From NCBI RefSeq assembly GCF_016862895.1, contig NZ_BONV01000046.1, positions 1 through 59,147 on the forward strand: a DNA stretch of 59,147 nucleotides. Reading direction: 5' to 3'. The notes beneath the pieces were generated by a model. The model saw only the letters and a program-made list of their open reading frames with translations. It searched no databases and was not told the DNA's origin. The position numbers and the translations under genes were made by a program. This stretch comes from Planotetraspora kaengkrachanensis. GTDB taxonomy: Bacteria; Actinomycetota; Actinomycetes; Streptosporangiales; Streptosporangiaceae. Shown piece by piece: positions 1-59,147 of this stretch (its first letter is position 1; the number at the start of each line of letters is the position of its first letter).

Positions 1-2
1 CC

Positions 3-107
3 CGCTGCTCCGCGGTGCCGTCGCGCTGCTCCGCGGTGCCGTCGCGCTGCTCCGCGGTGCCGTCGCGCTGCTCCGCGGTGCCGTCGCGCTGCTCTGTCAC
101 GCCGTCC
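3..107. repeat. 21-bp tandem repeat at window edge
   Basis: Four exact copies of a 21-bp unit (CGCTGCTCCGCGGTGCCGTCG) occupy 3-86, followed by one degenerate copy to about 107. The unit length is a multiple of three and reads on the plus strand as a seven-residue Pro-Ser-Arg-Cys-Ser-Ala-Val repeat. That reading has no convincing start signal or partner domain, so translation is unproven. It may be the tail of a repeat array or gene that begins outside the window. Confidence 0.9.
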
Positions 108-433
108 CGCCGTCCGGACGGCGCTGCGCCCCGGGCGGGCCCGGGTACGCGGACGAGGGCGTCACACGGAACGCAACAGGGTGTCATATCCGTGCGTGTA
201 TATATCGTTACGTGGATGGATAAAGGGCGCAGCGTCGAGCGGCAATAGCCGGGACCGCACATCAGGTCCCTGCCGGCCGGGAGTTCCCTGGTACGCCGCC
301 CATCGATGGAACTCCAACCGTAAATAACGAAATTTCTGGTTATCCGGGGAAAAGCGCTGCACGACCGCAGTGGCCGCGTATAACGTCGGCTGGTCGACTT
401 ACCCGAAGATCACCAGAAATCAGGTGAAGCGGC
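108..433. other. Non-coding leader upstream of the nuclease-HerA unit
   Basis: I see no credible gene here. Two stretches are clearly AT-richer than their surroundings (about 185-225, including TATATAT, and about 318-350, including TAAATAACGAAATTTC), so the promoter of the downstream three-gene unit probably lies here. I cannot assign a clear -35/-10 pair. Confidence 0.5.
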
Positions 434-1528
434 GTGGCGCGTGCGTGGGCGGAGATGCCGATCGGCCGAGCCGTACGCATAGCCGGGGTGGACCCCGAGG
501 CCGTTTCGCTCTCGCTGGAGGCGCTGCCCGCCGACGCGCCGGCCGTCCTCACCTACGCCGCCACCGCGCAGAAAAGCGCGTCCGCCATGGTCGAGGCGGT
601 GCTCTCGGAGCTCGAGTCGGCCGCCGTCTCCCTCTATCCGGCCTGGTTGCCGGAGGCCGAGGGGATCGCGCCCGGAGGAGCGGGAGCCGCCGCCGTCCGG
701 GTGCTCGCTCTCGAGATGGCGTCCGCCAGCCGTCACTTCGGCCCTTTCGTGGCCGATCTCGCCCAGGACTCGCTCCGGGGTGGGTCCACGGGACGCACCC
801 GGTTCCCGCCTGAGGTGCGCGCCGCCGGTCTCGCCCGCGTCCTCGCCGCCGCCTTCGACAGCCGTCAGGTGGCGCTGCTCGTCGACGTGCCCGAGGGACT
901 GTCCTCCCGGGATGAGGACGTGCTGGTCGCGGGATGTGAATGGCTGGCGCACCGGGGCCCGATGGGCGTCTGGCTGACCGGGGCGCCGTTGATCGCCGCC
1001 GACCGGGTCGAGACCGTGACGGTACGGCTCCCCGCCGAGATGGCCGCCATCGCGTGTGATCTGCCGCAGGCGACCGCGCCTCCGGCCGTGATCGCTCACA
1101 CCCCCGCAGGCCCCCTCCGGCCGGTCGGCGGCGGGCCCGCCATCCGCTATCCGGCGGTGACGGGCCGCCCCCATCCAGCGAGCGAGGCCGAGCAGGCGCT
1201 GGAGGCGGCCCTCTCGTCGCGTGACTGGGCCGCCGGCCGGGTCTGGAACCACAACCACCAGACCCATCCGCTGGCCGAGGTCATCCGGCCCGACCTCATG
1301 TGGCGCAGAGAGCGGTGCGTGGTCGAGATCGACGGCCCCGAGCATCGCGGCGCCTTCCGCTACGAAGCCGACAGACGGCGCGACGTGCAACTCCAGCTCG
1401 ACGGATATGCCGTTCTTCGCTTCACCAACGACCAGATCGCCTCCGATTTGGAAACGGTAGTCCGCCAGCTCGAGCGGTTCGTCACGAGCCGCCGCGTTGG
1501 AACGTTCGAAGGATCACATCATGACTGA
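434..1528 (+). CDS. DUF559-type (Vsr/PD-(D/E)xK) nuclease protein
   Basis: This 364-residue protein has a C-terminal nuclease-like domain at about residues 248-350. It shows the DUF559/Vsr pattern: an acidic residue early (SEAEQALE), RPDLMW near 285, VVEIDG near 297, YEADRRRD near 310 and VLRFT near 327. DUF559 domains are related to very-short-patch and restriction endonucleases, so the inferred role is DNA cleavage. The N-terminal 240 residues match no family I can name; LLVDVPEG...VWLTG looks faintly like a degenerate P-loop fold. GTG 434 is chosen because AGGTGA lies at good spacing; ATG 455 is an alternative. The gene overlaps the next by 8 bp and heads a three-gene unit. Confidence 0.75.
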   Translation: MARAWAEMPIGRAVRIAGVDPEAVSLSLEALPADAPAVLTYAATAQKSASAMVEAVLSELESAAVSLYPAWLPEAEGIAPGGAGAAAVRVLALEMASASRHFGPFVADLAQDSLRGGSTGRTRFPPEVRAAGLARVLAAAFDSRQVALLVDVPEGLSSRDEDVLVAGCEWLAHRGPMGVWLTGAPLIAADRVETVTVRLPAEMAAIACDLPQATAPPAVIAHTPAGPLRPVGGGPAIRYPAVTGRPHPASEAEQALEAALSSRDWAAGRVWNHNHQTHPLAEVIRPDLMWRRERCVVEIDGPEHRGAFRYEADRRRDVQLQLDGYAVLRFTNDQIASDLETVVRQLERFVTSRRVGTFEGSHHD

Positions 1529-2129
1529 CTCGAAATTGTCCCTGCCGGAAATCGCCGCCCTCGTCGTCCTCATGGTCGAGGCCGGTGAGATCTCCAATCC
1601 CGATCTGCGCAAGCGCCACGGCATCACGCTGGACGGCAGGGCCCGCCTCCACTTGAACGAGCTGAAGCTGGTCGACAGCTGGAAACAGGGGCGTGCCTAC
1701 GTTCACGTGCTGACCGACGCCGGCTGGGCGCGCGTGGCAGAGGAGTTCCGCGCCGGCACGGTCACGTCGACCGGCTCGCCGTGGGCGATGGCCCGGGCGC
1801 TCATGGGCGGCCTGCAGGAGTTCATGGAGCGGACCGACCGCAGACTGGCGGACGTCTTCGGGCCCGCGTCCGACGCCGAGGCCCTCATCCGGGAGGCGTA
1901 CGCGGAACTCGTCCTGGAGCCGGGCGGCTGGGTGAGCCTCACGGAACTCCGGGTGCTGCTCCGCGACGTCACGAGGTCGAAGGTCGACGAGACGCTCAGG
2001 CGGATGGCCGCCATGCCCGACGTGAACATCGTCCCGGAGTCGAACCAGAAGGCCCTCCGCCGGCGCGACAGGGAGGCGGCGCTGGTCATCGGCGATCAGG
2101 ACAAGCACCTCATCTCGATCGGAGCATGA
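1521..2129 (+). CDS. Small helix-rich protein of the nuclease-HerA unit
   Basis: This 202-residue protein of unrecognised family lies between the nuclease and the HerA-type ATPase. The N-terminal part (LPEIAALVVLMVEAGEISNPDLRKRHGI, then a predicted helix and a VHVLTDAGW hairpin) resembles a winged helix, suggesting DNA binding or an adaptor role. The C-terminal half is helical and charged (TRSKVDETLRRMAAM). ATG 1521 is preferred over the in-frame ATG at 1497 because it overlaps the upstream stop by only 8 bp. Its end overlaps the next start as ATGA. The winged-helix reading is an inference from pattern, not from a known homolog. Confidence 0.7.
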   Translation: MTDSKLSLPEIAALVVLMVEAGEISNPDLRKRHGITLDGRARLHLNELKLVDSWKQGRAYVHVLTDAGWARVAEEFRAGTVTSTGSPWAMARALMGGLQEFMERTDRRLADVFGPASDAEALIREAYAELVLEPGGWVSLTELRVLLRDVTRSKVDETLRRMAAMPDVNIVPESNQKALRRRDREAALVIGDQDKHLISIGA

Positions 2130-5100
2130 TGACGGCCGACGCGAACACCGCGCTCTCCGCGCTCACGTTCAACTGGGCGTCCGGCCCCGACGACGTCTGG
2201 AGCCCGTCGCTCTTCCACGTCGAGGCGCTGAACCGGCCGACCGCGCAGGCGGTCCTCGACGGGGTGGGCGAGGCCGCGCGGAGCTCGGGAACGAGCCCGA
2301 TCGGGCTGGTCGTCGAGGGTCAGCGCGGGGTGGGCAAGACGCACCTGCTCGGCTGGGTGCGGGAGAAGGTCCAGGAAGAGGGCGGCTACTTCTTCCTCGT
2401 CGAGCTTTTCGACGCCGGCACGTTCTGGGTCAACGTCGTGAACTCGATGATGGACAACCTGTCGCGCGAACTGGACGGCGAGAGCCAGCTCAAGGCCTTC
2501 CTGCGCCGCATCTCGTCACAGGTGGGCGTGTCCAGGATGGTGCGACGCGCGGTGATCGGCGACACACCGGTGACCGCGGAGGCCCTCGACGTCTTCATCG
2601 AGGCGCTGCGCGGCTTCGACGGGCACATCGGCAGGGAGAGCCAGGACGTCGCGAGGGCTCTCGTGCTCCGCGCCTCCAAGGATCCGCACAATCAGGACGT
2701 CGCGGATGCTCTGCTCTATTCGCAGCCGGAAGAGGAGCCGGGGGATCGCGCGCGCTGGGGCATACGGCGGGGGGCACGCTTTCCGCAGGAGATCGTCAGG
2801 GACCTGTCCCGCCTGCTCGCGCTCACCGGTCCCTCCGTCATCGCGGTCGACCAGATCGACGCCCTCGTCTCCACGGCGACGACGAGGACGTTGGACCGCA
2901 CGGGCGACTGGCGGGAGGCGTTGGTGGTGGACCAGGTCGCGGGCGGCCTCATGGCGCTGCGCGAGGTCACCAGACGTACTCTGACCGTGCTCTCGTGCAT
3001 TCCGGCGACGTGGGCGCTCATCAGGACGAACGCCACCGACACGGTGCAGGACCGGTTCCGCAGGCCGGTTCAGCTCAAGGCCGTCCCCGACGCGGAGACC
3101 GGCCGCGCCCTGGTCGAACGACGGCTCGGGGCGCACTACCGCTCCGTGGGCTTCCGGCCGCCCCATCCGTCCTGGCCGGTCAGGCCGAGCGCCTTCGACT
3201 CCGTTCCCGGTCTCACCCCGCGGCAGATCCTGATGAGGATCGACGCCCACATCCGGTCCTGCCGGGCCGCCGGTGAGATCACGGAGCTGGAGAGCTTCGA
3301 CGGCGCGGGTGCCACGGCGCCCGTGCATGTCCCCACGCCTGGTCTCGTGGCGCCCGAATCCGATCTCGGCGGGCTGGACGCCCGGTACGCCGAGCTGAGG
3401 AGCACGGCGCAGGTCGACGCGGAGGCCGCGGCGGCGCTCGATCCGGCCACGGAGGACGCCGCGATGCCGGCCCTCCTGTCGGCCGGGCTCGCCGCGTGGA
3501 TCGCCGAGCGGGGGGAGAACGGGAGGACGTTCAGCCAGGACGCCCCGCCCAGCGCGAAGCCGCCCCTGCACGCGCGTCTGCGGCGGTCCCTCGACGAGAT
3601 CACGGAAGACGAGGAGCACTGGGGCTTCCGCGCGATCGCGGCGACACACGCCAACGCCGCCCTCACCCGGTTGCGCAACGCGTCGGTCGCGGCGGCGCTG
3701 GATCCCGCCCGGGGCAAACGCAGGTTGTTCGTGCTCCGCAACGCCGAATGGTCGGGCGGCGCCAAGACTCGGGAGGCCGTCGCGGCCTTCGAGCAGGCGG
3801 GCGGCAGGACGCTGCGGGCCGAGGAGGAGGACCTGAAGACCCTCGCGGCGCTCAAAGGCCTGCTGACGGAGAATCCTCCCACGCTGCAGGCGTGGCTCGC
3901 CGCCAGACGGCCGACCGGCGAGATCAAGCTGCTGGCCGACGCGCTCGGCGATACCTGGACCGTTCCGTACGGCCCGTCCGGCGCCGGAGCGGACGACGCG
4001 TCGCCGTCCCCGGTGGCCGCCCTTGAATCAGGGAGCGGCCGGATGGTCCCGGCCGGCGAGGACGTCGGCGCGCCCACCGTCCAGGCCGACCGGGTCGCCA
4101 CGGGCGCGGATCCCTCGCCGGACTCTCGGGAGACCTCGGGCATGCCGAAGGAGGCCAGGACGCCGGTCGTCTCGGAGCTCGTGGACGGCGCGGACGTCCC
4201 GTCGATCGTGATCGGGACGACCGCCGGCCGGGTCCCCGTCCGAGTCGGCCTCGAGGCGCTGCGGAAACACACGTCGATCTTCGCCGGCTCGGGTTCGGGG
4301 AAGACCGTGCTGATCCGCCGGCTGATCGAGGAGTGTGCGCTTGAGGGTGTGTCGGCCATCGTGCTCGACCCCAACAACGACCTCGCGCGTCTCGGCGACC
4401 GCTGGCCGGAGCGGCCGGATCAGTGGGGGGACGGCGACGCGGACAAGGCCGAGCGCTACCTCGCGGGCACCGACGTCACGGTCTGGACGCCCGGCCGGAT
4501 CGGCGGACGTCCGCTGGCCTTCCAGCCGCTCCCGGACTTCAGCGGAGTGCTGGACGACGCGGACGAGTTCAGAGAGGCCGTCGACGCGGCGGTCTCCTCG
4601 CTGGTGCCGAGGGCGAAGCTCGAGGGCAACGCGCAGAAGGCCCACCGCGGCCGGGCGGTCCTGAAGGAGGCGGTCGAGTACTACGGGCGTCACGGGACCG
4701 CCGGCCTGCACGGCCTGATCGCGCTGCTGTCGGAACTGCCCGAAGGAGTGAGCTCGCTCGCCGGCGCCGACAAGATCGCGGCGGAGATCGCGCAGAACCT
4801 CACCGCCACGATGGTCAGCGATCCGCTGTTCGGCGGCGAAGGCGCGGCGGCCGACCCCGGTGTGCTGCTGACCCCGCCGCCGGGCAAACGGGCACGCATC
4901 TCGGTGATCAGCTTCGTCGGACTGCCGTCCGACGAGCAGCGGCAGAGCTTCGTCAACCTGCTGCAGCTCGCGTTGTTCTCCTGGATCAGAAGACATCCGG
5001 CCGGCGACCGGCCGCTGGGCGGCCTGTTCGTGATGGACGAGGCGCAGACGTTCGCGCCGTCCGGAGCCATGACCGCGTGCACGCACAGCACGCTGGCGCT

Positions 5101-5422
5101 CGCCTCCCAGGCCCGCAAGTACGGCCTCGGCCTCGTCTTCGCGACGCAGGCCCCGAAGGGACTGCACAACCGGATCCCGGGGAACTCCGCCACCCAGTTC
5201 TTCGGGCTGCTCAACAGCCCCGCCCAGATCGAGGCGGCCAAGGAGGTGGCCAGGTCCAAGAACAGCACCATCGGGGACGTCGGGCACCTCGGTCCCGGAG
5301 AGTTCTACGCCGGCGTCGAGGGGACGGCGTTCGCCAGGATCCAGGCGCCGCTGTGCCTGTCCCACCACCCGAGGAGCCCGCTGACGACGGAGGAGGTCAT
5401 CGAGAGGGCAAGAAAACTGTAG
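2126..5422 (+). CDS. Fused AAA ATPase - HerA-type DNA translocase
   Basis: This 1098-residue protein has two nucleotide-binding modules. The first has Walker A GQRGVGKT (about 65-72) and Walker B VIAVDQID (about 237), resembling Orc/STAND-like AAA ATPases. The second has Walker A GSGSGKT (about 722), Walker B GLFVMDEAQ (about 966) and the downstream FATQAPKG segment (about 1005) of HerA/FtsK-family translocases. HerA enzymes form hexameric rings that pump DNA and work with a nuclease, classically NurA; here the neighbour is a DUF559 nuclease instead. About 480 residues separate the modules, including a Pro/Ala/Ser-rich linker near 620-690. ATG 2126 overlaps the previous stop as ATGA, implying translational coupling. 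Confidence 0.85.
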   Translation: MMTADANTALSALTFNWASGPDDVWSPSLFHVEALNRPTAQAVLDGVGEAARSSGTSPIGLVVEGQRGVGKTHLLGWVREKVQEEGGYFFLVELFDAGTFWVNVVNSMMDNLSRELDGESQLKAFLRRISSQVGVSRMVRRAVIGDTPVTAEALDVFIEALRGFDGHIGRESQDVARALVLRASKDPHNQDVADALLYSQPEEEPGDRARWGIRRGARFPQEIVRDLSRLLALTGPSVIAVDQIDALVSTATTRTLDRTGDWREALVVDQVAGGLMALREVTRRTLTVLSCIPATWALIRTNATDTVQDRFRRPVQLKAVPDAETGRALVERRLGAHYRSVGFRPPHPSWPVRPSAFDSVPGLTPRQILMRIDAHIRSCRAAGEITELESFDGAGATAPVHVPTPGLVAPESDLGGLDARYAELRSTAQVDAEAAAALDPATEDAAMPALLSAGLAAWIAERGENGRTFSQDAPPSAKPPLHARLRRSLDEITEDEEHWGFRAIAATHANAALTRLRNASVAAALDPARGKRRLFVLRNAEWSGGAKTREAVAAFEQAGGRTLRAEEEDLKTLAALKGLLTENPPTLQAWLAARRPTGEIKLLADALGDTWTVPYGPSGAGADDASPSPVAALESGSGRMVPAGEDVGAPTVQADRVATGADPSPDSRETSGMPKEARTPVVSELVDGADVPSIVIGTTAGRVPVRVGLEALRKHTSIFAGSGSGKTVLIRRLIEECALEGVSAIVLDPNNDLARLGDRWPERPDQWGDGDADKAERYLAGTDVTVWTPGRIGGRPLAFQPLPDFSGVLDDADEFREAVDAAVSSLVPRAKLEGNAQKAHRGRAVLKEAVEYYGRHGTAGLHGLIALLSELPEGVSSLAGADKIAAEIAQNLTATMVSDPLFGGEGAAADPGVLLTPPPGKRARISVISFVGLPSDEQRQSFVNLLQLALFSWIRRHPAGDRPLGGLFVMDEAQTFAPSGAMTACTHSTLALASQARKYGLGLVFATQAPKGLHNRIPGNSATQFFGLLNSPAQIEAAKEVARSKNSTIGDVGHLGPGEFYAGVEGTAFARIQAPLCLSHHPRSPLTTEEVIERARKL

Positions 5423-5497
5423 GTTCGCGCAAAAGCACCTGAACGCCACAATAGGTACGGTAGTTCGAAAGCTCCCGGAATCGAGTGAAGGCGGTAG

Positions 5498-5986
5498 GTG
5501 CAGGTGGAGGTCGAACAGACGGCGCTGCCGGGAATCGGGCTGCGGCACGAGTTCACGACACGGTCGGGGCGGCGCATCGGCGTGGTCTCCCACCGGACCG
5601 GCCGCCGCGACCTGGTGATCTACGACCCCGATGATCCCGACCGCGCCTGCGAGACCGTGAAGCTCAACGACGAGGAGGCCGACGCGCTCGCCGAGCTGCT
5701 CGGCGCTCCTCGCATCGTCCAGCGCCTCAACGACCTGCATCGCGAGGTCGAGGGGCTGGTCAGCCTGCAGCTGCCGATCACGCCCGGCTCGCCGTACGCC
5801 GGCCGGCCGATGGGCGACGCGCGCGTCCGCACCAGGACCGGCGCGTCCATCGTGGCGATCGTCCGCTCGGGGCTGGTCGCCGCCAGCCCCGGGCCCGAGT
5901 TCATGCTGGCCGACGGTGACGTCGTCGTGGTGGTGGGCAGCCCGGAAAGCACCGCCGCCGTCGCCGACATCCTGTCCAACGGTTAG
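5498..5986 (+). CDS. TrkA-C/RCK_C regulatory subunit (KhtT-like)
   Basis: This 162-residue soluble protein ends in an RCK_C/TrkA_C domain at about 85-160 (GRPMGDARVRTRTGASIVAIVR...DGDVVVVVGS). The N-terminal part resembles the KhtT N-terminal domain. In Bacillus, KhtT is the gating subunit of the KhtU K+(cation)/H+ antiporter. The next gene, 8 bp downstream, is such an antiporter, so the pair is a two-gene unit. The start is GTG 5498, with an AAGGCGG-like ribosome site just upstream. Its ligand cannot be read from sequence. Confidence 0.85.
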   Translation: MQVEVEQTALPGIGLRHEFTTRSGRRIGVVSHRTGRRDLVIYDPDDPDRACETVKLNDEEADALAELLGAPRIVQRLNDLHREVEGLVSLQLPITPGSPYAGRPMGDARVRTRTGASIVAIVRSGLVAASPGPEFMLADGDVVVVVGSPESTAAVADILSNG

Positions 5987-5994
5987 GCCGGCCT

Positions 5995-7155
5995 GTGCAC
6001 GAAACAGCAATACTGTTCCTGGAATTCGGCGCGGTGGTTCTCGGGCTCGGCATCCTCGGTGCGTTAGCCCTGCGTGTGGGAATCTCGCCCATCCCCCTCT
6101 ATCTGATCGCCGGGCTGGCGTTCGGCACGGGCGGCATCCTGCCGCTCGCGACCAGCGAGGAGTTCATCTCCGTCGGAGCCGAGCTCGGCGTCATCCTCCT
6201 GCTGCTGACCCTCGGCCTCGAGTACAACGCGGGCGAGCTCGTGACCAGCCTCAAGGGCAACGCCCGCGCGGGGCTCGTCGACGTCGTGCTCAACGCCGTG
6301 CCGGGCGCGGTGTTCGCGCTGCTGCTCGGATGGGGCCCGGTCGCCGCCCTCGCCATGGCCGGCGTCACCTACGCGACGTCGTCGGGCATCACGGCCAAGG
6401 TCCTGTCGGACCTCGGCTGGATCGGCAACAGGGAGACCCCCGTGGTCCTGTCGCTGCTCGTCTTCGAAGACCTGACCATGGCGATCTACCTTCCGGTCCT
6501 GACGGCCGTGCTCGCCGGGCTGAGCTTCGTCAGCGGTGCGATCACGGTCGCGATCGCCCTGGCGACGGTCAGCGTCGTGCTGGTGGTCGCACTGCGCTTC
6601 GGGAGGTTCATCCAGGCGTTCGTCGAGAGCCCCAACTCCGAGGTGCTCCTGCTGAAGGTGGTCGGCCTCGCCCTGCTGGTCGCGGGAGTGGCGCAACAAC
6701 TGCAGGTGTCCGCGGCGGTGGGCGCGTTCCTCGTCGGCATCGCCCTGTCGGGCAAACTCGCAGAGGACGCGCAGGCATTGCTCGCCCCGCTGCGCGACCT
6801 GTTCGCCGCGGTGTTCTTCGTGTTCTTCGGCCTGCAGACCGACCCGGCCAAGATCGGGCCCGTCGTCTGGCTCGCGGCGGTGCTCGCGGTCGTCACCATG
6901 ATCACCAAGTTGCTCTCGGGCGCGTACGCCGCCCGCAGGGCGGGCATCGCGAGAGCGGGATGGGCCCGCGCCGGCATCGCGCTGATCCCCCGGGGCGAGT
7001 TCAACATCGTGATCGCCGGGCTGGCCGTGGCGGCCGGCGCCCATCCCGATCTCGGGCCGGTCGCGGCCGCGTACGTGCTCATCCTGGCGGCGTTCGGCCC
7101 GCTCGCCGCGCGGCTGGTCCAGCCGTTCATCACCGCCATCGCCAAACGGGCCTGA
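5995..7155 (+). CDS. CPA2-family cation/proton antiporter (KhtU/KefB-like)
   Basis: This 386-residue, strongly hydrophobic protein has about 12 predicted membrane segments. It carries the CPA2 signatures GLAFGTGGILPL, LLLTLGLEYN, SAAVGAFLVGIALSG and FFVFFGLQTDP. It should exchange K+ or Na+ for H+ and matches the length of B. subtilis KhtU. It follows the KhtT-like regulator by 8 bp and starts at GTG 5995. Codon 24 (6064-6066) is TTA, rare in high-GC actinomycetes and there read by the bldA tRNA, so translation may be tied to development. Confidence 0.88.
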   Translation: MHETAILFLEFGAVVLGLGILGALALRVGISPIPLYLIAGLAFGTGGILPLATSEEFISVGAELGVILLLLTLGLEYNAGELVTSLKGNARAGLVDVVLNAVPGAVFALLLGWGPVAALAMAGVTYATSSGITAKVLSDLGWIGNRETPVVLSLLVFEDLTMAIYLPVLTAVLAGLSFVSGAITVAIALATVSVVLVVALRFGRFIQAFVESPNSEVLLLKVVGLALLVAGVAQQLQVSAAVGAFLVGIALSGKLAEDAQALLAPLRDLFAAVFFVFFGLQTDPAKIGPVVWLAAVLAVVTMITKLLSGAYAARRAGIARAGWARAGIALIPRGEFNIVIAGLAVAAGAHPDLGPVAAAYVLILAAFGPLAARLVQPFITAIAKRA

Positions 7156-7194
7156 CGGAGATCGGCAGCGTGCTCCGGGGGTAGGTGCTTCGGC

Positions 7195-7472
7195 GTGGCG
7201 GACAGACTCGAGCCCTACCGAGGCAAGCGCGACCCCCGGCGCACGCGTGAGCCGATCCCCGAGACGTCGCCCGAGGTGTCCATCTCGCTCGCCAGGCTGT
7301 CTCCGGGAGCGCACCATGCGTCAACAGACCGACGCACTGAGCGATCGAGGGCCTGCGGGCCGTACGGCAGGCGGCGCGCGAGCAGGGCCTGCCCGGCGTG
7401 GTGGGCAAGCGGCTCGGCTCTCCTTACGAGCCGGGAGGGGAATCGGCCGCGTGGATCTTCCTGCCCGCCTGA
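7195..7472 (+). pseudogene. Remnant of LigD-type DNA ligase
   Basis: Two pieces of an NHEJ-type ligase survive in different frames. From GTG 7195 the reading LEPYRGKRDPRRTREP matches the start of a LigD 3'-phosphoesterase domain. From 7341 to 7472, in another frame and without a start codon, the reading contains GLPGVVGKRLGSPYEPG...WIF, which matches the GVVAKRLdSpYrpG segment of the ATP-dependent ligase adenylation domain. Everything between these landmarks in a functional enzyme, several hundred codons, is missing. This is therefore a deleted and frameshifted remnant. Confidence 0.7.
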
Positions 7473-7500
7473 GCGGGGTCGTGCCCGGACGGGAGCGGGC

Positions 7501-7935
7501 TCAGGAGCGGCCGGGGGACAGCTCGCACCCGAGCTGGGCGTAGAGCTCGAGCTGGTCGAAGTACACACGGTGCGTGACGATCAGGCCGTCTTCCAGCGCG
7601 TATGCCGCGCAGCCGCGCACGGTGATGCGGCGTCCTGTGCCCTCGAGCGTGTCGCCGTCGGGCAGCCACAAGGGTCCGGTGTGCGTCCCGTTCATGGTCC
7701 ATTCGGTGAAGACCGGATCCCCGGGAAGCATCTGGTGCCAAGGGGTGAAGGTGAGATCGGGGAAGGCGACGAAAATGTGCTCGTAAAGCCAGGCGATCTC
7801 CGCGGCCCCCTCGGCGACGCCCACGGGAGTGACAAGGACGGCGCCGGGGTGGAAATGCCGTAACAGCTCTCCGGTGTCGTGTTTGTTGATCGCGCCGTAG
7901 AACAGGTCGGTCATGTTCCGGGCATCGGGCGTCAT
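7501..7935 (-). CDS. SnoaL-like (NTF2-fold) protein
   Basis: This 144-residue single-domain protein has the SnoaL/NTF2-like pattern: NMTDLFYGAINKHDTGELLRHFHPGAVLVTP near the start, PDLTFTPW in the middle and THRVYFDQLELYAQLG at the end. Family members include polyketide cyclases, isomerases and many of unknown activity, so the substrate cannot be predicted. It is convergent with the LigD remnant and divergent from the SDR gene. ATG 7911 is an alternative start. Confidence 0.75.
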   Translation of the reverse strand: MTPDARNMTDLFYGAINKHDTGELLRHFHPGAVLVTPVGVAEGAAEIAWLYEHIFVAFPDLTFTPWHQMLPGDPVFTEWTMNGTHTGPLWLPDGDTLEGTGRRITVRGCAAYALEDGLIVTHRVYFDQLELYAQLGCELSPGRS

Positions 7936-8118
7936 GCGTGCCCCCTCGAAGTCATGCGGATTTTCAAGCTATCGAGCCGTGCGCAAAGGACTGTTCAAGA
8001 TCGTCCGCCTCGTCCGTGCGCCGTGCCGTCCGATGTCGCCGTCCGCGTCGGCGTACGGGGACCCGCGCCAGGAAGCGGCACTCAGGGGTGGCACGGCAGG
8101 CATGGGTAGGGAACCGGC

Positions 8119-8913
8119 ATGCACATCGACCTCGCAGGACGCACGGCCTTCGTCAGCGGTTCCACGCACGGGATCGGCCGCGTGATCGCGGCCGGGCTGG
8201 CGGCCGCCGGGGCGTACACGGTGATCAACGGCAGGAGTGCGGACAGCGTCGACTCGGTCGTCGGGGAACTGCGGGCCGCCGATCCGCGGGCCAGGATCGA
8301 CGGGATCGCCGCCGATGTCTCGACGCCGGAGGGGGCGGCGACCGTGTTCGGCGCGCTACCCGCCGTGGACGTCCTCATCAACAACCTCGGGATCTACGCG
8401 CCTCAGCCGGTGCTGGAGATCGACGACGAGACCTGGCAGCGCTACTGGAACGTCAACGTCATGTCGGGGGTGCGGCTGGCACGCCACTACCTGCCCGGCA
8501 TGCGTGACCGCGGATGGGGACGCGTCCAGTTCATGGCCAGCGAGTCCGCGGTGGTGATCCCCGAGGAGATGGTCCACTACGGCGTGACGAAGACGGCGCT
8601 GCTCGGGGTGTCGCGCGGGTTCGCCAAGGCGATGGCGGGAACCGGGGTGACCGTCAACGCCGTGATCGCCGGCCCGACGCGGAGCGAGGGCGTCGAGGAG
8701 TTCATCCGCGGGCTCCTCGGCGAGGATCTGCCCTGGGAGCGGGCCGAGGCCGAGTTCATGAAGCGGATGCGCCCGACGTCGCTGATCAAGCGGCTGATCG
8801 ACCCGGAGGAGATCGCCAACATGGTGGTCTATCTCAGTTCCGACCTCGCCTCGGCGACCACGGGGGGCGCACTGCGCGTGGACGGCGGCTGCGCCGACCA
8901 CATCCTCCCGTGA
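8119..8913 (+). CDS. SDR family NAD(P)-dependent oxidoreductase
   Basis: This 264-residue classical short-chain dehydrogenase has a glycine-rich cofactor motif near the start (GSTHGIGR), the NNLG motif near 92, a serine in MASES and the catalytic YxxxK as YGVTKTAL near 154-161. The end (GGALRVDGG) is also typical. The residue after the second beta strand (NGRS) suggests NADP(H), by inference. A GGGTAGGGA ribosome site precedes ATG 8119. The gene stands alone and its substrate is unknown. Confidence 0.88.
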   Translation: MHIDLAGRTAFVSGSTHGIGRVIAAGLAAAGAYTVINGRSADSVDSVVGELRAADPRARIDGIAADVSTPEGAATVFGALPAVDVLINNLGIYAPQPVLEIDDETWQRYWNVNVMSGVRLARHYLPGMRDRGWGRVQFMASESAVVIPEEMVHYGVTKTALLGVSRGFAKAMAGTGVTVNAVIAGPTRSEGVEEFIRGLLGEDLPWERAEAEFMKRMRPTSLIKRLIDPEEIANMVVYLSSDLASATTGGALRVDGGCADHILP

Positions 8914-8991
8914 GGATCTCCTGCGGGCGCCCCGGGGTCCCCGCCGAGCACGGCACGGCGGGGACCTGAGGCCGGACGGCCCGGACGGGAC

Positions 8992-10344
8992 TCACGGACG
9001 CCCGGGCAGCCGGTAGTTCTCGTCGAGGGCGGCGCCGCGCTCGGGCTTGTACAGGTCGTAGCCGCGGGCGTTGCACTGCAGTCCGCCGTTGATGCAGTGG
9101 GTGACCAGGGCGGCCAGCGTCGCGGGGTCCCAGGCGTTGAAGAAGTCATAGTGCCAGGTGTAGCCGCGACCGCTGGACAGCCTCACCTGCGACATGTCCC
9201 CGTCGGCCGGGAAAGCGATCTTGTATTCGAGCATCGGCACGGCGACGGGATGCGTCGTCGGGCACTCGCCGTTGACGGGGTAGGCCATGTGGCTCTTGTG
9301 ATCGGCGCTGTCGAGGTGGACGCCGTCCCAGCAGCTCGGAGCCTGATAGCGGACGTTGAGCTGGCTCCCGGCCGGGCAGGAGGCGGGGAAGTCCCAGTTG
9401 TGGAAGCTCTCCCCGCACTCCCAGCCTTCGACCGCGCCAGGGGCGTGCTGGAAGTCGGACAGAGTGGCGGTCGGACTGCCGACGACGTACCGGAGGCCCT
9501 GCGGGAACGGCCGCACGGAGGTGTAGTCGAGCACGCCGGACTTGTAATAGAGCACCTGCGGGCCGACCGGCACGATGAGCTGGTCGCCCTTGTAGACCGG
9601 GGGGAACCAGTAGCTCGACTTGTCGGCGGGGACGACGCACGACGTGCCTCCCGCCAGGAGGGACGCGAGCGTGGAGCTCGCCGTGGTCGTCACGTTGCCC
9701 ACGAACGTGTGCATGTGCGACGCGCCCGGCAGGCCGGGGAAGACGATCGGGTCGTCGGGACGGCTCTGGGTCACGCTGCAGTTGGCCTGGAACTCGTGGT
9801 GGGTGACCAGGGACGTGCCCGTGGGGGAGGGGGTCGGAGCCGGCGACCCGCCGGTCCCGTAGATCTTGAACTCCCAGAGGGAGTAGCCGTAGCCGGTGGC
9901 TCGTGCGGTTGCGTAGAGGCGGACGTAGCGGCCGGTTCCGGTGAGGGTGATGGTCTGGGTTCCGCCGGTCGCGGTGGTGGTGCTGTAGGCGTCGGTCCAG
10001 GTGGCGCCGTTGGTGGAGGTCTGGATTTTGAAGGCGGTGGCGTAGGCCGCTTCCCAGGTCAGGACGGCCTGGCTGATCGTCGCGGTGGCTCCCAGGTCGA
10101 CCTGCAGCCACTGCGGATCGCTGAACGAACTCGCCCAGCGCGTTCCAGGGTTGCCGTCGACGGCGAGGTAGGCGGCGTAGGCCCCTCCTTCGCTGGACGA
10201 CGCGGTCGCCTGCCTGCCCTGTGACAGCAGGGTGTCGGCCGCGACGGCGGGGCTGACGACCGCGACCAGCGCCGCGACCACGGCGGCCGCGGCCGCGATG
10301 ACCAGCCCGAGCCGGAGCCGGCCGGGACTGCGGGGTGGGTGCAT
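8992..10344 (-). CDS. Secreted CBM32 + DUF1996 protein
   Basis: This 450-residue exported protein has a signal peptide (residues 1-36, hydrophobic core then SPAVAADT). It is followed by an F5/8 type C (CBM32, discoidin-like) domain at about 37-165, a short Pro/Thr linker and a DUF1996 domain at about 180-445 (ASHMHTFVGN, YWFPPVYKG, WDFPASCP). DUF1996 is found in secreted fungal and actinobacterial proteins; its activity is not established. The CBM copy is nearly identical in DNA to the first CBM of the GH16 protein at 14622. Two operator palindromes lie upstream (10399-10412 and 10588-10601), so it likely belongs to the LacI regulon. A GAGGAGAGG ribosome site precedes the ATG. Confidence 0.88.
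   Translation of the reverse strand: MHPPRSPGRLRLGLVIAAAAAVVAALVAVVSPAVAADTLLSQGRQATASSSEGGAYAAYLAVDGNPGTRWASSFSDPQWLQVDLGATATISQAVLTWEAAYATAFKIQTSTNGATWTDAYSTTTATGGTQTITLTGTGRYVRLYATARATGYGYSLWEFKIYGTGGSPAPTPSPTGTSLVTHHEFQANCSVTQSRPDDPIVFPGLPGASHMHTFVGNVTTTASSTLASLLAGGTSCVVPADKSSYWFPPVYKGDQLIVPVGPQVLYYKSGVLDYTSVRPFPQGLRYVVGSPTATLSDFQHAPGAVEGWECGESFHNWDFPASCPAGSQLNVRYQAPSCWDGVHLDSADHKSHMAYPVNGECPTTHPVAVPMLEYKIAFPADGDMSQVRLSSGRGYTWHYDFFNAWDPATLAALVTHCINGGLQCNARGYDLYKPERGAALDENYRLPGRP
9878..10147 (-). repeat. CBM32 DNA block, copy 1 (inverted relative to copy 2)
   Basis: This block, read on the minus strand, is almost base-for-base identical to 14862-15142 on the plus strand, with only a handful of differences in about 270 bp. 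The identity includes synonymous positions, far more than protein conservation requires. It encodes most of the CBM32 domain of the DUF1996 protein. The two copies form a large inverted repeat flanking the lacI-GH3 operon. Confidence 0.9.
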
Positions 10345-10398
10345 TTCCTCTCCTCACTGCGGGGGGTGCCGGGCCCTGGGGCGACGGCGAAGGAGGTG

Positions 10399-10412
10399 GG
10401 AGAGCGCTCTCC
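10399..10412. promoter_or_regulatory. LacI-family operator, perfect palindrome
   Basis: The sequence GGAGAGCGCTCTCC is a perfect 14-bp palindrome about 55 bp upstream of the DUF1996 gene. The same word occurs at 14292 and 14548, and with one mismatch at 10588, always at genes flanking the LacI regulator. A TTGACA-like -35 on the minus strand (10440-10445) lies just upstream, so a repressor bound here would sit over the promoter. I found no convincing -10. Confidence 0.85.
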
Positions 10413-10587
10413 ATGAGAGTGGACCCGGCTGTCAGGGGTTGTCAAGGAACTCGTTCGAACTCGGTGAAATCACCGGTTAATCCATTCGAAACGAGCGAGA
10501 TCGCCCCGGCGGCGCGTCGCCGGAGGTGCGGCGAAGAGGGTGAATCGGCCCGCCTGGATGCGCCGCACGCCGTTGCGGCACCTTGTT

Positions 10588-10601
10588 GGAGAACGCTCTC
10601 C
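10588..10601. promoter_or_regulatory. LacI-family operator, one mismatch
   Basis: GGAGAACGCTCTCC differs at one half-site base from the perfect palindrome at 10399. It lies about 245 bp upstream of the DUF1996 start and just past the lacI stop. Its distance from the first operator (about 189 bp) would suit repression by looping, which is an inference. Confidence 0.7.
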
Positions 10602-10649
10602 AGCGGGGGGCTCCGAGCGCGTCCGCGGCACGAGCGAGGTCGGCGCCGC

Positions 10650-11702
10650 TCAGGCGGACTGGCGGACCACCAGGACGGGCGGGAAGATGACCGATGTCAC
10701 CTGGAGGTCCGGGTCCTCGATGTGGGCCAGCAGCAACCGGGCCATCTCGCCCGCCATGTCCTCCATGGGCTGGCGGACCGTCGTCAGCTGCGGCCGGCAG
10801 GCCGTCGCCGCGCTGCCGTCGTCGAAACCGATCACCGCGACGTCGTCGGGCACCGCGCGGCCGTGATCGCGGAGCGCGAGGAGCGCGCCCTGCGCCATCA
10901 GGTCGTTGGCCGCGAACACCCCGTCGATGTCGGGGTGCTCCGCGAGCAGCCGGTGCATGCCCGCCTCGCCGCTGTCCTGGGTGAAGTTGCCCTCGACCCC
11001 CGGGATGTACGGATGCCCGTGCCGGGCCATTGCGTCCTGGAAGCCGGACAGCCGGTCCTGGCTCGCGCGCACGTCGAAGGGCCCGGAGATCGTCGCCACG
11101 CGCCGGCGGCCCCGTGCCACGAGGCGGTCGGCGGCGAGCTCGGCCCCCGCCCGATGGGCCAGGTCGACGTAGCTGATCGGCGTGGGCCTGGCGGGCCGGG
11201 CCCACAACACCGCGGGGACCCCCGCCTCTACGACGAGCCGCGGCAGGGGGTCCTCGCCGTGGGTCGACACGAGCAGCGCGCCGTCCGCGCTGCCCTGCCG
11301 CAGATAACCGATCACCTGGTCGCGCGCCTGGGGGGTCTCGGCGAACATCAGGACGGGATGGATGCCCCGTGGACGGAGGTAGGCCACGGCGCCGCCCGCC
11401 ACCCGCCCGAAGAACGGGTCGGCGAAGACCTTGCTCTCGAACGGCTCCGCGCCCTCGTCGCCGCCGGCGCCGGAGACGACGAGCGCCACCGAGCCGGTCC
11501 GCCGCGTCACCAGGGAACGGGCCGCGCGGTTCGGCACGTAGCCGGTGGCCGCGATGGCCCGCCGGACGGTCTCCTGGATGTCCGGCGCGACGTTGCGTAC
11601 GCCGTTGATCACCCGGGACACCGTCGCCCGGGACACCCCCGCCACGCGGGCCACGTCCTCCAGCGTCGGAGTCGCCTGTGCCGGCGGGAGATCCGTACTC
11701 AT
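10650..11702 (-). CDS. LacI family transcriptional regulator
   Basis: This 350-residue regulator has an N-terminal LacI helix-turn-helix (TLEDVARVAGVSRATVSRVING, about 13-34), a hinge segment, then a periplasmic-binding-like effector domain (SADGALLVSTHG, FAANDLMAQGAL, VIGFDDG). Its ATG overlaps the GH3 stop as ATGA, so it is co-transcribed with and downstream of the GH3 gene. The four local palindromes are its probable operators, making it a local, autoregulated repressor of glucan-utilisation genes. The inducer is likely a glucan-derived oligosaccharide, by inference from neighbours. Confidence 0.92.
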   Translation of the reverse strand: MSTDLPPAQATPTLEDVARVAGVSRATVSRVINGVRNVAPDIQETVRRAIAATGYVPNRAARSLVTRRTGSVALVVSGAGGDEGAEPFESKVFADPFFGRVAGGAVAYLRPRGIHPVLMFAETPQARDQVIGYLRQGSADGALLVSTHGEDPLPRLVVEAGVPAVLWARPARPTPISYVDLAHRAGAELAADRLVARGRRRVATISGPFDVRASQDRLSGFQDAMARHGHPYIPGVEGNFTQDSGEAGMHRLLAEHPDIDGVFAANDLMAQGALLALRDHGRAVPDDVAVIGFDDGSAATACRPQLTTVRQPMEDMAGEMARLLLAHIEDPDLQVTSVIFPPVLVVRQSA

Positions 11703-14260
11703 GGGGCCTCCCCGGCGACCGTCGTGGCGGTGAGGGGGAGGTCGCCGGCGGAGCGGCCGGCGAGCACGTTGAAGGGGCCGGGCTCGGTGCGCCAGGCGCC
11801 GTCCCCGACGGACCAGTGCTGGACGGCGCGCGCCGCCACGGCGACCTCGACCTCGACCTCCTCACCCGGACCCGCCCCGGCGACGGCGTGCCCCGCCAGC
11901 CACCGCGCCGGCCGTTCCACCTCGCTGCGGGTGCGCGAGAGGTAGACCTGCACCACCTCGCGCCCCGCCCGGTCGCCGGTGTTGCGCAGCCGTACGGTGA
12001 CCGTGAACGGCCGGCCGGGTTCGACCTCCGGGGGCACGGTCACGGCCTCGTACGACCAGGACGTGTAGCCGAGTCCGTGCCCGAACCAGTAGGCCGGGGC
12101 GCCGGTCCCGCGCGCCCACGCCCGATGGCCGAGATGCAGGCCCTCGGCGTAGTCGAGCACGCCGTCCACCGGCGTGGTGCCGACGACTGCCTCGTCGGCC
12201 CAGGTCGTCGGCAGGCGCCCACCCGGCTCCGCCGTGCCGAGCAGGACGTCGGCCAGCCCGTGGCCGCCCTCCTGCCCGGGGAACCAGCTCAGCAGGACCG
12301 CGGAGACCTGCTCGCGCCACGGCAGGGCGACCGGTCCGCCGGAGTTCACGACCACGACGGTGTCCGGGTTGGCCGCGGCCACGGCGCGGACGAGGTCGTC
12401 CTGCCTGCCGGGCAGGGCGAGGGACGCACGATCGCGTCCCTCGCTCTCCGCCGCCTCGTCGGTGCCGACGACCACGACCGCGACATCGCTGTCGCGCGCG
12501 AGCGCCACGGCCGCGGCGAGCTCGTCGTCGTCGCTCAGGCGGGGCGGGTCCATGGCGAGCGCGCAGGCGCGGCCGGTGCCGCGGTCGAGCCGTCGCCGTG
12601 CCACCAGTTCGACCTCGCGGCCCGGCTCGAGGTCCACCTCCACGCGGCGGTAGGGAGGGGAGAGATGGACGGTCGCCGGATCGGCGGTGTCGAGCGCCAC
12701 GTCGGCGTCGAGGACGAGCCGCCCGTCCACCGTCAGCGAGACGTGACCCCACCCCCCGACGGCCACGGTCCACCGTCCCCCGGCGTCCGGCCGCACGAGA
12801 GCGCGGATCTCCGCCGTGCGGGTCCCGCGGACGGGCGCGGACTCGAGGATCCTCCCGGTGAGGCGGCGCTCGGCGTGGAGTTCGGCTCCGTCGGCGTCGA
12901 GCAGCCGCACCAGCACGCCGGGCAGGCCGCTTCTCGGATCGCGCGCGTTGGCCGTGTCCAGAGGGGTGGGGAGGTCGCTCGGATGCGCGCCGGCCGCATG
13001 GGTCACCTCCGCCCTGCCGGCCAGCGCGGCGCGGATGCCCTCCAGCGGGGAGACCGCCGAGGCAGGGAACACGCCCGCGCTCCCGCCGCCCTGGATCCGG
13101 GCGGCCGCCGCGTTCGGCCCGAGCACCGCGACCCGGCGCAGCCGCCCCGCGTCGAGCGGCAGCAGCCCGCCCTCGTTGCGGAGCAGCACCGTGCTCGCGC
13201 TCACGGCACGGCGCAGCAGCGTACGGCTCGCCTCCTCACCGGTCTCCGCGTGCGGGGACCGCGCGAGCACGGACCCGGCCGCGGTCTCCGCGTGCGGAGA
13301 CGCGGGCTTCTCCTCTACGGGTGCCGCGTGCGAGGACGCGGGCCTTTCCTCTACAGGAGCCGCGTGCGAGGACGCGGGCTTCTCCTCGACGGGCGCCGCG
13401 TGCGCGCCGAGCGCGCCGACGTGGGCGGCGAGCCGCAGCAGGCGGCGCACCTTGTCGTCGACGGCCGACTCGGGCACCTCGCCCGACCGCACGGCGGCGG
13501 CGAGCGCGTCGCCCCAGTGTTCGTTGGGGCCCGGCATGGCGAGGTCCTGGGCCGCCGTCGCGGCCGCCACCGTCGAGCGGACCGCCCCCCAGTCGGACAC
13601 CACCACTCCGTCGAAGCCCCATTCGCCCTTGAGGGGCTCGGCCAGCAGCGCGTTCTCCGACATCGTGACGCCGTTCACGCCGTTGTACGCCGACATCAGC
13701 GCCCACACGCCTGCTTCGACCGCCGCCTCGAACGGCGCGAGGTACACCTCGCGAAGGGTCCGCTCGTCCACGCGGGCGTCGAGGGTGAGTCGCTCGGTCT
13801 CGGAGTCGTTGGCGACGTAGTGCTTGGCCGTCGCGGCCACGCCGCCCGACTGCACGCCGCGGATGAAGGCGGCACCGATCCACCCGGCCAGCAGCGGATC
13901 CTCGGAGAAGCATTCGAAGTGGCGCCCGCCGAGAGCGGAGCGGTGCAGGTTCAGCGTCGGCGCGAGCAGGATGTCCACGCCCTTGCGCCGCGCCTCGGCC
14001 GCCAGCAGGGCGCCGAGTCGCGTGACGAGGTCGCCGTCCCAGGTCGCGGCCAGCGCCGTGGCGGAGGGGAGCGTCAACGACGTGTCGCGCTCGTCCCAGC
14101 CCTCGCCCCGCACGCCGGCGGGGCCGTCCGAGGTCACCATGGCGCGCAGACCGATGTCCGGCTCCGCGCCGGTCCGCCAGACGGTCGCGCCGGTGAGCAG
14201 CCGCACCTTCTGGTCGAGGTCCAGCTTGCCCACCAGGTGGTCGAGCTCGTCGTCGGTCAC
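11699..14260 (-). CDS. GH3 beta-glucosidase with PA14 domain
   Basis: This protein of about 853 residues has a GH3 N-terminal barrel (FDGVVVSDWGAV carries the nucleophile Asp), a GH3 C-terminal domain split by a PA14 insertion (about 440-570), and a fibronectin-III-like C-terminal domain. No signal peptide is visible, so it probably acts in the cytoplasm on imported oligosaccharides. GTG 14260 is preferred because AAGGAG lies 6 bp before it; an in-frame ATG lies at 14275. Between the two GH3 domains is an unusual repeat linker (His-Ala-Ala-Pro-Val-Glu-Glu units) encoded by 13289-13396. An operator palindrome at 14292 overlaps the promoter region. Confidence 0.92.
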   Translation of the reverse strand: MTDDELDHLVGKLDLDQKVRLLTGATVWRTGAEPDIGLRAMVTSDGPAGVRGEGWDERDTSLTLPSATALAATWDGDLVTRLGALLAAEARRKGVDILLAPTLNLHRSALGGRHFECFSEDPLLAGWIGAAFIRGVQSGGVAATAKHYVANDSETERLTLDARVDERTLREVYLAPFEAAVEAGVWALMSAYNGVNGVTMSENALLAEPLKGEWGFDGVVVSDWGAVRSTVAAATAAQDLAMPGPNEHWGDALAAAVRSGEVPESAVDDKVRRLLRLAAHVGALGAHAAPVEEKPASSHAAPVEERPASSHAAPVEEKPASPHAETAAGSVLARSPHAETGEEASRTLLRRAVSASTVLLRNEGGLLPLDAGRLRRVAVLGPNAAAARIQGGGSAGVFPASAVSPLEGIRAALAGRAEVTHAAGAHPSDLPTPLDTANARDPRSGLPGVLVRLLDADGAELHAERRLTGRILESAPVRGTRTAEIRALVRPDAGGRWTVAVGGWGHVSLTVDGRLVLDADVALDTADPATVHLSPPYRRVEVDLEPGREVELVARRRLDRGTGRACALAMDPPRLSDDDELAAAVALARDSDVAVVVVGTDEAAESEGRDRASLALPGRQDDLVRAVAAANPDTVVVVNSGGPVALPWREQVSAVLLSWFPGQEGGHGLADVLLGTAEPGGRLPTTWADEAVVGTTPVDGVLDYAEGLHLGHRAWARGTGAPAYWFGHGLGYTSWSYEAVTVPPEVEPGRPFTVTVRLRNTGDRAGREVVQVYLSRTRSEVERPARWLAGHAVAGAGPGEEVEVEVAVAARAVQHWSVGDGAWRTEPGPFNVLAGRSAGDLPLTATTVAGEAP
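13289..13396 (-). repeat. 36-bp in-frame tandem repeat inside the GH3 gene
   Basis: Three copies of a 36-bp unit (13289-13324, 13325-13360, 13361-13396) differ at only a few bases. They encode a 12-residue repeat containing PVEEKPAS in the linker between the two GH3 catalytic domains. A further partial copy follows. Such a linker is not part of the GH3 fold, so the array looks like a recent expansion. Confidence 0.9.
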
Positions 14261-14291
14261 GCGGCACTCCTTCACATCGGCCGACCAGGAT

Positions 14292-14305
14292 GGAGAGCGC
14301 TCTCC
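14292..14305. promoter_or_regulatory. LacI-family operator at the GH3-lacI promoter
   Basis: The perfect palindrome GGAGAGCGCTCTCC is extended here to 18 bp of symmetry (14290-14307, ATGGAGAGCGCTCTCCAT). It lies 31 bp upstream of the GH3 start, where bound repressor would block the GH3-lacI operon and so autoregulate the repressor gene. Confidence 0.87.
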
Positions 14306-14513
14306 ATCGTTACAGCCTCGGTGCGGCGGAGGCGGCCTGTCAATGGTGGAGATCGGCCCGTGGCCTGGGATGACGGGGCGCCCGGCGTGGATCGTGTGGC
14401 CGTCCCCGCCGCGTCGGCGCCGTGTCGGCGCCGACGTGGCACCGGGCCCCCGCTCGATGCCGCCGACGTTTCCGGGATGTCAGCGGAAGTTTTCGGGCCG
14501 AAGTTAAGGGACT

Positions 14514-14561
14514 TGACAGGCATCGTGTCGCGGGTCCACTCTCGCGTGGAGAGCGCTCTCC
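14514..14561 (+). promoter_or_regulatory. Promoter and LacI operator of the GH16 gene
   Basis: A TTGACA -35 element lies at 14514-14519 and the palindrome GGAGAGCGCTCTCC at 14548-14561. The arrangement, including GGGTCCACTCTC between them and the leader AGTGAGGAGAGG before the start codon, is closely matched upstream of the DUF1996 gene on the opposite strand. The two promoters are therefore duplicates. No clear -10 is visible. Confidence 0.75.
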
Positions 14562-14621
14562 CATCTCCTGCCACGTCCGCGCACGGGTACGGCAGGCACC
14601 CCCCGGCAGTGAGGAGAGGCC

Positions 14622-17600
14622 GTGCTTCCATCTCGTCGTCCAGACCGCCCGCGGTCAGGCCTGGCCATCGCGACGCTGATCACCGCGCTGGTCGCGCTGG
14701 TCACCGTGCTCGCCGCCGTGACCGGGGCCGGCTCCGCGCTCGTGGGTCGCGCGGTCGCGGCGGACGCGTTGTTGTCACAGGGGAAGCCGGCGACGGCCTC
14801 GTCGAGCGAGGGCGCCGGCTACGCGGCCTCGCTCGCCGTCGACGGCGACGCTGGAACGCGCTGGGCGAGTTCGTTCAGCGATCCGCAGTGGCTGCAGGTC
14901 GACCTGGGATCCACCGCGACGATCAGCCAGGCCGTACTGACCTGGGAAGCGGCCTACGCCACCGCCTTCAAAATCCAGACCTCCACCAACGGCGCCACCT
15001 GGACCGACGCCTACAGCACCACCACCGCGACCGGCGGAACCCAGACCATCACCCTCACCGGAACCGGCCGCTACGTCCGCCTCTACGCAACCGCACGAGC
15101 CACCGGCTACGGCTACTCCCTCTGGGAATTCAAGATCTACGGCACGAGCGGGACGACGTCTCCCTCGCCCACCCCCACGCCGAGCCCGTCGGCCGGCTGT
15201 GGTTCCGCGAACGCGGCCCTCGGCCGTCCGGCCACGGCCTCCTCCAGCGAAGGAGCGGGCACCCCCGCCTCGGCGGCCTTCGACGGCGACGCGACCGGCA
15301 CCCGCTGGGCCAGTGCGTACAGCGATCCCCAGTGGCTCCAGGTCGACCTGGGCTCGGCCCAGCAGATCTGCCGGGTGGTGCTGGTCTGGGAGACCGCCCA
15401 CGCGACGGCGTTCAGGATCCAGACGTCCGCAGACGGCTCGAACTGGACGGACATCTACTCCACGACGGGCGCGAGCGGCGGAACCCAGGCCCTCGACGTC
15501 TCGGGCACCGGCCGTTACCTGCGCGTGTACGGCACCGCCCGGGCGACCGGCTACGGCTACTCCCTCTGGGAGGTCACCGTCAACACAGGCACGGGCGGCG
15601 GCAGCGGCCCCGGCACCGGCGACTGGACCGAGGTGTGGAAGGACGAATTCGACGGGTCGGCCGGCACCTCACCGTCGTCCGCCAACTGGATCCTCCGTAC
15701 CGGAACGCAGTTCCCCGGCGGCGCGGAGAAGTGGGGGACCGGCGAGGTGGAGACGGCCACCGCGTCGACCGCCAACGTCTACCTCGACGGCGCGGGACGG
15801 CTCAACGTCAAGGCGATCAGGGACGGCGCCGGCAACTGGACCTCGGGACGGCTGGAGACCCAGCGCACCGACTTCGCCGCCCAGCCCGGCGAGCAGGTCA
15901 GGTTCACCGCACGGCTCAAGCAGCCCGACGTCGCCGACGCCGACGGCTACTGGCCGGGCTTCCGCGCCACGGGTGCGGCCTACCGCGGCGTCTACACGAA
16001 CTGGCCCGGCGTCGGCGAGACCGACATCATGACCGACGTCAACGGCCGCAGCCAGCTCGCCAACACCCTGCACTGCGGCACCGCGCCCGGCGGCCCCTGC
16101 AACGAGTACGACGGCAGGACCAGCGGGTTCGCCACCTGCGCCGGATGCCAGACGGGCTACCACGATTACACCCAGGTGATCGACCGCAGCACCACCGACG
16201 AGCAGATCCGCTTCTACCTCGACGGCGTGCAGACGTGGGTCGTCCGGGAGAGCCAGGTCGGCGTCGCCGCCTGGGACGCGGCGGTCCACCACGGCTTCTA
16301 CCTGCGACTCGACCTGGCGATCGGCGGTTCGCTGCCGAACGCCGTCGCGGGTTTCACCACGCCGACCGCCACCACCACGTCCGGCGGCGTCCTGAGCGTC
16401 GAGTCGGTCTCGGTCGCGAAGAAGACCGGTTCCGCGCCGCCGGCCATGACCGATCCGGCCACCCCGGCCGGCCCGAGCACCGCGCGGGTCACCGGGAGCC
16501 AGGGCGCCTGGCAGCTGACGGTGAACGGCCAGCCGTACGAGATCAGGGGACTGACCTACGGCCCGCCGCAGGCCGCGGCCGACGGGTACATGCGCGACCT
16601 GAAGTCGATGGGCGTCAACACGATCCGCACCTGGGGAGTCGACGACGCGGCCACACCGACGTTGCTGAACAGGGCGGCGCAGCAGGGCGTCAAGGTGATC
16701 GTCGGGCACTGGCTCAACCAGGGCGCCGACTACGTCAACGACGCCGCGTACAAGACGAGCGTGAAGAACGAGATCGTCGCCCGGGTCAACGCGCTCAAGG
16801 GCTACCAGGGCGTTCTCATGTGGGACGTGGGCAACGAGGTCATCCTCACCATGCAGGACCACGGCCTGCCCGCCGCCGAGGTCGAGGCGCGCCGTGTCGC
16901 CTACGCGAAGTTCGTGAACGAGGTCGCGGTCGCCGTCCACGCCGCCGACCCGAACCATCCCGTCACCTCGACCGACGCCTGGACCGGCGCATGGCCGTAC
17001 TACAAGGCGTACGCCCCGGCGCTCGACCTGCTCGCAGTGAACTCCTACGGCGCGATCGGCGGCGTGAAGCAGGCCTGGATCGACGGCGGGTACACCAAGC
17101 CGTACATCGTGACCGAGGGCGGGCCCGCCGGCGAGTGGGAGGTGCCCGCGGACGTCAACGGCGCGCCGACCGAACCGACCGACCCGCAGAAGAGAGCCGG
17201 CTACACGGCGAGCTGGAACGCCATCAAGGCGCATCCGGGCGTGGCCCTCGGCGCCACCGAATTCCACTACGGCCTGGAGAACGACTTCGGCGGTGTCTGG
17301 CTGAACACCTTCACCGGAGGATGGCGGCGCCTCGGCTACTACGCCCTGCGGCAGGCCTATACCGGCCAGCAGGCGGCCAACACGCCTCCGGAGATCACCT
17401 CCATGACCGTCGGCTCGCAGACCGCCGTACCCGCGGGCGGGCAGTTCACCGTGAGCGTGTCGGCCGCCGATCCGCAGGGCGACCCGATCCGCTACAACCT
17501 GATGATGAGCGACAAGCACATCAGCGGCGGCACCGGCTTCCGGCATGTCCGGTTCACCCAGACCGGCCCGGGCCAGTTCACGGCTACCGCGCCGCAGCAG

Positions 17601-18092
17601 ATGGGCGTGTGGAAGGTGTACGTCTACGCCTACGACGGACAGGGCAACGTCGGCATCGAGCAGAAGTCGTTCCGGGTCGTGCCGCCCCAGGTCGCGGGAA
17701 CCAACGCGGCCCTCGGCAGGCCCACCACCGCGTCGACCTACCAGGCGACCGGCGACGGCGGGCCGTTCACACCCGGCAGGGCCACCGACGGCAGCTTCAC
17801 CAGCCGCTGGGCGAGCGAGTGGAGCGACCCGCAGTGGTTGCAGGTCGACCTCGGCCAGACGACGGCGATCAAGCACGTGCAACTCGGCTGGGAGTCCGCG
17901 TACGGCAAGGCGTACCAGATTCAGACGTCGAACGACGGCGCCGGCTGGACGACGGTCTACTCGACCACGACGGGCGACGGCGGGTTCGACGATCTCGACC
18001 TCGCCGTGTCCGCGAGATACGTCCGCCTGAACCTCACTCAGCGCGGAACGGCGTACGGCTACTCGCTGTGGGAGTTCGGGGTCTACAAGTAG
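14622..18092 (+). CDS. Secreted multidomain GH16 / TIM-barrel / CBM32 enzyme
   Basis: This 1156-residue protein has a signal peptide or anchor (residues 1-47), CBM32 domains at about 48-175 and 190-325, a GH16 domain at about 335-605, a GH2/GH72-like TIM barrel at about 620-920 (WDVGNEV carries a likely acid/base Glu, TEGGP a likely nucleophile), an Ig-like segment and a third CBM32 at about 1025-1156. GH16 and GH72-like folds suggest a beta-1,3-glucan substrate such as laminarin or fungal wall. The GH16 active site reads GETDIMTD: the first Glu (residue 466, codon 16017-16019) is present, but the usual second Glu is Thr. The GTG start follows GAGGAGAGG. It is controlled by the operator at 14548. 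Confidence 0.88.
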   Translation: MLPSRRPDRPRSGLAIATLITALVALVTVLAAVTGAGSALVGRAVAADALLSQGKPATASSSEGAGYAASLAVDGDAGTRWASSFSDPQWLQVDLGSTATISQAVLTWEAAYATAFKIQTSTNGATWTDAYSTTTATGGTQTITLTGTGRYVRLYATARATGYGYSLWEFKIYGTSGTTSPSPTPTPSPSAGCGSANAALGRPATASSSEGAGTPASAAFDGDATGTRWASAYSDPQWLQVDLGSAQQICRVVLVWETAHATAFRIQTSADGSNWTDIYSTTGASGGTQALDVSGTGRYLRVYGTARATGYGYSLWEVTVNTGTGGGSGPGTGDWTEVWKDEFDGSAGTSPSSANWILRTGTQFPGGAEKWGTGEVETATASTANVYLDGAGRLNVKAIRDGAGNWTSGRLETQRTDFAAQPGEQVRFTARLKQPDVADADGYWPGFRATGAAYRGVYTNWPGVGETDIMTDVNGRSQLANTLHCGTAPGGPCNEYDGRTSGFATCAGCQTGYHDYTQVIDRSTTDEQIRFYLDGVQTWVVRESQVGVAAWDAAVHHGFYLRLDLAIGGSLPNAVAGFTTPTATTTSGGVLSVESVSVAKKTGSAPPAMTDPATPAGPSTARVTGSQGAWQLTVNGQPYEIRGLTYGPPQAAADGYMRDLKSMGVNTIRTWGVDDAATPTLLNRAAQQGVKVIVGHWLNQGADYVNDAAYKTSVKNEIVARVNALKGYQGVLMWDVGNEVILTMQDHGLPAAEVEARRVAYAKFVNEVAVAVHAADPNHPVTSTDAWTGAWPYYKAYAPALDLLAVNSYGAIGGVKQAWIDGGYTKPYIVTEGGPAGEWEVPADVNGAPTEPTDPQKRAGYTASWNAIKAHPGVALGATEFHYGLENDFGGVWLNTFTGGWRRLGYYALRQAYTGQQAANTPPEITSMTVGSQTAVPAGGQFTVSVSAADPQGDPIRYNLMMSDKHISGGTGFRHVRFTQTGPGQFTATAPQQMGVWKVYVYAYDGQGNVGIEQKSFRVVPPQVAGTNAALGRPTTASTYQATGDGGPFTPGRATDGSFTSRWASEWSDPQWLQVDLGQTTAIKHVQLGWESAYGKAYQIQTSNDGAGWTTVYSTTTGDGGFDDLDLAVSARYVRLNLTQRGTAYGYSLWEFGVYK
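14862..15142 (+). repeat. CBM32 DNA block, copy 2
   Basis: This is the plus-strand partner of the block at 9878-10147. It encodes most of the first CBM32 of the GH16 protein. The second and third CBM32 domains of the same protein are related only at protein level, so the high DNA identity marks recent duplication or gene conversion between the two genes rather than domain constraint. Confidence 0.9.
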
Positions 18093-18115
18093 TGGTGACC
18101 TACGGCTGAAAGGCG

Positions 18116-18147
18116 ACGCGGCCCCGCCCGGCTGGCCGGGGCCGCGT
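18116..18147. terminator. Hairpin after the GH16 gene
   Basis: An 11-bp perfect GC-rich stem (ACGCGGCCCCG, 18116-18126, pairing with 18137-18147) with a 10-nt loop lies 24 bp past the GH16 stop. No T-run follows, as is common in actinomycetes. It is the likely end of the glucan regulon transcript. From 18148 to 18329 I see no convincing gene. Confidence 0.6.
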
Positions 18148-18329
18148 GATGATCAGACGATGACCTCTCCGGTCAGGCGGCGAGACCGTGACTGCCGGCG
18201 GCGATGGATTCGACGCCGATGACGCCGGTCCGGATTCCGATGGGCGTGTCGCGGTTTCGATGCCGAGGAACCCGTGTGCGGCCGGTGCCGCGTACGGCCT
18301 GACGCGGGCGGTGTGATTGGGTCATCCCT

Positions 18330-19079
18330 GTGATGGAGGACGTGCTCGGACTGATCGCCGTTGGCCTGGCGGCGGGAGTGGTCAGCACAGTTGTGAGCCT
18401 GGCGTCGATCGTCTCCTATCCAGCGTTGCTGGCCTTCGGCATCCCGCCGCTCAGCGCCAACGTCACCAACACCGTCGCGCTCATGTTCACCGGGCTGGGA
18501 GCGGCCGCCGGGTCACGACCGGAGCTCGCCGGGCAGGGCCGGCTGGTCCTGCGACTGGGTTGGGTCACCGCACTCGGAGGCGCGGCCGGGGCGGCGCTCC
18601 TGCTCGCGACGCCGGCCGACATGTTCGAGGCGATCGCCCCATTTCTGATCGCGGGCGCCTCCCTGCTGCTGTTGATCCGCCGCTGGACGCCGGGGGAGGT
18701 GCGCCTCGGCGGGGAGAACGGCCGTGTCCTGCGGGTGGCCCTGTTCGCCGTCGCGGTCTACGTGGGCTATTTCGGAGCGGCGGGCGGGATCCTCATGCTC
18801 GCCGCCCTCGGCTCGGCGCTCAACCAGGCGCCGGCGCGCGTCAACGCCGTGAAGAACGTCGTGTCGGCCCTCGCGAACGGCGTCGCCGCGATCGGGTTCG
18901 CCCTCTTCGGGCCGGTGCGGTGGACGGCCGTTGCACCACTCGCCCTGGGGTTCCTCATCGGAGGCTGGCTCGGGCCGGCCATCGCGAGGCGGCTTCCCGG
19001 GCAGTCGCTGCGGATCCTCGCCGCCGCCTGCGGCCTCGGGGTCGCCGCCAAACTCGCCTTCGACGCGTTCACCGCCTGA
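18330..19079 (+). CDS. TauE/SafE family membrane exporter
   Basis: This 249-residue protein has about eight hydrophobic segments and the two-half TauE/SafE layout (LAAGVVSTVVSLASIVSYPALLA in the first half, GYFGAAGGILMLAALG in the second). Family members are proposed exporters of sulfite, sulfonates or other organic anions; the substrate here is unknown. GTG 18330 and ATG 18333 are adjacent start candidates. The gene stands alone. Confidence 0.85.
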   Translation: MMEDVLGLIAVGLAAGVVSTVVSLASIVSYPALLAFGIPPLSANVTNTVALMFTGLGAAAGSRPELAGQGRLVLRLGWVTALGGAAGAALLLATPADMFEAIAPFLIAGASLLLLIRRWTPGEVRLGGENGRVLRVALFAVAVYVGYFGAAGGILMLAALGSALNQAPARVNAVKNVVSALANGVAAIGFALFGPVRWTAVAPLALGFLIGGWLGPAIARRLPGQSLRILAAACGLGVAAKLAFDAFTA

Positions 19080-19184
19080 GCTCGACAGGCCCGCGCCCGC
19101 CACGCCGCGAGCTCTCCAGTCCGGCCGCGTCACACGCCGGGGCGCGCGGCGGTCGGGTGCGCCAGACCGCTTGCCGGGAAAGGT

Positions 19185-19364
19185 CTAGGACACGGACGCG
19201 GAGGCGTCGGAGCTCTCGCCGGCCTCGGCCAGGCGTGCGCGCAGCCGGTCCCTGACCTCCTCGGGCGTGTAGGCCCGCCGTCGGCGTTCCGCGCGCACGA
19301 CCACAACACCGGTCGCCGCCACGCCGGCAAAGGCCGCGAGTCCGAGCACTTTCCACCACCGCAT
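19185..19364 (-). CDS. Small single-pass membrane protein
   Basis: The 59-residue protein has one membrane segment (about residues 6-23, VLGLAAFAGVAATGVVVV), then Arg-rich ERRRR and a short amphipathic helix (TPEEVRDRLRARLAEAGE). The Arg cluster predicts a cytoplasmic C-terminus. Such small proteins are frequent in actinomycetes and have no known function. It starts 17 bp from the oppositely oriented gene at 19382, and both appear leaderless. Confidence 0.6.
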   Translation of the reverse strand: MRWWKVLGLAAFAGVAATGVVVVRAERRRRAYTPEEVRDRLRARLAEAGESSDASASVS

Positions 19365-19369
19365 GTGCC

Positions 19370-19376
19370 TAGGCTA
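19370..19376. promoter_or_regulatory. Nested divergent -10 elements
   Basis: Only 17 bp separate the two start codons at 19364 (minus) and 19382 (plus). On the plus strand TAGGCT (19370-19375) ends 6 nt before the GTG. On the minus strand TAGCCT (19376-19371) ends 6 nt before the ATG. Both match the TAnnnT -10 pattern at the spacing expected for transcripts that begin at the start codon. The two elements overlap by 5 bp inside the palindrome GCCTAGGC. Confidence 0.5.
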
Positions 19377-19381
19377 CTGCT

Positions 19382-20044
19382 GTGGCAGATATCCAGATAA
19401 GTCTCGATGAAGCCGTGGATCTCAGCCGTACCGGTGACGTGTGGGTCTTCCGTGGCCGCACCGTTCCGGACCGGGCCATCCAGATGACGACCAACAGCCC
19501 GGTCAACCATGTCGGAATGGCCGTCGTCATCGAGGACATGCCGCCGCTCATGTGGCACGCGGAGCTCGGCCGGTCGCTGCCCGACATGTGGTCGGGCACC
19601 CACCAGCGCGGCGTGCAGCTCCACGACATGCGAGACGCCGTCCGAGTGTGGGCCGACAGGTACGGCCAGCGGGCGTGGCTGCGCCAGCTCGAGCCGCCGG
19701 CGTCACGGTCGATGGAGGACGCCGCGCTGCGCGTGATCGCCCGTCTGGACGGCACGCCCTTCCCCTCGACCGCCCAGCTGGCCGGCCGGTGGATGCGCGG
19801 GCGGTTGCCCAACTTCCTGCGTGGTGACACCGCTCTCGAGACGGCCTACTGCGCCGAGGTCGTCGCGCTCACCTACGAGGCGATGGGCCTGCTTCCCCGG
19901 GGGCGCCGCCCGAACTGGTACGACCCGGGCAGGTTCTGGAGCGGCGACGACCTGGCCCTGCTGGGCGGGGCACGGCTGGGCGGCGAGATCGCGGTCGACG
20001 TCCCGCCCGCTCCCGCTCCAGGCGTGGCCGCCGTCAAGCCCTAG
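19382..20044 (+). CDS. Permuted papain-like (NlpC/P60, YiiX-type) protein
   Basis: This 220-residue protein has a His motif VNHVGMAV near 40-47 and a Cys motif TAYCAEVVALTYEAMGLLP near 157, in the order His then Cys. That order is typical of the circularly permuted papain-like superfamily (YiiX, LRAT, DUF830). Members cleave or transfer acyl or peptide groups. No signal peptide is seen, so a cytoplasmic or membrane-surface role is likely. It shares a 17-bp divergent gap with the small membrane protein. The substrate is unknown. Confidence 0.65.
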   Translation: MADIQISLDEAVDLSRTGDVWVFRGRTVPDRAIQMTTNSPVNHVGMAVVIEDMPPLMWHAELGRSLPDMWSGTHQRGVQLHDMRDAVRVWADRYGQRAWLRQLEPPASRSMEDAALRVIARLDGTPFPSTAQLAGRWMRGRLPNFLRGDTALETAYCAEVVALTYEAMGLLPRGRRPNWYDPGRFWSGDDLALLGGARLGGEIAVDVPPAPAPGVAAVKP

Positions 20045-20133
20045 CCAAGATTTCACGCAGGCGGTCAACCTCAGGCCCGACTAGTGCGTCAGGACTAGGC
20101 ATCGTTCGTTCAGACGCAAGATGGCAGGGCCTT

Positions 20134-20364
20134 ATGCCTACTCCTGATTTCCGAGGCGACGGCCTCGACGGTCTTTTCCAAACGGACCTGCGAGCCCGCC
20201 TCGCGCTCGACGCGGTACGCCGGCGGGGTCCGGAAGCGGTGGAGGAGGAGACGCTCCGGATGAAGTCCGAACTGGTCCGGCTGTACGGATGGGAGGGCTA
20301 CCAGCGGGTCATCTCCAAGATGGAGAGCGACCTGGCCCGGCTCCACGAGCGGCCGGCGCCGTAG
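20134..20364 (+). CDS. Small hypothetical protein
   Basis: The 76-residue charged protein has helical predictions (EEETLRMKSELVRLYGWEGYQRVISKMESDLARL), a possible coiled coil and no membrane segment. AGGG lies 4 nt before ATG 20134. I do not recognise a family. The 146 bp after it, up to the lactonase gene, hold a short acidic-codon run (GACGACTT-like repeats near 20400-20460) with no supportable gene. Confidence 0.55.
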   Translation: MPTPDFRGDGLDGLFQTDLRARLALDAVRRRGPEAVEEETLRMKSELVRLYGWEGYQRVISKMESDLARLHERPAP

Positions 20365-20510
20365 CGGCGGAAACCCGCGAGAGGCGTTCGCCGACGCCCC
20401 CCACGACGACTTCGATGACGACTTAGACGAAGACCCCGACGGCGACTTCGCCGCCGACTTCGCGGATAACATCGGCGGCGGAACGGACCGCCTACCCCGA
20501 TGGAGCGACG

Positions 20511-21536
20511 ATGACGCGACCCCTTCCCGGCACTGACGCGAACGGCCACGCGGCGCTCCGGGATCTCGTCGTCGGCGGCTACACGCCGGACACCGGCGGC
20601 ACGGGACCGGGGCTGGCCCGCGTGCGGGTCGACACGGAGGGCCGGACGGAGATCGTCGCGCGGACCGCCGTCCCCGGGCCGTCGTTCGTCACCGCGCATC
20701 CCCGGCTGCCTCTGATCTACGCGGTGCTCGAGCGGGACGCGGGAGGCGTGGCGGTGTTCGCCGACGACCCCGCCGGCCTACGCCTGCTCGCCGAGCGTTC
20801 CAGCGGCGGCTCGTTCCCCTGCCACGCCGCCGTGGACCCGGCCGGGACCTGGCTCGCCGTGGCTAACTACGGCGACGGCACGGTCGCCGTCTTCCGTCTC
20901 TCCCCGGACGGCATGCCCGGCCCGGAGCCGTTGCTCTTCCCCAACGAGGGACGGGGACCCGACCCCGACCGGCAGGAGGGGCCACACGCCCATCAGGCCG
21001 TCTTCGGGCCGGACGGGGTGCTTTACGTGACCGACCTCGGCACCGACGAGGTCCGGCGCTTCCTGCCCGACATGACTCCCCACCCCGCCGGTCCCGTACG
21101 GCTGACGCCGGGGTCGGGTCTGCGGCACTTCGTGCATCGCGAGGGCCACTGGTACGTCGCCGGAGAACTGGACGGGATGGTCGGCGTCTACGACGGCGAC
21201 TGGCGCGAGGTCGCCCGGGTGGCCGCAAGTGAAAGCGGTGTCCGCAATCACCCCTCGCACATCGCCGTCTCCGACGACGGTCGCCGTCTCTACGTCGCCA
21301 ACCGGGGTCCGGACACCGTGACGACCTTCGCGCTCGACGGCGCACGGCCGGTGCGAGTCGCCGAGACGCCGGCCGGGGGCACGTGGCCACGGCACTTCGC
21401 CCTCGACGGAGACCGGCTCTACGTGGCCAACCAGCGGTCGGACGCGGTGGCCGTACTCAGACTGGAAGACGGGGTGCCCGCGGCGACCGGCGCGACCGTC
21501 GAGCTGGGCAGCCCCTCGTGCGTGCTCATCCGATGA
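20511..21536 (+). CDS. Lactonase family (Pgl-type beta-propeller) protein
   Basis: This 341-residue protein has the seven-bladed propeller of the YbhE/Pgl lactonase family. Typical motifs are VVGGYT near the start, ANYGDGTVAVF, PHAHQAVFGPDG, NHPSHIAVSDDGRRLYVANRG and ANQRSDAVAVL. Family members hydrolyse 6-phosphogluconolactone or related lactones, but many are uncharacterised. It is a single gene convergent with the methyltransferase gene, whose end is 65 bp away; a short 7-bp stem (21583-21601) lies between them. Confidence 0.85.
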   Translation: MTRPLPGTDANGHAALRDLVVGGYTPDTGGTGPGLARVRVDTEGRTEIVARTAVPGPSFVTAHPRLPLIYAVLERDAGGVAVFADDPAGLRLLAERSSGGSFPCHAAVDPAGTWLAVANYGDGTVAVFRLSPDGMPGPEPLLFPNEGRGPDPDRQEGPHAHQAVFGPDGVLYVTDLGTDEVRRFLPDMTPHPAGPVRLTPGSGLRHFVHREGHWYVAGELDGMVGVYDGDWREVARVAASESGVRNHPSHIAVSDDGRRLYVANRGPDTVTTFALDGARPVRVAETPAGGTWPRHFALDGDRLYVANQRSDAVAVLRLEDGVPAATGATVELGSPSCVLIR

Positions 21537-21601
21537 GGCTCGCCCGACGAGGACGGCTCACGCGATGAGAAAGGCCCACGCACCGCTCACGGGATGAGCG
21601 G

Positions 21602-22414
21602 TCACGGGACGCGCGCGACGCCTCCGACGATCCACGCCTTGTCGGGGCGAGAGGCGGCGGCGGTGCTGTCGGGCCGCCACCGCCGGATGTAGACGAGGCC
21701 GGGGTCGACCAGCTCGGTGCCGTCGAAGAACCGCAGCACGTCCTCGCGCCTGCGCGGGGCGTCGTCCGCGTTGGACACGATGCGGCGGAACGCCTCGACG
21801 ATCGGGCCCACCAGATCGGGGCGCGCGTCGAAGACCGCGTGGCCGATGACGAGGTGGCTGCCGGAGGCGACGTGGTCGCGCAGGTAGGCGACGCTCTTGT
21901 ACGGGTCGCTCACGTCCGGGAGGTACTGGAGCCGGGCGGGGATCAGCAGCCCGACCGGCTGGTCGAAGTCGATGACGCGGCGGATGTCGGGACTGTCGAG
22001 CAGTTCGGCCGGCTGGAGGATGTTGCCCTTCACGACGCCGGTGTGGGGATTGGTCGCGAGGAGGGCGCGCCCGTGCGTCAGGACGACGGGGTCGTCGTCG
22101 ACGTAGACGACCCGGGCGTCGGGGACCAGCGACTGGGCGACCTCGTGGGTGTTGCGCTGGGTGGGCAGCCCCGAGGCGACGTTGACGAACTGCGTGATGC
22201 CCTGGTCGACGAGGTAGCGCACCGCGCGTTCCAGGAAGTCCCTGACCTCGGTCGCCATGTCCTTGATTTCGGGGGCGATCGTGAGCAGTCGTTCGGCCAG
22301 GTCCCGGTCGGCGGCGAAGTTGTCCTTGCCGCCTAACAGGTAGTCGCTCATGCGGGCGATGTTGGCCGTGCTCGTGTCGAAACCCGCCACTCCGCGCCGC
22401 TCCGCGCCACTCAC
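21602..22414 (-). CDS. DUF574-type SAM-dependent methyltransferase
   Basis: This 270-residue member of the actinomycete DUF574/Methyltransf_19 group has the signatures FDTSTANIARMSDYLLGGKDNF at the start, VASGLPTQRNTHEVA and VVYVDDDPVVLTHGRALL (SAM-binding acidic residues), and DGTELVDPGLVYIRRWRP at the end. Such genes occur in many paralogues in actinomycete genomes; substrates are mostly unknown. The upstream 70 bp are AT-rich (22440-22488) and probably hold its promoter. Confidence 0.9.
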   Translation of the reverse strand: MSGAERRGVAGFDTSTANIARMSDYLLGGKDNFAADRDLAERLLTIAPEIKDMATEVRDFLERAVRYLVDQGITQFVNVASGLPTQRNTHEVAQSLVPDARVVYVDDDPVVLTHGRALLATNPHTGVVKGNILQPAELLDSPDIRRVIDFDQPVGLLIPARLQYLPDVSDPYKSVAYLRDHVASGSHLVIGHAVFDARPDLVGPIVEAFRRIVSNADDAPRRREDVLRFFDGTELVDPGLVYIRRWRPDSTAAASRPDKAWIVGGVARVP

Positions 22415-22488
22415 AGGAGCCCCTTTCCATGACTGTGCCTGGATGATTATTGCCTAACGAATATTGGTTTGTGCCCATATATCGCTGG

Positions 22489-23301
22489 TTAATCCCACCA
22501 GAACGACCACGCGTTCTGCCCGACGATCTCGTGGGCGTAGTCGACGAGCGTCCCCGGGCCCTGCAGGAGGGTGTCCGGGCAGAAGGTCCAGTGCTCGGCC
22601 GCGACGCGCAGCGCGTGCTCAGGGGTCGCCGGAGGTGCGGCGATGCTCAGGTCGAGTGTGTTGAAGCCGAGGCCGACCACCCGCGCGCCGAACCGGTCCT
22701 CCCAGCTGCGCACGACGGCGGCGAGCGGCACCGTCCACTCGTTGTGGTGCAGTGCGCCCTGCCAGCCGATGGCGACGAGCGCGTCGGCTCCCCGCTCGAC
22801 CGCCGCCAGGCCGAGCGGCGTCCTTCGCTCGGCCACGACCCCGGCGTACCAGTCCGCGACCACGTCCGGGTGCGCGACCGGCTCGCCGGGGTCGGCCGGT
22901 CCCGGGCAGTCGTCTCCGAACGGCGCCAGGTCCGCTTCTCTGTTGATGAGGTCGCGCCACGCCTCGGCCATGAACCCCGCGGCCGTGTAATGGTCGATCT
23001 CGGCGACCGAGTCCGGCGCGATCTGCCCGGCGGCCCACGGTTGCACGCCGTCCTCCAGGAGCACCGGCCACAGGCCCGACCGCCGGTGCTCCTCGCGGAG
23101 CCGGGTCCACAACCCGGCCTGAACCGGGTCGTCGCTGAGCCAGAACGACGGCCGGTGATGCGTCCGCAACGGGTCGTACTCGGGATCCGGCCACACGAGG
23201 GAGCCGGACGGGAGGTCGACGCCGAACGCCCGCCCGTCGCCTCCGCCGCCGAACAGCAGCTCCAGATCGAGCGGAAGCTGCCGTAGCTCGTGATCCGCCA
23301 T
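22489..23301 (-). CDS. DUF4253 domain protein
   Basis: This 270-residue soluble protein shows the DUF4253 pattern in its C-terminal half: WYAGVVAERRTPLGLAAVERGADALVAIGWQGALHH, then EDRFGARVVGLGFNTLDLSIAAPPATPEHALRVAAEHWTFCPD. No biochemical role is known for the domain. It ends 75 bp before the methyltransferase start on the same strand. ATG 23301 is supported by the end of the conserved region and the short upstream gap to the LuxR gene. Confidence 0.8.
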   Translation of the reverse strand: MADHELRQLPLDLELLFGGGGDGRAFGVDLPSGSLVWPDPEYDPLRTHHRPSFWLSDDPVQAGLWTRLREEHRRSGLWPVLLEDGVQPWAAGQIAPDSVAEIDHYTAAGFMAEAWRDLINREADLAPFGDDCPGPADPGEPVAHPDVVADWYAGVVAERRTPLGLAAVERGADALVAIGWQGALHHNEWTVPLAAVVRSWEDRFGARVVGLGFNTLDLSIAAPPATPEHALRVAAEHWTFCPDTLLQGPGTLVDYAHEIVGQNAWSFWWD

Positions 23302-23351
23302 GCGCCAATAATGTCGGACCTTGTGCGGAGATGCCCGGCGAGGGCCGCCTC

Positions 23352-24323
23352 CTATGTCACGTCGAGCCGGCAGAGCCCCTCGGTGATGACCTTCGTCGTC
23401 AGACGGGTACGGCTGTCGCAGCCGAGTTTGGCGAAGATGTGCTCCAGATGGGTGGTCACCGTCCGCACGCTGAGGACGAGCGCCGCGGCGATCTGCGGGT
23501 TGGAGTCGCCCCTGGCGACCCGGGTGAGCACCTCGACCTCCCTGGCCGTCAGGTCGTACGGCAACGCACACGGACGCTCCGCGATGACGGCGCCCTGGAT
23601 CGCGCCGCGGAACCCGACACCGGCCCGGTGGACCCGCAGCTCTCTCCACTGGCCGCCGCCGTCCAGCCAGAGCCCGCGGCGGGACAGCTCACGCGAGTCG
23701 ATGAACGACCGGGCGAGCTCCGCCACGGCCGGTTCGGACGCGAGGGCCTCCGACGAGGGCCACCCGGCGACGTCGCTGCGCCGCCCACAACGCTCGAACG
23801 CGGCGGCGCGAAAACCCGGCGGCAGGCCGAGCGGGTCGACGACGCATCTGGTCAGGTCGGTGAGGTGCGCGAGCGCGGGGGAGACGGCGCTGACGACCGC
23901 GGCCGTCTCGGGCGGGAGGTCGCCGCGCGAGCCGAGATGCAGCAGGCCGGTGTAGCGGCCCTCGCTCAGGAACAGCGGGGTGGTGATCCCGGCGCGCCAG
24001 CCGTACGGCTCGAGGTGGCGGCGGAAGTAGCGTTCGGTGCCGGGGGAGCCCATGGCGAGCGGCTCCCTGCGCGTCATCGCCCTGCGATAGGACGCCAGGC
24101 TCGCGTACTCCTCCGCCGCGTCGTCGTCCACACGGCCGTATCCCTCGCACACCAGGGATCGGTGGCGGCCGGTCGCGGGGTCGAACCCGACGAACTCGTA
24201 GGCGTCCACCGGGATGACCTCGCGCAGCGCGGCCATCGCGCCGTGCGCCCCCTGCCGGGCCACCTGGAAACCCAGCTCCGCGAAGGCCTGGAGGTGGCGC
24301 GCGCTCAGGCTGATCCGTTCCAT
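23352..24323 (-). CDS. LuxR-type transcriptional regulator
   Basis: This 323-residue protein has a GAF-like N-terminal region (VIPVDAYEFVGFDP...TTPLFLSEGRYTGLLHLGSRGDL) and a C-terminal LuxR helix-turn-helix (LTAREVEVLTRVARGDSNPQIAAALVLSVRTVTTHLEHIFAKLG). ATG 24323 is chosen because GGAGG lies 4 nt upstream; an earlier ATG at 24362 lacks such a site. It is divergent from the ABC operon at 24445 and could regulate it, which is an inference from position only. Confidence 0.87.
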   Translation of the reverse strand: MERISLSARHLQAFAELGFQVARQGAHGAMAALREVIPVDAYEFVGFDPATGRHRSLVCEGYGRVDDDAAEEYASLASYRRAMTRREPLAMGSPGTERYFRRHLEPYGWRAGITTPLFLSEGRYTGLLHLGSRGDLPPETAAVVSAVSPALAHLTDLTRCVVDPLGLPPGFRAAAFERCGRRSDVAGWPSSEALASEPAVAELARSFIDSRELSRRGLWLDGGGQWRELRVHRAGVGFRGAIQGAVIAERPCALPYDLTAREVEVLTRVARGDSNPQIAAALVLSVRTVTTHLEHIFAKLGCDSRTRLTTKVITEGLCRLDVT

Positions 24324-24444
24324 GGGACCTCCATGGTCAGCCTCCCGCACCACATCCTGCAAAGGAATACGTAAAGCTTCCGATGTGACCGACCGGCCCG
24401 TTATCTACCCTCACCGGCAACACGACCCGGAGAGGCGGGGGCCG

Positions 24445-26025
24445 ATGAGAATCAGCGGCAGAGGGACCGTGGCCCTCGCGGTGGCGGCGGTCATGTTCGG
24501 CGGCGCGTGCGGGGGCACGCCGGAGACGCCGGCGACGAGCGAGTTCTCGGTCGCGCTGACCGAGCCCGACCATCTCACTCCCGGCAACACCTCGAGCAGT
24601 TACTCCCAGACCGTGATCGACGCGCTGTTCGACATGCCGGTCTACATCGACGCGCAGGGCAAGCCGCAGATGCGGGCCGCCGCGTCGGTGACCAGCACCG
24701 ACCAGAAGGTGTGGACGATCAAGATCAAGCCGGGCCGGAAGTTCGGCAACGGCGAGCCGGTGACCGCCCAGAGTTTCGCCGACTCGTGGAACGCCGCCGC
24801 CTACGGCCCGAACGGGTGGACCAACAACTACTACTTCGGCAACATCGAGGGCTACGACGCGCTCAACCCCGAGGAGGGCGAGCCGGCGACCGACACCATG
24901 AGCGGGCTCAAGGTGCTCGACCCGGAGACGCTGGAGGTCACGCTCACCGGCCCGTTCAGCCAGTTCCCCGTGACGCTGGCCTGGATGGCGTTCGCCCCGA
25001 TGCCGAAGGCTGCGTTCAAGGACCTCAAGGCCTACGACCAGGCACCCATCGGCAACGGCCCCTTCGTCCTCGACGGGGCGTGGCAGCACAACCGGCAGAT
25101 CAAGATCAAGAAGTCTCCGACGTACACCGGTGAACGGCAGGCGCGTTCCGACGGCGTCCTGTTCAAGATCTACGCCAGCCGCGACACCGCGTACACCGAC
25201 CTGCGGGCCGACCGGGTCGACCTGCTGCAGACCATCCCGCCGGCCAGCGCGCCCGAGGCGAAGCGGCTGCTCGGCGACCGGTTCCTCGCGACGCCCGGCG
25301 GCACGATGGACTACCTCGGCTTCCCGCTGTTCGACAAGAGGTTCGCCAGCGCGGACCTGCGCCGGGCGTTCTCCATGGCCATCGACAGGAAGGCGATCAC
25401 GGACGCCGTCTTCAACGGCGCGTTCCAGCCCATGTCGTCGCTGCTCGCGCCGCTCGTCCCCGGGTACCGCGCCGACGCGTGCGGCGAGGCCTGCGTGTAC
25501 GACCCCGCCAAGGCCAAGCAGCTGTTCGACCAGGCCGGCGGCTTCAGCGGCACGCTGAACCTCTACTTCTCCAACGCCGACCCCAGCTACGAGCAGTGGA
25601 TGACGGCCGTCGCCAACCAGCTCAAGCAGAACCTCGGCATCCAGGACATCGCGTTCAAGAAGCTCCCGGCAGCCGACTACCTCCCGACGCTCCGCGCGCA
25701 CAAGCAGGACGGCCCGTACCGAAACAACTGGGTGATGGACTACCCGAGCCCGCAGGACTACCTCGAGTACATGTGGGGCGCCGGCAACCGGATGGGCTGG
25801 GAGAACAAGGAGTTCGACGACCTGATCAAGAAGGCGAACTCGGCGGCGAGCTTCGACGAGAGCATCCCGATCTACCAGCAGGCGGAGGACGTCGCGCTCA
25901 CGGAGATGCCGATGATGCCGCTCTGGAACTGGCAGGACCAGATCGGCTACTCCACGCGGCTCGGCGACGTCCAGATCACCCCCTACGGCGCGAACCTCGA
26001 CAAGATCACGGTCAAGCGGCAGTGA
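24445..26025 (+). CDS. Peptide-type ABC substrate-binding lipoprotein (SBP_bac_5)
   Basis: This 526-residue lipoprotein has a signal sequence ending in a lipobox-like FGGAC with Cys22. The body follows the DppA/OppA family (LTPGNTSSSYSQTVIDALFDMPVY, GEPVTAQSFADSWNAAA, RRAFSMAIDRKAITDAVFNGAFQP, NNWVMDYPSPQDYLEYMWG). It should capture oligopeptides or similar solutes outside the membrane. Its stop overlaps the GTG of the first permease as GTGA. Confidence 0.92.
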   Translation: MRISGRGTVALAVAAVMFGGACGGTPETPATSEFSVALTEPDHLTPGNTSSSYSQTVIDALFDMPVYIDAQGKPQMRAAASVTSTDQKVWTIKIKPGRKFGNGEPVTAQSFADSWNAAAYGPNGWTNNYYFGNIEGYDALNPEEGEPATDTMSGLKVLDPETLEVTLTGPFSQFPVTLAWMAFAPMPKAAFKDLKAYDQAPIGNGPFVLDGAWQHNRQIKIKKSPTYTGERQARSDGVLFKIYASRDTAYTDLRADRVDLLQTIPPASAPEAKRLLGDRFLATPGGTMDYLGFPLFDKRFASADLRRAFSMAIDRKAITDAVFNGAFQPMSSLLAPLVPGYRADACGEACVYDPAKAKQLFDQAGGFSGTLNLYFSNADPSYEQWMTAVANQLKQNLGIQDIAFKKLPAADYLPTLRAHKQDGPYRNNWVMDYPSPQDYLEYMWGAGNRMGWENKEFDDLIKKANSAASFDESIPIYQQAEDVALTEMPMMPLWNWQDQIGYSTRLGDVQITPYGANLDKITVKRQ

Positions 26026-26951
26026 GATACGCCGCGCACCGCCTGGCACAGGCCGTGCCGGTGTTCTTCGCCACCACCTTTGTGATCTACGCGATGGTGT
26101 TCGTCCTGCCCGGCGACCCGATCCTCGCGCTCGCCGGAGACAAGCCGGTGCCCGACCAGGTCCTGGACGTCATGCGGGAGCGCTACCACCTGAACGACCC
26201 GCTCCTGGTCCAGTACGGCCGCTACATGCTCGGCCTGCTGCACGGCGACCTCGGGGAGACGTTCACCGGCCAGCCGGTGAGCGAGCTCCTCCAGGACCGC
26301 TGGGGGGTGACCGCCCAGCTCGCGGCGACCGCCTGGATCTTCGAGCTGGCCGTGGGCATCGCCCTCGGCGTCGTCGCCGGACTGCGCAGAGGCGGGGTCG
26401 CCGACACCGCCGTCCTCGCCGGGACGACGTTCGTCATCGCGGCGCCGGTGTTCGTCGTCGGCTACACGGCGCAGATCGTGTTCGGGCTCAACCTGGGGCT
26501 GTTCCCGACGGCGGGGACCGACGAGGGCTGGCCGGGCAGCTACCTGCTGCCCGGGATGGTCCTCGGCTCGTTCGGGCTCGCCTACGTCGCCCGCCTCACG
26601 CGGACCGCGCTGGTGGAGAACCTCCGGTCCGACTACGTCAGGACGGCAACGGCCAAGGGCATGCGCAGGAGAAGGGTCGTCGGCGTGCACGCCCTGCGCA
26701 ACTCGCTGATCCCGGTCGTCACCTTCCTGGGGGTCGACTTCGGCAACCTGATGGCCGGGGCGGTCGTCACCGAGGGCATCTTCAACCTGCCGGGCATCGG
26801 CCAGCAGGTGTTCCAGTCGATCCAGCTCCAGGAGGGGCCCGTCGTCGTCGGCGTCACCACCGTGCTCGTCATGATCTTCATTGCGGCCAACCTGGCCGTC
26901 GACCTCCTGTACGGGCTGCTCGACCCGAGGATCCGGCGTGCTCGCGCGTGA
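26022..26951 (+). CDS. ABC transporter permease (DppB/OppB type)
   Basis: This 309-residue inner-membrane protein has about six segments. It carries the DppB-type ending of the first helix region (FVLPGDPILALAG), the ABC-binding loop (RTALVENLRSDYVRTATAKGMRRRRVVGVHALRNSLIPVVTFLG) and the GIFNLPGIGQ motif. It pairs with the permease that overlaps it by 14 bp. Confidence 0.92.
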   Translation: MRYAAHRLAQAVPVFFATTFVIYAMVFVLPGDPILALAGDKPVPDQVLDVMRERYHLNDPLLVQYGRYMLGLLHGDLGETFTGQPVSELLQDRWGVTAQLAATAWIFELAVGIALGVVAGLRRGGVADTAVLAGTTFVIAAPVFVVGYTAQIVFGLNLGLFPTAGTDEGWPGSYLLPGMVLGSFGLAYVARLTRTALVENLRSDYVRTATAKGMRRRRVVGVHALRNSLIPVVTFLGVDFGNLMAGAVVTEGIFNLPGIGQQVFQSIQLQEGPVVVGVTTVLVMIFIAANLAVDLLYGLLDPRIRRARA

Positions 26952-27777
26952 CGCCTGGCGGGAGATGCGCGGACGTGTCGTCTTCTGGTTGTCGGCCGTC
27001 GTCCTCGCGGTCGCGGTGGCGATGGCGGCCGTCCCCGGCGTCTTCGCGGCCATGGGCCCCAACGAAGGTTGCGACCTGCGCATGTCCAAGAAGGGGCCCG
27101 CGTCGGGCGCGGTGTTCGGCTACGACCTGCAGGGGTGCGACTACTGGTCGCAGATCGTGCACGGCACGCGGGCGTCGATCATGATCGGCATCGCGGTGAC
27201 CGTCGCCGCCCTGGCCATCGCGGTCGTCCTCGGCCTGCTCGGCGGCTACTACGGCGGCCTGCTCGACGCGCTCATCTCGCGGGTCACCGACGTCTTCTTC
27301 GGCATCCCCTTCGTCCTGGGCGCCACGGTGGTCCTGGTGGCCTTCCCCGACCACGGCATCTGGGCCATGACATCGGTGCTCGTCCTGCTCGGCTGGACCA
27401 CCATGACCCGCCTGATGCGCGGCCAGGTCATCGCGGTCCGGAACATGGACTTCGTCGAGGCCGCCCGCATGCTGGGGGCTAGTGACCGCCGGATCATGTT
27501 CCGGCACATCCTCCCGAACGCGATCGCGCCCGTCTTCGTTGTCGCCATGCTCAACGTCGGCAACGTCATCGCCGGCGAGGCGACCCTCGACTACCTCGGC
27601 GTCGGCCTGCAGTACCCCGACGTCTCGTGGGGCCTGCAGCTCAACGTCGCCCAGACGTTCTTCGCCGAGTATCCCCACCTGCTCGTGTTCCCCGCGCTGT
27701 TCCTCACCGCCGCCGTCCTGAGCTTCCTCACGCTCGGCGACGTCGTGCGCGACGCCTTGGATCCCCGCCTCCGCTGA
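26938..27777 (+). CDS. ABC transporter permease (DppC/OppC type)
   Basis: This 279-residue protein has a hydrophobic N-terminal helix, a periplasmic loop (GCDLRMSKKGP...GYDLQGCDYWSQI) and the permease core with the EAA-type loop (RNMDFVEAARMLGASDRRIMFRHILPNAIAPVFV) and GEATLDYLGVGLQYPDVSWG. It starts at GTG 26938. No OppD/OppF ATPase follows: the next gene is on the other strand, so ATPases must come from elsewhere. Confidence 0.92.
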   Translation: MLARDAWREMRGRVVFWLSAVVLAVAVAMAAVPGVFAAMGPNEGCDLRMSKKGPASGAVFGYDLQGCDYWSQIVHGTRASIMIGIAVTVAALAIAVVLGLLGGYYGGLLDALISRVTDVFFGIPFVLGATVVLVAFPDHGIWAMTSVLVLLGWTTMTRLMRGQVIAVRNMDFVEAARMLGASDRRIMFRHILPNAIAPVFVVAMLNVGNVIAGEATLDYLGVGLQYPDVSWGLQLNVAQTFFAEYPHLLVFPALFLTAAVLSFLTLGDVVRDALDPRLR

Positions 27778-27801
27778 CCACGTGCCCGGCCGGCGGCGGA
27801 C

Positions 27802-28296
27802 TCACGGGGCGCCGGTACGGCCGGCCCCCTCCGGCCACAGGATCCTGACCTCGATCGAGCGCCGCCTCGCCTCGCTGACGACCTCGGCCGTGCCGCCCTG
27901 CCCCTGAGCCGGCCGGCCGTCCCACACCGCGATCAGCAGGTCGACGTCCACCAGCAGGGCCGTGTTGGCCTCGTCGTAGGTCGCCGGCGTGGGGGCGTCG
28001 TACGGCAGGTGGAGGACCTTGCGCGCCGACCCGAGCAGCCGCTCGAAGGTCTCCCGGTCACGGGCGGGCAGGCGGCAGCCGTAGTCGCGGGCGGGGACGA
28101 TCGCCTCCAGCGACCCGCCGAGCCGCAGCACCAGGTCGGCGAAGATCTGGTCGGCGCCGGGGGCCAGGCACGACACCCCGACGATGGCGGGAGCGTGCTC
28201 GGCGAGCTCCCGCCGCATCGCGTAGCCCACCAGATCGGTGGTCGCAGGGGTCAGGTCACGGTGGCCGGTCACCGCCACACGCAGCCCGTCGCTCAT
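27802..28296 (-). CDS. SLOG-domain (LOG/DprA-like Rossmann) protein
   Basis: This 164-residue Rossmann protein has the motifs VAVTGHRDL, GVSCLAPGADQIFADLVLRLGG, DEANTALLVDVDLLIAVWDG and GGTAEVVSEAR. These match SLOG superfamily proteins, which bind or process nucleotide-derived ligands, some as sensors in defence systems. No effector domain is fused and no obvious effector lies next to it, so no specific role is assigned. Confidence 0.65.
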   Translation of the reverse strand: MSDGLRVAVTGHRDLTPATTDLVGYAMRRELAEHAPAIVGVSCLAPGADQIFADLVLRLGGSLEAIVPARDYGCRLPARDRETFERLLGSARKVLHLPYDAPTPATYDEANTALLVDVDLLIAVWDGRPAQGQGGTAEVVSEARRRSIEVRILWPEGAGRTGAP

Positions 28297-28371
28297 GGAC
28301 CACCTCCCATGAACGTTCTACCCGCTCGGCGGCCTCCGCGCCCGCGATCACACCTGAGATCACACCTGCGA

Positions 28372-29658
28372 TCACGCGGCCGATTCGGCGGCCGGCTCCG
28401 CGGCGAGCAGCCGGTCGAGCACGCGGACGCCGAACTCGAGGCCCTCCACGGGGACCCGCTCGTCCACGCCGTGGAACATGCCGAAGTAGTCGAGGCCGGG
28501 CGGCAGCAGCAGGGGCGCGAAGCCGTACCCCTTGATCCCGATCCTGGCGAACGACTTCGCGTCGGTCCCGCCCGTCATCACGTACGGCACGGGCCTGCCC
28601 GTGGGGTCCTCCGCCCGGAGGGCGGCGGCGAGTTCGTCGAAGAGCCCGTCGGCCGGGGAGGAGACGCCCTCCTCGAAGCTGACGAACTCCCGGGTGACCT
28701 TCGGGCCGAGCAACCGGTCGATCGTCGCCAGGAACTCGTCGCGCAGCCCCGGCAGGAACCTGCCGTCGACGTGGGCCTCGGCCGTGCCCGGTATGACGTT
28801 GACCTTGTATCCGGCGTCGAGCATCGTCGGGTTGGCCGAGTTGCGCAGCACGCCCTTGAACAGGACGCCCGCCCGGGGCAGCCGCTCGAGCTCCTCGTCC
28901 AGCCTTTCGAGGTCGATCCGCGTGCCCAGGGCCTGGGACAACTCGTCGATCAGCCGGGCCACCTCGGGCGTGAGCCGTACCGGCCAGGTGTGGTCGGCGA
29001 TCCTGGCGACGGCCCGGGCGAGCTCCGCGACGGGGTTGTCCACCGCGGGCTTGGAACCGTGCCCGGCCACCCCCCGCGCGGTGAGCCGCATCCACGCCGT
29101 GCCGCGCTCGCCGACGGCGATCGGGTAGATCCGCGTGCCGCCGTCGTGCCAGCTGAAGCCGCCGGATTCGCTGATGGCCTCGGAGCAGCCCTCGAAGAGG
29201 TGGCGATGCCGTTCGACCGCGTGCCCGGCGCCGTACTCGCCGGTCGCCTCCTCGTCGGCGAGGAAGGCCAGCACGAGATCGCGCTTGGGCCGCCTGCCCT
29301 GCCGCACCCAGGCGAGCGTCATGGCCAGCGAGCCCTTCATGTCGACGGCGCCGCGCCCGTGCACGCACCCGTCCACCACCTCGCCGGAGAAGGGATGGAT
29401 CCGCCATTCGGAGGTGTCGGCGGGAACGACGTCGAGGTGCCCGTGGATCAGCAGCGCGTCGTCGCTGTCCCCGGGGATCCGGGCGACCACGCTGGTGCGG
29501 CGCGGCGCCGACTCGAAGACGATCGGCTCGATGCCGGCCTCGTCGAGCAGTCCCGCGACGTACTCGGCGGCCTGCCGCTCACCCGGCCCGTCGCCCGTGC
29601 CGTCGTTGGTGGTGTCGATCCGCAGCAGATCCGAGCAGATCGTCGCCACGTCGGTCAT
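28372..29658 (-). CDS. M20 family metallopeptidase
   Basis: This 428-residue peptidase has the zinc motifs LLIHGHLDVVP and GRGAVDMKG, the catalytic FLADEEATG and a dimerisation domain (GVAGHGSKPAVDNPVAELARAVARI). The C-terminal zinc His lies in MFHGVDERVP. It should cleave short peptides or acylated amino acids in the cytoplasm. It is the last gene of a coupled operon: its ATG overlaps the S9 peptidase stop as ATGA. Confidence 0.92.
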   Translation of the reverse strand: MTDVATICSDLLRIDTTNDGTGDGPGERQAAEYVAGLLDEAGIEPIVFESAPRRTSVVARIPGDSDDALLIHGHLDVVPADTSEWRIHPFSGEVVDGCVHGRGAVDMKGSLAMTLAWVRQGRRPKRDLVLAFLADEEATGEYGAGHAVERHRHLFEGCSEAISESGGFSWHDGGTRIYPIAVGERGTAWMRLTARGVAGHGSKPAVDNPVAELARAVARIADHTWPVRLTPEVARLIDELSQALGTRIDLERLDEELERLPRAGVLFKGVLRNSANPTMLDAGYKVNVIPGTAEAHVDGRFLPGLRDEFLATIDRLLGPKVTREFVSFEEGVSSPADGLFDELAAALRAEDPTGRPVPYVMTGGTDAKSFARIGIKGYGFAPLLLPPGLDYFGMFHGVDERVPVEGLEFGVRVLDRLLAAEPAAESAA

Positions 29659-31613
29659 GTCTTCTCCTCTGTTCGGCCCATGTTCCCGTCGCCGGCGCCC
29701 TCCAGGGTGAGCGGGGGGACCTCCGGCGTCGGGAAGCCGAAGATCAGGCCGTAGAAGGCGAGTTCGGTCTCAAGGACGGCGACGATCGTCTCCTCGCGCC
29801 GCCATCCGTGCTGCTCTCCGGGGAATGTACGGTACGCCCACAGGCCGCCGGTCCGTGCCAGGGCCGCGGCGAACCGCTCGGACTGGGACGGGTCGACGAC
29901 CGCGTCCTCCAGGCCGTGCATGAGCAGGGCGGGGCCGGACGCCCTGGCCGCGTGCAGGACGGGGGAGCGGTCGGCATAGCGCGCGCGGGTCTCCGGGAGC
30001 GGGCCGATCAATCCGTCCAGGTAACGCGACTCGAAGTCGTGCGTCTCGGCCGCCCAGCCCTCGGGGTCGGAGATGCCGTAGTGCGACACCGCGCCGCAGA
30101 ACACGTCGCTGTGCACGAGGGCGGCGAGCGACGTCCATCCGCCGGCGCTGCCGCCGCGGATCGCCACCTTCTCCGCCCGTCCCGACGCGATCAGCCACCG
30201 CGCCGCCGTCTCGCTGTCGCGGACGTCGACGACCCCCCAGTTGTGCCGGAGCCGCTCGCGGTAGGCCCGGCCGTACCCGGAGGAGCCGCCGTAGTTCACC
30301 TCGGCGACCCCGATGCCCCTGCTGGTGAAATAGGCCACCGTCAGGTCGAGCACCGGGGCGGCCGAGCTGGTCGGGCCGCCGTGCACGAAGACCACGTACG
30401 GCGCCGGCCCGCCGGTGCCGTTCTCCCTGGCCGCGACCGCGGCGTGCGGCGCGTAGAGATGGACGTGGACGCCCTCGATCGTCACCGGCTCCGGCGTGGG
30501 CAGCAACTCGGCCGGCGGCAGCCGCCTGCCCGCAGACACCACGGTCCGCTCGCCGGTCTCCACGTCGATGCGGACCACCTCGTGCGGCCGGTACGGCGAC
30601 GCGCCGACGCCGACCACGTGACGGCCGTTCGCCGACAGCGTCGGGGTCCAGAACGTGTAGGAGCCGCCGACGTCCCTGATCGGCGTGCCGGCCGCGGGAT
30701 CGTCGATCACGCCGAGCCGCCGTTCGTCGCCCGTTCCGTGCATGGTGACGATCCGCTCACCCGCCAGGGCGAAGAAGGTGTTCCCGATCCTCCAGAAGGC
30801 GTCGCCGAACTCCTGGTCCATCGGGGTCAGGTCGCGGCTCGCGCCGTCCAGGCCGACGTGGTGGATGTTCCACCATCCGGTCGGGTCGGCCACCGCGTAG
30901 AGGCTTCCGGCGTCGCGCCATTCGGCCTGCACGATCGACACCCGGGCGTCGCCGCCGCCCATGAGGACCCGGTGCGGGCCGCCCGCGACGGGCGCGACGC
31001 AGAGTTCGGTGGCGTCCCAGGGCATGTCCGGGTGGTTCCAGCCGATCCACGCGATGTGCCGCCCGTCAGGGGATATGCGTGGATTCATCAGGAAATGATG
31101 CGAATTGATCAAACTGCGTATCGGGGAGACGCCGTCGAGCGGAACCGCCACGATGTCCCTCGTGACGTCGCGCCCGACGCCGACCTCGCGGACGCACAGG
31201 ATCTCGCCGTCGAGCCGGTCGCCCGGCGCGTGCGAGTGCCCGCCCTCGTGCCCGCCCTCGTGCCCGTTCCCGTGGACGACGAGGTCGCCGTAGCGTGCGG
31301 GGCCCTCCGGGGTGAGCGGGACCGGCTCCTCACCGGGGGCGCACAGGTAGATCCGCCCGTCGTCCCAGTTGGTGAAGATCAGCCGGCCCCGGTGCGCGCG
31401 CCACGACCGCCCGCCGTATTCGATGACCCTGTTCCTGGCGTTCCACCCGTGCGGAAGCACGTCCTCGACCGTCCCGCCCGCCGTCCTGCGCACGACGCAG
31501 CGGCGGCCGCCCTCGTGCGGGCGCGACTCGTCCCACCAGGTCTCGTCACCGGAGATCTCGACCCATAGCGGGTGGTCATCCGTGCGAGCGACGTCGGAGG
31601 CGTGAATTGTCAC
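29655..31613 (-). CDS. S9 (prolyl oligopeptidase) family peptidase
   Basis: This 652-residue protein has an N-terminal beta-propeller (about 1-390, repeated NPRISPDGRHIAWIGW-like blades) and an alpha/beta hydrolase domain. The catalytic triad is visible: Ser in GGSAGGWTS, Asp in HGLEDAVVD and His in GEQHGW. It is expected to cleave dipeptides or short oligopeptides. The start is GTG 31613, whose TG is shared with the upstream stop (GTGA). It lies between the C39-like gene and M20 peptidase gene in one coupled operon. Confidence 0.9.
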   Translation of the reverse strand: MTIHASDVARTDDHPLWVEISGDETWWDESRPHEGGRRCVVRRTAGGTVEDVLPHGWNARNRVIEYGGRSWRAHRGRLIFTNWDDGRIYLCAPGEEPVPLTPEGPARYGDLVVHGNGHEGGHEGGHSHAPGDRLDGEILCVREVGVGRDVTRDIVAVPLDGVSPIRSLINSHHFLMNPRISPDGRHIAWIGWNHPDMPWDATELCVAPVAGGPHRVLMGGGDARVSIVQAEWRDAGSLYAVADPTGWWNIHHVGLDGASRDLTPMDQEFGDAFWRIGNTFFALAGERIVTMHGTGDERRLGVIDDPAAGTPIRDVGGSYTFWTPTLSANGRHVVGVGASPYRPHEVVRIDVETGERTVVSAGRRLPPAELLPTPEPVTIEGVHVHLYAPHAAVAARENGTGGPAPYVVFVHGGPTSSAAPVLDLTVAYFTSRGIGVAEVNYGGSSGYGRAYRERLRHNWGVVDVRDSETAARWLIASGRAEKVAIRGGSAGGWTSLAALVHSDVFCGAVSHYGISDPEGWAAETHDFESRYLDGLIGPLPETRARYADRSPVLHAARASGPALLMHGLEDAVVDPSQSERFAAALARTGGLWAYRTFPGEQHGWRREETIVAVLETELAFYGLIFGFPTPEVPPLTLEGAGDGNMGRTEEKT

Positions 31614-32749
31614 CAGTTTCCCTCGGAGTCCGGAAGCCGAATGCCGGGCGGATGCACCACATGGACGATGCCCCCGCTTCCGCGCTGCCAGACCCCCTCG
31701 AAGGCGGCACGCGGGTAGATCCTCCGCACGGTGCCGTCCGTCGGCGCGGCGGGGTCGTTGACGATCACGTCGCCCTCGGGGGTGAAGCCGACGACGACCA
31801 TGAGGTTGCCGCTCGTCGAGTAGCCCGAGCCGGGCAGGTCGCGCTCCCTGAAGGACTGCGAGGTGACGACCGGGATCGCGGCGGCGATGAACCGCTCGAG
31901 CTCGTTGAGCGAGCGGAGCCGGGTCACGAACCCCTCGAGGCCGTAGCGGCCCGCGTACGCGACGCAGAAGGGCCAGTTGCCGGTGCCCTGGTAGCTGTGG
32001 TCGTACACGTCCCTGGCGGCGTGATCGACCACGGGGCACGGGTCGTCCGGCCGCACCCAGCCCAGCTCGGCGGCAGAGGGCCCCCGCCCCCAGTAGCCGA
32101 GCAGCATGGCGAGCGAGGCGGGGCCGGACCAGGAGTCGCCCCCTCCGTCCCACTCGGGGTAATGGCCGGCATGGGTCTTCTGCGATCTCGGCGGCACATC
32201 CAGCTCGACGCCCGTCGTCCCCGGAGCGCTCACCCGGTTCCCCTGCCGTACGGCTGACGCCATCACGCCGACCGAACCCACACGGGCGCCCTCGCCGTAC
32301 AGGGTGACCCGGATCCGGTAGGCCGTGACCGGCCGGGTGGCCACGAAGGTGTCCACCGCGACGTCGCCGTCCTCGTCGCCCTGACCGGGCAGGGACGTGC
32401 GGTGGATGTCGGTGTCGCCCTCAGCCCACCGGGCCATCACGTACCACTTGGTGAGGGCGCCGCCCGCCGTACGGGCCCGCAACTCGATCTCCAGCCAGGT
32501 GCCGGGCGGCGTCCGCGCGATCCACGAGGCCACCAGAGCGGTCGCGGGGAAGCCGATCTCCCGCTCCTCGGAGGTCCACCGGACGTACGGCCAGGCCGCG
32601 GTCTTCCCGGCACCGAAAGGGTCGGTGTAGGTCGCCACCCCGCTCTCCCGCGGTTCGACGGCCCACCGGTGAAGGACGACGCGGCTCAGTCCGGCCGGCA
32701 GCAGGGTGACCACCTCGCCGATTGTCGTTTCCACCCTGATGGGGCACAT
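31610..32749 (-). CDS. C39-like peptidase fold, catalytic residues replaced
   Basis: This 379-residue protein has an N-terminal beta-rich part (about 1-190) and a C39-like domain (about 200-375) with VVDHAARDVYDHSYQGTGNWPF, PVVTSQSFRERDLPGSGYSTSGNLMVVVGF and VIVNDPAAPTDGTVRR. In active relatives as I know them, the nucleophile Cys lies in a WCSPTS-type motif and the His in SGHLMV. Here they read WSGPAS (Ser, codon 32126-32128) and SGNLMV (Asn, codon 31805-31807). The domain is probably inactive or altered. No signal peptide is seen. ATG 32749 is chosen; upstream in-frame extension would cross the GTGACC repeat. First gene of the operon with the S9 and M20 peptidases. Confidence 0.75.
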   Translation of the reverse strand: MCPIRVETTIGEVVTLLPAGLSRVVLHRWAVEPRESGVATYTDPFGAGKTAAWPYVRWTSEEREIGFPATALVASWIARTPPGTWLEIELRARTAGGALTKWYVMARWAEGDTDIHRTSLPGQGDEDGDVAVDTFVATRPVTAYRIRVTLYGEGARVGSVGVMASAVRQGNRVSAPGTTGVELDVPPRSQKTHAGHYPEWDGGGDSWSGPASLAMLLGYWGRGPSAAELGWVRPDDPCPVVDHAARDVYDHSYQGTGNWPFCVAYAGRYGLEGFVTRLRSLNELERFIAAAIPVVTSQSFRERDLPGSGYSTSGNLMVVVGFTPEGDVIVNDPAAPTDGTVRRIYPRAAFEGVWQRGSGGIVHVVHPPGIRLPDSEGNW

Positions 32750-32806
32750 CGGATGGTTTACGTATCCGTCATATGGAACGTTACAGGGCGGCCGAGACGG
32801 TAGCTC

Positions 32807-32844
32807 ACCGTGACCGTGACCATGACCGTGACCGTGACCGTGCG
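32807..32844. repeat. Hexamer tandem repeat (ACCGTG)
   Basis: About six copies of ACCGTG (one imperfect, CATGACC) run from 32807 to 32844 between the C39-like gene and the tuf gene. Read on the minus strand in frame with the C39-like gene it gives a His-Gly repeat, but no ribosome site supports an extended start there. I see no other gene between 32750 and 32987. Confidence 0.85.
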
Positions 32845-32987
32845 CGGGCCCGGCGGCCGTCCGCGCCTCGGTGCGGAGGAGGGGCTCCGTGCGGAACCCC
32901 TCCGCCGCCACGCGATCGTGCCGGTCCGCCGGGACCCGCCGGCGACGGCTTCCGGCGTGCTCTGCCTGATCCGGGAGAGCACGCCGT

Positions 32988-34292
32988 TCAGTCGAGCGGT
33001 GCGATCACGGTGCCCGCCCCGACGGTCCTGCCGCCTTCGCGGACGGCGAAGCCGAGGCCCGCCTCGATCGCCACCGGCCTGCCCAGCTCGACGATCACCT
33101 CGACGGTGTCGCCCGGCAGCGCGATCCCCATACCGATCTCCGTGCCGATCCCGGTGCCGATCCCGGTGCCGATCCCGGTGCCGATCCCGGTACCGATCTC
33201 CGTGCTGTCACCCGCGCTGTTGCCCGTGCCGTCACCCGGGCCGTCTCCCGGCCCGGCCTCGAGCGCGGCCAGGTCCATCCGGCCGGGCACGTCGGCCGTC
33301 CGGAGGAAGAACTGCGGGCGGTAGCCGGAGGCGACGGCCGTGTGACGCCCGCCCTCGGCCGCCGTCAGCAGATGCACCCTGGCGGTGAACCGCCGGTGAG
33401 CGGTCTGGCTGCCGGGGGCCGCCAGCACCTGGCCGCGGCGCACCTGCTCACGGCGGACACCGCGCAGCAGCAGCGCGGCGTTGTCGCCCGCCTCGCCCCT
33501 CTCCAGGGTCTTCCCGAACGTCTCCACGCCCGTGACCACCGCGGTGACGCCCTCGCCGAACCCGACCGCCTGCACGCTGTCGCCGACCCTGACCGTGCCG
33601 CGCTCGATCGCGCCGGTGACGACCGTCCCACGGCCGGTGACGGTGATGACGTTCTCCACCGGCAGCAGGAAGGGGGCGTCCGTGTAGCGGTCCGGCACGG
33701 GCACCGTGTCGTCGACGGCGTCCAGCAGCGCCACGATGGACGCCTCCCACTCCGGGTCGCCCTCGAGCGCCCGGAGCCCGGACACCCGCACCACGGGGAC
33801 GTCGTGGTAACCGTGCTCGGCGAGCAGGTCCTGAAGCTCCAACTCGACCAGGTCGGCCAGCTCCGGGTCCGCGCCGTCGGCCTTGTTGAGCGCGACGACG
33901 ACGTGCTCCACCCCCACGCGATGGGCGAGCAGCACGTGCTCCCTGGTCTGAGGCATGATCCCGTCCAGGGCTGACACCACGAGGATCGCCCCGTCGAGCT
34001 GGGCCGCCCCCGTGATCATGTTCTTCACGTAGTCGGCGTGGCCCGGCATGTCGACGTGCGCGTAGTGCCGGGTGGCCGTCTCGTACTCGACGTGGGAGAT
34101 GTTGATGGTGATCCCCCGCAGGGCCTCCTCGGGAGCCCGGTCGATCCGGTCGAACGGCACGTACCTCGCGCCGCCCCGCTCGCTGAGAACCTTGGTGATG
34201 GCCGCCGTCAGCGTCGTCTTGCCGTGGTCGACGTGCCCCATGGTCCCGATGTTGAGGTGCGGCTTGGCCCGCACGTAGGCCTTCTTGGCCAT
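32988..34292 (-). CDS. tuf: Divergent extra elongation factor Tu (EF-Tu3-like)
   Basis: This 434-residue EF-Tu is longer than the usual ~395. It keeps [35 protein letters not shown] and the EGGRHT and [10 protein letters not shown] motifs. Against E. coli EF-Tu it has Arg at 124 (codon 33918-33920), His at the position aligned with Tyr160 (one residue is missing nearby) and Ala at 275 (codon 33474-33476); changes at 124 and 160 are linked to kirromycin resistance and G275A to GE2270A resistance. An extra Gly/Thr/Ile-rich segment is inserted in domain III. An AAAGGGA ribosome site precedes the ATG. It stands outside any str operon, as expected for a stress or resistance copy. Confidence 0.92.
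33133..33204 (-). repeat. 12-bp in-frame tandem repeat inside tuf
   Basis: Six copies of a 12-bp unit (CCGATCCCGGTG and close variants) lie within the domain III region of the EF-Tu gene and encode Gly-Ile-Gly-Thr repeats. Normal EF-Tu has only a short loop here, before the conserved PGD motif. Translation continues in frame through to the usual C-terminus. Confidence 0.92.
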
Positions 34293-34579
34293 GTCCCTTT
34301 CCCTGTTCCTTCGATGCCCGTCTCAGATCGTGACCCGCGCGGATGGTCGACCCCTCCCCGCCGGGTCACTGAGGACGAACGGGAAAGGGTCAGCGCTCCG
34401 CGCCGTCGAGCGGCATCGAGGCACGCGCGAGTGCGCCCGCGGTGGCGGGCGTCACGAAGAGGGCGTGCCGGAACATGCGTTCATGATCCCGTGGCGTCCG
34501 GGTGGGCGGCAAATGGTTTTCCCGCCCGGACCCGGACCCGGACCCGGCTGGGTCCGGCTCCGGGCCCGGACGCCTCGGA
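34293..34579. other. Intergenic region between tuf and the DUF5925 gene
   Basis: The tuf promoter must lie here on the minus strand. A (GGACCC)n run at about 34525-34546 pairs partly with GGGTCCGGCTCCGGGCCCGG just after it and can form a hairpin at the 3' side of the DUF5925 gene. A possible 28-residue minus-strand reading at 34390-34476 has no ribosome site that I can support. Confidence 0.45.
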
Positions 34580-35743
34580 TCAGAGGTAGAGGCCCGTTTC
34601 CGCGGAGACGGCGGGGACCTCGGCGGGCGCGGACGCCCGGCCGTCGCGCAGGGCGAAGAGCTCGGCCAGCGTGGCGCCGTCCGCCCCGATGCCGTCGCGG
34701 GTGCCGAGCCAGGCAGCGGCCTGCTCGGCGTCCAGCTTGCCGACCTCGATCTGGGCGAGGCACCTGCCGGGCCGTACGACCGCGGGGTGCAGCCGGCTGA
34801 ACTCCTCGTTGGTGGTGATGGCGACGAGCACGTCCCTGCCCTGCCCGAGCAGGCCGTCGGTCAGGTTGAGCAGGCGCGACAGGCCCTGACCCGTCGACTG
34901 CTTGGCCTCGGTGCGGATCAGCTCGTCGCAGTCCTCCAGGACGAGCAGCCGCCAGCGGGTCGCCTCCTGGTCGGGCCCGTCGTGGCCGACCGCCACACTC
35001 ATCAGGTAGCCGGGACTGCCGAAGAGCAGCTCCGGGTCCAGTACGCAGTCGACCTGGCACCATGACGCCCACTCCCGCGCGAGGCTGCGCAGCAGCGTCG
35101 TCTTCCCCGTGCCCGGCGGGCCGTGCAGCAGCAGGATCCTGCCGGAGATGTCGTCCGGCGTGACCGCCATGAGAGCGTCGAGCCGCTCGGCGGCCGCCCG
35201 CGGGTAGTTCCGGCGCACCGACTGCCACGTCTCGGTGCTGATCGGCTTGTTGGACCGGCGCGGGCCGTGGGCCGACATCCACCAGAAGCCCATCTCGACG
35301 TGATCGTCGTCGTCGGGCATCGGCTCCTCGGCGTCGTGGATCGCCTCTTCGAGGACCGAGCAGACCAGGTCCTCGCTGACGGCGGTGACCGTGACGGTCG
35401 CCGAGCGGTTGCCGTGGCGTACGACGCGGAGCATCCAGCCGTCGCCCTCGATGAGCTTGGACTCCTGGCCGTCGACGTGCTGGGCGACGCGCACGACGCG
35501 CCCGCCGGCGGCGGTGAGGAGGGCCTCGGAGCGCACGCGGTCGAGGTTGGCGGTGCGCGACCAGGGCTGGGCGCCGGTCGCGAAGGGCGACAGGGCCAGG
35601 GCGTCGATGACGTCGGCCGGGCTGTCGCCGTCGTCCAACCACACGCGCATGGGGAGGGATGCCGGGACGGGCTCGGGCACCGGGCGCGGCGCGGAAACCG
35701 GCTCTGAGCTGGGGGAGAAGTGGACCTCCTTAAGTACGGACAT
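34580..35743 (-). CDS. DUF5925 + AAA ATPase protein
   Basis: This 387-residue protein has an N-terminal DUF5925-type region (about 30-165, MRVWLDDGDSPADVIDALALSPFATG...) and a C-terminal AAA ATPase with Walker A GPPGTGKTTLLRSL (about 206-219), Walker B LLVLEDCDEL (about 265) and a sensor region (AITTNEEFSRLHPAVVRPGRC). The ATPase resembles BCS1/FtsH-like AAA proteins. Its function is unknown. It is divergent from the amidase gene. Confidence 0.85.
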   Translation of the reverse strand: MSVLKEVHFSPSSEPVSAPRPVPEPVPASLPMRVWLDDGDSPADVIDALALSPFATGAQPWSRTANLDRVRSEALLTAAGGRVVRVAQHVDGQESKLIEGDGWMLRVVRHGNRSATVTVTAVSEDLVCSVLEEAIHDAEEPMPDDDDHVEMGFWWMSAHGPRRSNKPISTETWQSVRRNYPRAAAERLDALMAVTPDDISGRILLLHGPPGTGKTTLLRSLAREWASWCQVDCVLDPELLFGSPGYLMSVAVGHDGPDQEATRWRLLVLEDCDELIRTEAKQSTGQGLSRLLNLTDGLLGQGRDVLVAITTNEEFSRLHPAVVRPGRCLAQIEVGKLDAEQAAAWLGTRDGIGADGATLAELFALRDGRASAPAEVPAVSAETGLYL

Positions 35744-35904
35744 ATGTCCATGATCTCCGTCGATGATCCCGGTGTCGATTGATTTACGGATCTCGTCGGC
35801 ATTACCGGGTGTTTAGGCAGGCGGATATCGGTAAAAGTGCATACCTGTTGGACCGATCCGATTACGATCAACCCGAAAATTTAATCCCCCTGGTGGAGAA
35901 CGCT

Positions 35905-36675
35905 GTGGCCATCGATCTCGTGACCCGTGCCGAATGGGGGGCCCGCGCCCCCAAAGGCTCCTACTCCTCACTCGCCTCCACGAAGGGCGTCAAGGTCCAC
36001 TACACCGGCGGGCGCGTCGACCCCGCGATCGTCGACGACCACAAGAAGTGCGTCGCCATGGTGAAGTCGATCCAGAACTTCCACATGGACGGCAACGGCT
36101 GGCTCGACATCGGCTACTCCATGGTCGCCTGCCCGCACCGGAAGGTCTTCGTCGGCCGCGGGCCCAAGCATCTCCCCGCGGCCAACGGCGCCGGCCTCAA
36201 CTCCGGCCACTACGCCGTCCTTGCCCTCGTGGGCAACTCCGGGCTGGTCAAGCCGAGCGACAGCCAGCTGCTCGCGATCCTCGACGCGATCGAGTACCTC
36301 CGCGACAAGGGCAACGCGGGCAAGGAGATCAAGGGGCACCGGGACGGCTACTCGACCGAGTGCCCGGGCGACCAGCTCTACGCCTGGGTGAAGAAGGGCG
36401 CCCCCCGGCCCGGCGGAGGCACCCAGAGCCCGCCGCCCTCGACGCAGACGCCCAAGTACCCGGGCCGCCTGCTGAAGTACCCGCCGATCATGCAGGGCGA
36501 CGACGTACGCAAGTGGCAGGCCCAGATGAAGAAGATCGGCTACGACATCGTCGCGGACGGCTACTACGGGCCCAAGTCGAAGGCGGTGTGCGTCAAGTTC
36601 CAGAAGGCCGAGCATCTCGACGCCGACGGGATCGTCGGCCCGATCACCTGGAAGGCGTCGTTCACCGCCAAGTGA
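35905..36675 (+). CDS. PGRP-type amidase with peptidoglycan-binding domain
   Basis: This protein of about 256 residues has a PGRP/amidase_2 domain (about 5-155) with zinc ligands visible as His in VHYTGG, His in GHRD and Cys in TECPGD. After a Pro-rich linker comes a PG_binding_1 domain (about 180-255; QGDDVRKWQAQMKKIGY). It should cleave the N-acetylmuramoyl-L-alanine bond. There is no signal peptide, which fits a phage endolysin-like or unconventional export route. GTG 35905 has GGAG 8 nt upstream; an earlier in-frame ATG at 35779 would add AT-rich codons, including a TTA. Confidence 0.8.
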   Translation: MAIDLVTRAEWGARAPKGSYSSLASTKGVKVHYTGGRVDPAIVDDHKKCVAMVKSIQNFHMDGNGWLDIGYSMVACPHRKVFVGRGPKHLPAANGAGLNSGHYAVLALVGNSGLVKPSDSQLLAILDAIEYLRDKGNAGKEIKGHRDGYSTECPGDQLYAWVKKGAPRPGGGTQSPPPSTQTPKYPGRLLKYPPIMQGDDVRKWQAQMKKIGYDIVADGYYGPKSKAVCVKFQKAEHLDADGIVGPITWKASFTAK

Positions 36676-36692
36676 CCGGAAAGGCCGAAGGC

Positions 36693-36742
36693 GCAGGTCC
36701 GGCCTGATGCCCGTCCGGCGGGGCGGCGAAGGCCGGACCTGC
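36693..36742. terminator. Inverted repeat after the amidase gene
   Basis: A perfect 13-bp stem (GCAGGTCCGGCCT at 36693-36705 with 36730-36742) encloses a 24-nt loop, 18 bp past the amidase stop. It lacks a T-run. It probably ends the amidase transcript before the mutA gene. Confidence 0.6.
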
Positions 36743-36805
36743 CACGACACGCTAGGCGGGGGCCCATGGTGTTGATCGCCCCGGGCTCCGCTTAGCATCC
36801 GGTGC

Positions 36806-38617
36806 ATGACGGTGCCGCCTCACGAACTCACCGACCTCGTCTCGGAATTCCCGCCCGCATCCCGGGCGCAGTGGCGGGACCTCGCCTTGGGCGTGCTCAG
36901 GAGATCCGGGCTCGACGTGCCGCCCGGCGAGCCGGACGACTCCGGCGACGCCGGGGTGGAGGCGGCGCTGTCCACCACGTCGTACGACGGCGTGCCGATC
37001 GCGGCGCTGCACGACCCGTCCGACCTGCCGGAAGGACCGCGCGTCGTCAGTTCCACCGGCCGGTGGGACGTACGGCAGCGGCACGCGGACCCCGATCCCG
37101 ACGTCACCCGGGCGGCGATCCGCGCCGATCTCGAGAACGGCGCCACCTCGATCTGGCTCGACCTCACCGCGCTGGACCCCACGGCGCTCCCCGACGTCCT
37201 CCGGGACGTCTACCTCGACCTCGCGCCCGTCGTCCTCGACGCGGGCAGCCGTACGGGCGAGGCCGCGGAGGTCTTCCTCGACCTCGCGGCCGGCACGGCA
37301 CTGGCGGGCGGCAATCTGGGCGCGGACCCGATCGGCCTGGCGGCCCGGTCCGGCGTGCCCGCGGGGGACATGGCGGGAGCGGTCTCACTCGCCCGGCGTT
37401 GCGCGGACGACCATCCGGGCCTGCGTGCGATCACCGTCGACGCGCTCCCGTATCACGACGCGGGCGGCGGCGACGTGGAGGAGCTCGGCTGCTCGATCGC
37501 GACGGGGGTGGCCTACCTGCGGACGCTGACGGACGCGGGGATGCCCGTCGAGCGGGCGCTCGACCAGCTGGAGTTCCGGTACGCGGCGGGCGCGGACCAG
37601 TTCCTCACGATCGCCAAGCTCAGGGCGGCCCGCAGGATGTGGGCCCGAGTCGTCGAGGTGGTCGGCGGCACGTCCGGGCAGCGCCAGCACGCGGTGACCT
37701 CGTCGGCCATGATGACCGCCCGCGATCCCTGGGTGAACATGCTGCGCACCACTCTCGCGTGTTTCGGCGCGGGCGTGGGCGGGGCCGACGCGGTCACCGT
37801 GCAGCCGTTCGACGCGTGCCTCGGCCTGCCGGACGGCTTCGCCAGGAGGATCGCCCGCAACACCCAGTCGCTGCTGATGGAGGAGTCGAACGTCGGCCGC
37901 GTGATCGACCCGGCGGGCGGCTCCTGGTACGTCGAAAGGCTCACGGCCGACCTGGCCGACAAGGCGTGGGAGTGGTTCCAGGAGATCGAGCGCACCGGCG
38001 GGATGGCCGACGCGCTCGAGCGGCTCGTCCCCGGGCGGCTGGCGGCCACACGGGCGAGCCGGGCCGCGAACATCGCCCGCAGACGGGACCCCGTCACGGG
38101 CGTCAGCGAGTTCCCCGACCTGAAGGAGCGCCCGGTGGTCCGGAAGGGCGGCCGCGGGCTCGCGCGGCGGGCCGTGCCCGGAGGGCTGCCCGTCGTGCGG
38201 TACGCCGAGGAGTTCGAGGAGCTGCGCGATCTGGCCGACGCGCAGGAGACCCGCCCCACTGTCTTCCTCGCCACCATCGGCCCCGTGGCCGTCCACACGG
38301 CGCGGGCCTCGTTCGCGGCCAACCTCTTCGCGGCCGGAGGCGTCGCGACGGTGACCAGCGGGCCCGGCACCGACCCGGCGGCCATGGCCGAGGCCTTCCG
38401 CGACTCGGGCACGTCGATCGCGTGTCTGTGCTCCAGCGACCGGCTGTACGGCGAGCACGCGGCGGCCGTGGCGGCCTCGCTCAGGGAGGCCGGGGCCGAC
38501 AAGATCTGGCTGGCGGGAAAGGGTCACTATGAGGGTGTGGACGCCACGCTCCACGCCGGATGCGACGCGCTCGACGTTCTCCGCACGACCTTCGACGATC
38601 TTGGAGTGAGCCGATGA
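36806..38617 (+). CDS. mutA: Methylmalonyl-CoA mutase small subunit
   Basis: The 603-residue subunit resembles MutB over its barrel ([58 protein letters not shown]) but lacks the DxHxxG cobalamin-binding motif in its C-terminal domain, as small subunits do. With MutB it interconverts succinyl-CoA and methylmalonyl-CoA, linking the TCA cycle to propionyl-CoA and polyketide extender units. Its stop overlaps the mutB start as ATGA. Confidence 0.93.
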
Positions 38618-40767
38618 TTCCGGATTTTTCGGCAATTGGGCTGAAGCCGGAGGCGGATGCCGTACCGGATCCCGGCGCGGCGCCAGGCTCCGTTGAGGAC
38701 GCGTGGGAGACGCCTGAGGGGATCGCGGTCAGGTCGCTGTACACGGCCGCCGACCTCGACGGCCTGGACTACCTGCCGACCTATCCGGGCGTCGCGCCGT
38801 TCCTGCGCGGCCCGTATCCGACCATGTACGCCACCCAGCCGTGGACGATCCGCCAATACGCGGGCTTCTCCACGGCCGAGGACTCGAACGCGTTCTACCG
38901 GCGCAACCTCGCCGCCGGGCAGAAGGGACTGTCCGTCGCCTTCGACCTCGCGACCCACCGGGGCTACGACTCCGATCACCCCCGGGTCGCCGGCGACGTG
39001 GGGATGGCGGGGGTGGCCATCGACTCCATCTACGACATGCGCCGGCTGTTCGACGGGATCCCCCTCGACCGCATGAGCGTGTCGATGACCATGAACGGCG
39101 CCGTGCTGCCGATCCTCGCGCTCTACATCGTGGCGGCGGAGGAGCAGGGGGTGACGCCAGACAAGCTCGCCGGGACCATCCAGAACGACATCCTCAAGGA
39201 GTTCATGGTCCGCAACACCTACATCTATCCGCCGGGCCCGTCGATGCGGATCATCTCCGACATCTTCGAGTACACCTCGCGGAACATGCCGAAGTTCAAC
39301 TCGATCTCGATCTCCGGCTACCACATCCAGGAGGCGGGGGCGACGCTCGACCTGGAGCTCGCGTACACGCTCGCCGACGGGGTGGAGTACCTGCGTGCGG
39401 GCGTCGGGGCCGGCCTCGACATCGACGCGTTCGCGCCGCGGCTGTCGTTCTTCTGGTGCATCGGCATGAACTTCTTCATGGAGGTCGCCAAGCTCCGCGC
39501 CGCCCGCCTGCTCTGGGCCACCCTCGTGAAGGGCTTCGGCGCGAAGAACCCCAAGTCGTTGTCGCTGCGGACGCACAGCCAGACCTCCGGCTGGTCGCTG
39601 ACCGCGCACGACGTGTTCAACAACGTGGTCCGCACCTGCGTCGAGGCGATGGCCGCCACCCAGGGGCACACCCAGTCCCTGCACACGAACGCGCTGGACG
39701 AGGCGCTCGCGCTGCCGACCGACTTCTCCGCCAGGATCGCCCGCAACACCCAGCTGCTCCTCCAGCAGGAGTCGGGGACCGGCAGGGTGATCGACCCCTG
39801 GGGCGGCTCCTACTACGTGGAGCGCCTGACCTACGAGCTCGCGCGCAAGGCGTGGGGGCACATCCAGGAGGTCGAGCAGGCGGGCGGCATGGCCCGGGCC
39901 ATCGGGGAGGGCTTGCCGAAGCTGCGCATCGAGGAGGCCGCGGCGCGGACCCAGGCCAGGATCGACTCCGGCCGCCAGCCGGTCATCGGGGTCAACCTGT
40001 TCCGGCCGGAGGCGGACGAGCCCATCGAGGTGCTGAAGGTCGACAACACGGCCGTGCGGAACCAGCAGATCGAGAAGCTGCGCAGGCTCCGCGAGGAGCG
40101 TTCGCCCGCTGCGGTGGCCGAGGCGCTCGAGGCGCTGACGAAGGCGGCGGCCGGCGGCGGCAACCTGCTCGAGCTCGCGGTGGACGCCGCGCGCGCCAAG
40201 GCCACCGTCGGCGAGATCTCGTACGCGCTGGAGAAGGTCTTTGGACGGCATGCCGCGGAGATCCGTACGATCTCCGGTGTGTACCGCCAGGAGGCGGGCG
40301 ACGCGGTGGACGAGGTCCGCGCGGCGTGCGCCGCGTTCGAGAAGGCCGAGGGCCGCCGGCCCCGGATCCTGGTCGCCAAGATGGGCCAGGACGGCCACGA
40401 CCGCGGCCAGAAGGTGATCGCGAGCGGCTTCGCCGACCTGGGATTCGACGTGGACGTCGGCCCGCTGTTCCAGACGCCGGAGGAGGTCGCGCGCCAGGCC
40501 GTCGAGGCGGACGTGCACGTCGTCGGCGTCTCGTCGCTGGCCGCGGGGCACCTGACCCTGGTGCCCGAGCTGAAGCGGGCCCTGGCCGGGCTGGGGGCGG
40601 ACGACATCATGATCGTGGTCGGCGGGGTGATTCCGCCCGGAGACATCGACGAGCTGCGGGCCGCCGGAGCCGCCGCGATCTTCCTCCCGGGCACGGTGAT
40701 CGCCGACGCCGCCCTCGAGCTGCTCAAGGACCTGTCGGCCGCCCTCCGCCATCCGACGTCGCCGTGA
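38614..40767 (+). CDS. mutB: Methylmalonyl-CoA mutase large subunit
   Basis: The 717-residue catalytic subunit carries the CoA-binding barrel ([51 protein letters not shown]) and a C-terminal cobalamin domain with the [10 protein letters not shown] motif (DxHxxG) near 597. It performs the B12-dependent carbon-skeleton rearrangement. ATG 38614 is set by ATGA overlap with mutA, and the end overlaps meaB as GTGA. Confidence 0.96.
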
Positions 40768-41753
40768 CCCCTGACGGCGAGGACTACCTGCGGGGCGTCC
40801 TCAAGGGCGACCGGCGCTGGATCGCCCGCGCCATCACGCTGGTGGAGTCCACCAGGGCCGACCACCGCGACCTCGCGCAACGGCTCCTGGTGGAGCTGAC
40901 CCCCCATGCCGGCAGGGCGCGCAGGGTGGGCGTCTCCGGCGTGCCCGGCGTCGGCAAGTCCACGTTCATCGAGGCGCTCGGCACCTCCCTCACCGCGCAG
41001 GGGCACCGGGTCGCCGTGCTCGCGGTCGACCCGTCGTCCAGGCGCTCAGGCGGCAGCATCCTCGGCGACAAGACCAGGATGGCGCGGCTGGCCGCCGACC
41101 AGAACGCATTCATCCGGCCGTCGCCGACCGCGGGCACCCTCGGCGGGGTCGCCACGGCCACCCGCGAGGCGATGGTCGTGGTCGAGGCGGCCGGGTACGA
41201 CATCGTGCTCGTCGAGACCGTCGGCGTCGGCCAGTCCGAGACCGCCGTCGCCGACATGGTGGACACGTTTCTCCTGCTCACCCTCGCCCGTACGGGTGAC
41301 CAGCTCCAGGGCATCAAGAAGGGCGTCCTCGAGCTCGCCGACGTGATCGCGGTCAACAAGGCGGACGGCGAGTACGAGCAGGCCGCGCGGAAGGCGGCCG
41401 CCGAGCTGGCCGGGGCCCTGCGGCTGCTGCGCTCGGCCACGCCCGTCCTCACCTGCAGCGGCATGACCGGCGCCGGGCTCGACGAGCTGTGGCGTCAGAT
41501 CATCCGCCACCAGGAGGGCGTCGACCTGGCGGCCAGGCGCAGCCGGCAGCAGGTCGAATGGACCTGGGCACTCGTCCGCGACCGGCTCCTCGCGCGGTTG
41601 GGGGACAAGGCCGCACCGATCGCGCCCTCGATCGAGCGGCAGGTGCTCGACGGCACCCTCACGCCGTCGCTGGCGGCCGACCGGATCCTCCGGGCCTTCC
41701 TGCCGGAGGGAGACATGCCCCCGGATGAGGCCCCGGACGAGCGGGCGGATTGA
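40764..41753 (+). CDS. meaB: Methylmalonyl-CoA mutase-associated GTPase
   Basis: This 329-residue G3E GTPase has Walker [10 protein letters not shown] (about 56-64), [29 protein letters not shown] and the base-specificity motif NKAD. MeaB protects and helps reload the mutase with adenosylcobalamin. The GTG start at 40764 overlaps the mutB stop, giving one translationally coupled mutA-mutB-meaB operon. Confidence 0.95.
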
Positions 41754-41908
41754 CGCGGCAGGCGTAGGCCGATTGCCGTGCGGGGCGGCACGTTTACTCC
41801 CCGGTTGTAGAGATGCCTACCTACGTCGCTGTTAATGCACGATTGCATATTTGCCGAGGTAGAACCCCCGCGGAGACGATCGAGGTGTCGTCGAAGCGGG
41901 GAGGCACG

Positions 41909-43900
41909 ATGCATCAGGATCCGATGACGCCGCCGCCGGTCGCACTGGCACTGCGGGAATATCGGGCGCTGCTGGCCGAGCACGGGATCACCTGGGGCGA
42001 GCCGCCGGTGTCCTACGTACGTTCGATGCCCTTCCTCCGGTTCCCCGAGGAGGCCAGGCGGATGGCCGTCCCGGATGATCCCGACGGCCTCGACGCCTCC
42101 GACGACCCCGGCGTTCTCGGTGAGGCGTTCCGCCTGGCACTCGGCGGACGGCTGCCGGGCGGCCTGACGGCGCTCAGGTTGTCCGAGGACGGGCACCGGC
42201 TGGAGACGTCCCGCCCGAGCGCCGTCCTGTCGGCCGACCCGGTGCCCGTCGTCCTGCTCGTCGACTCGGCCCGCGACGCCGGGGCCCTGGTGACCGTCGA
42301 CGGCGTGCCGTACGAGATCGGGCCGCGCGGCGCCGCGCTGCTGGAGGCCACGAGCGGCGCCGCCGTCACCGTCGACGGCGAGGTGGTCGACCTGGCGGGT
42401 GTGACGCGCGCGGCCGTGCCCGCGAGGTTGCGGTTGCGCGCCGGCTTCCCGTGCCGCTGGACCGTGGTCTCGGCCGACGGGCAGGGGTGGTACCCGGAGG
42501 GCGCGCCGCGCCGGCGCGACTACCACGACGTGCCGTTCTTCCACGGCGACGACCTCGTGCTCGACGTGCCGGCCGAGCCGGTCACCGTACGCGTCACCCG
42601 CGGCATGGAGTACGGCACCGCGGAGACGTCCGTGATCCCCGCGGCGTGGCGGGAGACGGTCGTCGAGCTGACACCGGAGCGGATCTTCGACGCCGCCGCG
42701 CGCGGGTGGTACGGCGCGGACCTCCACGTGCATCTCAACTGGGCGGGCGACCTGGTCGCGGGGCCCGCGGACGCGGCCGCGGCGCAGCACGGCGAGGACC
42801 TGCACGTCCTCAACCTGGTCGCGGGCAACGTGTCCGGCGAGCGGGTGTACGACCGGGAGGCACTCCAGCACTGGGCGGGCCGTGACCTGCCGTGGTCGGA
42901 CGCCGTCCACATCGCCCGTATGGGCGTCGAGTACCGCAACGACCTGCTGGGCCACGTACACGCGTTCGGCCTGGCCGCGCCGCCGTCGATCTACCACACG
43001 GGCTTCTCCGGTACCCCCGACTGGCCGCCGAACGCCGCGGCCTGCGGCGAACTGCGTGAGCTGAACGCGGTGCTGGGGTACGCCCATCCCTTCCACGGGC
43101 GCATCTCCTCGCCGGAGGACGTCATCGCCGACGGGCGCAGGAACTGCGCGGCACTGGCGCTGGTCGTCGACGCCGCGCTCGGCCTGATGGACGGCATGGA
43201 GGTGCTGCACTTCTCCGAGCTGACCGGAACGGTGGAGGTCTACCGGAGGCTGATCGGCGCGGGCAACCGGCTCGCCGCGCTGGCGGGCACCGACACGATG
43301 CTCTCCTTCACGCGTCAGGACACGGTGTCCAACCCGCCGGGCTGGGAACGGGTCTACGCCCGCACGGACGGCCCCCTGTCGGCCGAGTCGTTCGCCCGTG
43401 CCCTGCGGCAGGGCAGGACCTTCGCCACCAACGGCCCCTGGCTGGAGCTCACGGTGGACGGCGGCGAGCCGGGGGACACGCTCGACCTGTCCCCGGGCGA
43501 CCGGGTGACGATCACGGCCCGCGCGACCGGCCACGGCGTGGAGCGACTGGAGCTCCGGACGGCGGACGGCGTGCTCGCCGCCGGTCAGGCGGGCGAGCTC
43601 GTCACCTCCTTCGTCGTGGACGTCCCCACCTACGTCGTGGCGGTGGCGACGGGAGGCGGCCACCCGCTCGCGGCCGACGGTCAGACGTTCGCCCACACCA
43701 GCCCGGTCTACCTCGACGTCGCGGGCAGGCACGTCGCACGCCCGGAGGACGTCCGATGGTGCATGAGGTGGCTCGACCTGCTGGAAGACCTCGTGAGCGG
43801 TCACGCCAGGCTCGCCGACGCCGCCCAACTCGCCGACCACCTCGACCTCGTCGAGAAGGCCCGTACGGTCTACGCGGAACGCCTGGCCATCTCCGGATGA
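41909..43900 (+). CDS. CehA/McbA family (PHP-type) metallohydrolase
   Basis: This 663-residue protein has an N-terminal region of about 250 residues and a PHP-type domain with metal-binding motifs GADLHVHLNW (about 270), LLGHVHAFGL, GYAHPFHG and AGTDTM. The C-terminal part (TFATNGPWLELTVDGGEPGD) is typical of CehA/McbA proteins, some of which hydrolyse carbamates such as carbaryl. The natural substrate here is unknown. GGGGAGG lies 4 nt before ATG 41909. An AT-rich stretch (41815-41860) upstream probably holds the promoter. Confidence 0.8.
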   Translation: MHQDPMTPPPVALALREYRALLAEHGITWGEPPVSYVRSMPFLRFPEEARRMAVPDDPDGLDASDDPGVLGEAFRLALGGRLPGGLTALRLSEDGHRLETSRPSAVLSADPVPVVLLVDSARDAGALVTVDGVPYEIGPRGAALLEATSGAAVTVDGEVVDLAGVTRAAVPARLRLRAGFPCRWTVVSADGQGWYPEGAPRRRDYHDVPFFHGDDLVLDVPAEPVTVRVTRGMEYGTAETSVIPAAWRETVVELTPERIFDAAARGWYGADLHVHLNWAGDLVAGPADAAAAQHGEDLHVLNLVAGNVSGERVYDREALQHWAGRDLPWSDAVHIARMGVEYRNDLLGHVHAFGLAAPPSIYHTGFSGTPDWPPNAAACGELRELNAVLGYAHPFHGRISSPEDVIADGRRNCAALALVVDAALGLMDGMEVLHFSELTGTVEVYRRLIGAGNRLAALAGTDTMLSFTRQDTVSNPPGWERVYARTDGPLSAESFARALRQGRTFATNGPWLELTVDGGEPGDTLDLSPGDRVTITARATGHGVERLELRTADGVLAAGQAGELVTSFVVDVPTYVVAVATGGGHPLAADGQTFAHTSPVYLDVAGRHVARPEDVRWCMRWLDLLEDLVSGHARLADAAQLADHLDLVEKARTVYAERLAISG

Positions 43901-43964
43901 CCGCGCACGAGCGCGCGGGCATCCGGAGATCGGCCGGCGGATCAAGTGAATCGATCAGAGCCGG

Positions 43965-44585
43965 TCAGAGGTCGAGCTGGGAGCCGCCGAACCGGTCCCG
44001 CAGGAACCTGCCCTGGTCCCTGAGCGCCTGCTCGTCGCCCTTGTAGACGGCGTCGGCGATGGTGGCGAGCCCCTTCTCCAGCAGATCGAGCTGGGAGATC
44101 AGCTCCTCGTGCGCGCTGCGCTCGCGCTCGCCCCGGCGCGTCAGGGCGTACGACCTCGGCAGGTTGGCGTAGGCCTCCAGGCTCGTCGGGAGATAGTCGC
44201 GGATCGCCTGTGACACCACGTGGAGCTGGTCGGGGGAGGAGGTGAGCGCCTCGGCCCTGGCCAGGATGTCCCGCAGGATCCCCGCCAGCCCTCCGACCCT
44301 GGCCACGACGTCCTCGGGGAACCGGGCGGCCGACACCTTGGACACGAGCACGTCCAGGTCGGCTCTGAGCTGCCTCGTCTCGACCTCCGCGTGCGAGATC
44401 GTCAGCCGCACCCGGTCGGGCGGAGCAAGGAGCGCGCCGACCCCGTACAGCCCGCCGACGACGATGGGCCACAGGGAGCCGGCCAGGCCGACGAAGTGCA
44501 GCACGAGGCCGCCGATGGCCAGTGCCGAGCCGACGATGTTCTTCGTCGACCCGAGATAGGCGAGGACCCGGTCACTGGTAGCCAC
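43965..44585 (-). CDS. XpaC-like membrane protein of the TelA operon
   Basis: This 206-residue protein has two close hydrophobic segments near the N-terminus (KNIVGSALAIGGLVLHFVGLAG, LWPIVVGGLYGVGALLA) and a long helical cytoplasmic part (about 65-200). The layout resembles XpaC, which often accompanies TelA, but primary-sequence similarity is weak to my eye. GTG 44585 overlaps the VWA gene stop by 14 bp, making it the last gene of the operon. Confidence 0.6.
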   Translation of the reverse strand: MATSDRVLAYLGSTKNIVGSALAIGGLVLHFVGLAGSLWPIVVGGLYGVGALLAPPDRVRLTISHAEVETRQLRADLDVLVSKVSAARFPEDVVARVGGLAGILRDILARAEALTSSPDQLHVVSQAIRDYLPTSLEAYANLPRSYALTRRGERERSAHEELISQLDLLEKGLATIADAVYKGDEQALRDQGRFLRDRFGGSQLDL

Positions 44586-46158
44586 GGATCTCCTTGAACG
44601 CCGAGGAGAGGGAGCCCTCCCGGGCGTCGAAGGTGGCACCGCCGGTGAGGGCCGCCACCTTGCCCATCTCCTCCACGTCGCTGTCGCCGAACAGGACCAC
44701 GAAGGTCCGGACGTTCCGCGGCGTCGTGCCGTAGTACGCGGCGAAGTCCTCGTAGGACGAGCCGTCGGTGTTCTCGCCGTCGGTCATCAGCACGACCGAG
44801 GTGAAGTCGCCGTCGCTCGGCTGCAGCGTCACCATGTCGTAGGCGGTCCGGAGGCTGTCGTAGATCGCGGTGCCGCCCTCGGCGGCCAGGCTGTCGCCGT
44901 ACGACCTGATCTGGCTCAGGACCGCGTCGGGATCACTCTCCGGCACCGTGAACGTCCGCGGCACGCCGGGGCGGGCGTTGAACGGCAGCAACGTGACGGT
45001 CTCCCGATCGCGGAACCGGGAGAACTGGCCGGACGCGGAGGTGTCCGCACCGGTCAGCGTGCTGAGGGCCTGCTTGAGCGCGGCGATCCTGTCACCGCCC
45101 ATCGAGCCGGAGGTGTCCAGGACGAACAACGTCCGCGAGGGACGGCGCACCTGGTTGAGATACGCGCTGATCAGTTCGTCGGCGGCGCTGCGCCGGTTGG
45201 GGAAGGGCAGCTCCACGAGCTGCGCCGAGCCGAACCTCTGGTCGGGCCGCACCTCGGGCACGATCGGCCGCCGGAAGGTGGTCGTCATGATCTTGCGCTG
45301 GACGTCCGGCGTGCGCAGCCAGGTCGCGAGCTTGCCGTACAGGTCCTTCCTGGTGGAGGAGGCGAGGAGCGTGAGCGGATAGTCGGCGGTCACCACCCCG
45401 TCGCTCGGATAGATGATCGTGAGCGGCTCCTTGACCCTGCCCTCCAGGCCGAGCAGCACCGACTCGTAGTTGATCAGCCCGTCGACGGACTCCTGCTTCG
45501 CGTACGCGTCGGCCAGCCAGCCCGACGAGCCCGCGGTCAGGGTCTGGGCGGAGAAGAACTCCTTGAGCTTCGGCGTCGCGGCCGCGATCTGCGCCCGGTC
45601 CAGCGCCTCACCGGCGTCGGACAGGGCGGCGGTCACCCCGACCAGGGCGGAGAAGCCCGAGTTGGACGACGCGGGATTGGTCATGCCGAAGGTGAACTTC
45701 TTCTCCCTGGCGGCGGTCGCGATGTCCGCCCAGGTGACCTGCTTGGTGTCCCAGCCGAGGGCGTGGGCCTTGCTCTGCTTCAGCCCCAGCAGGACGGGAG
45801 AGACCATGACCTTGGTCTGCGTCGACAGCCGGGCGGGCGCCCCGTCGATCAGCGAGAGGTAGCGGTTGGAGGAGAACCAGGTGGCGTCGTAGTGGCCGTC
45901 CGCGCCGCCGCTCGCCACCTGCTCGGCGCCGTCGAGGGTGCCGGTGTAGGTCAGGCTGACCCGGACGCCGACCGCCCCCGCGGCCTCCTTCAGCAGCGGT
46001 TCGAGGTCCTTGACCTCGCTGCCGGCGAGCACACGCAGGACGTCGGGGCCGTCCTGCTTGGCCGGGTCCTGCTCGTCGCCCGAGCAGGCCGCCGTCGCGG
46101 ACGCGAGGAGCAGCGCGAGCGCGGCGGCGGCGATCCGCCTGCCCGTCAACAGACTCAT
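44572..46158 (-). CDS. Binding-protein + VWA lipoprotein
   Basis: This 528-residue lipoprotein has a signal sequence ending in the lipobox ATAAC (Cys25). Then comes a periplasmic-binding-protein-like domain (about 40-300; ATWFSSNRYLSL, GMTNPASSNSGFSALVG, YPLTLLASS) and a von Willebrand A domain (about 340-525) with the MIDAS motif LDTSGSMGG, the Thr in GGTAIYDS and the Asp in LMTDGENTDG. It should sit outside the membrane and bind a ligand or protein through the metal site. ATG 46158 overlaps the telA stop as ATGA. Confidence 0.85.
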   Translation of the reverse strand: MSLLTGRRIAAAALALLLASATAACSGDEQDPAKQDGPDVLRVLAGSEVKDLEPLLKEAAGAVGVRVSLTYTGTLDGAEQVASGGADGHYDATWFSSNRYLSLIDGAPARLSTQTKVMVSPVLLGLKQSKAHALGWDTKQVTWADIATAAREKKFTFGMTNPASSNSGFSALVGVTAALSDAGEALDRAQIAAATPKLKEFFSAQTLTAGSSGWLADAYAKQESVDGLINYESVLLGLEGRVKEPLTIIYPSDGVVTADYPLTLLASSTRKDLYGKLATWLRTPDVQRKIMTTTFRRPIVPEVRPDQRFGSAQLVELPFPNRRSAADELISAYLNQVRRPSRTLFVLDTSGSMGGDRIAALKQALSTLTGADTSASGQFSRFRDRETVTLLPFNARPGVPRTFTVPESDPDAVLSQIRSYGDSLAAEGGTAIYDSLRTAYDMVTLQPSDGDFTSVVLMTDGENTDGSSYEDFAAYYGTTPRNVRTFVVLFGDSDVEEMGKVAALTGGATFDAREGSLSSAFKEIRGYQ

Positions 46159-47321
46159 GCGCCGATCGCCTCGTCGCCGCGGCGCGCGCGCTCGAGGTAG
46201 GTCTTCGCGTGGTCGAGTTCGACGGTCAGGCTGTCGACCGTCACGGCCATGTTCTCGACGGCCTTCGCCTTGAACGAGTCGATCATGTCCATGGTCGAGT
46301 AGATGTTGTCGAACGCCTTGCGCAGCGCGTCCATGTCCACCGTGGTGGAGGCCGCCTGCGTCTGGATCTGGCCCGCCTGGGTGCGCAGCATCTCGCTGGT
46401 CGCGAGGATCAGGTCCGACGTCGTGGCGTTGAGCGCCGAGATCTGGTCGAGCACGAGCTTCTGGTTGGCGAGCGCCTGGGCCACCGTGACGGCCGTACGC
46501 AACGCCGAGATCGTCGTGGTGGTGGCGCGGTCCACGCCCTTGATGAGCTCGAGGTTGTTCTTGCGGATCAGGTCGAGCGCGAGGTAGCCCTGCGCGGAGA
46601 CGGCGAGCTGGGTCAGCAGGTCCTGGTGCTTCTGCCGCACACCGAACAGGGCGTCGGAGCGCAGCGCCGTCGCCTTCTCCTGGTCGGTCAGCTCGATCTC
46701 GTTGATCTTCTGTTCCAGCGCGGAGTCGAGCGCCGCCGCGAGCACCGCGTACTCCTGCAGCTTGGTCATCGACTCCCAGAGGTTCGCCTTCTCGCCCTCG
46801 ATGGCGGCGTTGTCCTTGAGCAGCTCGTCCTGGCCCGACTTCAGGGCCCGGATGATGTCGTCTATGTGCTTCTGCGCGCTCTGGTACTTGGCGAAGTAGT
46901 CACGCAACCTGTCGCCGAAGGGGATGAGGCCGAGCAGCCGTCTGGTCCCGCTGGTGGCCTGCTTGGGGTCGAGGTCCACAATCGTGCGGCGCAGCGCGAC
47001 GAGCTGGTTGGCCACCTGGACCTGGCCGTCGGCGCCCTCGCCCTTCGCCGAGGCCAGCGCGGCCACCGGCCGCTTCAGCATGCGGTTGGCGACCTGCGAG
47101 GACGCTCTGATCTCGGAGTCGCCCATCGAGGAGATGTCGTGCACCTTCTTGGTGAACTCCGGCGACCGCGGGTCGATCGCGGCGAGCTCGTCGGCGAAGC
47201 CCGCCGCCTTCTGTGCCAGCTCGGTGCCGCGCTCGGCCGGCAGCGGCAGCATCGTGGCAGCCTTCTCAGCCGGCACCGCCGCCACGGGAGCGGGCGGAGT
47301 CAGCACCAGGTCGTTGGACAC
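46155..47321 (-). CDS. telA: TelA-type toxic anion resistance protein
   Basis: This 388-residue, almost wholly helical soluble protein follows the TelA/KlaA family (MLKRPVAALA, LVALRRTIVDLDP, IPFGDRLRDYFAKYQSAQKHID, DQEKATALRSDALFGVRQKHQDLLTQLAVSAQGYLALDLIRKNNLELIKGVDRATTTTISALRTAV). Family members were named for tellurite resistance, but their broader role is membrane or envelope stress linked to Ter-type systems. GTG 47321 has AAAGGAGAA upstream. Its neighbours are binding-protein-like and VWA proteins rather than a Ter cluster. Confidence 0.9.
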   Translation of the reverse strand: MSNDLVLTPPAPVAAVPAEKAATMLPLPAERGTELAQKAAGFADELAAIDPRSPEFTKKVHDISSMGDSEIRASSQVANRMLKRPVAALASAKGEGADGQVQVANQLVALRRTIVDLDPKQATSGTRRLLGLIPFGDRLRDYFAKYQSAQKHIDDIIRALKSGQDELLKDNAAIEGEKANLWESMTKLQEYAVLAAALDSALEQKINEIELTDQEKATALRSDALFGVRQKHQDLLTQLAVSAQGYLALDLIRKNNLELIKGVDRATTTTISALRTAVTVAQALANQKLVLDQISALNATTSDLILATSEMLRTQAGQIQTQAASTTVDMDALRKAFDNIYSTMDMIDSFKAKAVENMAVTVDSLTVELDHAKTYLERARRGDEAIGA

Positions 47322-47345
47322 TGTTCGGTTCTCCTTTGGGGTGGT

Positions 47346-48461
47346 TCACGAGGAGGGCTTGCCGCCGGCCAGGTAGCGCTGCTCGATGGTGGAGATCAGC
47401 CGCTCCAGGTGGTCGTAGGTGGGCGGCTCGACCACGTCGACGAGGCTCGCGGGGATCGCGGCCTTGGACGAGGCCACCAGGTCGGCGAAGACCTTCGGGT
47501 CCGCGGTGCGGAAGCCGTACCGTGTCTCCAGCCGGGCCAGTTCCTGGTCCTCCTGAAGCAGCCTGCCGACCTCGGCGGCCTGGTCGTTGAACGGCACGAG
47601 CGTGTGCTTGCTGAGCACGGTCGGGGACGGATAGAGCAGCCGCATGTCCGGCCGGATGGCCCCGTCGCCGGCGAACAGGTGGGAGGCGTACTGCGCCTCG
47701 TAGATCACGACCATCGGCGTCTTGCCCACGCCCATCGCGAGGTAGTCCTCGAACGGGGCCTCGCTCGACGACTCCGAGTATCCCTGGTCGAGGAACAGCG
47801 GGGAGATCGTCTGCGCGACCTTCGCGGTCTGCGCCGAGGAGTTCACGACGTCGTCGCCGTTCGCGACGTAGCTGGTGATGGCCAGGTACATGGCCGCGGA
47901 GTTGGACGTCCGCACGTCGGTGGTGGTGAGCAGGACGCGCTTGCGCGCAGGGTAGGCCGTGTTCCCGGGCAGGGCATCCCATCGAGTGCCTTTGGCAACC
48001 AGATCCAGATATTTCTGCACATCTAGCACCTGGTAGCCGGAGCCGGAATCGCTGACCACGCCCGCCTTCGTCAGCACGTCCACGATCGGCTCGAAGGTGG
48101 CTATCGCCATCGGCGAATAGAAGGGCGAAAAGGTGCGTGAGGCCTTGCGATCCTGCTTGATCTTCTCCGCCGCGGGAACGCTGGACGGGAAGGCGAAGTC
48201 GTATTTCCCGAGGTCGACAGAGGTGGCGATCTGCCTCGATCCGGCCGCGTCCACCTCGACGCGCAGGCCGTGTTTCGCGAAGGCGGCCTTGACCTGCGGA
48301 TCGTCGAAGAAAGGCTTCTTTTCCGACCCGATGACGCCACGAACAGTGGCGAGATCCTTCGTGCCGCCCCCGCCTTCGTCGCCCCCGCCGCCCAGGACGA
48401 GGGCCACCACGACGGCCCCGCCGAGGAGCAGCGCCAACCCGACGCCGACCCATCGTTTCAT
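47346..48461 (-). CDS. Membrane-anchored binding-protein-like protein
   Basis: This 371-residue protein has an N-terminal membrane segment (WVGVGLALLLGGAVVVALVLGG) without a lipobox Cys, then a Gly-rich stretch and a substrate-binding-protein-like fold (FAFPSSVPAAEKIKQ, TTTDVRTSNSAAMYLAITSYVANG, MVVIYEAQYASHLF, HTLVPFND). It resembles the binding-protein half of the VWA lipoprotein two genes on. ATG 48461 has AAGGAA upstream; 24 bp separate it from telA. It is the first gene of the operon; its promoter probably lies in the AT-rich gap at 48480-48600. Confidence 0.78.
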   Translation of the reverse strand: MKRWVGVGLALLLGGAVVVALVLGGGGDEGGGGTKDLATVRGVIGSEKKPFFDDPQVKAAFAKHGLRVEVDAAGSRQIATSVDLGKYDFAFPSSVPAAEKIKQDRKASRTFSPFYSPMAIATFEPIVDVLTKAGVVSDSGSGYQVLDVQKYLDLVAKGTRWDALPGNTAYPARKRVLLTTTDVRTSNSAAMYLAITSYVANGDDVVNSSAQTAKVAQTISPLFLDQGYSESSSEAPFEDYLAMGVGKTPMVVIYEAQYASHLFAGDGAIRPDMRLLYPSPTVLSKHTLVPFNDQAAEVGRLLQEDQELARLETRYGFRTADPKVFADLVASSKAAIPASLVDVVEPPTYDHLERLISTIEQRYLAGGKPSS

Positions 48462-48618
48462 TCGTGTTCCTTCGTGCACTCCCGTAGGCCGATCGGCCCG
48501 CAACCCGAATTATGCAGCAACGAATAAGTCGTTGTGCGATCTCGGGGTTAAACGGAAATTAGTGGTGCACGAAGAGAAAGAGGCCGTCAGAAGAATTCAG
48601 TCGCCGTTAACTGAATTT

Positions 48619-49875
48619 TCATGTGAATAGCGCGCGGCCCCAGAAATCGCCCCCGTCCGTCACGCCGGGCGGGCACGCGAACAGGCCGGTGGAGACGTGC
48701 TGGATGTATTCGTTCAGCGAGTCCTTGCCGGCGAGTTCCATTTGGATGGGGACGAACTGCTTGCGCGGATCACGCTGGTAGGCCATGAAGAACAACCCGG
48801 CGTCGAGCCGGCCGAGGCCGTCGGACCCGTCGACGAAGTTGTAGCCGCGCCGCAGCAGGCGGGCGCCGCCGTGGATGGACGGGTGCGCCAGCCGTACGTG
48901 CGCGTCGGCCGCGATGACGGGCAGGCCGTCCGGGCCGGTCTTCGCGAAGTCGGGCTGGTCGAACTCGTTCTTTCCGGTGAGCGGGGCGCCCTTGCCCTTG
49001 TCCCGGCCGAAGATCGCCTCCTGCTCGCCGAGCGAGGTGCGGTCCCAGGTCTCGATGTGCATGCGGATCTTGCGGGTGACCAGGTAGCTGCCGCCGTCCA
49101 TCCACGCGGGTCCATCGCCGGGGGCCGACCAGACGTGGTCGGCCAGCATCGAGGTGTCCTCGAGCTTGATGTTCTCCGTCCCGTCCTTGAACCCCATCAG
49201 GTTGCGCGGCGTCGCCTGCGCCCGGGAGGTCGAGGACGTACGGCCGAAGCCCAGCTGCGAGTAGCGGACCGACACTCTGCCGAAGCCGATCCTCGCCAGG
49301 TTGCGGATCGCGTGCACGGCCACCTGGGGGTCGTGCGCGCATGCCTGCACGCAGATGTCCCCGCCGGAGATGTCGGCCGAGATCTTCTCCCCCGGGAAGG
49401 CGGGCAGATCGGCCAGCGCCGCAGGCCGGAGATCGGCCAGCCCGAACCGCTTGTCGAACAGCGACGGGCCGAAGCCGACGGTAAGGGTCAGCCCGGACGC
49501 GGGCAGGCCGAGCGCCTCGCCCGTGTCGTCCGGCGGCGCCTCGGGTGACCCGCCGACCGCGCCGAACGTCCCCGCGTCCTTCCCCTGGGTCATCCGCGCG
49601 GCCGCGGACGTCCAGTCCTGGAGCAGGTCGACGAGTTCGGCGCGGTCGGAGGTGATCACGTCGAACGCGACGAAGTGAAGCCGGTCCTGGGCGGGCGTGG
49701 TGATGCCCGCCTGGTGGGCCCCATAGAACGGGAACGGGTCGGCCGTGGACGCGGCGTGCGCCACCGGCTCGTCGATCAGGGAACGGGTCACCACGGCCCC
49801 GGCGCCCGCCGCGGCCACACCCGCGACCCCGGCGGCCCCGAGGCCGAGCAACCCGCGCCGGCTGATCCGGCTCAC
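48619..49875 (-). CDS. efeB: Dyp-type heme peroxidase of iron uptake
   Basis: This 418-residue protein has a twin-arginine signal (RISRRGLLGLGAAGVAG) and the Dyp-peroxidase motifs FKDGTEN (GxxDG), a proximal His region (VRLAHPSIHGGARLLRRGYNF) and FFMAYQRDPRKQF. EfeB is exported folded with heme and acts with EfeU and EfeO in ferrous iron or heme-iron acquisition. GTG 49875 overlaps the efeO stop as GTGA. It is the last gene of efeUOB. Confidence 0.92.
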   Translation of the reverse strand: MSRISRRGLLGLGAAGVAGVAAAGAGAVVTRSLIDEPVAHAASTADPFPFYGAHQAGITTPAQDRLHFVAFDVITSDRAELVDLLQDWTSAAARMTQGKDAGTFGAVGGSPEAPPDDTGEALGLPASGLTLTVGFGPSLFDKRFGLADLRPAALADLPAFPGEKISADISGGDICVQACAHDPQVAVHAIRNLARIGFGRVSVRYSQLGFGRTSSTSRAQATPRNLMGFKDGTENIKLEDTSMLADHVWSAPGDGPAWMDGGSYLVTRKIRMHIETWDRTSLGEQEAIFGRDKGKGAPLTGKNEFDQPDFAKTGPDGLPVIAADAHVRLAHPSIHGGARLLRRGYNFVDGSDGLGRLDAGLFFMAYQRDPRKQFVPIQMELAGKDSLNEYIQHVSTGLFACPPGVTDGGDFWGRALFT

Positions 49876-51011
49876 TGGGCGATCACCGCCGCCACCTTGC
49901 TGATCGGCTCGGCCAGCGCGTTGATCGTGTCGGAGAGCTTCTTCAGGTCGTCCTTGGACAGCTCGTTGTGCAGCTTCCATCCGTCGCCCTGGCGGTGCGC
50001 CTCCAGAGCGGCCTCCGCCGCGGCGAACTTCTCGTCGAGGGTCTTCACGAGCGCGGGGTCGCGCTCCTCGAGAACCGGCCGCAGCGACTGCACGGCCGCC
50101 TGGGAGCCCTGGAGGTTCGCGTCGAAGTCCCACAGGTCGGTGTGCGAGTAGCGGTCCTCCTCACCGGTGATCTTCCCGGTGGCCACCTCGTCGAGGAGCT
50201 CCTTCGCGCCGTTGCCGAGCTGCACGGGGGACAGCTCGGCGGCGTTCGCCTTCTGCACGATCGTCGTGACGTCCGCGATCAGCTTGTCGGCCAGCGGGCC
50301 GTCCTTGCTGATGTCCTTCTCGACCCACAGGTCCTTCTCGATCCTGTGGTAGCCGGTCCACTCCTGGCCCGCCTCGACGTCGTTCTCCCGGGCGTCGATG
50401 GCCGGGTCGAGATCGCCGAACACCTCGGCCACCGGCTCGATGCGCTCCCAGTAGGTCCTGGCGACCGGGAACAGACCCTTGGCCTTGTCGATGTCGCCGG
50501 CCTTGACGGCGTCGACGAACTCCTGGGTCTTGGTGAGCAGCGTCTCGGACTGGGTCTTCACGTACCGCTTGTAGCTGGCGGTGGCGTCGGCCAGCGCCGC
50601 GTCGTCGGTCAGCGGCTTGTGCTCACCCGTCACCGTGAGCGGGTTGCGGATGCCGTTGCCGATCATCCCCGGCTTGCAGGCGGTCTCGTACGTGCCCGCG
50701 GGCAGTTCGACGATGACGTCCCGGGTGAGGCCGGGGACGATGTTCTCCACCTCGCCCATCACGCGGTCGCCCGCGGCGTAGACGTAGAACTCGGTGACCT
50801 TGCTGCCGCCGTTGGTGACGGTGAACGTCGACGTGCCGGCGGGAAGCTGGGTCGCGCCGACCTTGCATTCGGTGTCGTTGGCCGCGACGGCGATCTTGTC
50901 GGGCTTGGCCGCGCCGGTCGACGCGGCGGTGGGCGTTTCAGCACTGGAGCACGCCGCGGCGAGAAGCCCAAGGGAAGCGATGGCGACTGCGACGGCGGGG
51001 GTGGTGCGCAT
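49872..51011 (-). CDS. efeO: EfeO iron-binding lipoprotein
   Basis: This 379-residue lipoprotein (LLAAAC lipobox, Cys21) has an N-terminal cupredoxin-like domain (about 40-130; TSTFTVTNGGSKVTEFYVYAAGDRVMGEVENI) and a C-terminal M75 domain with the GYHRIEKDLW (HxxE) motif. It binds iron for transfer to the EfeU permease. It lies 29 bp after efeU and overlaps efeB. Confidence 0.93.
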   Translation of the reverse strand: MRTTPAVAVAIASLGLLAAACSSAETPTAASTGAAKPDKIAVAANDTECKVGATQLPAGTSTFTVTNGGSKVTEFYVYAAGDRVMGEVENIVPGLTRDVIVELPAGTYETACKPGMIGNGIRNPLTVTGEHKPLTDDAALADATASYKRYVKTQSETLLTKTQEFVDAVKAGDIDKAKGLFPVARTYWERIEPVAEVFGDLDPAIDARENDVEAGQEWTGYHRIEKDLWVEKDISKDGPLADKLIADVTTIVQKANAAELSPVQLGNGAKELLDEVATGKITGEEDRYSHTDLWDFDANLQGSQAAVQSLRPVLEERDPALVKTLDEKFAAAEAALEAHRQGDGWKLHNELSKDDLKKLSDTINALAEPISKVAAVIAQ

Positions 51012-51040
51012 CAGGTACTCCGGAAGATGAGGAACGAATG

Positions 51041-51892
51041 TCAGGCGGCGGTGACGGGGGGAGTGGGGGACTTCGCCGCGGGGCTGGCCGGTCGCCGACC
51101 GGCGGGAAGGAGGAACAGGACGAGGACCGGCACGGCGTAGACGACCCAGGCGACGGTCTCCAGGACCGTGGGCTGAGCGGTGATGTTGAACATGCCGCTG
51201 AGCAGCGCGGAATACCACGCGCTCGGGTCGAGGACGCCGCTGATGTCGAAGGCGTGGGTGGCCAGGCCGCCCACCACGCCCGACTCCTGCAGGTCGTGGA
51301 CGCCGTACTTGAAGATGCCGGCGGCCACGAGGATCAGCAGGAGCCCGGTCCACGTGAAGAACTTGGTGAGGTTGATCCGCAGCGCGCTGCGGTAGATGCC
51401 CCAGCCGAGCGCGACGGCCGTCAGCAGCCCGAGGCTGATGCCGATCAGGGGGGTCGCGGTGGTCGTCGCACCCTGAACCGCGGCGAACCACAGCAGCGTG
51501 GTCTCCAGGCCCTCACGCGCGACGGTGAGGAAGGCCATGACGACGACCGCGCCCGCGCCGAGCTTGAGCGCCTCGCTCAGCTTCTCGCGGAGCTCGCCGG
51601 ACATCCGGCGGGCGGCCGTCCGCATCCAGAAGACCATGAAGGTCACGAACACCGTGGCGGCCAGGGACGTCACGGCGTCGAAGAACTCGTGTTGCTGCGA
51701 GTTCAGATGCGCGGCGGTGTAGGTGAGCAGCGCGCCGAACCCCACGGAGAGCGCCACGGCCGCGCCGACGCCCGCCCACACGAGGGGAAGTCTGTCGCGA
51801 CGGTCGCTCTTGACCAGAAAGGCGACCAGAATGGAGACCACCAGCGTGGCCTCCAGGCCTTCTCGGAGGCCGATCAGGTAACTCGCGAACAC
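51041..51892 (-). CDS. efeU: FTR1-family iron permease
   Basis: This 283-residue membrane protein has about seven segments and both REGLE iron-binding motifs of FTR1/EfeU (GLREGLEATLVVSIL near 8-22 and AREGLETTLLW near 125). It moves ferrous iron across the membrane. It is the first gene of efeUOB, with iron boxes just upstream. Confidence 0.94.
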   Translation of the reverse strand: MFASYLIGLREGLEATLVVSILVAFLVKSDRRDRLPLVWAGVGAAVALSVGFGALLTYTAAHLNSQQHEFFDAVTSLAATVFVTFMVFWMRTAARRMSGELREKLSEALKLGAGAVVVMAFLTVAREGLETTLLWFAAVQGATTTATPLIGISLGLLTAVALGWGIYRSALRINLTKFFTWTGLLLILVAAGIFKYGVHDLQESGVVGGLATHAFDISGVLDPSAWYSALLSGMFNITAQPTVLETVAWVVYAVPVLVLFLLPAGRRPASPAAKSPTPPVTAA

Positions 51893-51910
51893 TTTCGCCC
51901 TCCGAGGATG

Positions 51911-51948
51911 GGGGTTAGCCTCACCTAAATTAGGTCAGGGTTACCTTA
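51911..51948. promoter_or_regulatory. Two abutting IdeR/DtxR-type iron boxes
   Basis: The consensus half-site pair TTAGGTTAGSCTAACCTAA is matched twice. On the minus strand, 51930-51948 reads TAAGGTAACCCTGACCTAA (15 of 19 by eye) and 51911-51928 reads TTAGGTGAGGCTAACCCC. They lie 18-56 bp upstream of the efeU start, where an iron-loaded repressor would block transcription. The plus-strand lipoprotein gene starts 160 bp further on and could also be affected. Confidence 0.82.
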
Positions 51949-52108
51949 CTCGCAAGGGGCGGCCGTCGATGTGACAGGGGGGTCCACTGTCACTCCTGGG
52001 TCACCTGGGACTGTCCGCCGGGGCAGCGGAACGATCAGCCCGGGAGGTGTCCGTATCGACACTTCCCATTCATTGACACACCCTGACCGATCCGGAAAAA
52101 GTGGTGTG

Positions 52109-53080
52109 GTGATCACCTCTCGCCTCACCGTCGCGTCCCTGGCCGCGATGCTCGCTCTGACGGCGTGCACCGGCAACGACGGCTCCGGCTCCCTGACGGA
52201 GGCGGGCTCCTCCTCCCAGGCCTCGCAGCAGTCCGAGGCGTCGCAGCCCCCCGCGCAGACCGCTCCCGCGGGGATGACCCCCGAGGCGTACCAGGCCGAT
52301 CTGGACACCGCGGGCAAGCCCGTCGGAGCGGCCCTGTCCGCCATCGCGAAAGCCCGGACCTTCAAGTCGCTCGACCAGCGGCTCCAGCAGGCGCAGGACG
52401 CCGTCGACGGTGCCGTTGACCGGCTCGGCGACCTCCAGGCGCCCGCTGAGACGGTCGCGGAGCACGCCGGCTACGTCGAGGCGCTGCGCAGTATGGACGA
52501 CGAGTTGGTCACGCTGCACGACGCGATCAGCGACCAGTCCCTGTGCACCTCAAGTGCCGTGCTGGCCCGGCTCGGCCGATCGGACGAGTTCACCGGTCTC
52601 AAGGAGGCGGGCGCGGCCCTCGCGGACAAGGGCGACTACGGCAGCGCCGCGATCGGGCTCAAGCCGCCCAAGGAGCGCAGCCGCCGCCTCAGCTCCGGGA
52701 CCGTGCTGACCTCACGGATCCGCGGCGGCCGCGGAAGCCTCACGGTCAAGAACGGGGGCTCGCAGGACGGCGTCGTCACCCTGCTCAAGGGCAAGCAGAA
52801 AGCCGTCAGCGTCTACGTGCGGAAGAAGTCGTCGGCCAAGGTCTCCAACATCAAGGACGGCAGCTACCGCGTCTACTTCACCACCGGGGTCGACTACGAC
52901 CGCACGGCGCGCGCGTTCACCCGGAACTGCACCTTCCAGCGGTTCGACGACTCGTTGCCGTTCCGCACGACGTACACGGCCACGCAGATCCGCTGGAGCG
53001 TCTGGACGATCACCCTCAACCGGGTCAAGGGTGGTAACGCGCGCTCCAGCGCCGTGAACCCGGACGACTTCCCGACCTGA
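52109..53080 (+). CDS. Hypothetical lipoprotein
   Basis: This 323-residue protein has a lipoprotein signal (LAAMLALTAC), a Ser/Gln-rich linker, a helical region (about 55-150; FKSLDQRLQQAQDAVDGAVDRLGDL) and a beta-rich C-terminal domain (about 200-320; GVVTLLKGKQKAVSVYVRKKS, GSYRVYFTTGVDYDRTARAFTRNCTF). I do not recognise the family. GTG 52106 or 52109 are start candidates; a longer upstream reading would put the signal peptide inside the protein. It is followed by a strong terminator. Confidence 0.7.
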   Translation: MITSRLTVASLAAMLALTACTGNDGSGSLTEAGSSSQASQQSEASQPPAQTAPAGMTPEAYQADLDTAGKPVGAALSAIAKARTFKSLDQRLQQAQDAVDGAVDRLGDLQAPAETVAEHAGYVEALRSMDDELVTLHDAISDQSLCTSSAVLARLGRSDEFTGLKEAGAALADKGDYGSAAIGLKPPKERSRRLSSGTVLTSRIRGGRGSLTVKNGGSQDGVVTLLKGKQKAVSVYVRKKSSAKVSNIKDGSYRVYFTTGVDYDRTARAFTRNCTFQRFDDSLPFRTTYTATQIRWSVWTITLNRVKGGNARSSAVNPDDFPT

Positions 53081-53118
53081 TGGGGGTCCCCGCACACGGG
53101 GTGCGGGGCAGGACGTGA

Positions 53119-53149
53119 AAAGGCCGCGGTCGCCAGGACCGCGGCCTTT
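53119..53149. terminator. Strong bidirectional hairpin terminator
   Basis: A perfect 13-bp stem (AAAGGCCGCGGTC at 53119-53131 with 53137-53149) and 5-nt loop, flanked by A and T runs on its two sides, sits between the convergent lipoprotein and zinc-ribbon genes. Confidence 0.88.
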
Positions 53150-53167
53150 CTCATGAAGTCCGGGGGC

Positions 53168-53443
53168 TCAGCTGGAGAAGAGCATTCCCACCCAGCTGCG
53201 GTTGCGGTGACCGTGGTGACCGTAGTGCCCGCCGTGCCCGCCGTGCGGGGCTCCCCAGGCGGGTCCGCCGTGGGCGGGAGGCGGGGGCGCGTACTGCTGC
53301 TGCGCCCACTGGGTCTCCATCCGGGTCAGCGACTCCAGCTCGCCGTAGTCGAGGAAGATCCCCTTGCAGTTGTCGCACTGGTCGATGTGGATCCCGTTAC
53401 GGTCGAACGTCCGCATGTGGCCCCGGCACTTGGGACACTCCAT
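53168..53443 (-). CDS. zf-TFIIB zinc-ribbon protein
   Basis: This 91-residue protein has a zinc ribbon with CPKC (2-6) and CDNCKG (about 23-28) Cys pairs, then LESLTRME and a His/Gly/Pro-rich tail (GGHGGHYGHHGH). Such zf-TFIIB proteins are common and of unknown function. Its ATG is 2 bp past the stop of the APH-like gene, whose end carries GGGAGAGGG, so the two are coupled. Confidence 0.85.
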   Translation of the reverse strand: MECPKCRGHMRTFDRNGIHIDQCDNCKGIFLDYGELESLTRMETQWAQQQYAPPPPAHGGPAWGAPHGGHGGHYGHHGHRNRSWVGMLFSS

Positions 53444-53445
53444 TA

Positions 53446-54561
53446 CTAACCCTCTCCCTGTCGTCTGTCGCCGGCCGCCGCGACGATCCTCCCGCAGGAG
53501 GACACCAGCGCCGCGGCCACGTCGTCGAGTGCGCTTCCCGCTCTCATGGCCGTGACCGTGGCCGTCGCGGCCAGTTGGACGGTCAACGCCCGAGCCGGCA
53601 GGTCGAGTTCCCGCCAGGGATCGTCGGCTGACACGGCGGTTCCCCCCGCACCGGCATATGCGGACAAAAAGGTGTGCCACGACTCGGGATCGAGCAGCCC
53701 GGCTGCGAACCATGCCGCGGGACGCGCGAGGTCCCACGCGGGATCGCCCACGCCCAGGTCGTCCGGGTCGATGAGCAGCCACGCGCCCTCATGGCGTACG
53801 AGTTGGCCGAGATGCCAGTCGCCGTGCGTCAGGGCGACTCGGCTCCCGTGCGACGGCGCGGTACGCCGATCGACGGCGTGGCGTTCGCGGTGTTCGGCGG
53901 TGGGGTGTTCGGCGGTGGGGTGTTCGACGCCGGGGTGTTCGGTGGCGGGGTGTTCGGTGGCACGGTGTTCGGTGGCGGGGTGTTCGGTGGCGCGGACGTC
54001 GGCAGAGGGACGGCCGTCGGAGTGGCGGTCGGCGGTGCGCAGGTCGGCGGCGTGCAGCGGTTCGGCGAGAGTCCGGTACGCCTCCCGGATCTGGCGGGTC
54101 TCCGGCGAGTCGCCGACCTGGCCGAGCTCGGCCATGGCCCGGACCAGTCGTCCGGGACCGCCCGCCGGTGGCATCCCGCTGGGCGGAGGACTCGCGTGCA
54201 GGCGTGCCAGCAACCGCGCCCCCGACTCCCATGCGTCCTGCGGCATCGTGCCGTCGGCGAGGTCGTCGGGGGAGAGGGCCTCGCCCGCCGGCCAGATCGT
54301 GACGAGCCGCCCGCCCGCGTGTTCGGCGCGTTCGGCCGGGCCGAGGGGGGCGAGCATCACTCCCGGCAGCCCGTGGGCGGCGTCCAGGCGGCGGCGCAGA
54401 TCCCGCTCGGAGGTGCCGGGCGGGTAGGCCTTGACGACCACGTCGCCGACCCGCACGACCAGCACGCGGGTGTCCTTCAACACCGTCACGGGGCCGTTGC
54501 CTGGCGCGAGCCGTACGAGTTCGTCAACGAGGGTCGCCGAAGCGGCGTCTTCCCTCAACAT
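53446..54561 (-). CDS. APH/CHO-kinase family phosphotransferase with repeat insert
   Basis: This 371-residue kinase-like protein shows the N-lobe Lys strand (VLVVRVGDVVVKAY), the catalytic LTHGDWHLGQ and the metal-binding LIDPDDLGVGDPAWDLA. These mark the aminoglycoside phosphotransferase/choline kinase superfamily; the substrate is unknown and need not be a drug. Between the lobes, before the catalytic loop, is a pentapeptide repeat (Thr-Glu-His-Pro-Ala type) encoded by 53889-53993. The zinc-ribbon gene follows 2 bp after. Confidence 0.82.
   Translation of the reverse strand: MLREDAASATLVDELVRLAPGNGPVTVLKDTRVLVVRVGDVVVKAYPPGTSERDLRRRLDAAHGLPGVMLAPLGPAERAEHAGGRLVTIWPAGEALSPDDLADGTMPQDAWESGARLLARLHASPPPSGMPPAGGPGRLVRAMAELGQVGDSPETRQIREAYRTLAEPLHAADLRTADRHSDGRPSADVRATEHPATEHRATEHPATEHPGVEHPTAEHPTAEHRERHAVDRRTAPSHGSRVALTHGDWHLGQLVRHEGAWLLIDPDDLGVGDPAWDLARPAAWFAAGLLDPESWHTFLSAYAGAGGTAVSADDPWRELDLPARALTVQLAATATVTAMRAGSALDDVAAALVSSCGRIVAAAGDRRQGEG
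53889..53993 (-). repeat. 15-bp in-frame tandem repeat inside the APH-like gene
   Basis: Seven units of 15 bp (GGTGTTCGGTGGCGG type, with variants) encode the five-residue Glu-His-Pro-containing repeat. The array sits in an insertion not required by the kinase fold. Copies differ at single bases, indicating some age and homogenisation. Confidence 0.92.
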
Positions 54562-54621
54562 GGTCAGCGGACGGGGGCGGGGAGATGCTGATCCTTCACC
54601 GCTCTAGCCTAGGGTGCCGAT

Positions 54622-55518
54622 ATGAAGATTGGCTTTGCCGCTCCGGTCTCTGGTTCGTGGGCCACGCCGGACAACATGAAGCGGATAGCGGCCCAGGCCG
54701 AAGACCTCGGCTACAGCGGGCTGTGGACCTTCCAGCGGTTGCTGCACCCGGCGGAGAACCCGATGGCGCCGGCCTACCGCAGCGTGCAGGACCCCACCGT
54801 CGTCCTGTCGTTCCTGGCGGGGATCACCGAGCGGATCCGCCTGGGCGTCGCCATCATGAACCTGCCCTTCTACTCTCCGGCGCTGCTGGCCAAGCAGCTC
54901 GCCACCCTGCAGATCGTGTCCGGCGGCAGGCTGGACGCGGGCTTCGGGCTCGGCTGGCTCCCCGAGGAGTTCGTCGCCTCCGGCGTCTCGATCGAGCGCC
55001 GCGGCAAGCGGGGAGAGGAGGCGATCGAACTGATCCGGAGGTTGTGGACCGAGGACCTGGTCCAGCACGAGGGCGAGTTCTACGAGATGCCCCCGGCCAA
55101 CCAGGACCCCAAGCCGTCCACGCTGCCGGCGATCCTGCTGGGCGGAACCGCTCCGGTGGCCCTCAGGCGGGTGGGACGGCTGGCGGAGGGCTGGATCAGC
55201 TCCAGCCGCGCCGACCTTTCGAAGATCGACGAGCAGATCTCGATCGTGAAGGAGTCCGCCCAGGAGGCCGGGCGGGACCCGGAAGCTCTGCGGTTCATCG
55301 TCCGCGGGGTCACCAAGCCCGGCAAGGAGGCCGGGGGACCGCTGGCCGGGCCGTACGCCAAGATTCGCGAGGACATCGAGACGCTCGCGGCCAAGGGAGT
55401 GACCGAGGTGTTCCACGACCTCAACTTCAACCCCGAGTTCGGCAACCCCCTCGCCGACCCCGTGGAGGCGATGCGCCGGGCCGAGGAGGCGCTGGAAGAG
55501 CTCGCCCCCTCGTCCTGA
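54622..55518 (+). CDS. LLM class F420-dependent oxidoreductase
   Basis: This 298-residue luciferase-like monooxygenase has the family motifs QAEDLGYSGLWTFQRLLHP, RIRLGVAIMNLPFYSPALLAKQLATLQIVSGGRLDAGFGLGWLPEEF and LLGGTAPVALRRVGRLAEGWI. It is likely to use reduced F420 or FMN; the substrate is unknown. ATG 54622 is divergent from the APH-like gene. Confidence 0.87.
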   Translation: MKIGFAAPVSGSWATPDNMKRIAAQAEDLGYSGLWTFQRLLHPAENPMAPAYRSVQDPTVVLSFLAGITERIRLGVAIMNLPFYSPALLAKQLATLQIVSGGRLDAGFGLGWLPEEFVASGVSIERRGKRGEEAIELIRRLWTEDLVQHEGEFYEMPPANQDPKPSTLPAILLGGTAPVALRRVGRLAEGWISSSRADLSKIDEQISIVKESAQEAGRDPEALRFIVRGVTKPGKEAGGPLAGPYAKIREDIETLAAKGVTEVFHDLNFNPEFGNPLADPVEAMRRAEEALEELAPSS

Positions 55519-55537
55519 AGGACGTTCCCACGTCGTG

Positions 55538-55570
55538 ACGGGCGTCCCTGTCCTCGACAGGGGCGCCCGT
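55538..55570. terminator. Bidirectional hairpin terminator
   Basis: A 15-bp stem with one G-T pair (55538-55552 with 55556-55570) and a 3-nt loop lies between the two convergent luciferase-like genes. It should end transcription from both sides. Confidence 0.8.
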
Positions 55571-55588
55571 TCCCGTCAGGTCAGGGCC

Positions 55589-56632
55589 TCACGCCAGGCC
55601 GTACGCCTTGGCGATGAGCTCGTAGGACCGCCGGCGCACCGCGGCGCTGTGGACCATGGTCGTGATCATGAGTTCGTGGGCGCCGGTGCGCTTGCGCAGC
55701 TCCTCCAGACCGCTCCGGACCGTCTCCGGACTGCCGTACACCGTGGTGGACAGGCGGTCGCGGACGAACTCGGCCTCCAGCGGCGAGTACGCGTACTCCT
55801 GCGCGGCCTCCGGCGTCGGGAACCGGCCAGGGCGGCCGGACCGCAGGCGCAGGAACGACAGCGCGCTCGGCATGACCTGGCGCAGAGCCTCCTCGTCGGT
55901 GTCGGCCGCGACGGCGGCGACCCCGATCAGGCAGTACGGCTCGTCGAGCACCTCGGACGGCTGGAAGGTCGACCGGTAGAGGTCCAGCGCAGGCTCGGTG
56001 TTGGCGGCGCTGAAATGGTGCGCGAAGGCGAACGGCAGGCCGAGCAGGCCGGCGAGTTGCGCGCTGAAGCCGCTCGAGCCGAGGAGCCAGATCGGCGGAC
56101 GGGTGGGCCCGGAGGGCACCGCCTGGATCTTCGCGTACGGGTGCCCGTCGGGGAAGGAGCCGTCGAGGAAGCCGGTGAGCTCCGCCAGCGCGCGGGGGAA
56201 GTCGTCCGGATCCACCTCGGCCGATCGGCGCAGGGCGTTGGCGGTCGCCATGTCGGTGCCGGGCGCACGGCCGAGTCCGAGATCGATGCGCTCGGGGTGC
56301 AGCGCGTGCAGCGTTCCGAACTGCTCGGCGACGACCAGTGGCGCGTGGTTGGGCAACATGACGCCGCCGGACCCGATGCGGATCGTACGGGTCGCCGCCG
56401 CGAGGTGAGCGATGACGACGGCCGGAGACGAACTGGCGATGCCGGGCATGCCGTGGTGCTCGGCGACCCAGATCCGGTGATAACCCCACTCCTCGGCGCT
56501 GCGCGCCAGCTCCGTGGCGTCGGCGAGCGACTCCGACGGGGAGCTTCCCTCACTTACGGTCGCCAGCTCCAGAATCGACAGCGGAACCTCAGCCGACCCA
56601 CGCGGCACACCACGGATGTTGTCCTTGCCCAT
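55589..56632 (-). CDS. LLM class flavin-dependent oxidoreductase
   Basis: This 347-residue luciferase-like protein has [91 protein letters not shown] and [14 protein letters not shown], as in the TIGR03558-type subgroup. FMN is the likely cofactor. The ATG at 56632 lacks a clear ribosome site; GTG 56608, with AAGGA upstream, is an alternative. It is not related closely enough to the convergent LLM gene to call a duplicate. Confidence 0.85.
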
Positions 56633-56727
56633 GGAGGGGGCAACCGGCCGCCGGCTCCGGATATTTCGTCTTGGGAGCTTGTTTCGCTGGTTCCGTCTAC
56701 GTTTCTGATGTCGCCTACGGATTTTGC

Positions 56728-56790
56728 GGTGCTTCCGGTGCTTCCGGTGCGTCTGGGGCGTCTGGGGCTTCCGGTGCTTCCGCTGCTTCG
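56728..56790. repeat. 9-bp tandem repeat in the intergenic region
   Basis: Seven units of 9 bp (GGTGCTTCC type) encode a Gly-Ala-Ser repeat on the plus strand, between the divergent LLM and HAD genes. A 75-residue plus-strand reading spans it (56671-56898) but has no ribosome site or conserved domain, so I treat it as non-coding. The rest of 56633-56910 must hold the two promoters. Confidence 0.88.
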
Positions 56791-56910
56791 GGAGCGAGGT
56801 CGGCGGCACCCTGCTCGCCGGCTTCGCCTGTCGCCCGGAAGAGGCGGACTCCTGGACCCAGGCGGATCTCCGGTTATGCCCGAGTCACGCCGAACTGACA
56901 TGCTGGGCAC

Positions 56911-57690
56911 ATGAGCGAGCGAAAGCCGATCGAGTCCTGGCTGTCCGACATGGACGGCGTTCTGGTCCACGAGGGCCAGCCCGTGCCGGGCGCCGACGAG
57001 TTCATCAAGCGTCTGCGCGAGTCGGGGAAGCGGTTCCTCGTCCTGACGAACAACTCGATCTACACACCCAGGGACCTGTCCGTACGGCTGCGCGCGGCGG
57101 GGCTCGAGGTGCCGCCGGAGGCGATCTGGACCTCGGCGCTCGCGACCGCGAAGTTCCTGGCCGCTCAGCGGCCCGAAGGCTCCGCCTACGTGATCGGCGA
57201 GGCGGGCCTCACCACGGCGTTGCACGAGGTGGGCTACGTGCTGACCGACCTCGATCCCGACTACGTCGTGCTCGGCGAGACGCGGACGTACAGTTTCACC
57301 GCGATCACCCGGGCCATCCGGCTGATCGACAACGGCGCCCGGTTCATCGCGACCAACCCCGACGCCGTCGGGCCGTCGAACGAGGGCTCGCTGCCCGCCT
57401 GCGGCGCCGTGGCCGCCATGATCACCAAGGCCACCGGGGTCGAGCCGTACTTCGTGGGCAAGCCCAACCCGATGATGATGCGCAGCGCGCTCAACCAGAT
57501 CGACGCGCACAGCGAGACCACGGCCATGATCGGCGACCGGATGGACACCGACGTGGTCTGCGGCATCGAGGCCGGCCTGCACACGTTCCTCGTCCTCACC
57601 GGGGTGACCCAGAAGGACCAGATCGACCGGTACCCGTTCCGGCCGTCCAACGTGGTCAACTCGGTGGCGGACCTCATCGACCTGGTCTGA
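56911..57690 (+). CDS. HAD-IIA family phosphatase (NagD-like)
   Basis: This 259-residue phosphatase has the four HAD motifs: [18 protein letters not shown] (DxDxV), [14 protein letters not shown] (Lys) and GDRMDTDV. The C2-type cap between motifs II and III gives the HAD-IIA class. It should dephosphorylate a small phosphoester such as a nucleotide or sugar phosphate. The start ATG follows ACATG in a gap with a long repeat upstream. Confidence 0.9.
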
Positions 57691-57802
57691 ACCCTGATGA
57701 TCGCCGCGTATCGGGGGTGGCCTGCATCGGCGGGGCCATGAGGTCGGGGCGTCTACCGATAACTGTCAGGACCTGGCAGGTACGTATGTGACGCTGGGCC
57801 GT

Positions 57803-58435
57803 ATGAATCGCGTGTACCTCGAGCTCGGGCCCAAGAAGGTCTTCGCCTGCTCGGTCGACTGGCCGGGGTGGTGCAGGATCGGCAGGTCCGAGGAGGCGGC
57901 CGTCGAGAACCTGATGCACTACGTCGGGCGATACCGCGTCATCGCGACCCGGGCCGGCCTGAACTTCGACCCCGGTGACCCCGTGGTGGTCGATCGGGTC
58001 GCGGGCGACTCGACCACTGATTTCGGCGCACCCTCCGCCTCGCCCGGCTTGGACCTCGATCGGGTGCCCGAGGACGAGGCCGCTCGGGCCGTGGCGTTGA
58101 TCCAGGCCGCCTGGTCCGTGTTCGCGGAGGTCTCCGCGGACTCTCCCGAGGAGTTGCGCAAGGGCCCGCGAGGAGGCGGCCGCGATCGCGACAAGATGGT
58201 CTCCCACGTGATCGAGGCCGAGCGGGCGTACGCCAGGAAGATCGGTGTGCGGCACAAGCCCCTGAAGGACGACGCGGCCCTCGCCGCCATGCGGAAGGAG
58301 ATCTCCGACGTACTCGGCCGTCCGTGGGAGGGAGGGCTGGTGATCGAGCGAGGCTGGTCGGCTCGGTACGCGGCCCGCCGCATCGCCTGGCATGTCATCG
58401 ACCACATCTGGGAGATGGAGGATCGGGCGACGTGA
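57803..58435 (+). CDS. DinB-like protein with HicB-like N-terminus
   Basis: This 210-residue protein has an N-terminal HicB-like segment (YLELGPKKVFACSVDWPGWCRIGRSEEAAVENL) and a C-terminal helical region that looks DinB-like (MVSHVIEAERAYARKIG, then RRIAWHVIDHIWEMEDR with a His pair typical of metal binding). DinB folds bind metal and can act in thiol or stress chemistry. ATG 57803 is preferred; GTG 57788 is an alternative. Confidence 0.65.
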   Translation: MNRVYLELGPKKVFACSVDWPGWCRIGRSEEAAVENLMHYVGRYRVIATRAGLNFDPGDPVVVDRVAGDSTTDFGAPSASPGLDLDRVPEDEAARAVALIQAAWSVFAEVSADSPEELRKGPRGGGRDRDKMVSHVIEAERAYARKIGVRHKPLKDDAALAAMRKEISDVLGRPWEGGLVIERGWSARYAARRIAWHVIDHIWEMEDRAT

Positions 58436-59005
58436 AGGGCGGAAGCGTCTCGGGTGCTCCTGCCTTGGGTCGGGGCCTCCCGGGCGTCGGGTTCTATGAG
58501 AGCGGCTTGGGCCGGTGCTCCGCGAGGCTCGGGCCCTAGCCCGATTTCGGACCGTCGCGCGTCACTCGTGACGTGGCCGTCCCGTCCGCTCCGTACACTC
58601 CGGCGATGCTCTGGGAAGCGGAGAGTCGACGATCGGCATGATGGCCGCGCGGCACCAGTTCGACGGGCTCACCGAGCGGGCGCAGAATCCCACGGCGGCG
58701 GTGTGGTGCACGGTCCCGTCGACACCCATGGAACACCGGGACCTTCGCGCGTGACCGATTCGAACGGATGCACCGTCATATACACGGTCCGACGCGCGGC
58801 ACGAGCTCGACGAACGTTTCAGCGCGATGATGCGGGCTCCTGAGGTCGAAGTTTGAGTGCGCGATGAGCTGGCACCCAGGCGGGGCGCGTGCTCGCACGG
58901 TATGCGCCCAGGGCCCGCGAGGCGGATGCATACCTGGGAAGGCGTTGCACCCATGCGGCACGCACCAGCCGGTGCGCGCTCAGTCGGCATTCACGCGGCG
59001 TGGGT
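58436..59005. other. Region without a supportable gene
   Basis: Readings in both directions here are short and lack recognisable domains. Around 58800-58857 a plus-strand tail (RHELDERFSAMM) looks like a protein end without a body, which may be a degraded gene. I assign nothing firmly. Confidence 0.5.
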
Positions 59006-59147
59006 TCATGTTCTTCGGGGTTGGTCGGGTGGGTTCGGGGTGGTGTTCGTTTGTCGTCCTGCCGCGTGGTCGGGTTTGGGGGTGGGGGTGCTGCGGCGGT
59101 AGCGGCGGCCGGTGTAGGCGTAGGCCCAGCGGTCTTTGCCGTCGCGA
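59006..59147 (-). CDS. 3' end of a truncated gene at the window edge
   Basis: An open minus-strand frame enters from the right edge and ends at 59006. It encodes about 46 residues: DGKDRWAYAYTGRRYRRS followed by a Pro/Asn/Thr-rich tail. The gene continues past the window, so its family cannot be named. Confidence 0.5.
   Translation of the reverse strand, partial: RDGKDRWAYAYTGRRYRRSTPTPKPDHAAGRQTNTTPNPPDQPRRT

Follow-up and report, generated by a model that had tools for sequence, protein, structure and literature searches.

Genes A, B and C of Planotetraspora kaengkrachanensis encode a nuclease, a small adaptor and a large fused ATPase, and they probably constitute an anti-invader defence system that translocates DNA of phages, plasmids or conjugative elements (probability about 0.7). 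This role, already favoured in an earlier note, is judged probable from the intact catalytic residues, the placement of A beside C, the exchange of the nuclease around a constant B-C pair, a patchy distribution over different sites, a copy on a mobilizable plasmid, and the characterised precedent of DUF4297-HerA. The unit, the nuclease and the fused motor described in that note also stand, as does the conserved triplet that it proposed to look for; its wording on novelty is too strong, and its signs of an accessory region are not supported. The window, the whole stretch of DNA that was analysed (59,147 nucleotides), is an entire assembly contig (NZ_BONV01000046.1), and the upstream side of A meets the contig end near position 1. 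The host is a soil actinomycete.

Table 1. Genes and domains of the A-B-C operon, with positions in the window.
Feature	Position	Strand	Remark
Gene A	434–1528	+	GTG start, 364 aa
A domains: N-terminal α/β, C-terminal DUF559 (Vsr/EDxHD-like PD-(D/E)XK) nuclease	434–1528	+	
DUF559 nuclease core of A, residues 280–348	1271–1477	+	Pfam E 3.7e-12, over cut-off
Gene B	1521–2129	+	ATG start, 202 aa
B domains: two winged helices, about residues 8–78 and 118–200, variable linker between	1521–2129	+	predicted structure
Gene C	2126–5422	+	ATG start, 1098 aa
C layout: AAA ATPase, conserved middle domain, variable Pro-rich linker, HerA ATPase	2126–5422	+	
AAA_16/AAA_22 domain of C, residues 57–247	2294–2866	+	Walker A 65–72, Walker B 242–245
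Conserved middle domain of C, residues 412–612	3359–3961	+	
HerA/DUF87 translocase domain of C, residues 695–1098	4208–5419	+	Walker A 721–727, Walker B 971–972

The three genes are consecutive, and the overlaps of 8 bp (A/B) and 4 bp (B/C) on which their description as one unit was based are reproduced. The coupling is kept in relatives, where gene starts were taken from a home-made gene caller: of the 120 loci in which both B and C are resolved, 106 have a B-C junction of −4 or −1 bp, and 54 of 81 show A overlapping or abutting B. Thus, the overlaps are not due to chance.

The assignment of A as a Vsr/DUF559-type nuclease is one on which Pfam, a profile match to 3hrl (E 1.2e-10) and a fold match (Foldseek E 0.032; TM 0.82, normalised by target length) all agree, and the nuclease fold proposed for the first protein is present. 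Residues D287, E298, D300, H304, D313, R316 and D317 are invariant in all 83 A proteins. Neither A nor B has a NurA, DUF4297 or SIR2 match in Pfam (E≤0.1); the partner here is DUF559. The N-terminal domain of A has weak, mostly P-loop-type Foldseek matches (best E 0.003); its profile matches neither the AAA part of C (E 0.11) nor the second gene of the DUF4365 pair described below (E 0.59).

B is predicted to be a small DNA-binding adaptor with two winged helices. The closest PDB matches of its AlphaFold2 model (mean pLDDT 85, pTM 0.47) are winged-helix proteins (best E 0.0012), and B is without a match in Pfam (E≤0.1), NCBIfam and PADLOC (both E≤1). A likeness to calmodulin (profile E about 1e-4, one helix-loop-helix) was dismissed as fortuitous because the predicted structure shows a winged helix.

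In C, the HerA module is fused behind a second AAA module with its own Walker A and B motifs, as described earlier, and both P-loops are complete. Pfam matches over cut-off cover AAA_22 (residues 61–136), AAA_16 (residues 57–247) and HerA/DUF87 (residues 695–847, E 6.4e-11). Residues G65, G70, K71, T72, D242 and D245 of the first P-loop and G725, K726, T727, D971 and E972 of the second are invariant in all 121 C proteins, and position 721 is glycine in 119 and alanine in two. No Pfam family reaches its cut-off in the middle domain, for which the PDB likewise offers no convincing relative (best E 0.014). No Orc1/Cdc6 structure is among the best 60 of the 76 profile matches of C residues 8–400 (best E 0.037).

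These features suggest a mechanism in which the AAA and HerA modules of C would mediate its assembly into ring motors that translocate DNA. The two winged helices of B would recruit or discriminate the DNA and couple C to the output. A would be the output nuclease, cutting invader DNA once the motor complex engages it, and the system may protect its host. B and C form the constant core, with the output swappable for other immune-type modules.

The partner of B-C is indeed exchangeable, and some partners are of recognised immune type. Among 122 distinct loci, the partner is a DUF559 protein in 83, a DUF4365 pair (PADLOC candidate PDC-M02) directly before B-C in 12, a divergent trypsin-STAND-WD40 protein in 11, a P-loop/TPR-like protein (also with HTH) in four, and TIR with ParA-CATASP in one; nine loci have no recognised partner and two lie at a contig edge. 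For each partner of immune type, the assignment was made in one to three loci and carried over to the others by BLAST similarity. DUF4365 was identified in L061, L071 and L073, and L061 matches PDC-M02A with 233 bits and PDC-M02B with 464 bits (PADLOC). The partner in L097 combines trypsin, NACHT/STAND, WD40 and Trypco1, and that in L152 has TIR and CATASP/PDC-M28B. The trypsin-STAND gene is tied to B-C by position only, as it is transcribed divergently. Supported branches of the C tree require changes of partner. Two genomes each hold two copies that differ in partner, namely G108 (L073 with DUF4365, L196 with DUF559) and Rhizocola hellebori (L125 and L132). DUF4365 has been termed the DREN effector nuclease in SPARDA (PMC12205087).

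The recurrence of motor and adaptor with a swapped cutter points to a putative immune machine with interchangeable weapons. The replacement of the nuclease by immune-type proteins raises the question of whether the DNA motor is the sensor, with the killing part changed in evolution. Tentatively, B-C might even be a portable sensor of invader DNA connected to five or more unrelated outputs, some of them not cutting DNA (DUF559 nuclease, DUF4365/PDC-M02 pair, trypsin-STAND-WD40, HTH/P-loop/TPR-like protein, and TIR with ParA-CATASP), with translocation as the danger signal to NLR-like proteins.

Within the window's family, 77 of 200 sampled genomes carry C (E≤1e-90), and across the phylum 6 of 396 do, a patchy distribution. 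A (E≤1e-10) was found in three of the 396, the window's own included, and adjoins C in all three. The triplet is conserved: 37 of the 41 family loci, counting the window, have A and all 41 have B, and a complete A-B-C lies on a mobilizable Methylobacterium plasmid, in another phylum, where the gene order is the same and the closest reference is 32/31/38% identical. Frequent in one actinomycete family, this compact version with three genes is clonable and testable. The triplet is not bound to a single locus, since the 41 family loci fall into 18 neighbourhood groups at ≥3 shared flanking families (13 at ≥2, 3 at ≥1). Seven loci from two genera occupy one shared site, and all five same-genus genomes among the matches listed carry C, the 89 genomes without a match being outside that list; both patterns could also be expected of a housekeeping gene. 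The C tree has 10 family-label changes, compared to a minimum possible of 7, and p-AU is 0.044 for holding 51 Streptosporangiaceae rows together, a group picked after the tree was seen. By these measures, transfer between families is modest.

The two signs of an accessory region in the earlier note gain no support. The minisatellite upstream of A (21-bp unit, 4.4 copies, positions 3–94) sits at the edge of the assembly contig; the same-genus loci L034, L035, L036 and L060 have further gene families upstream of A. The ORF at 7195–7863, at the site of the presumed LigD remnant about 1.8 kb downstream, has no Pfam family at E≤1. Nor is there clear PADLOC enrichment beside the core, a comparison that bears on the suggested co-occurrence with defence islands and is not a formal test. 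The neighbours (up to three genes on each side in 31 loci, 171 proteins of 60 to 800 aa, 150 scanned, with a second batch of 190 proteins from 33 loci outside the scan) match 55 PADLOC families at E≤1e-15, and the control (20 arbitrarily chosen 12-kb regions, 193 proteins, 150 scanned, 17 of the 20 genomes overlapping the 31-locus set) matches 24, with one or two members each. The best 25 of the 55 have three or four members each and are mostly one group, which we take to be kinases, matching the same few proteins. A search of 50,697 phage records found no relatives, and neither did one of viral contigs. We count against a defence role this lack of phage-borne relatives and of clear enrichment, the modest transfer, the nine loci without a recognised partner, the purely positional link of the trypsin-STAND gene, and the presence of C in all listed same-genus genomes and at one site shared by seven loci.

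A different role, which we regard as improbable, is plasmid or chromosome maintenance or exclusion, with the module acting on plasmid or conjugating DNA, not on phages. It would be like Wadjet in effect, not in parts. The lack of phage-borne relatives fits this role, as does the proposal by the authors of the capture systems discussed below that interception occurs during segregation, transfer or packaging (PMC10853773). However, Pfam identified no SMC, relaxase or recombinase type among seven window proteins scanned, namely the three of the operon and the four encoded 3' of it (TrkA_C, Na/H exchanger, SnoaL and SDR). From sequence alone, such a module cannot be told apart from phage defence.

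No more probable is DNA-end processing or repair, with C and A resecting the cell's own broken ends like HerA-NurA, which reportedly performs end resection in archaea (PMC12977600), and with B loading the complex. The ubiquity of C among the listed same-genus genomes and the site shared by seven loci would suit this function, but not the persistence of B-C where the nuclease is gone or has given way to proteins of protease-STAND, TIR or P-loop/TPR-like type, the rarity of C across the phylum, or the missing NurA match. It is very improbable that B-C works alone as a regulator or motor with passive neighbours, as the partnerless loci and the 11 opposite-strand partners might suggest, given the overlap or abutment of A and B, the adjacency of A to C in every A-bearing genome of the phylum sample, and the gene order kept in Methylobacterium.

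Compared to known systems, the proposed defence system shares parts with several. The HerA half of C has its best PADLOC match in mad8 (62.2 bits over residues 703–1072), a likeness to MADS. MADS is a gene set, mad1 to mad8, that includes a methyltransferase. In the operon and the four downstream genes, only this mad8-like half was seen: no other mad model is among the PADLOC matches of A, B and C, and the four downstream proteins include no methyltransferase or kinase by Pfam. DndFGH similarly combines a HerA/FtsK translocase, a winged-helix subunit (DndG) and a nuclease; no Dnd model is among the PADLOC matches of A, B and C at E≤1, and Pfam did not show in C the multidomain core of DndH outlined in PMC10853773. 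The window operon has no PADLOC match to PDC-M02 (A = DUF4365, B) and carries DUF559 instead, whereas L061 carries both PDC-M02 genes.

DUF4297-HerA, which cuts dsDNA and protects against phage, Sir2-HerA and related two-gene defences likewise place an effector enzyme in one operon with a HerA ATPase (PMC11291478). A-B-C differs from them in the second AAA module of C, the constant third gene B, and the DUF559 partner. Among openly accessible papers, neither the records that pair DUF559 or DUF4365 with HerA nor the top-ranked records of broader literature queries name the triplet.

The earlier statement that the fusion and the middle gene match no described HerA system was too strong, because A-B-C resembles the Orc/CDC6-type HerA/FtsK capture systems, themselves a computational prediction from genomes only (PMC10853773). 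According to that source, their operons encode an AAA ATPase, a HerA/FtsK ATPase, a winged-helix protein and an active restriction-type nuclease from two families (one as in AbiJ), with an inactive REase inserted behind the AAA core and a HerA domain that falls into clades 2, 4 or 5 of the paper's tree; the domains are fused in varied ways, and related Orc/CDC6 loci are linked to STAND and TIR. The combination of AAA ATPase, HerA/FtsK ATPase, winged helix and restriction-type nuclease is found here too: C has the AAA_16 and AAA_22 matches as well as the DUF87 match and the invariant Walker lysine and acids of a HerA/FtsK ATPase, B is predicted as two winged helices, and A is a DUF559 nuclease with invariant catalytic residues. 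By its position, the middle domain of C is a candidate for the inactive REase. The resemblance does not establish identity with an already described defence system; DUF559 and DUF4365 are not named in the main text of PMC10853773. In A-B-C the nuclease is DUF559, the AAA and HerA modules are in one chain, and partner exchange around a fixed B-C core has been mapped.

The genome holding the window is 8.77 Mb, with contig C46 forming the window entirely, and its closest relatives, judged by the A-B-C locus, are Planotetraspora (Streptosporangiaceae). An earlier note on this DNA had described three coupled, overlapping genes, and these were confirmed; they are listed below, together with two partner units from related loci.

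Coordinates of the operon genes in the window and of alternative partners at two loci of C relatives (L097 and L152)
Feature	Location	Strand	Remarks
Gene A	434-1528	+	DUF559 nuclease at C-terminal end
Gene B	1521-2129	+	overlaps A by 8 bp
Gene C	2126-5422	+	overlaps B by 4 bp
Trypsin-STAND-WD40 protein, 1349 aa	L097:4577-8966	-	with Trypco1 gene, adjoins B-C in the place of A
TIR-domain gene and ParA-CATASP gene	L152:7073-9317		directly before B-C; Actinophytocola oryzae

The Vsr/DUF559-type nuclease proposed in that note is borne out for A, where DUF559 matches residues 280–348 (Pfam, E 3.7e-12) and the sequence profile matches 3hrl (E 1.2e-10). The C-terminal domain of the AlphaFold2 model (31-row alignment; pLDDT 87, pTM 0.82) resembles 3hrl (TM 0.82 by target length, E 0.032) and 3r3p, the catalytic domain of I-Bth0305I (0.71, E 0.038), both Vsr/EDxHD-type nuclease folds. 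A fold search with the whole model gave no match reaching E<=0.001, and the N-terminal alpha/beta domain has weak fold matches only, mostly P-loop-type. Residues E253, D287, E298, D300, H304, D313, R316 and D317 are invariant in 83 A proteins.

B has no match in Pfam, NCBIfam or PADLOC scans. Its predicted structure is a pair of winged helices whose linker is weak (AlphaFold2, 39-row alignment; mean pLDDT 85, pTM 0.47); the top matches in a PDB structure search with this model are mostly winged-helix regulators, none of them at E<=0.001.

C combines an N-terminal AAA ATPase (AAA_22/AAA_16, over the Pfam cut-off) with a C-terminal HerA/DUF87 ATPase (E 6.4e-11). The fusion of HerA behind a second AAA module with its own Walker A and B was correctly recognized in the earlier note: K71, T72, D242, D245, K726, T727, D971 and E972, as well as Q995, R997 and Q1008, are invariant in 121 proteins (L067, a locus with a split C, was excluded), and G721 is alanine in two of them. 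Residues 412–612 form a well conserved domain without a recognised family, and the linker at about 610–690 shows low conservation. PADLOC ranks mad8 first for C (62.2 bits, residues 703–1072), followed by generic HerA.

What is new is that outputs are exchanged while the adaptor-motor core stays fixed. B and C are present in all 41 family loci with flanks (the window counted) and A in 37, with two genes replacing A in the other four. The triplet, for which the earlier note suggested a search across actinomycetes, is conserved. A wider sample of 122 distinct C loci, skewed toward the closest relatives of the window, comprises these 41, 63 named loci (17/80 being left out as duplicates), two plasmid records and 16 further regions (4/20 left out likewise). 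By Pfam/PADLOC scans of one to three members per class and BLAST similarity for the others, the partner is DUF559 in 83 loci, DUF4365 with a second gene in 12, a divergently transcribed trypsin-STAND-WD40 gene in 11, a P-loop/TPR-like gene in four (L102, L132, L140, L150) and TIR with ParA-CATASP in one (L152); nine loci have no recognised partner and two lie at a contig edge. Six further regions, one a duplicate, yielded four DUF559 loci and one DUF4365 locus, which are counted outside the 122.

DUF4365 is over the Pfam cut-off in L061, L071 and L073, and the L061 pair corresponds to PADLOC candidate PDC-M02 (A 233 bits, B 464 bits). In SPARDA, DUF4365 is named DREN, an effector nuclease (PMC12205087). 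Trypsin, NACHT/STAND, WD40 and Trypco1 are all over cut-off in L097, and a Trypco1 gene was called in 9/11 loci of this class (8/10 in one set, plus L176). Trypco1 takes its name from genes that, in the conflict systems of multicellular prokaryotes, adjoin trypsin-like peptidases (PMC7159879). L152 exceeds the cut-off for both TIR_2 and CATASP, and its ParA-CATASP protein matches PADLOC PDC-M28B (101 bits). The P-loop/TPR-like class is weakly assigned, its HTH (L102, L132), STAND and TPR matches all being below Pfam cut-offs. A is missing upstream of an intact B-C in L141, L144, L153 (mycobacterial by title) and L178; L137, near these in the C tree, has A and is otherwise alike in neighbour-gene sizes only.

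In a quick tree built from 105 C proteins, the seven partner classes require 10 changes (eight without the contig-edge class) against a minimum possible of six; DUF559 alone requires seven, six of them forced by starred branches. L154, L155, L152 and L116 are long branches whose own placement is unsure. The P-loop/TPR-like loci nest inside DUF559-bearing groups, as do 3/5 no-partner loci, and the other two (Pseudonocardia) cluster with Kribbella DUF4365 loci. Each of two genomes, G108 and Rhizocola hellebori, has two copies whose partners differ. Within one genus the location can stay constant; C is present in all five same-genus genomes listed, and one common site unites seven loci from two genera. 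The 41 family loci form 18, 13 or three groups when at least three, two or one common flanking families are required.

C matches occur in 91/200 genomes sampled from the window's family at E<=0.001 and in 77/200 at E<=1e-90 (own genome counted in both). At E<=1e-30, C is found in 6/396 phylum-sample genomes, the window's own included; A occurs in three of the 396, always adjoining C, and three of the six lack it. A GTDB species scan gave at least 583 relatives from at least 596 pattern hits, and all 80 titles among the best 80 retained bear actinomycete names. Outside the phylum, the complete A-B-C order lies on a mobilizable 1.57-Mb plasmid of Methylobacterium aquaticum (32, 31 and 38% identity, respectively, to the closest reference proteins used). 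In Tsukamurella tyrosinosolvens NZ_LR134464.1 ("plasmid 22"), a 9.4-kb stretch separates rplN from rpsQ, two neighbours in the usual ribosomal operon, and contains A-B-C together with a VapB antitoxin/PIN-domain pair, a DEAD/DEAH helicase and further genes (these genes at L155:4522-13560); this record is perhaps chromosomal, since it carries ribosomal protein genes. Searches of 50,697 phage records and of viral contigs gave no relative.

HerA/FtsK capture systems containing an Orc/CDC6 ATPase, inactive and active REases, HerA/FtsK and winged helices were predicted by Rakesh, Aravind and Krishnan (PMC10853773), who also describe STAND and TIR links in related Orc/CDC6 loci; the theme is repeated in PMC12839542. 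Of these components, the window operon has HerA, a winged helix and a nuclease of REase fold that looks active. It is a probable variant of this class rather than a proven member, and may also share the Orc/CDC6 clade, inactive REase and HerA clade. The main text of PMC10853773 does not name DUF559 or DUF4365, and such loci may be among the examples in its figures or supplements. The earlier interpretation as a defence module was right in kind but overstated in novelty.

In DUF4297-HerA, assembly of the nuclease with a HerA hexamer turns on both activities (PMC11291478). By analogy, C would probably form ring motors on DNA, B would probably contact DNA and couple C to the output, and A would probably perform the cutting step. 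The parts, their coupling, conservation and exchange are established here, and protection, like assembly, translocation and discrimination, is inferred.

No clear co-occurrence with defence islands emerged: neighbours of the core include 55 PADLOC families in 150 proteins, compared to 24 in 150 control proteins, which is no clear enrichment, and defence-island evidence cannot be claimed. The 25 of these 55 that were listed belong mostly to one kinase-type group. The upstream minisatellite taken as an accessory-region sign is present (21 bp, 4.4 copies, 3–110) but sits at the extreme contig end, where it is the likely cause of the assembly break. A LigD remnant reported about 1.8 kb downstream gains no support: the ORF at 7195–7863 has no Pfam match at E<=1; its first residues, by eye, resemble the start of a LigD phosphoesterase motif. 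Directly downstream of C is a gene pair for a TrkA_C protein and a Na/H exchanger (5498–7155), families also found 3' of C in L034, L035, L036, L060 and L063.
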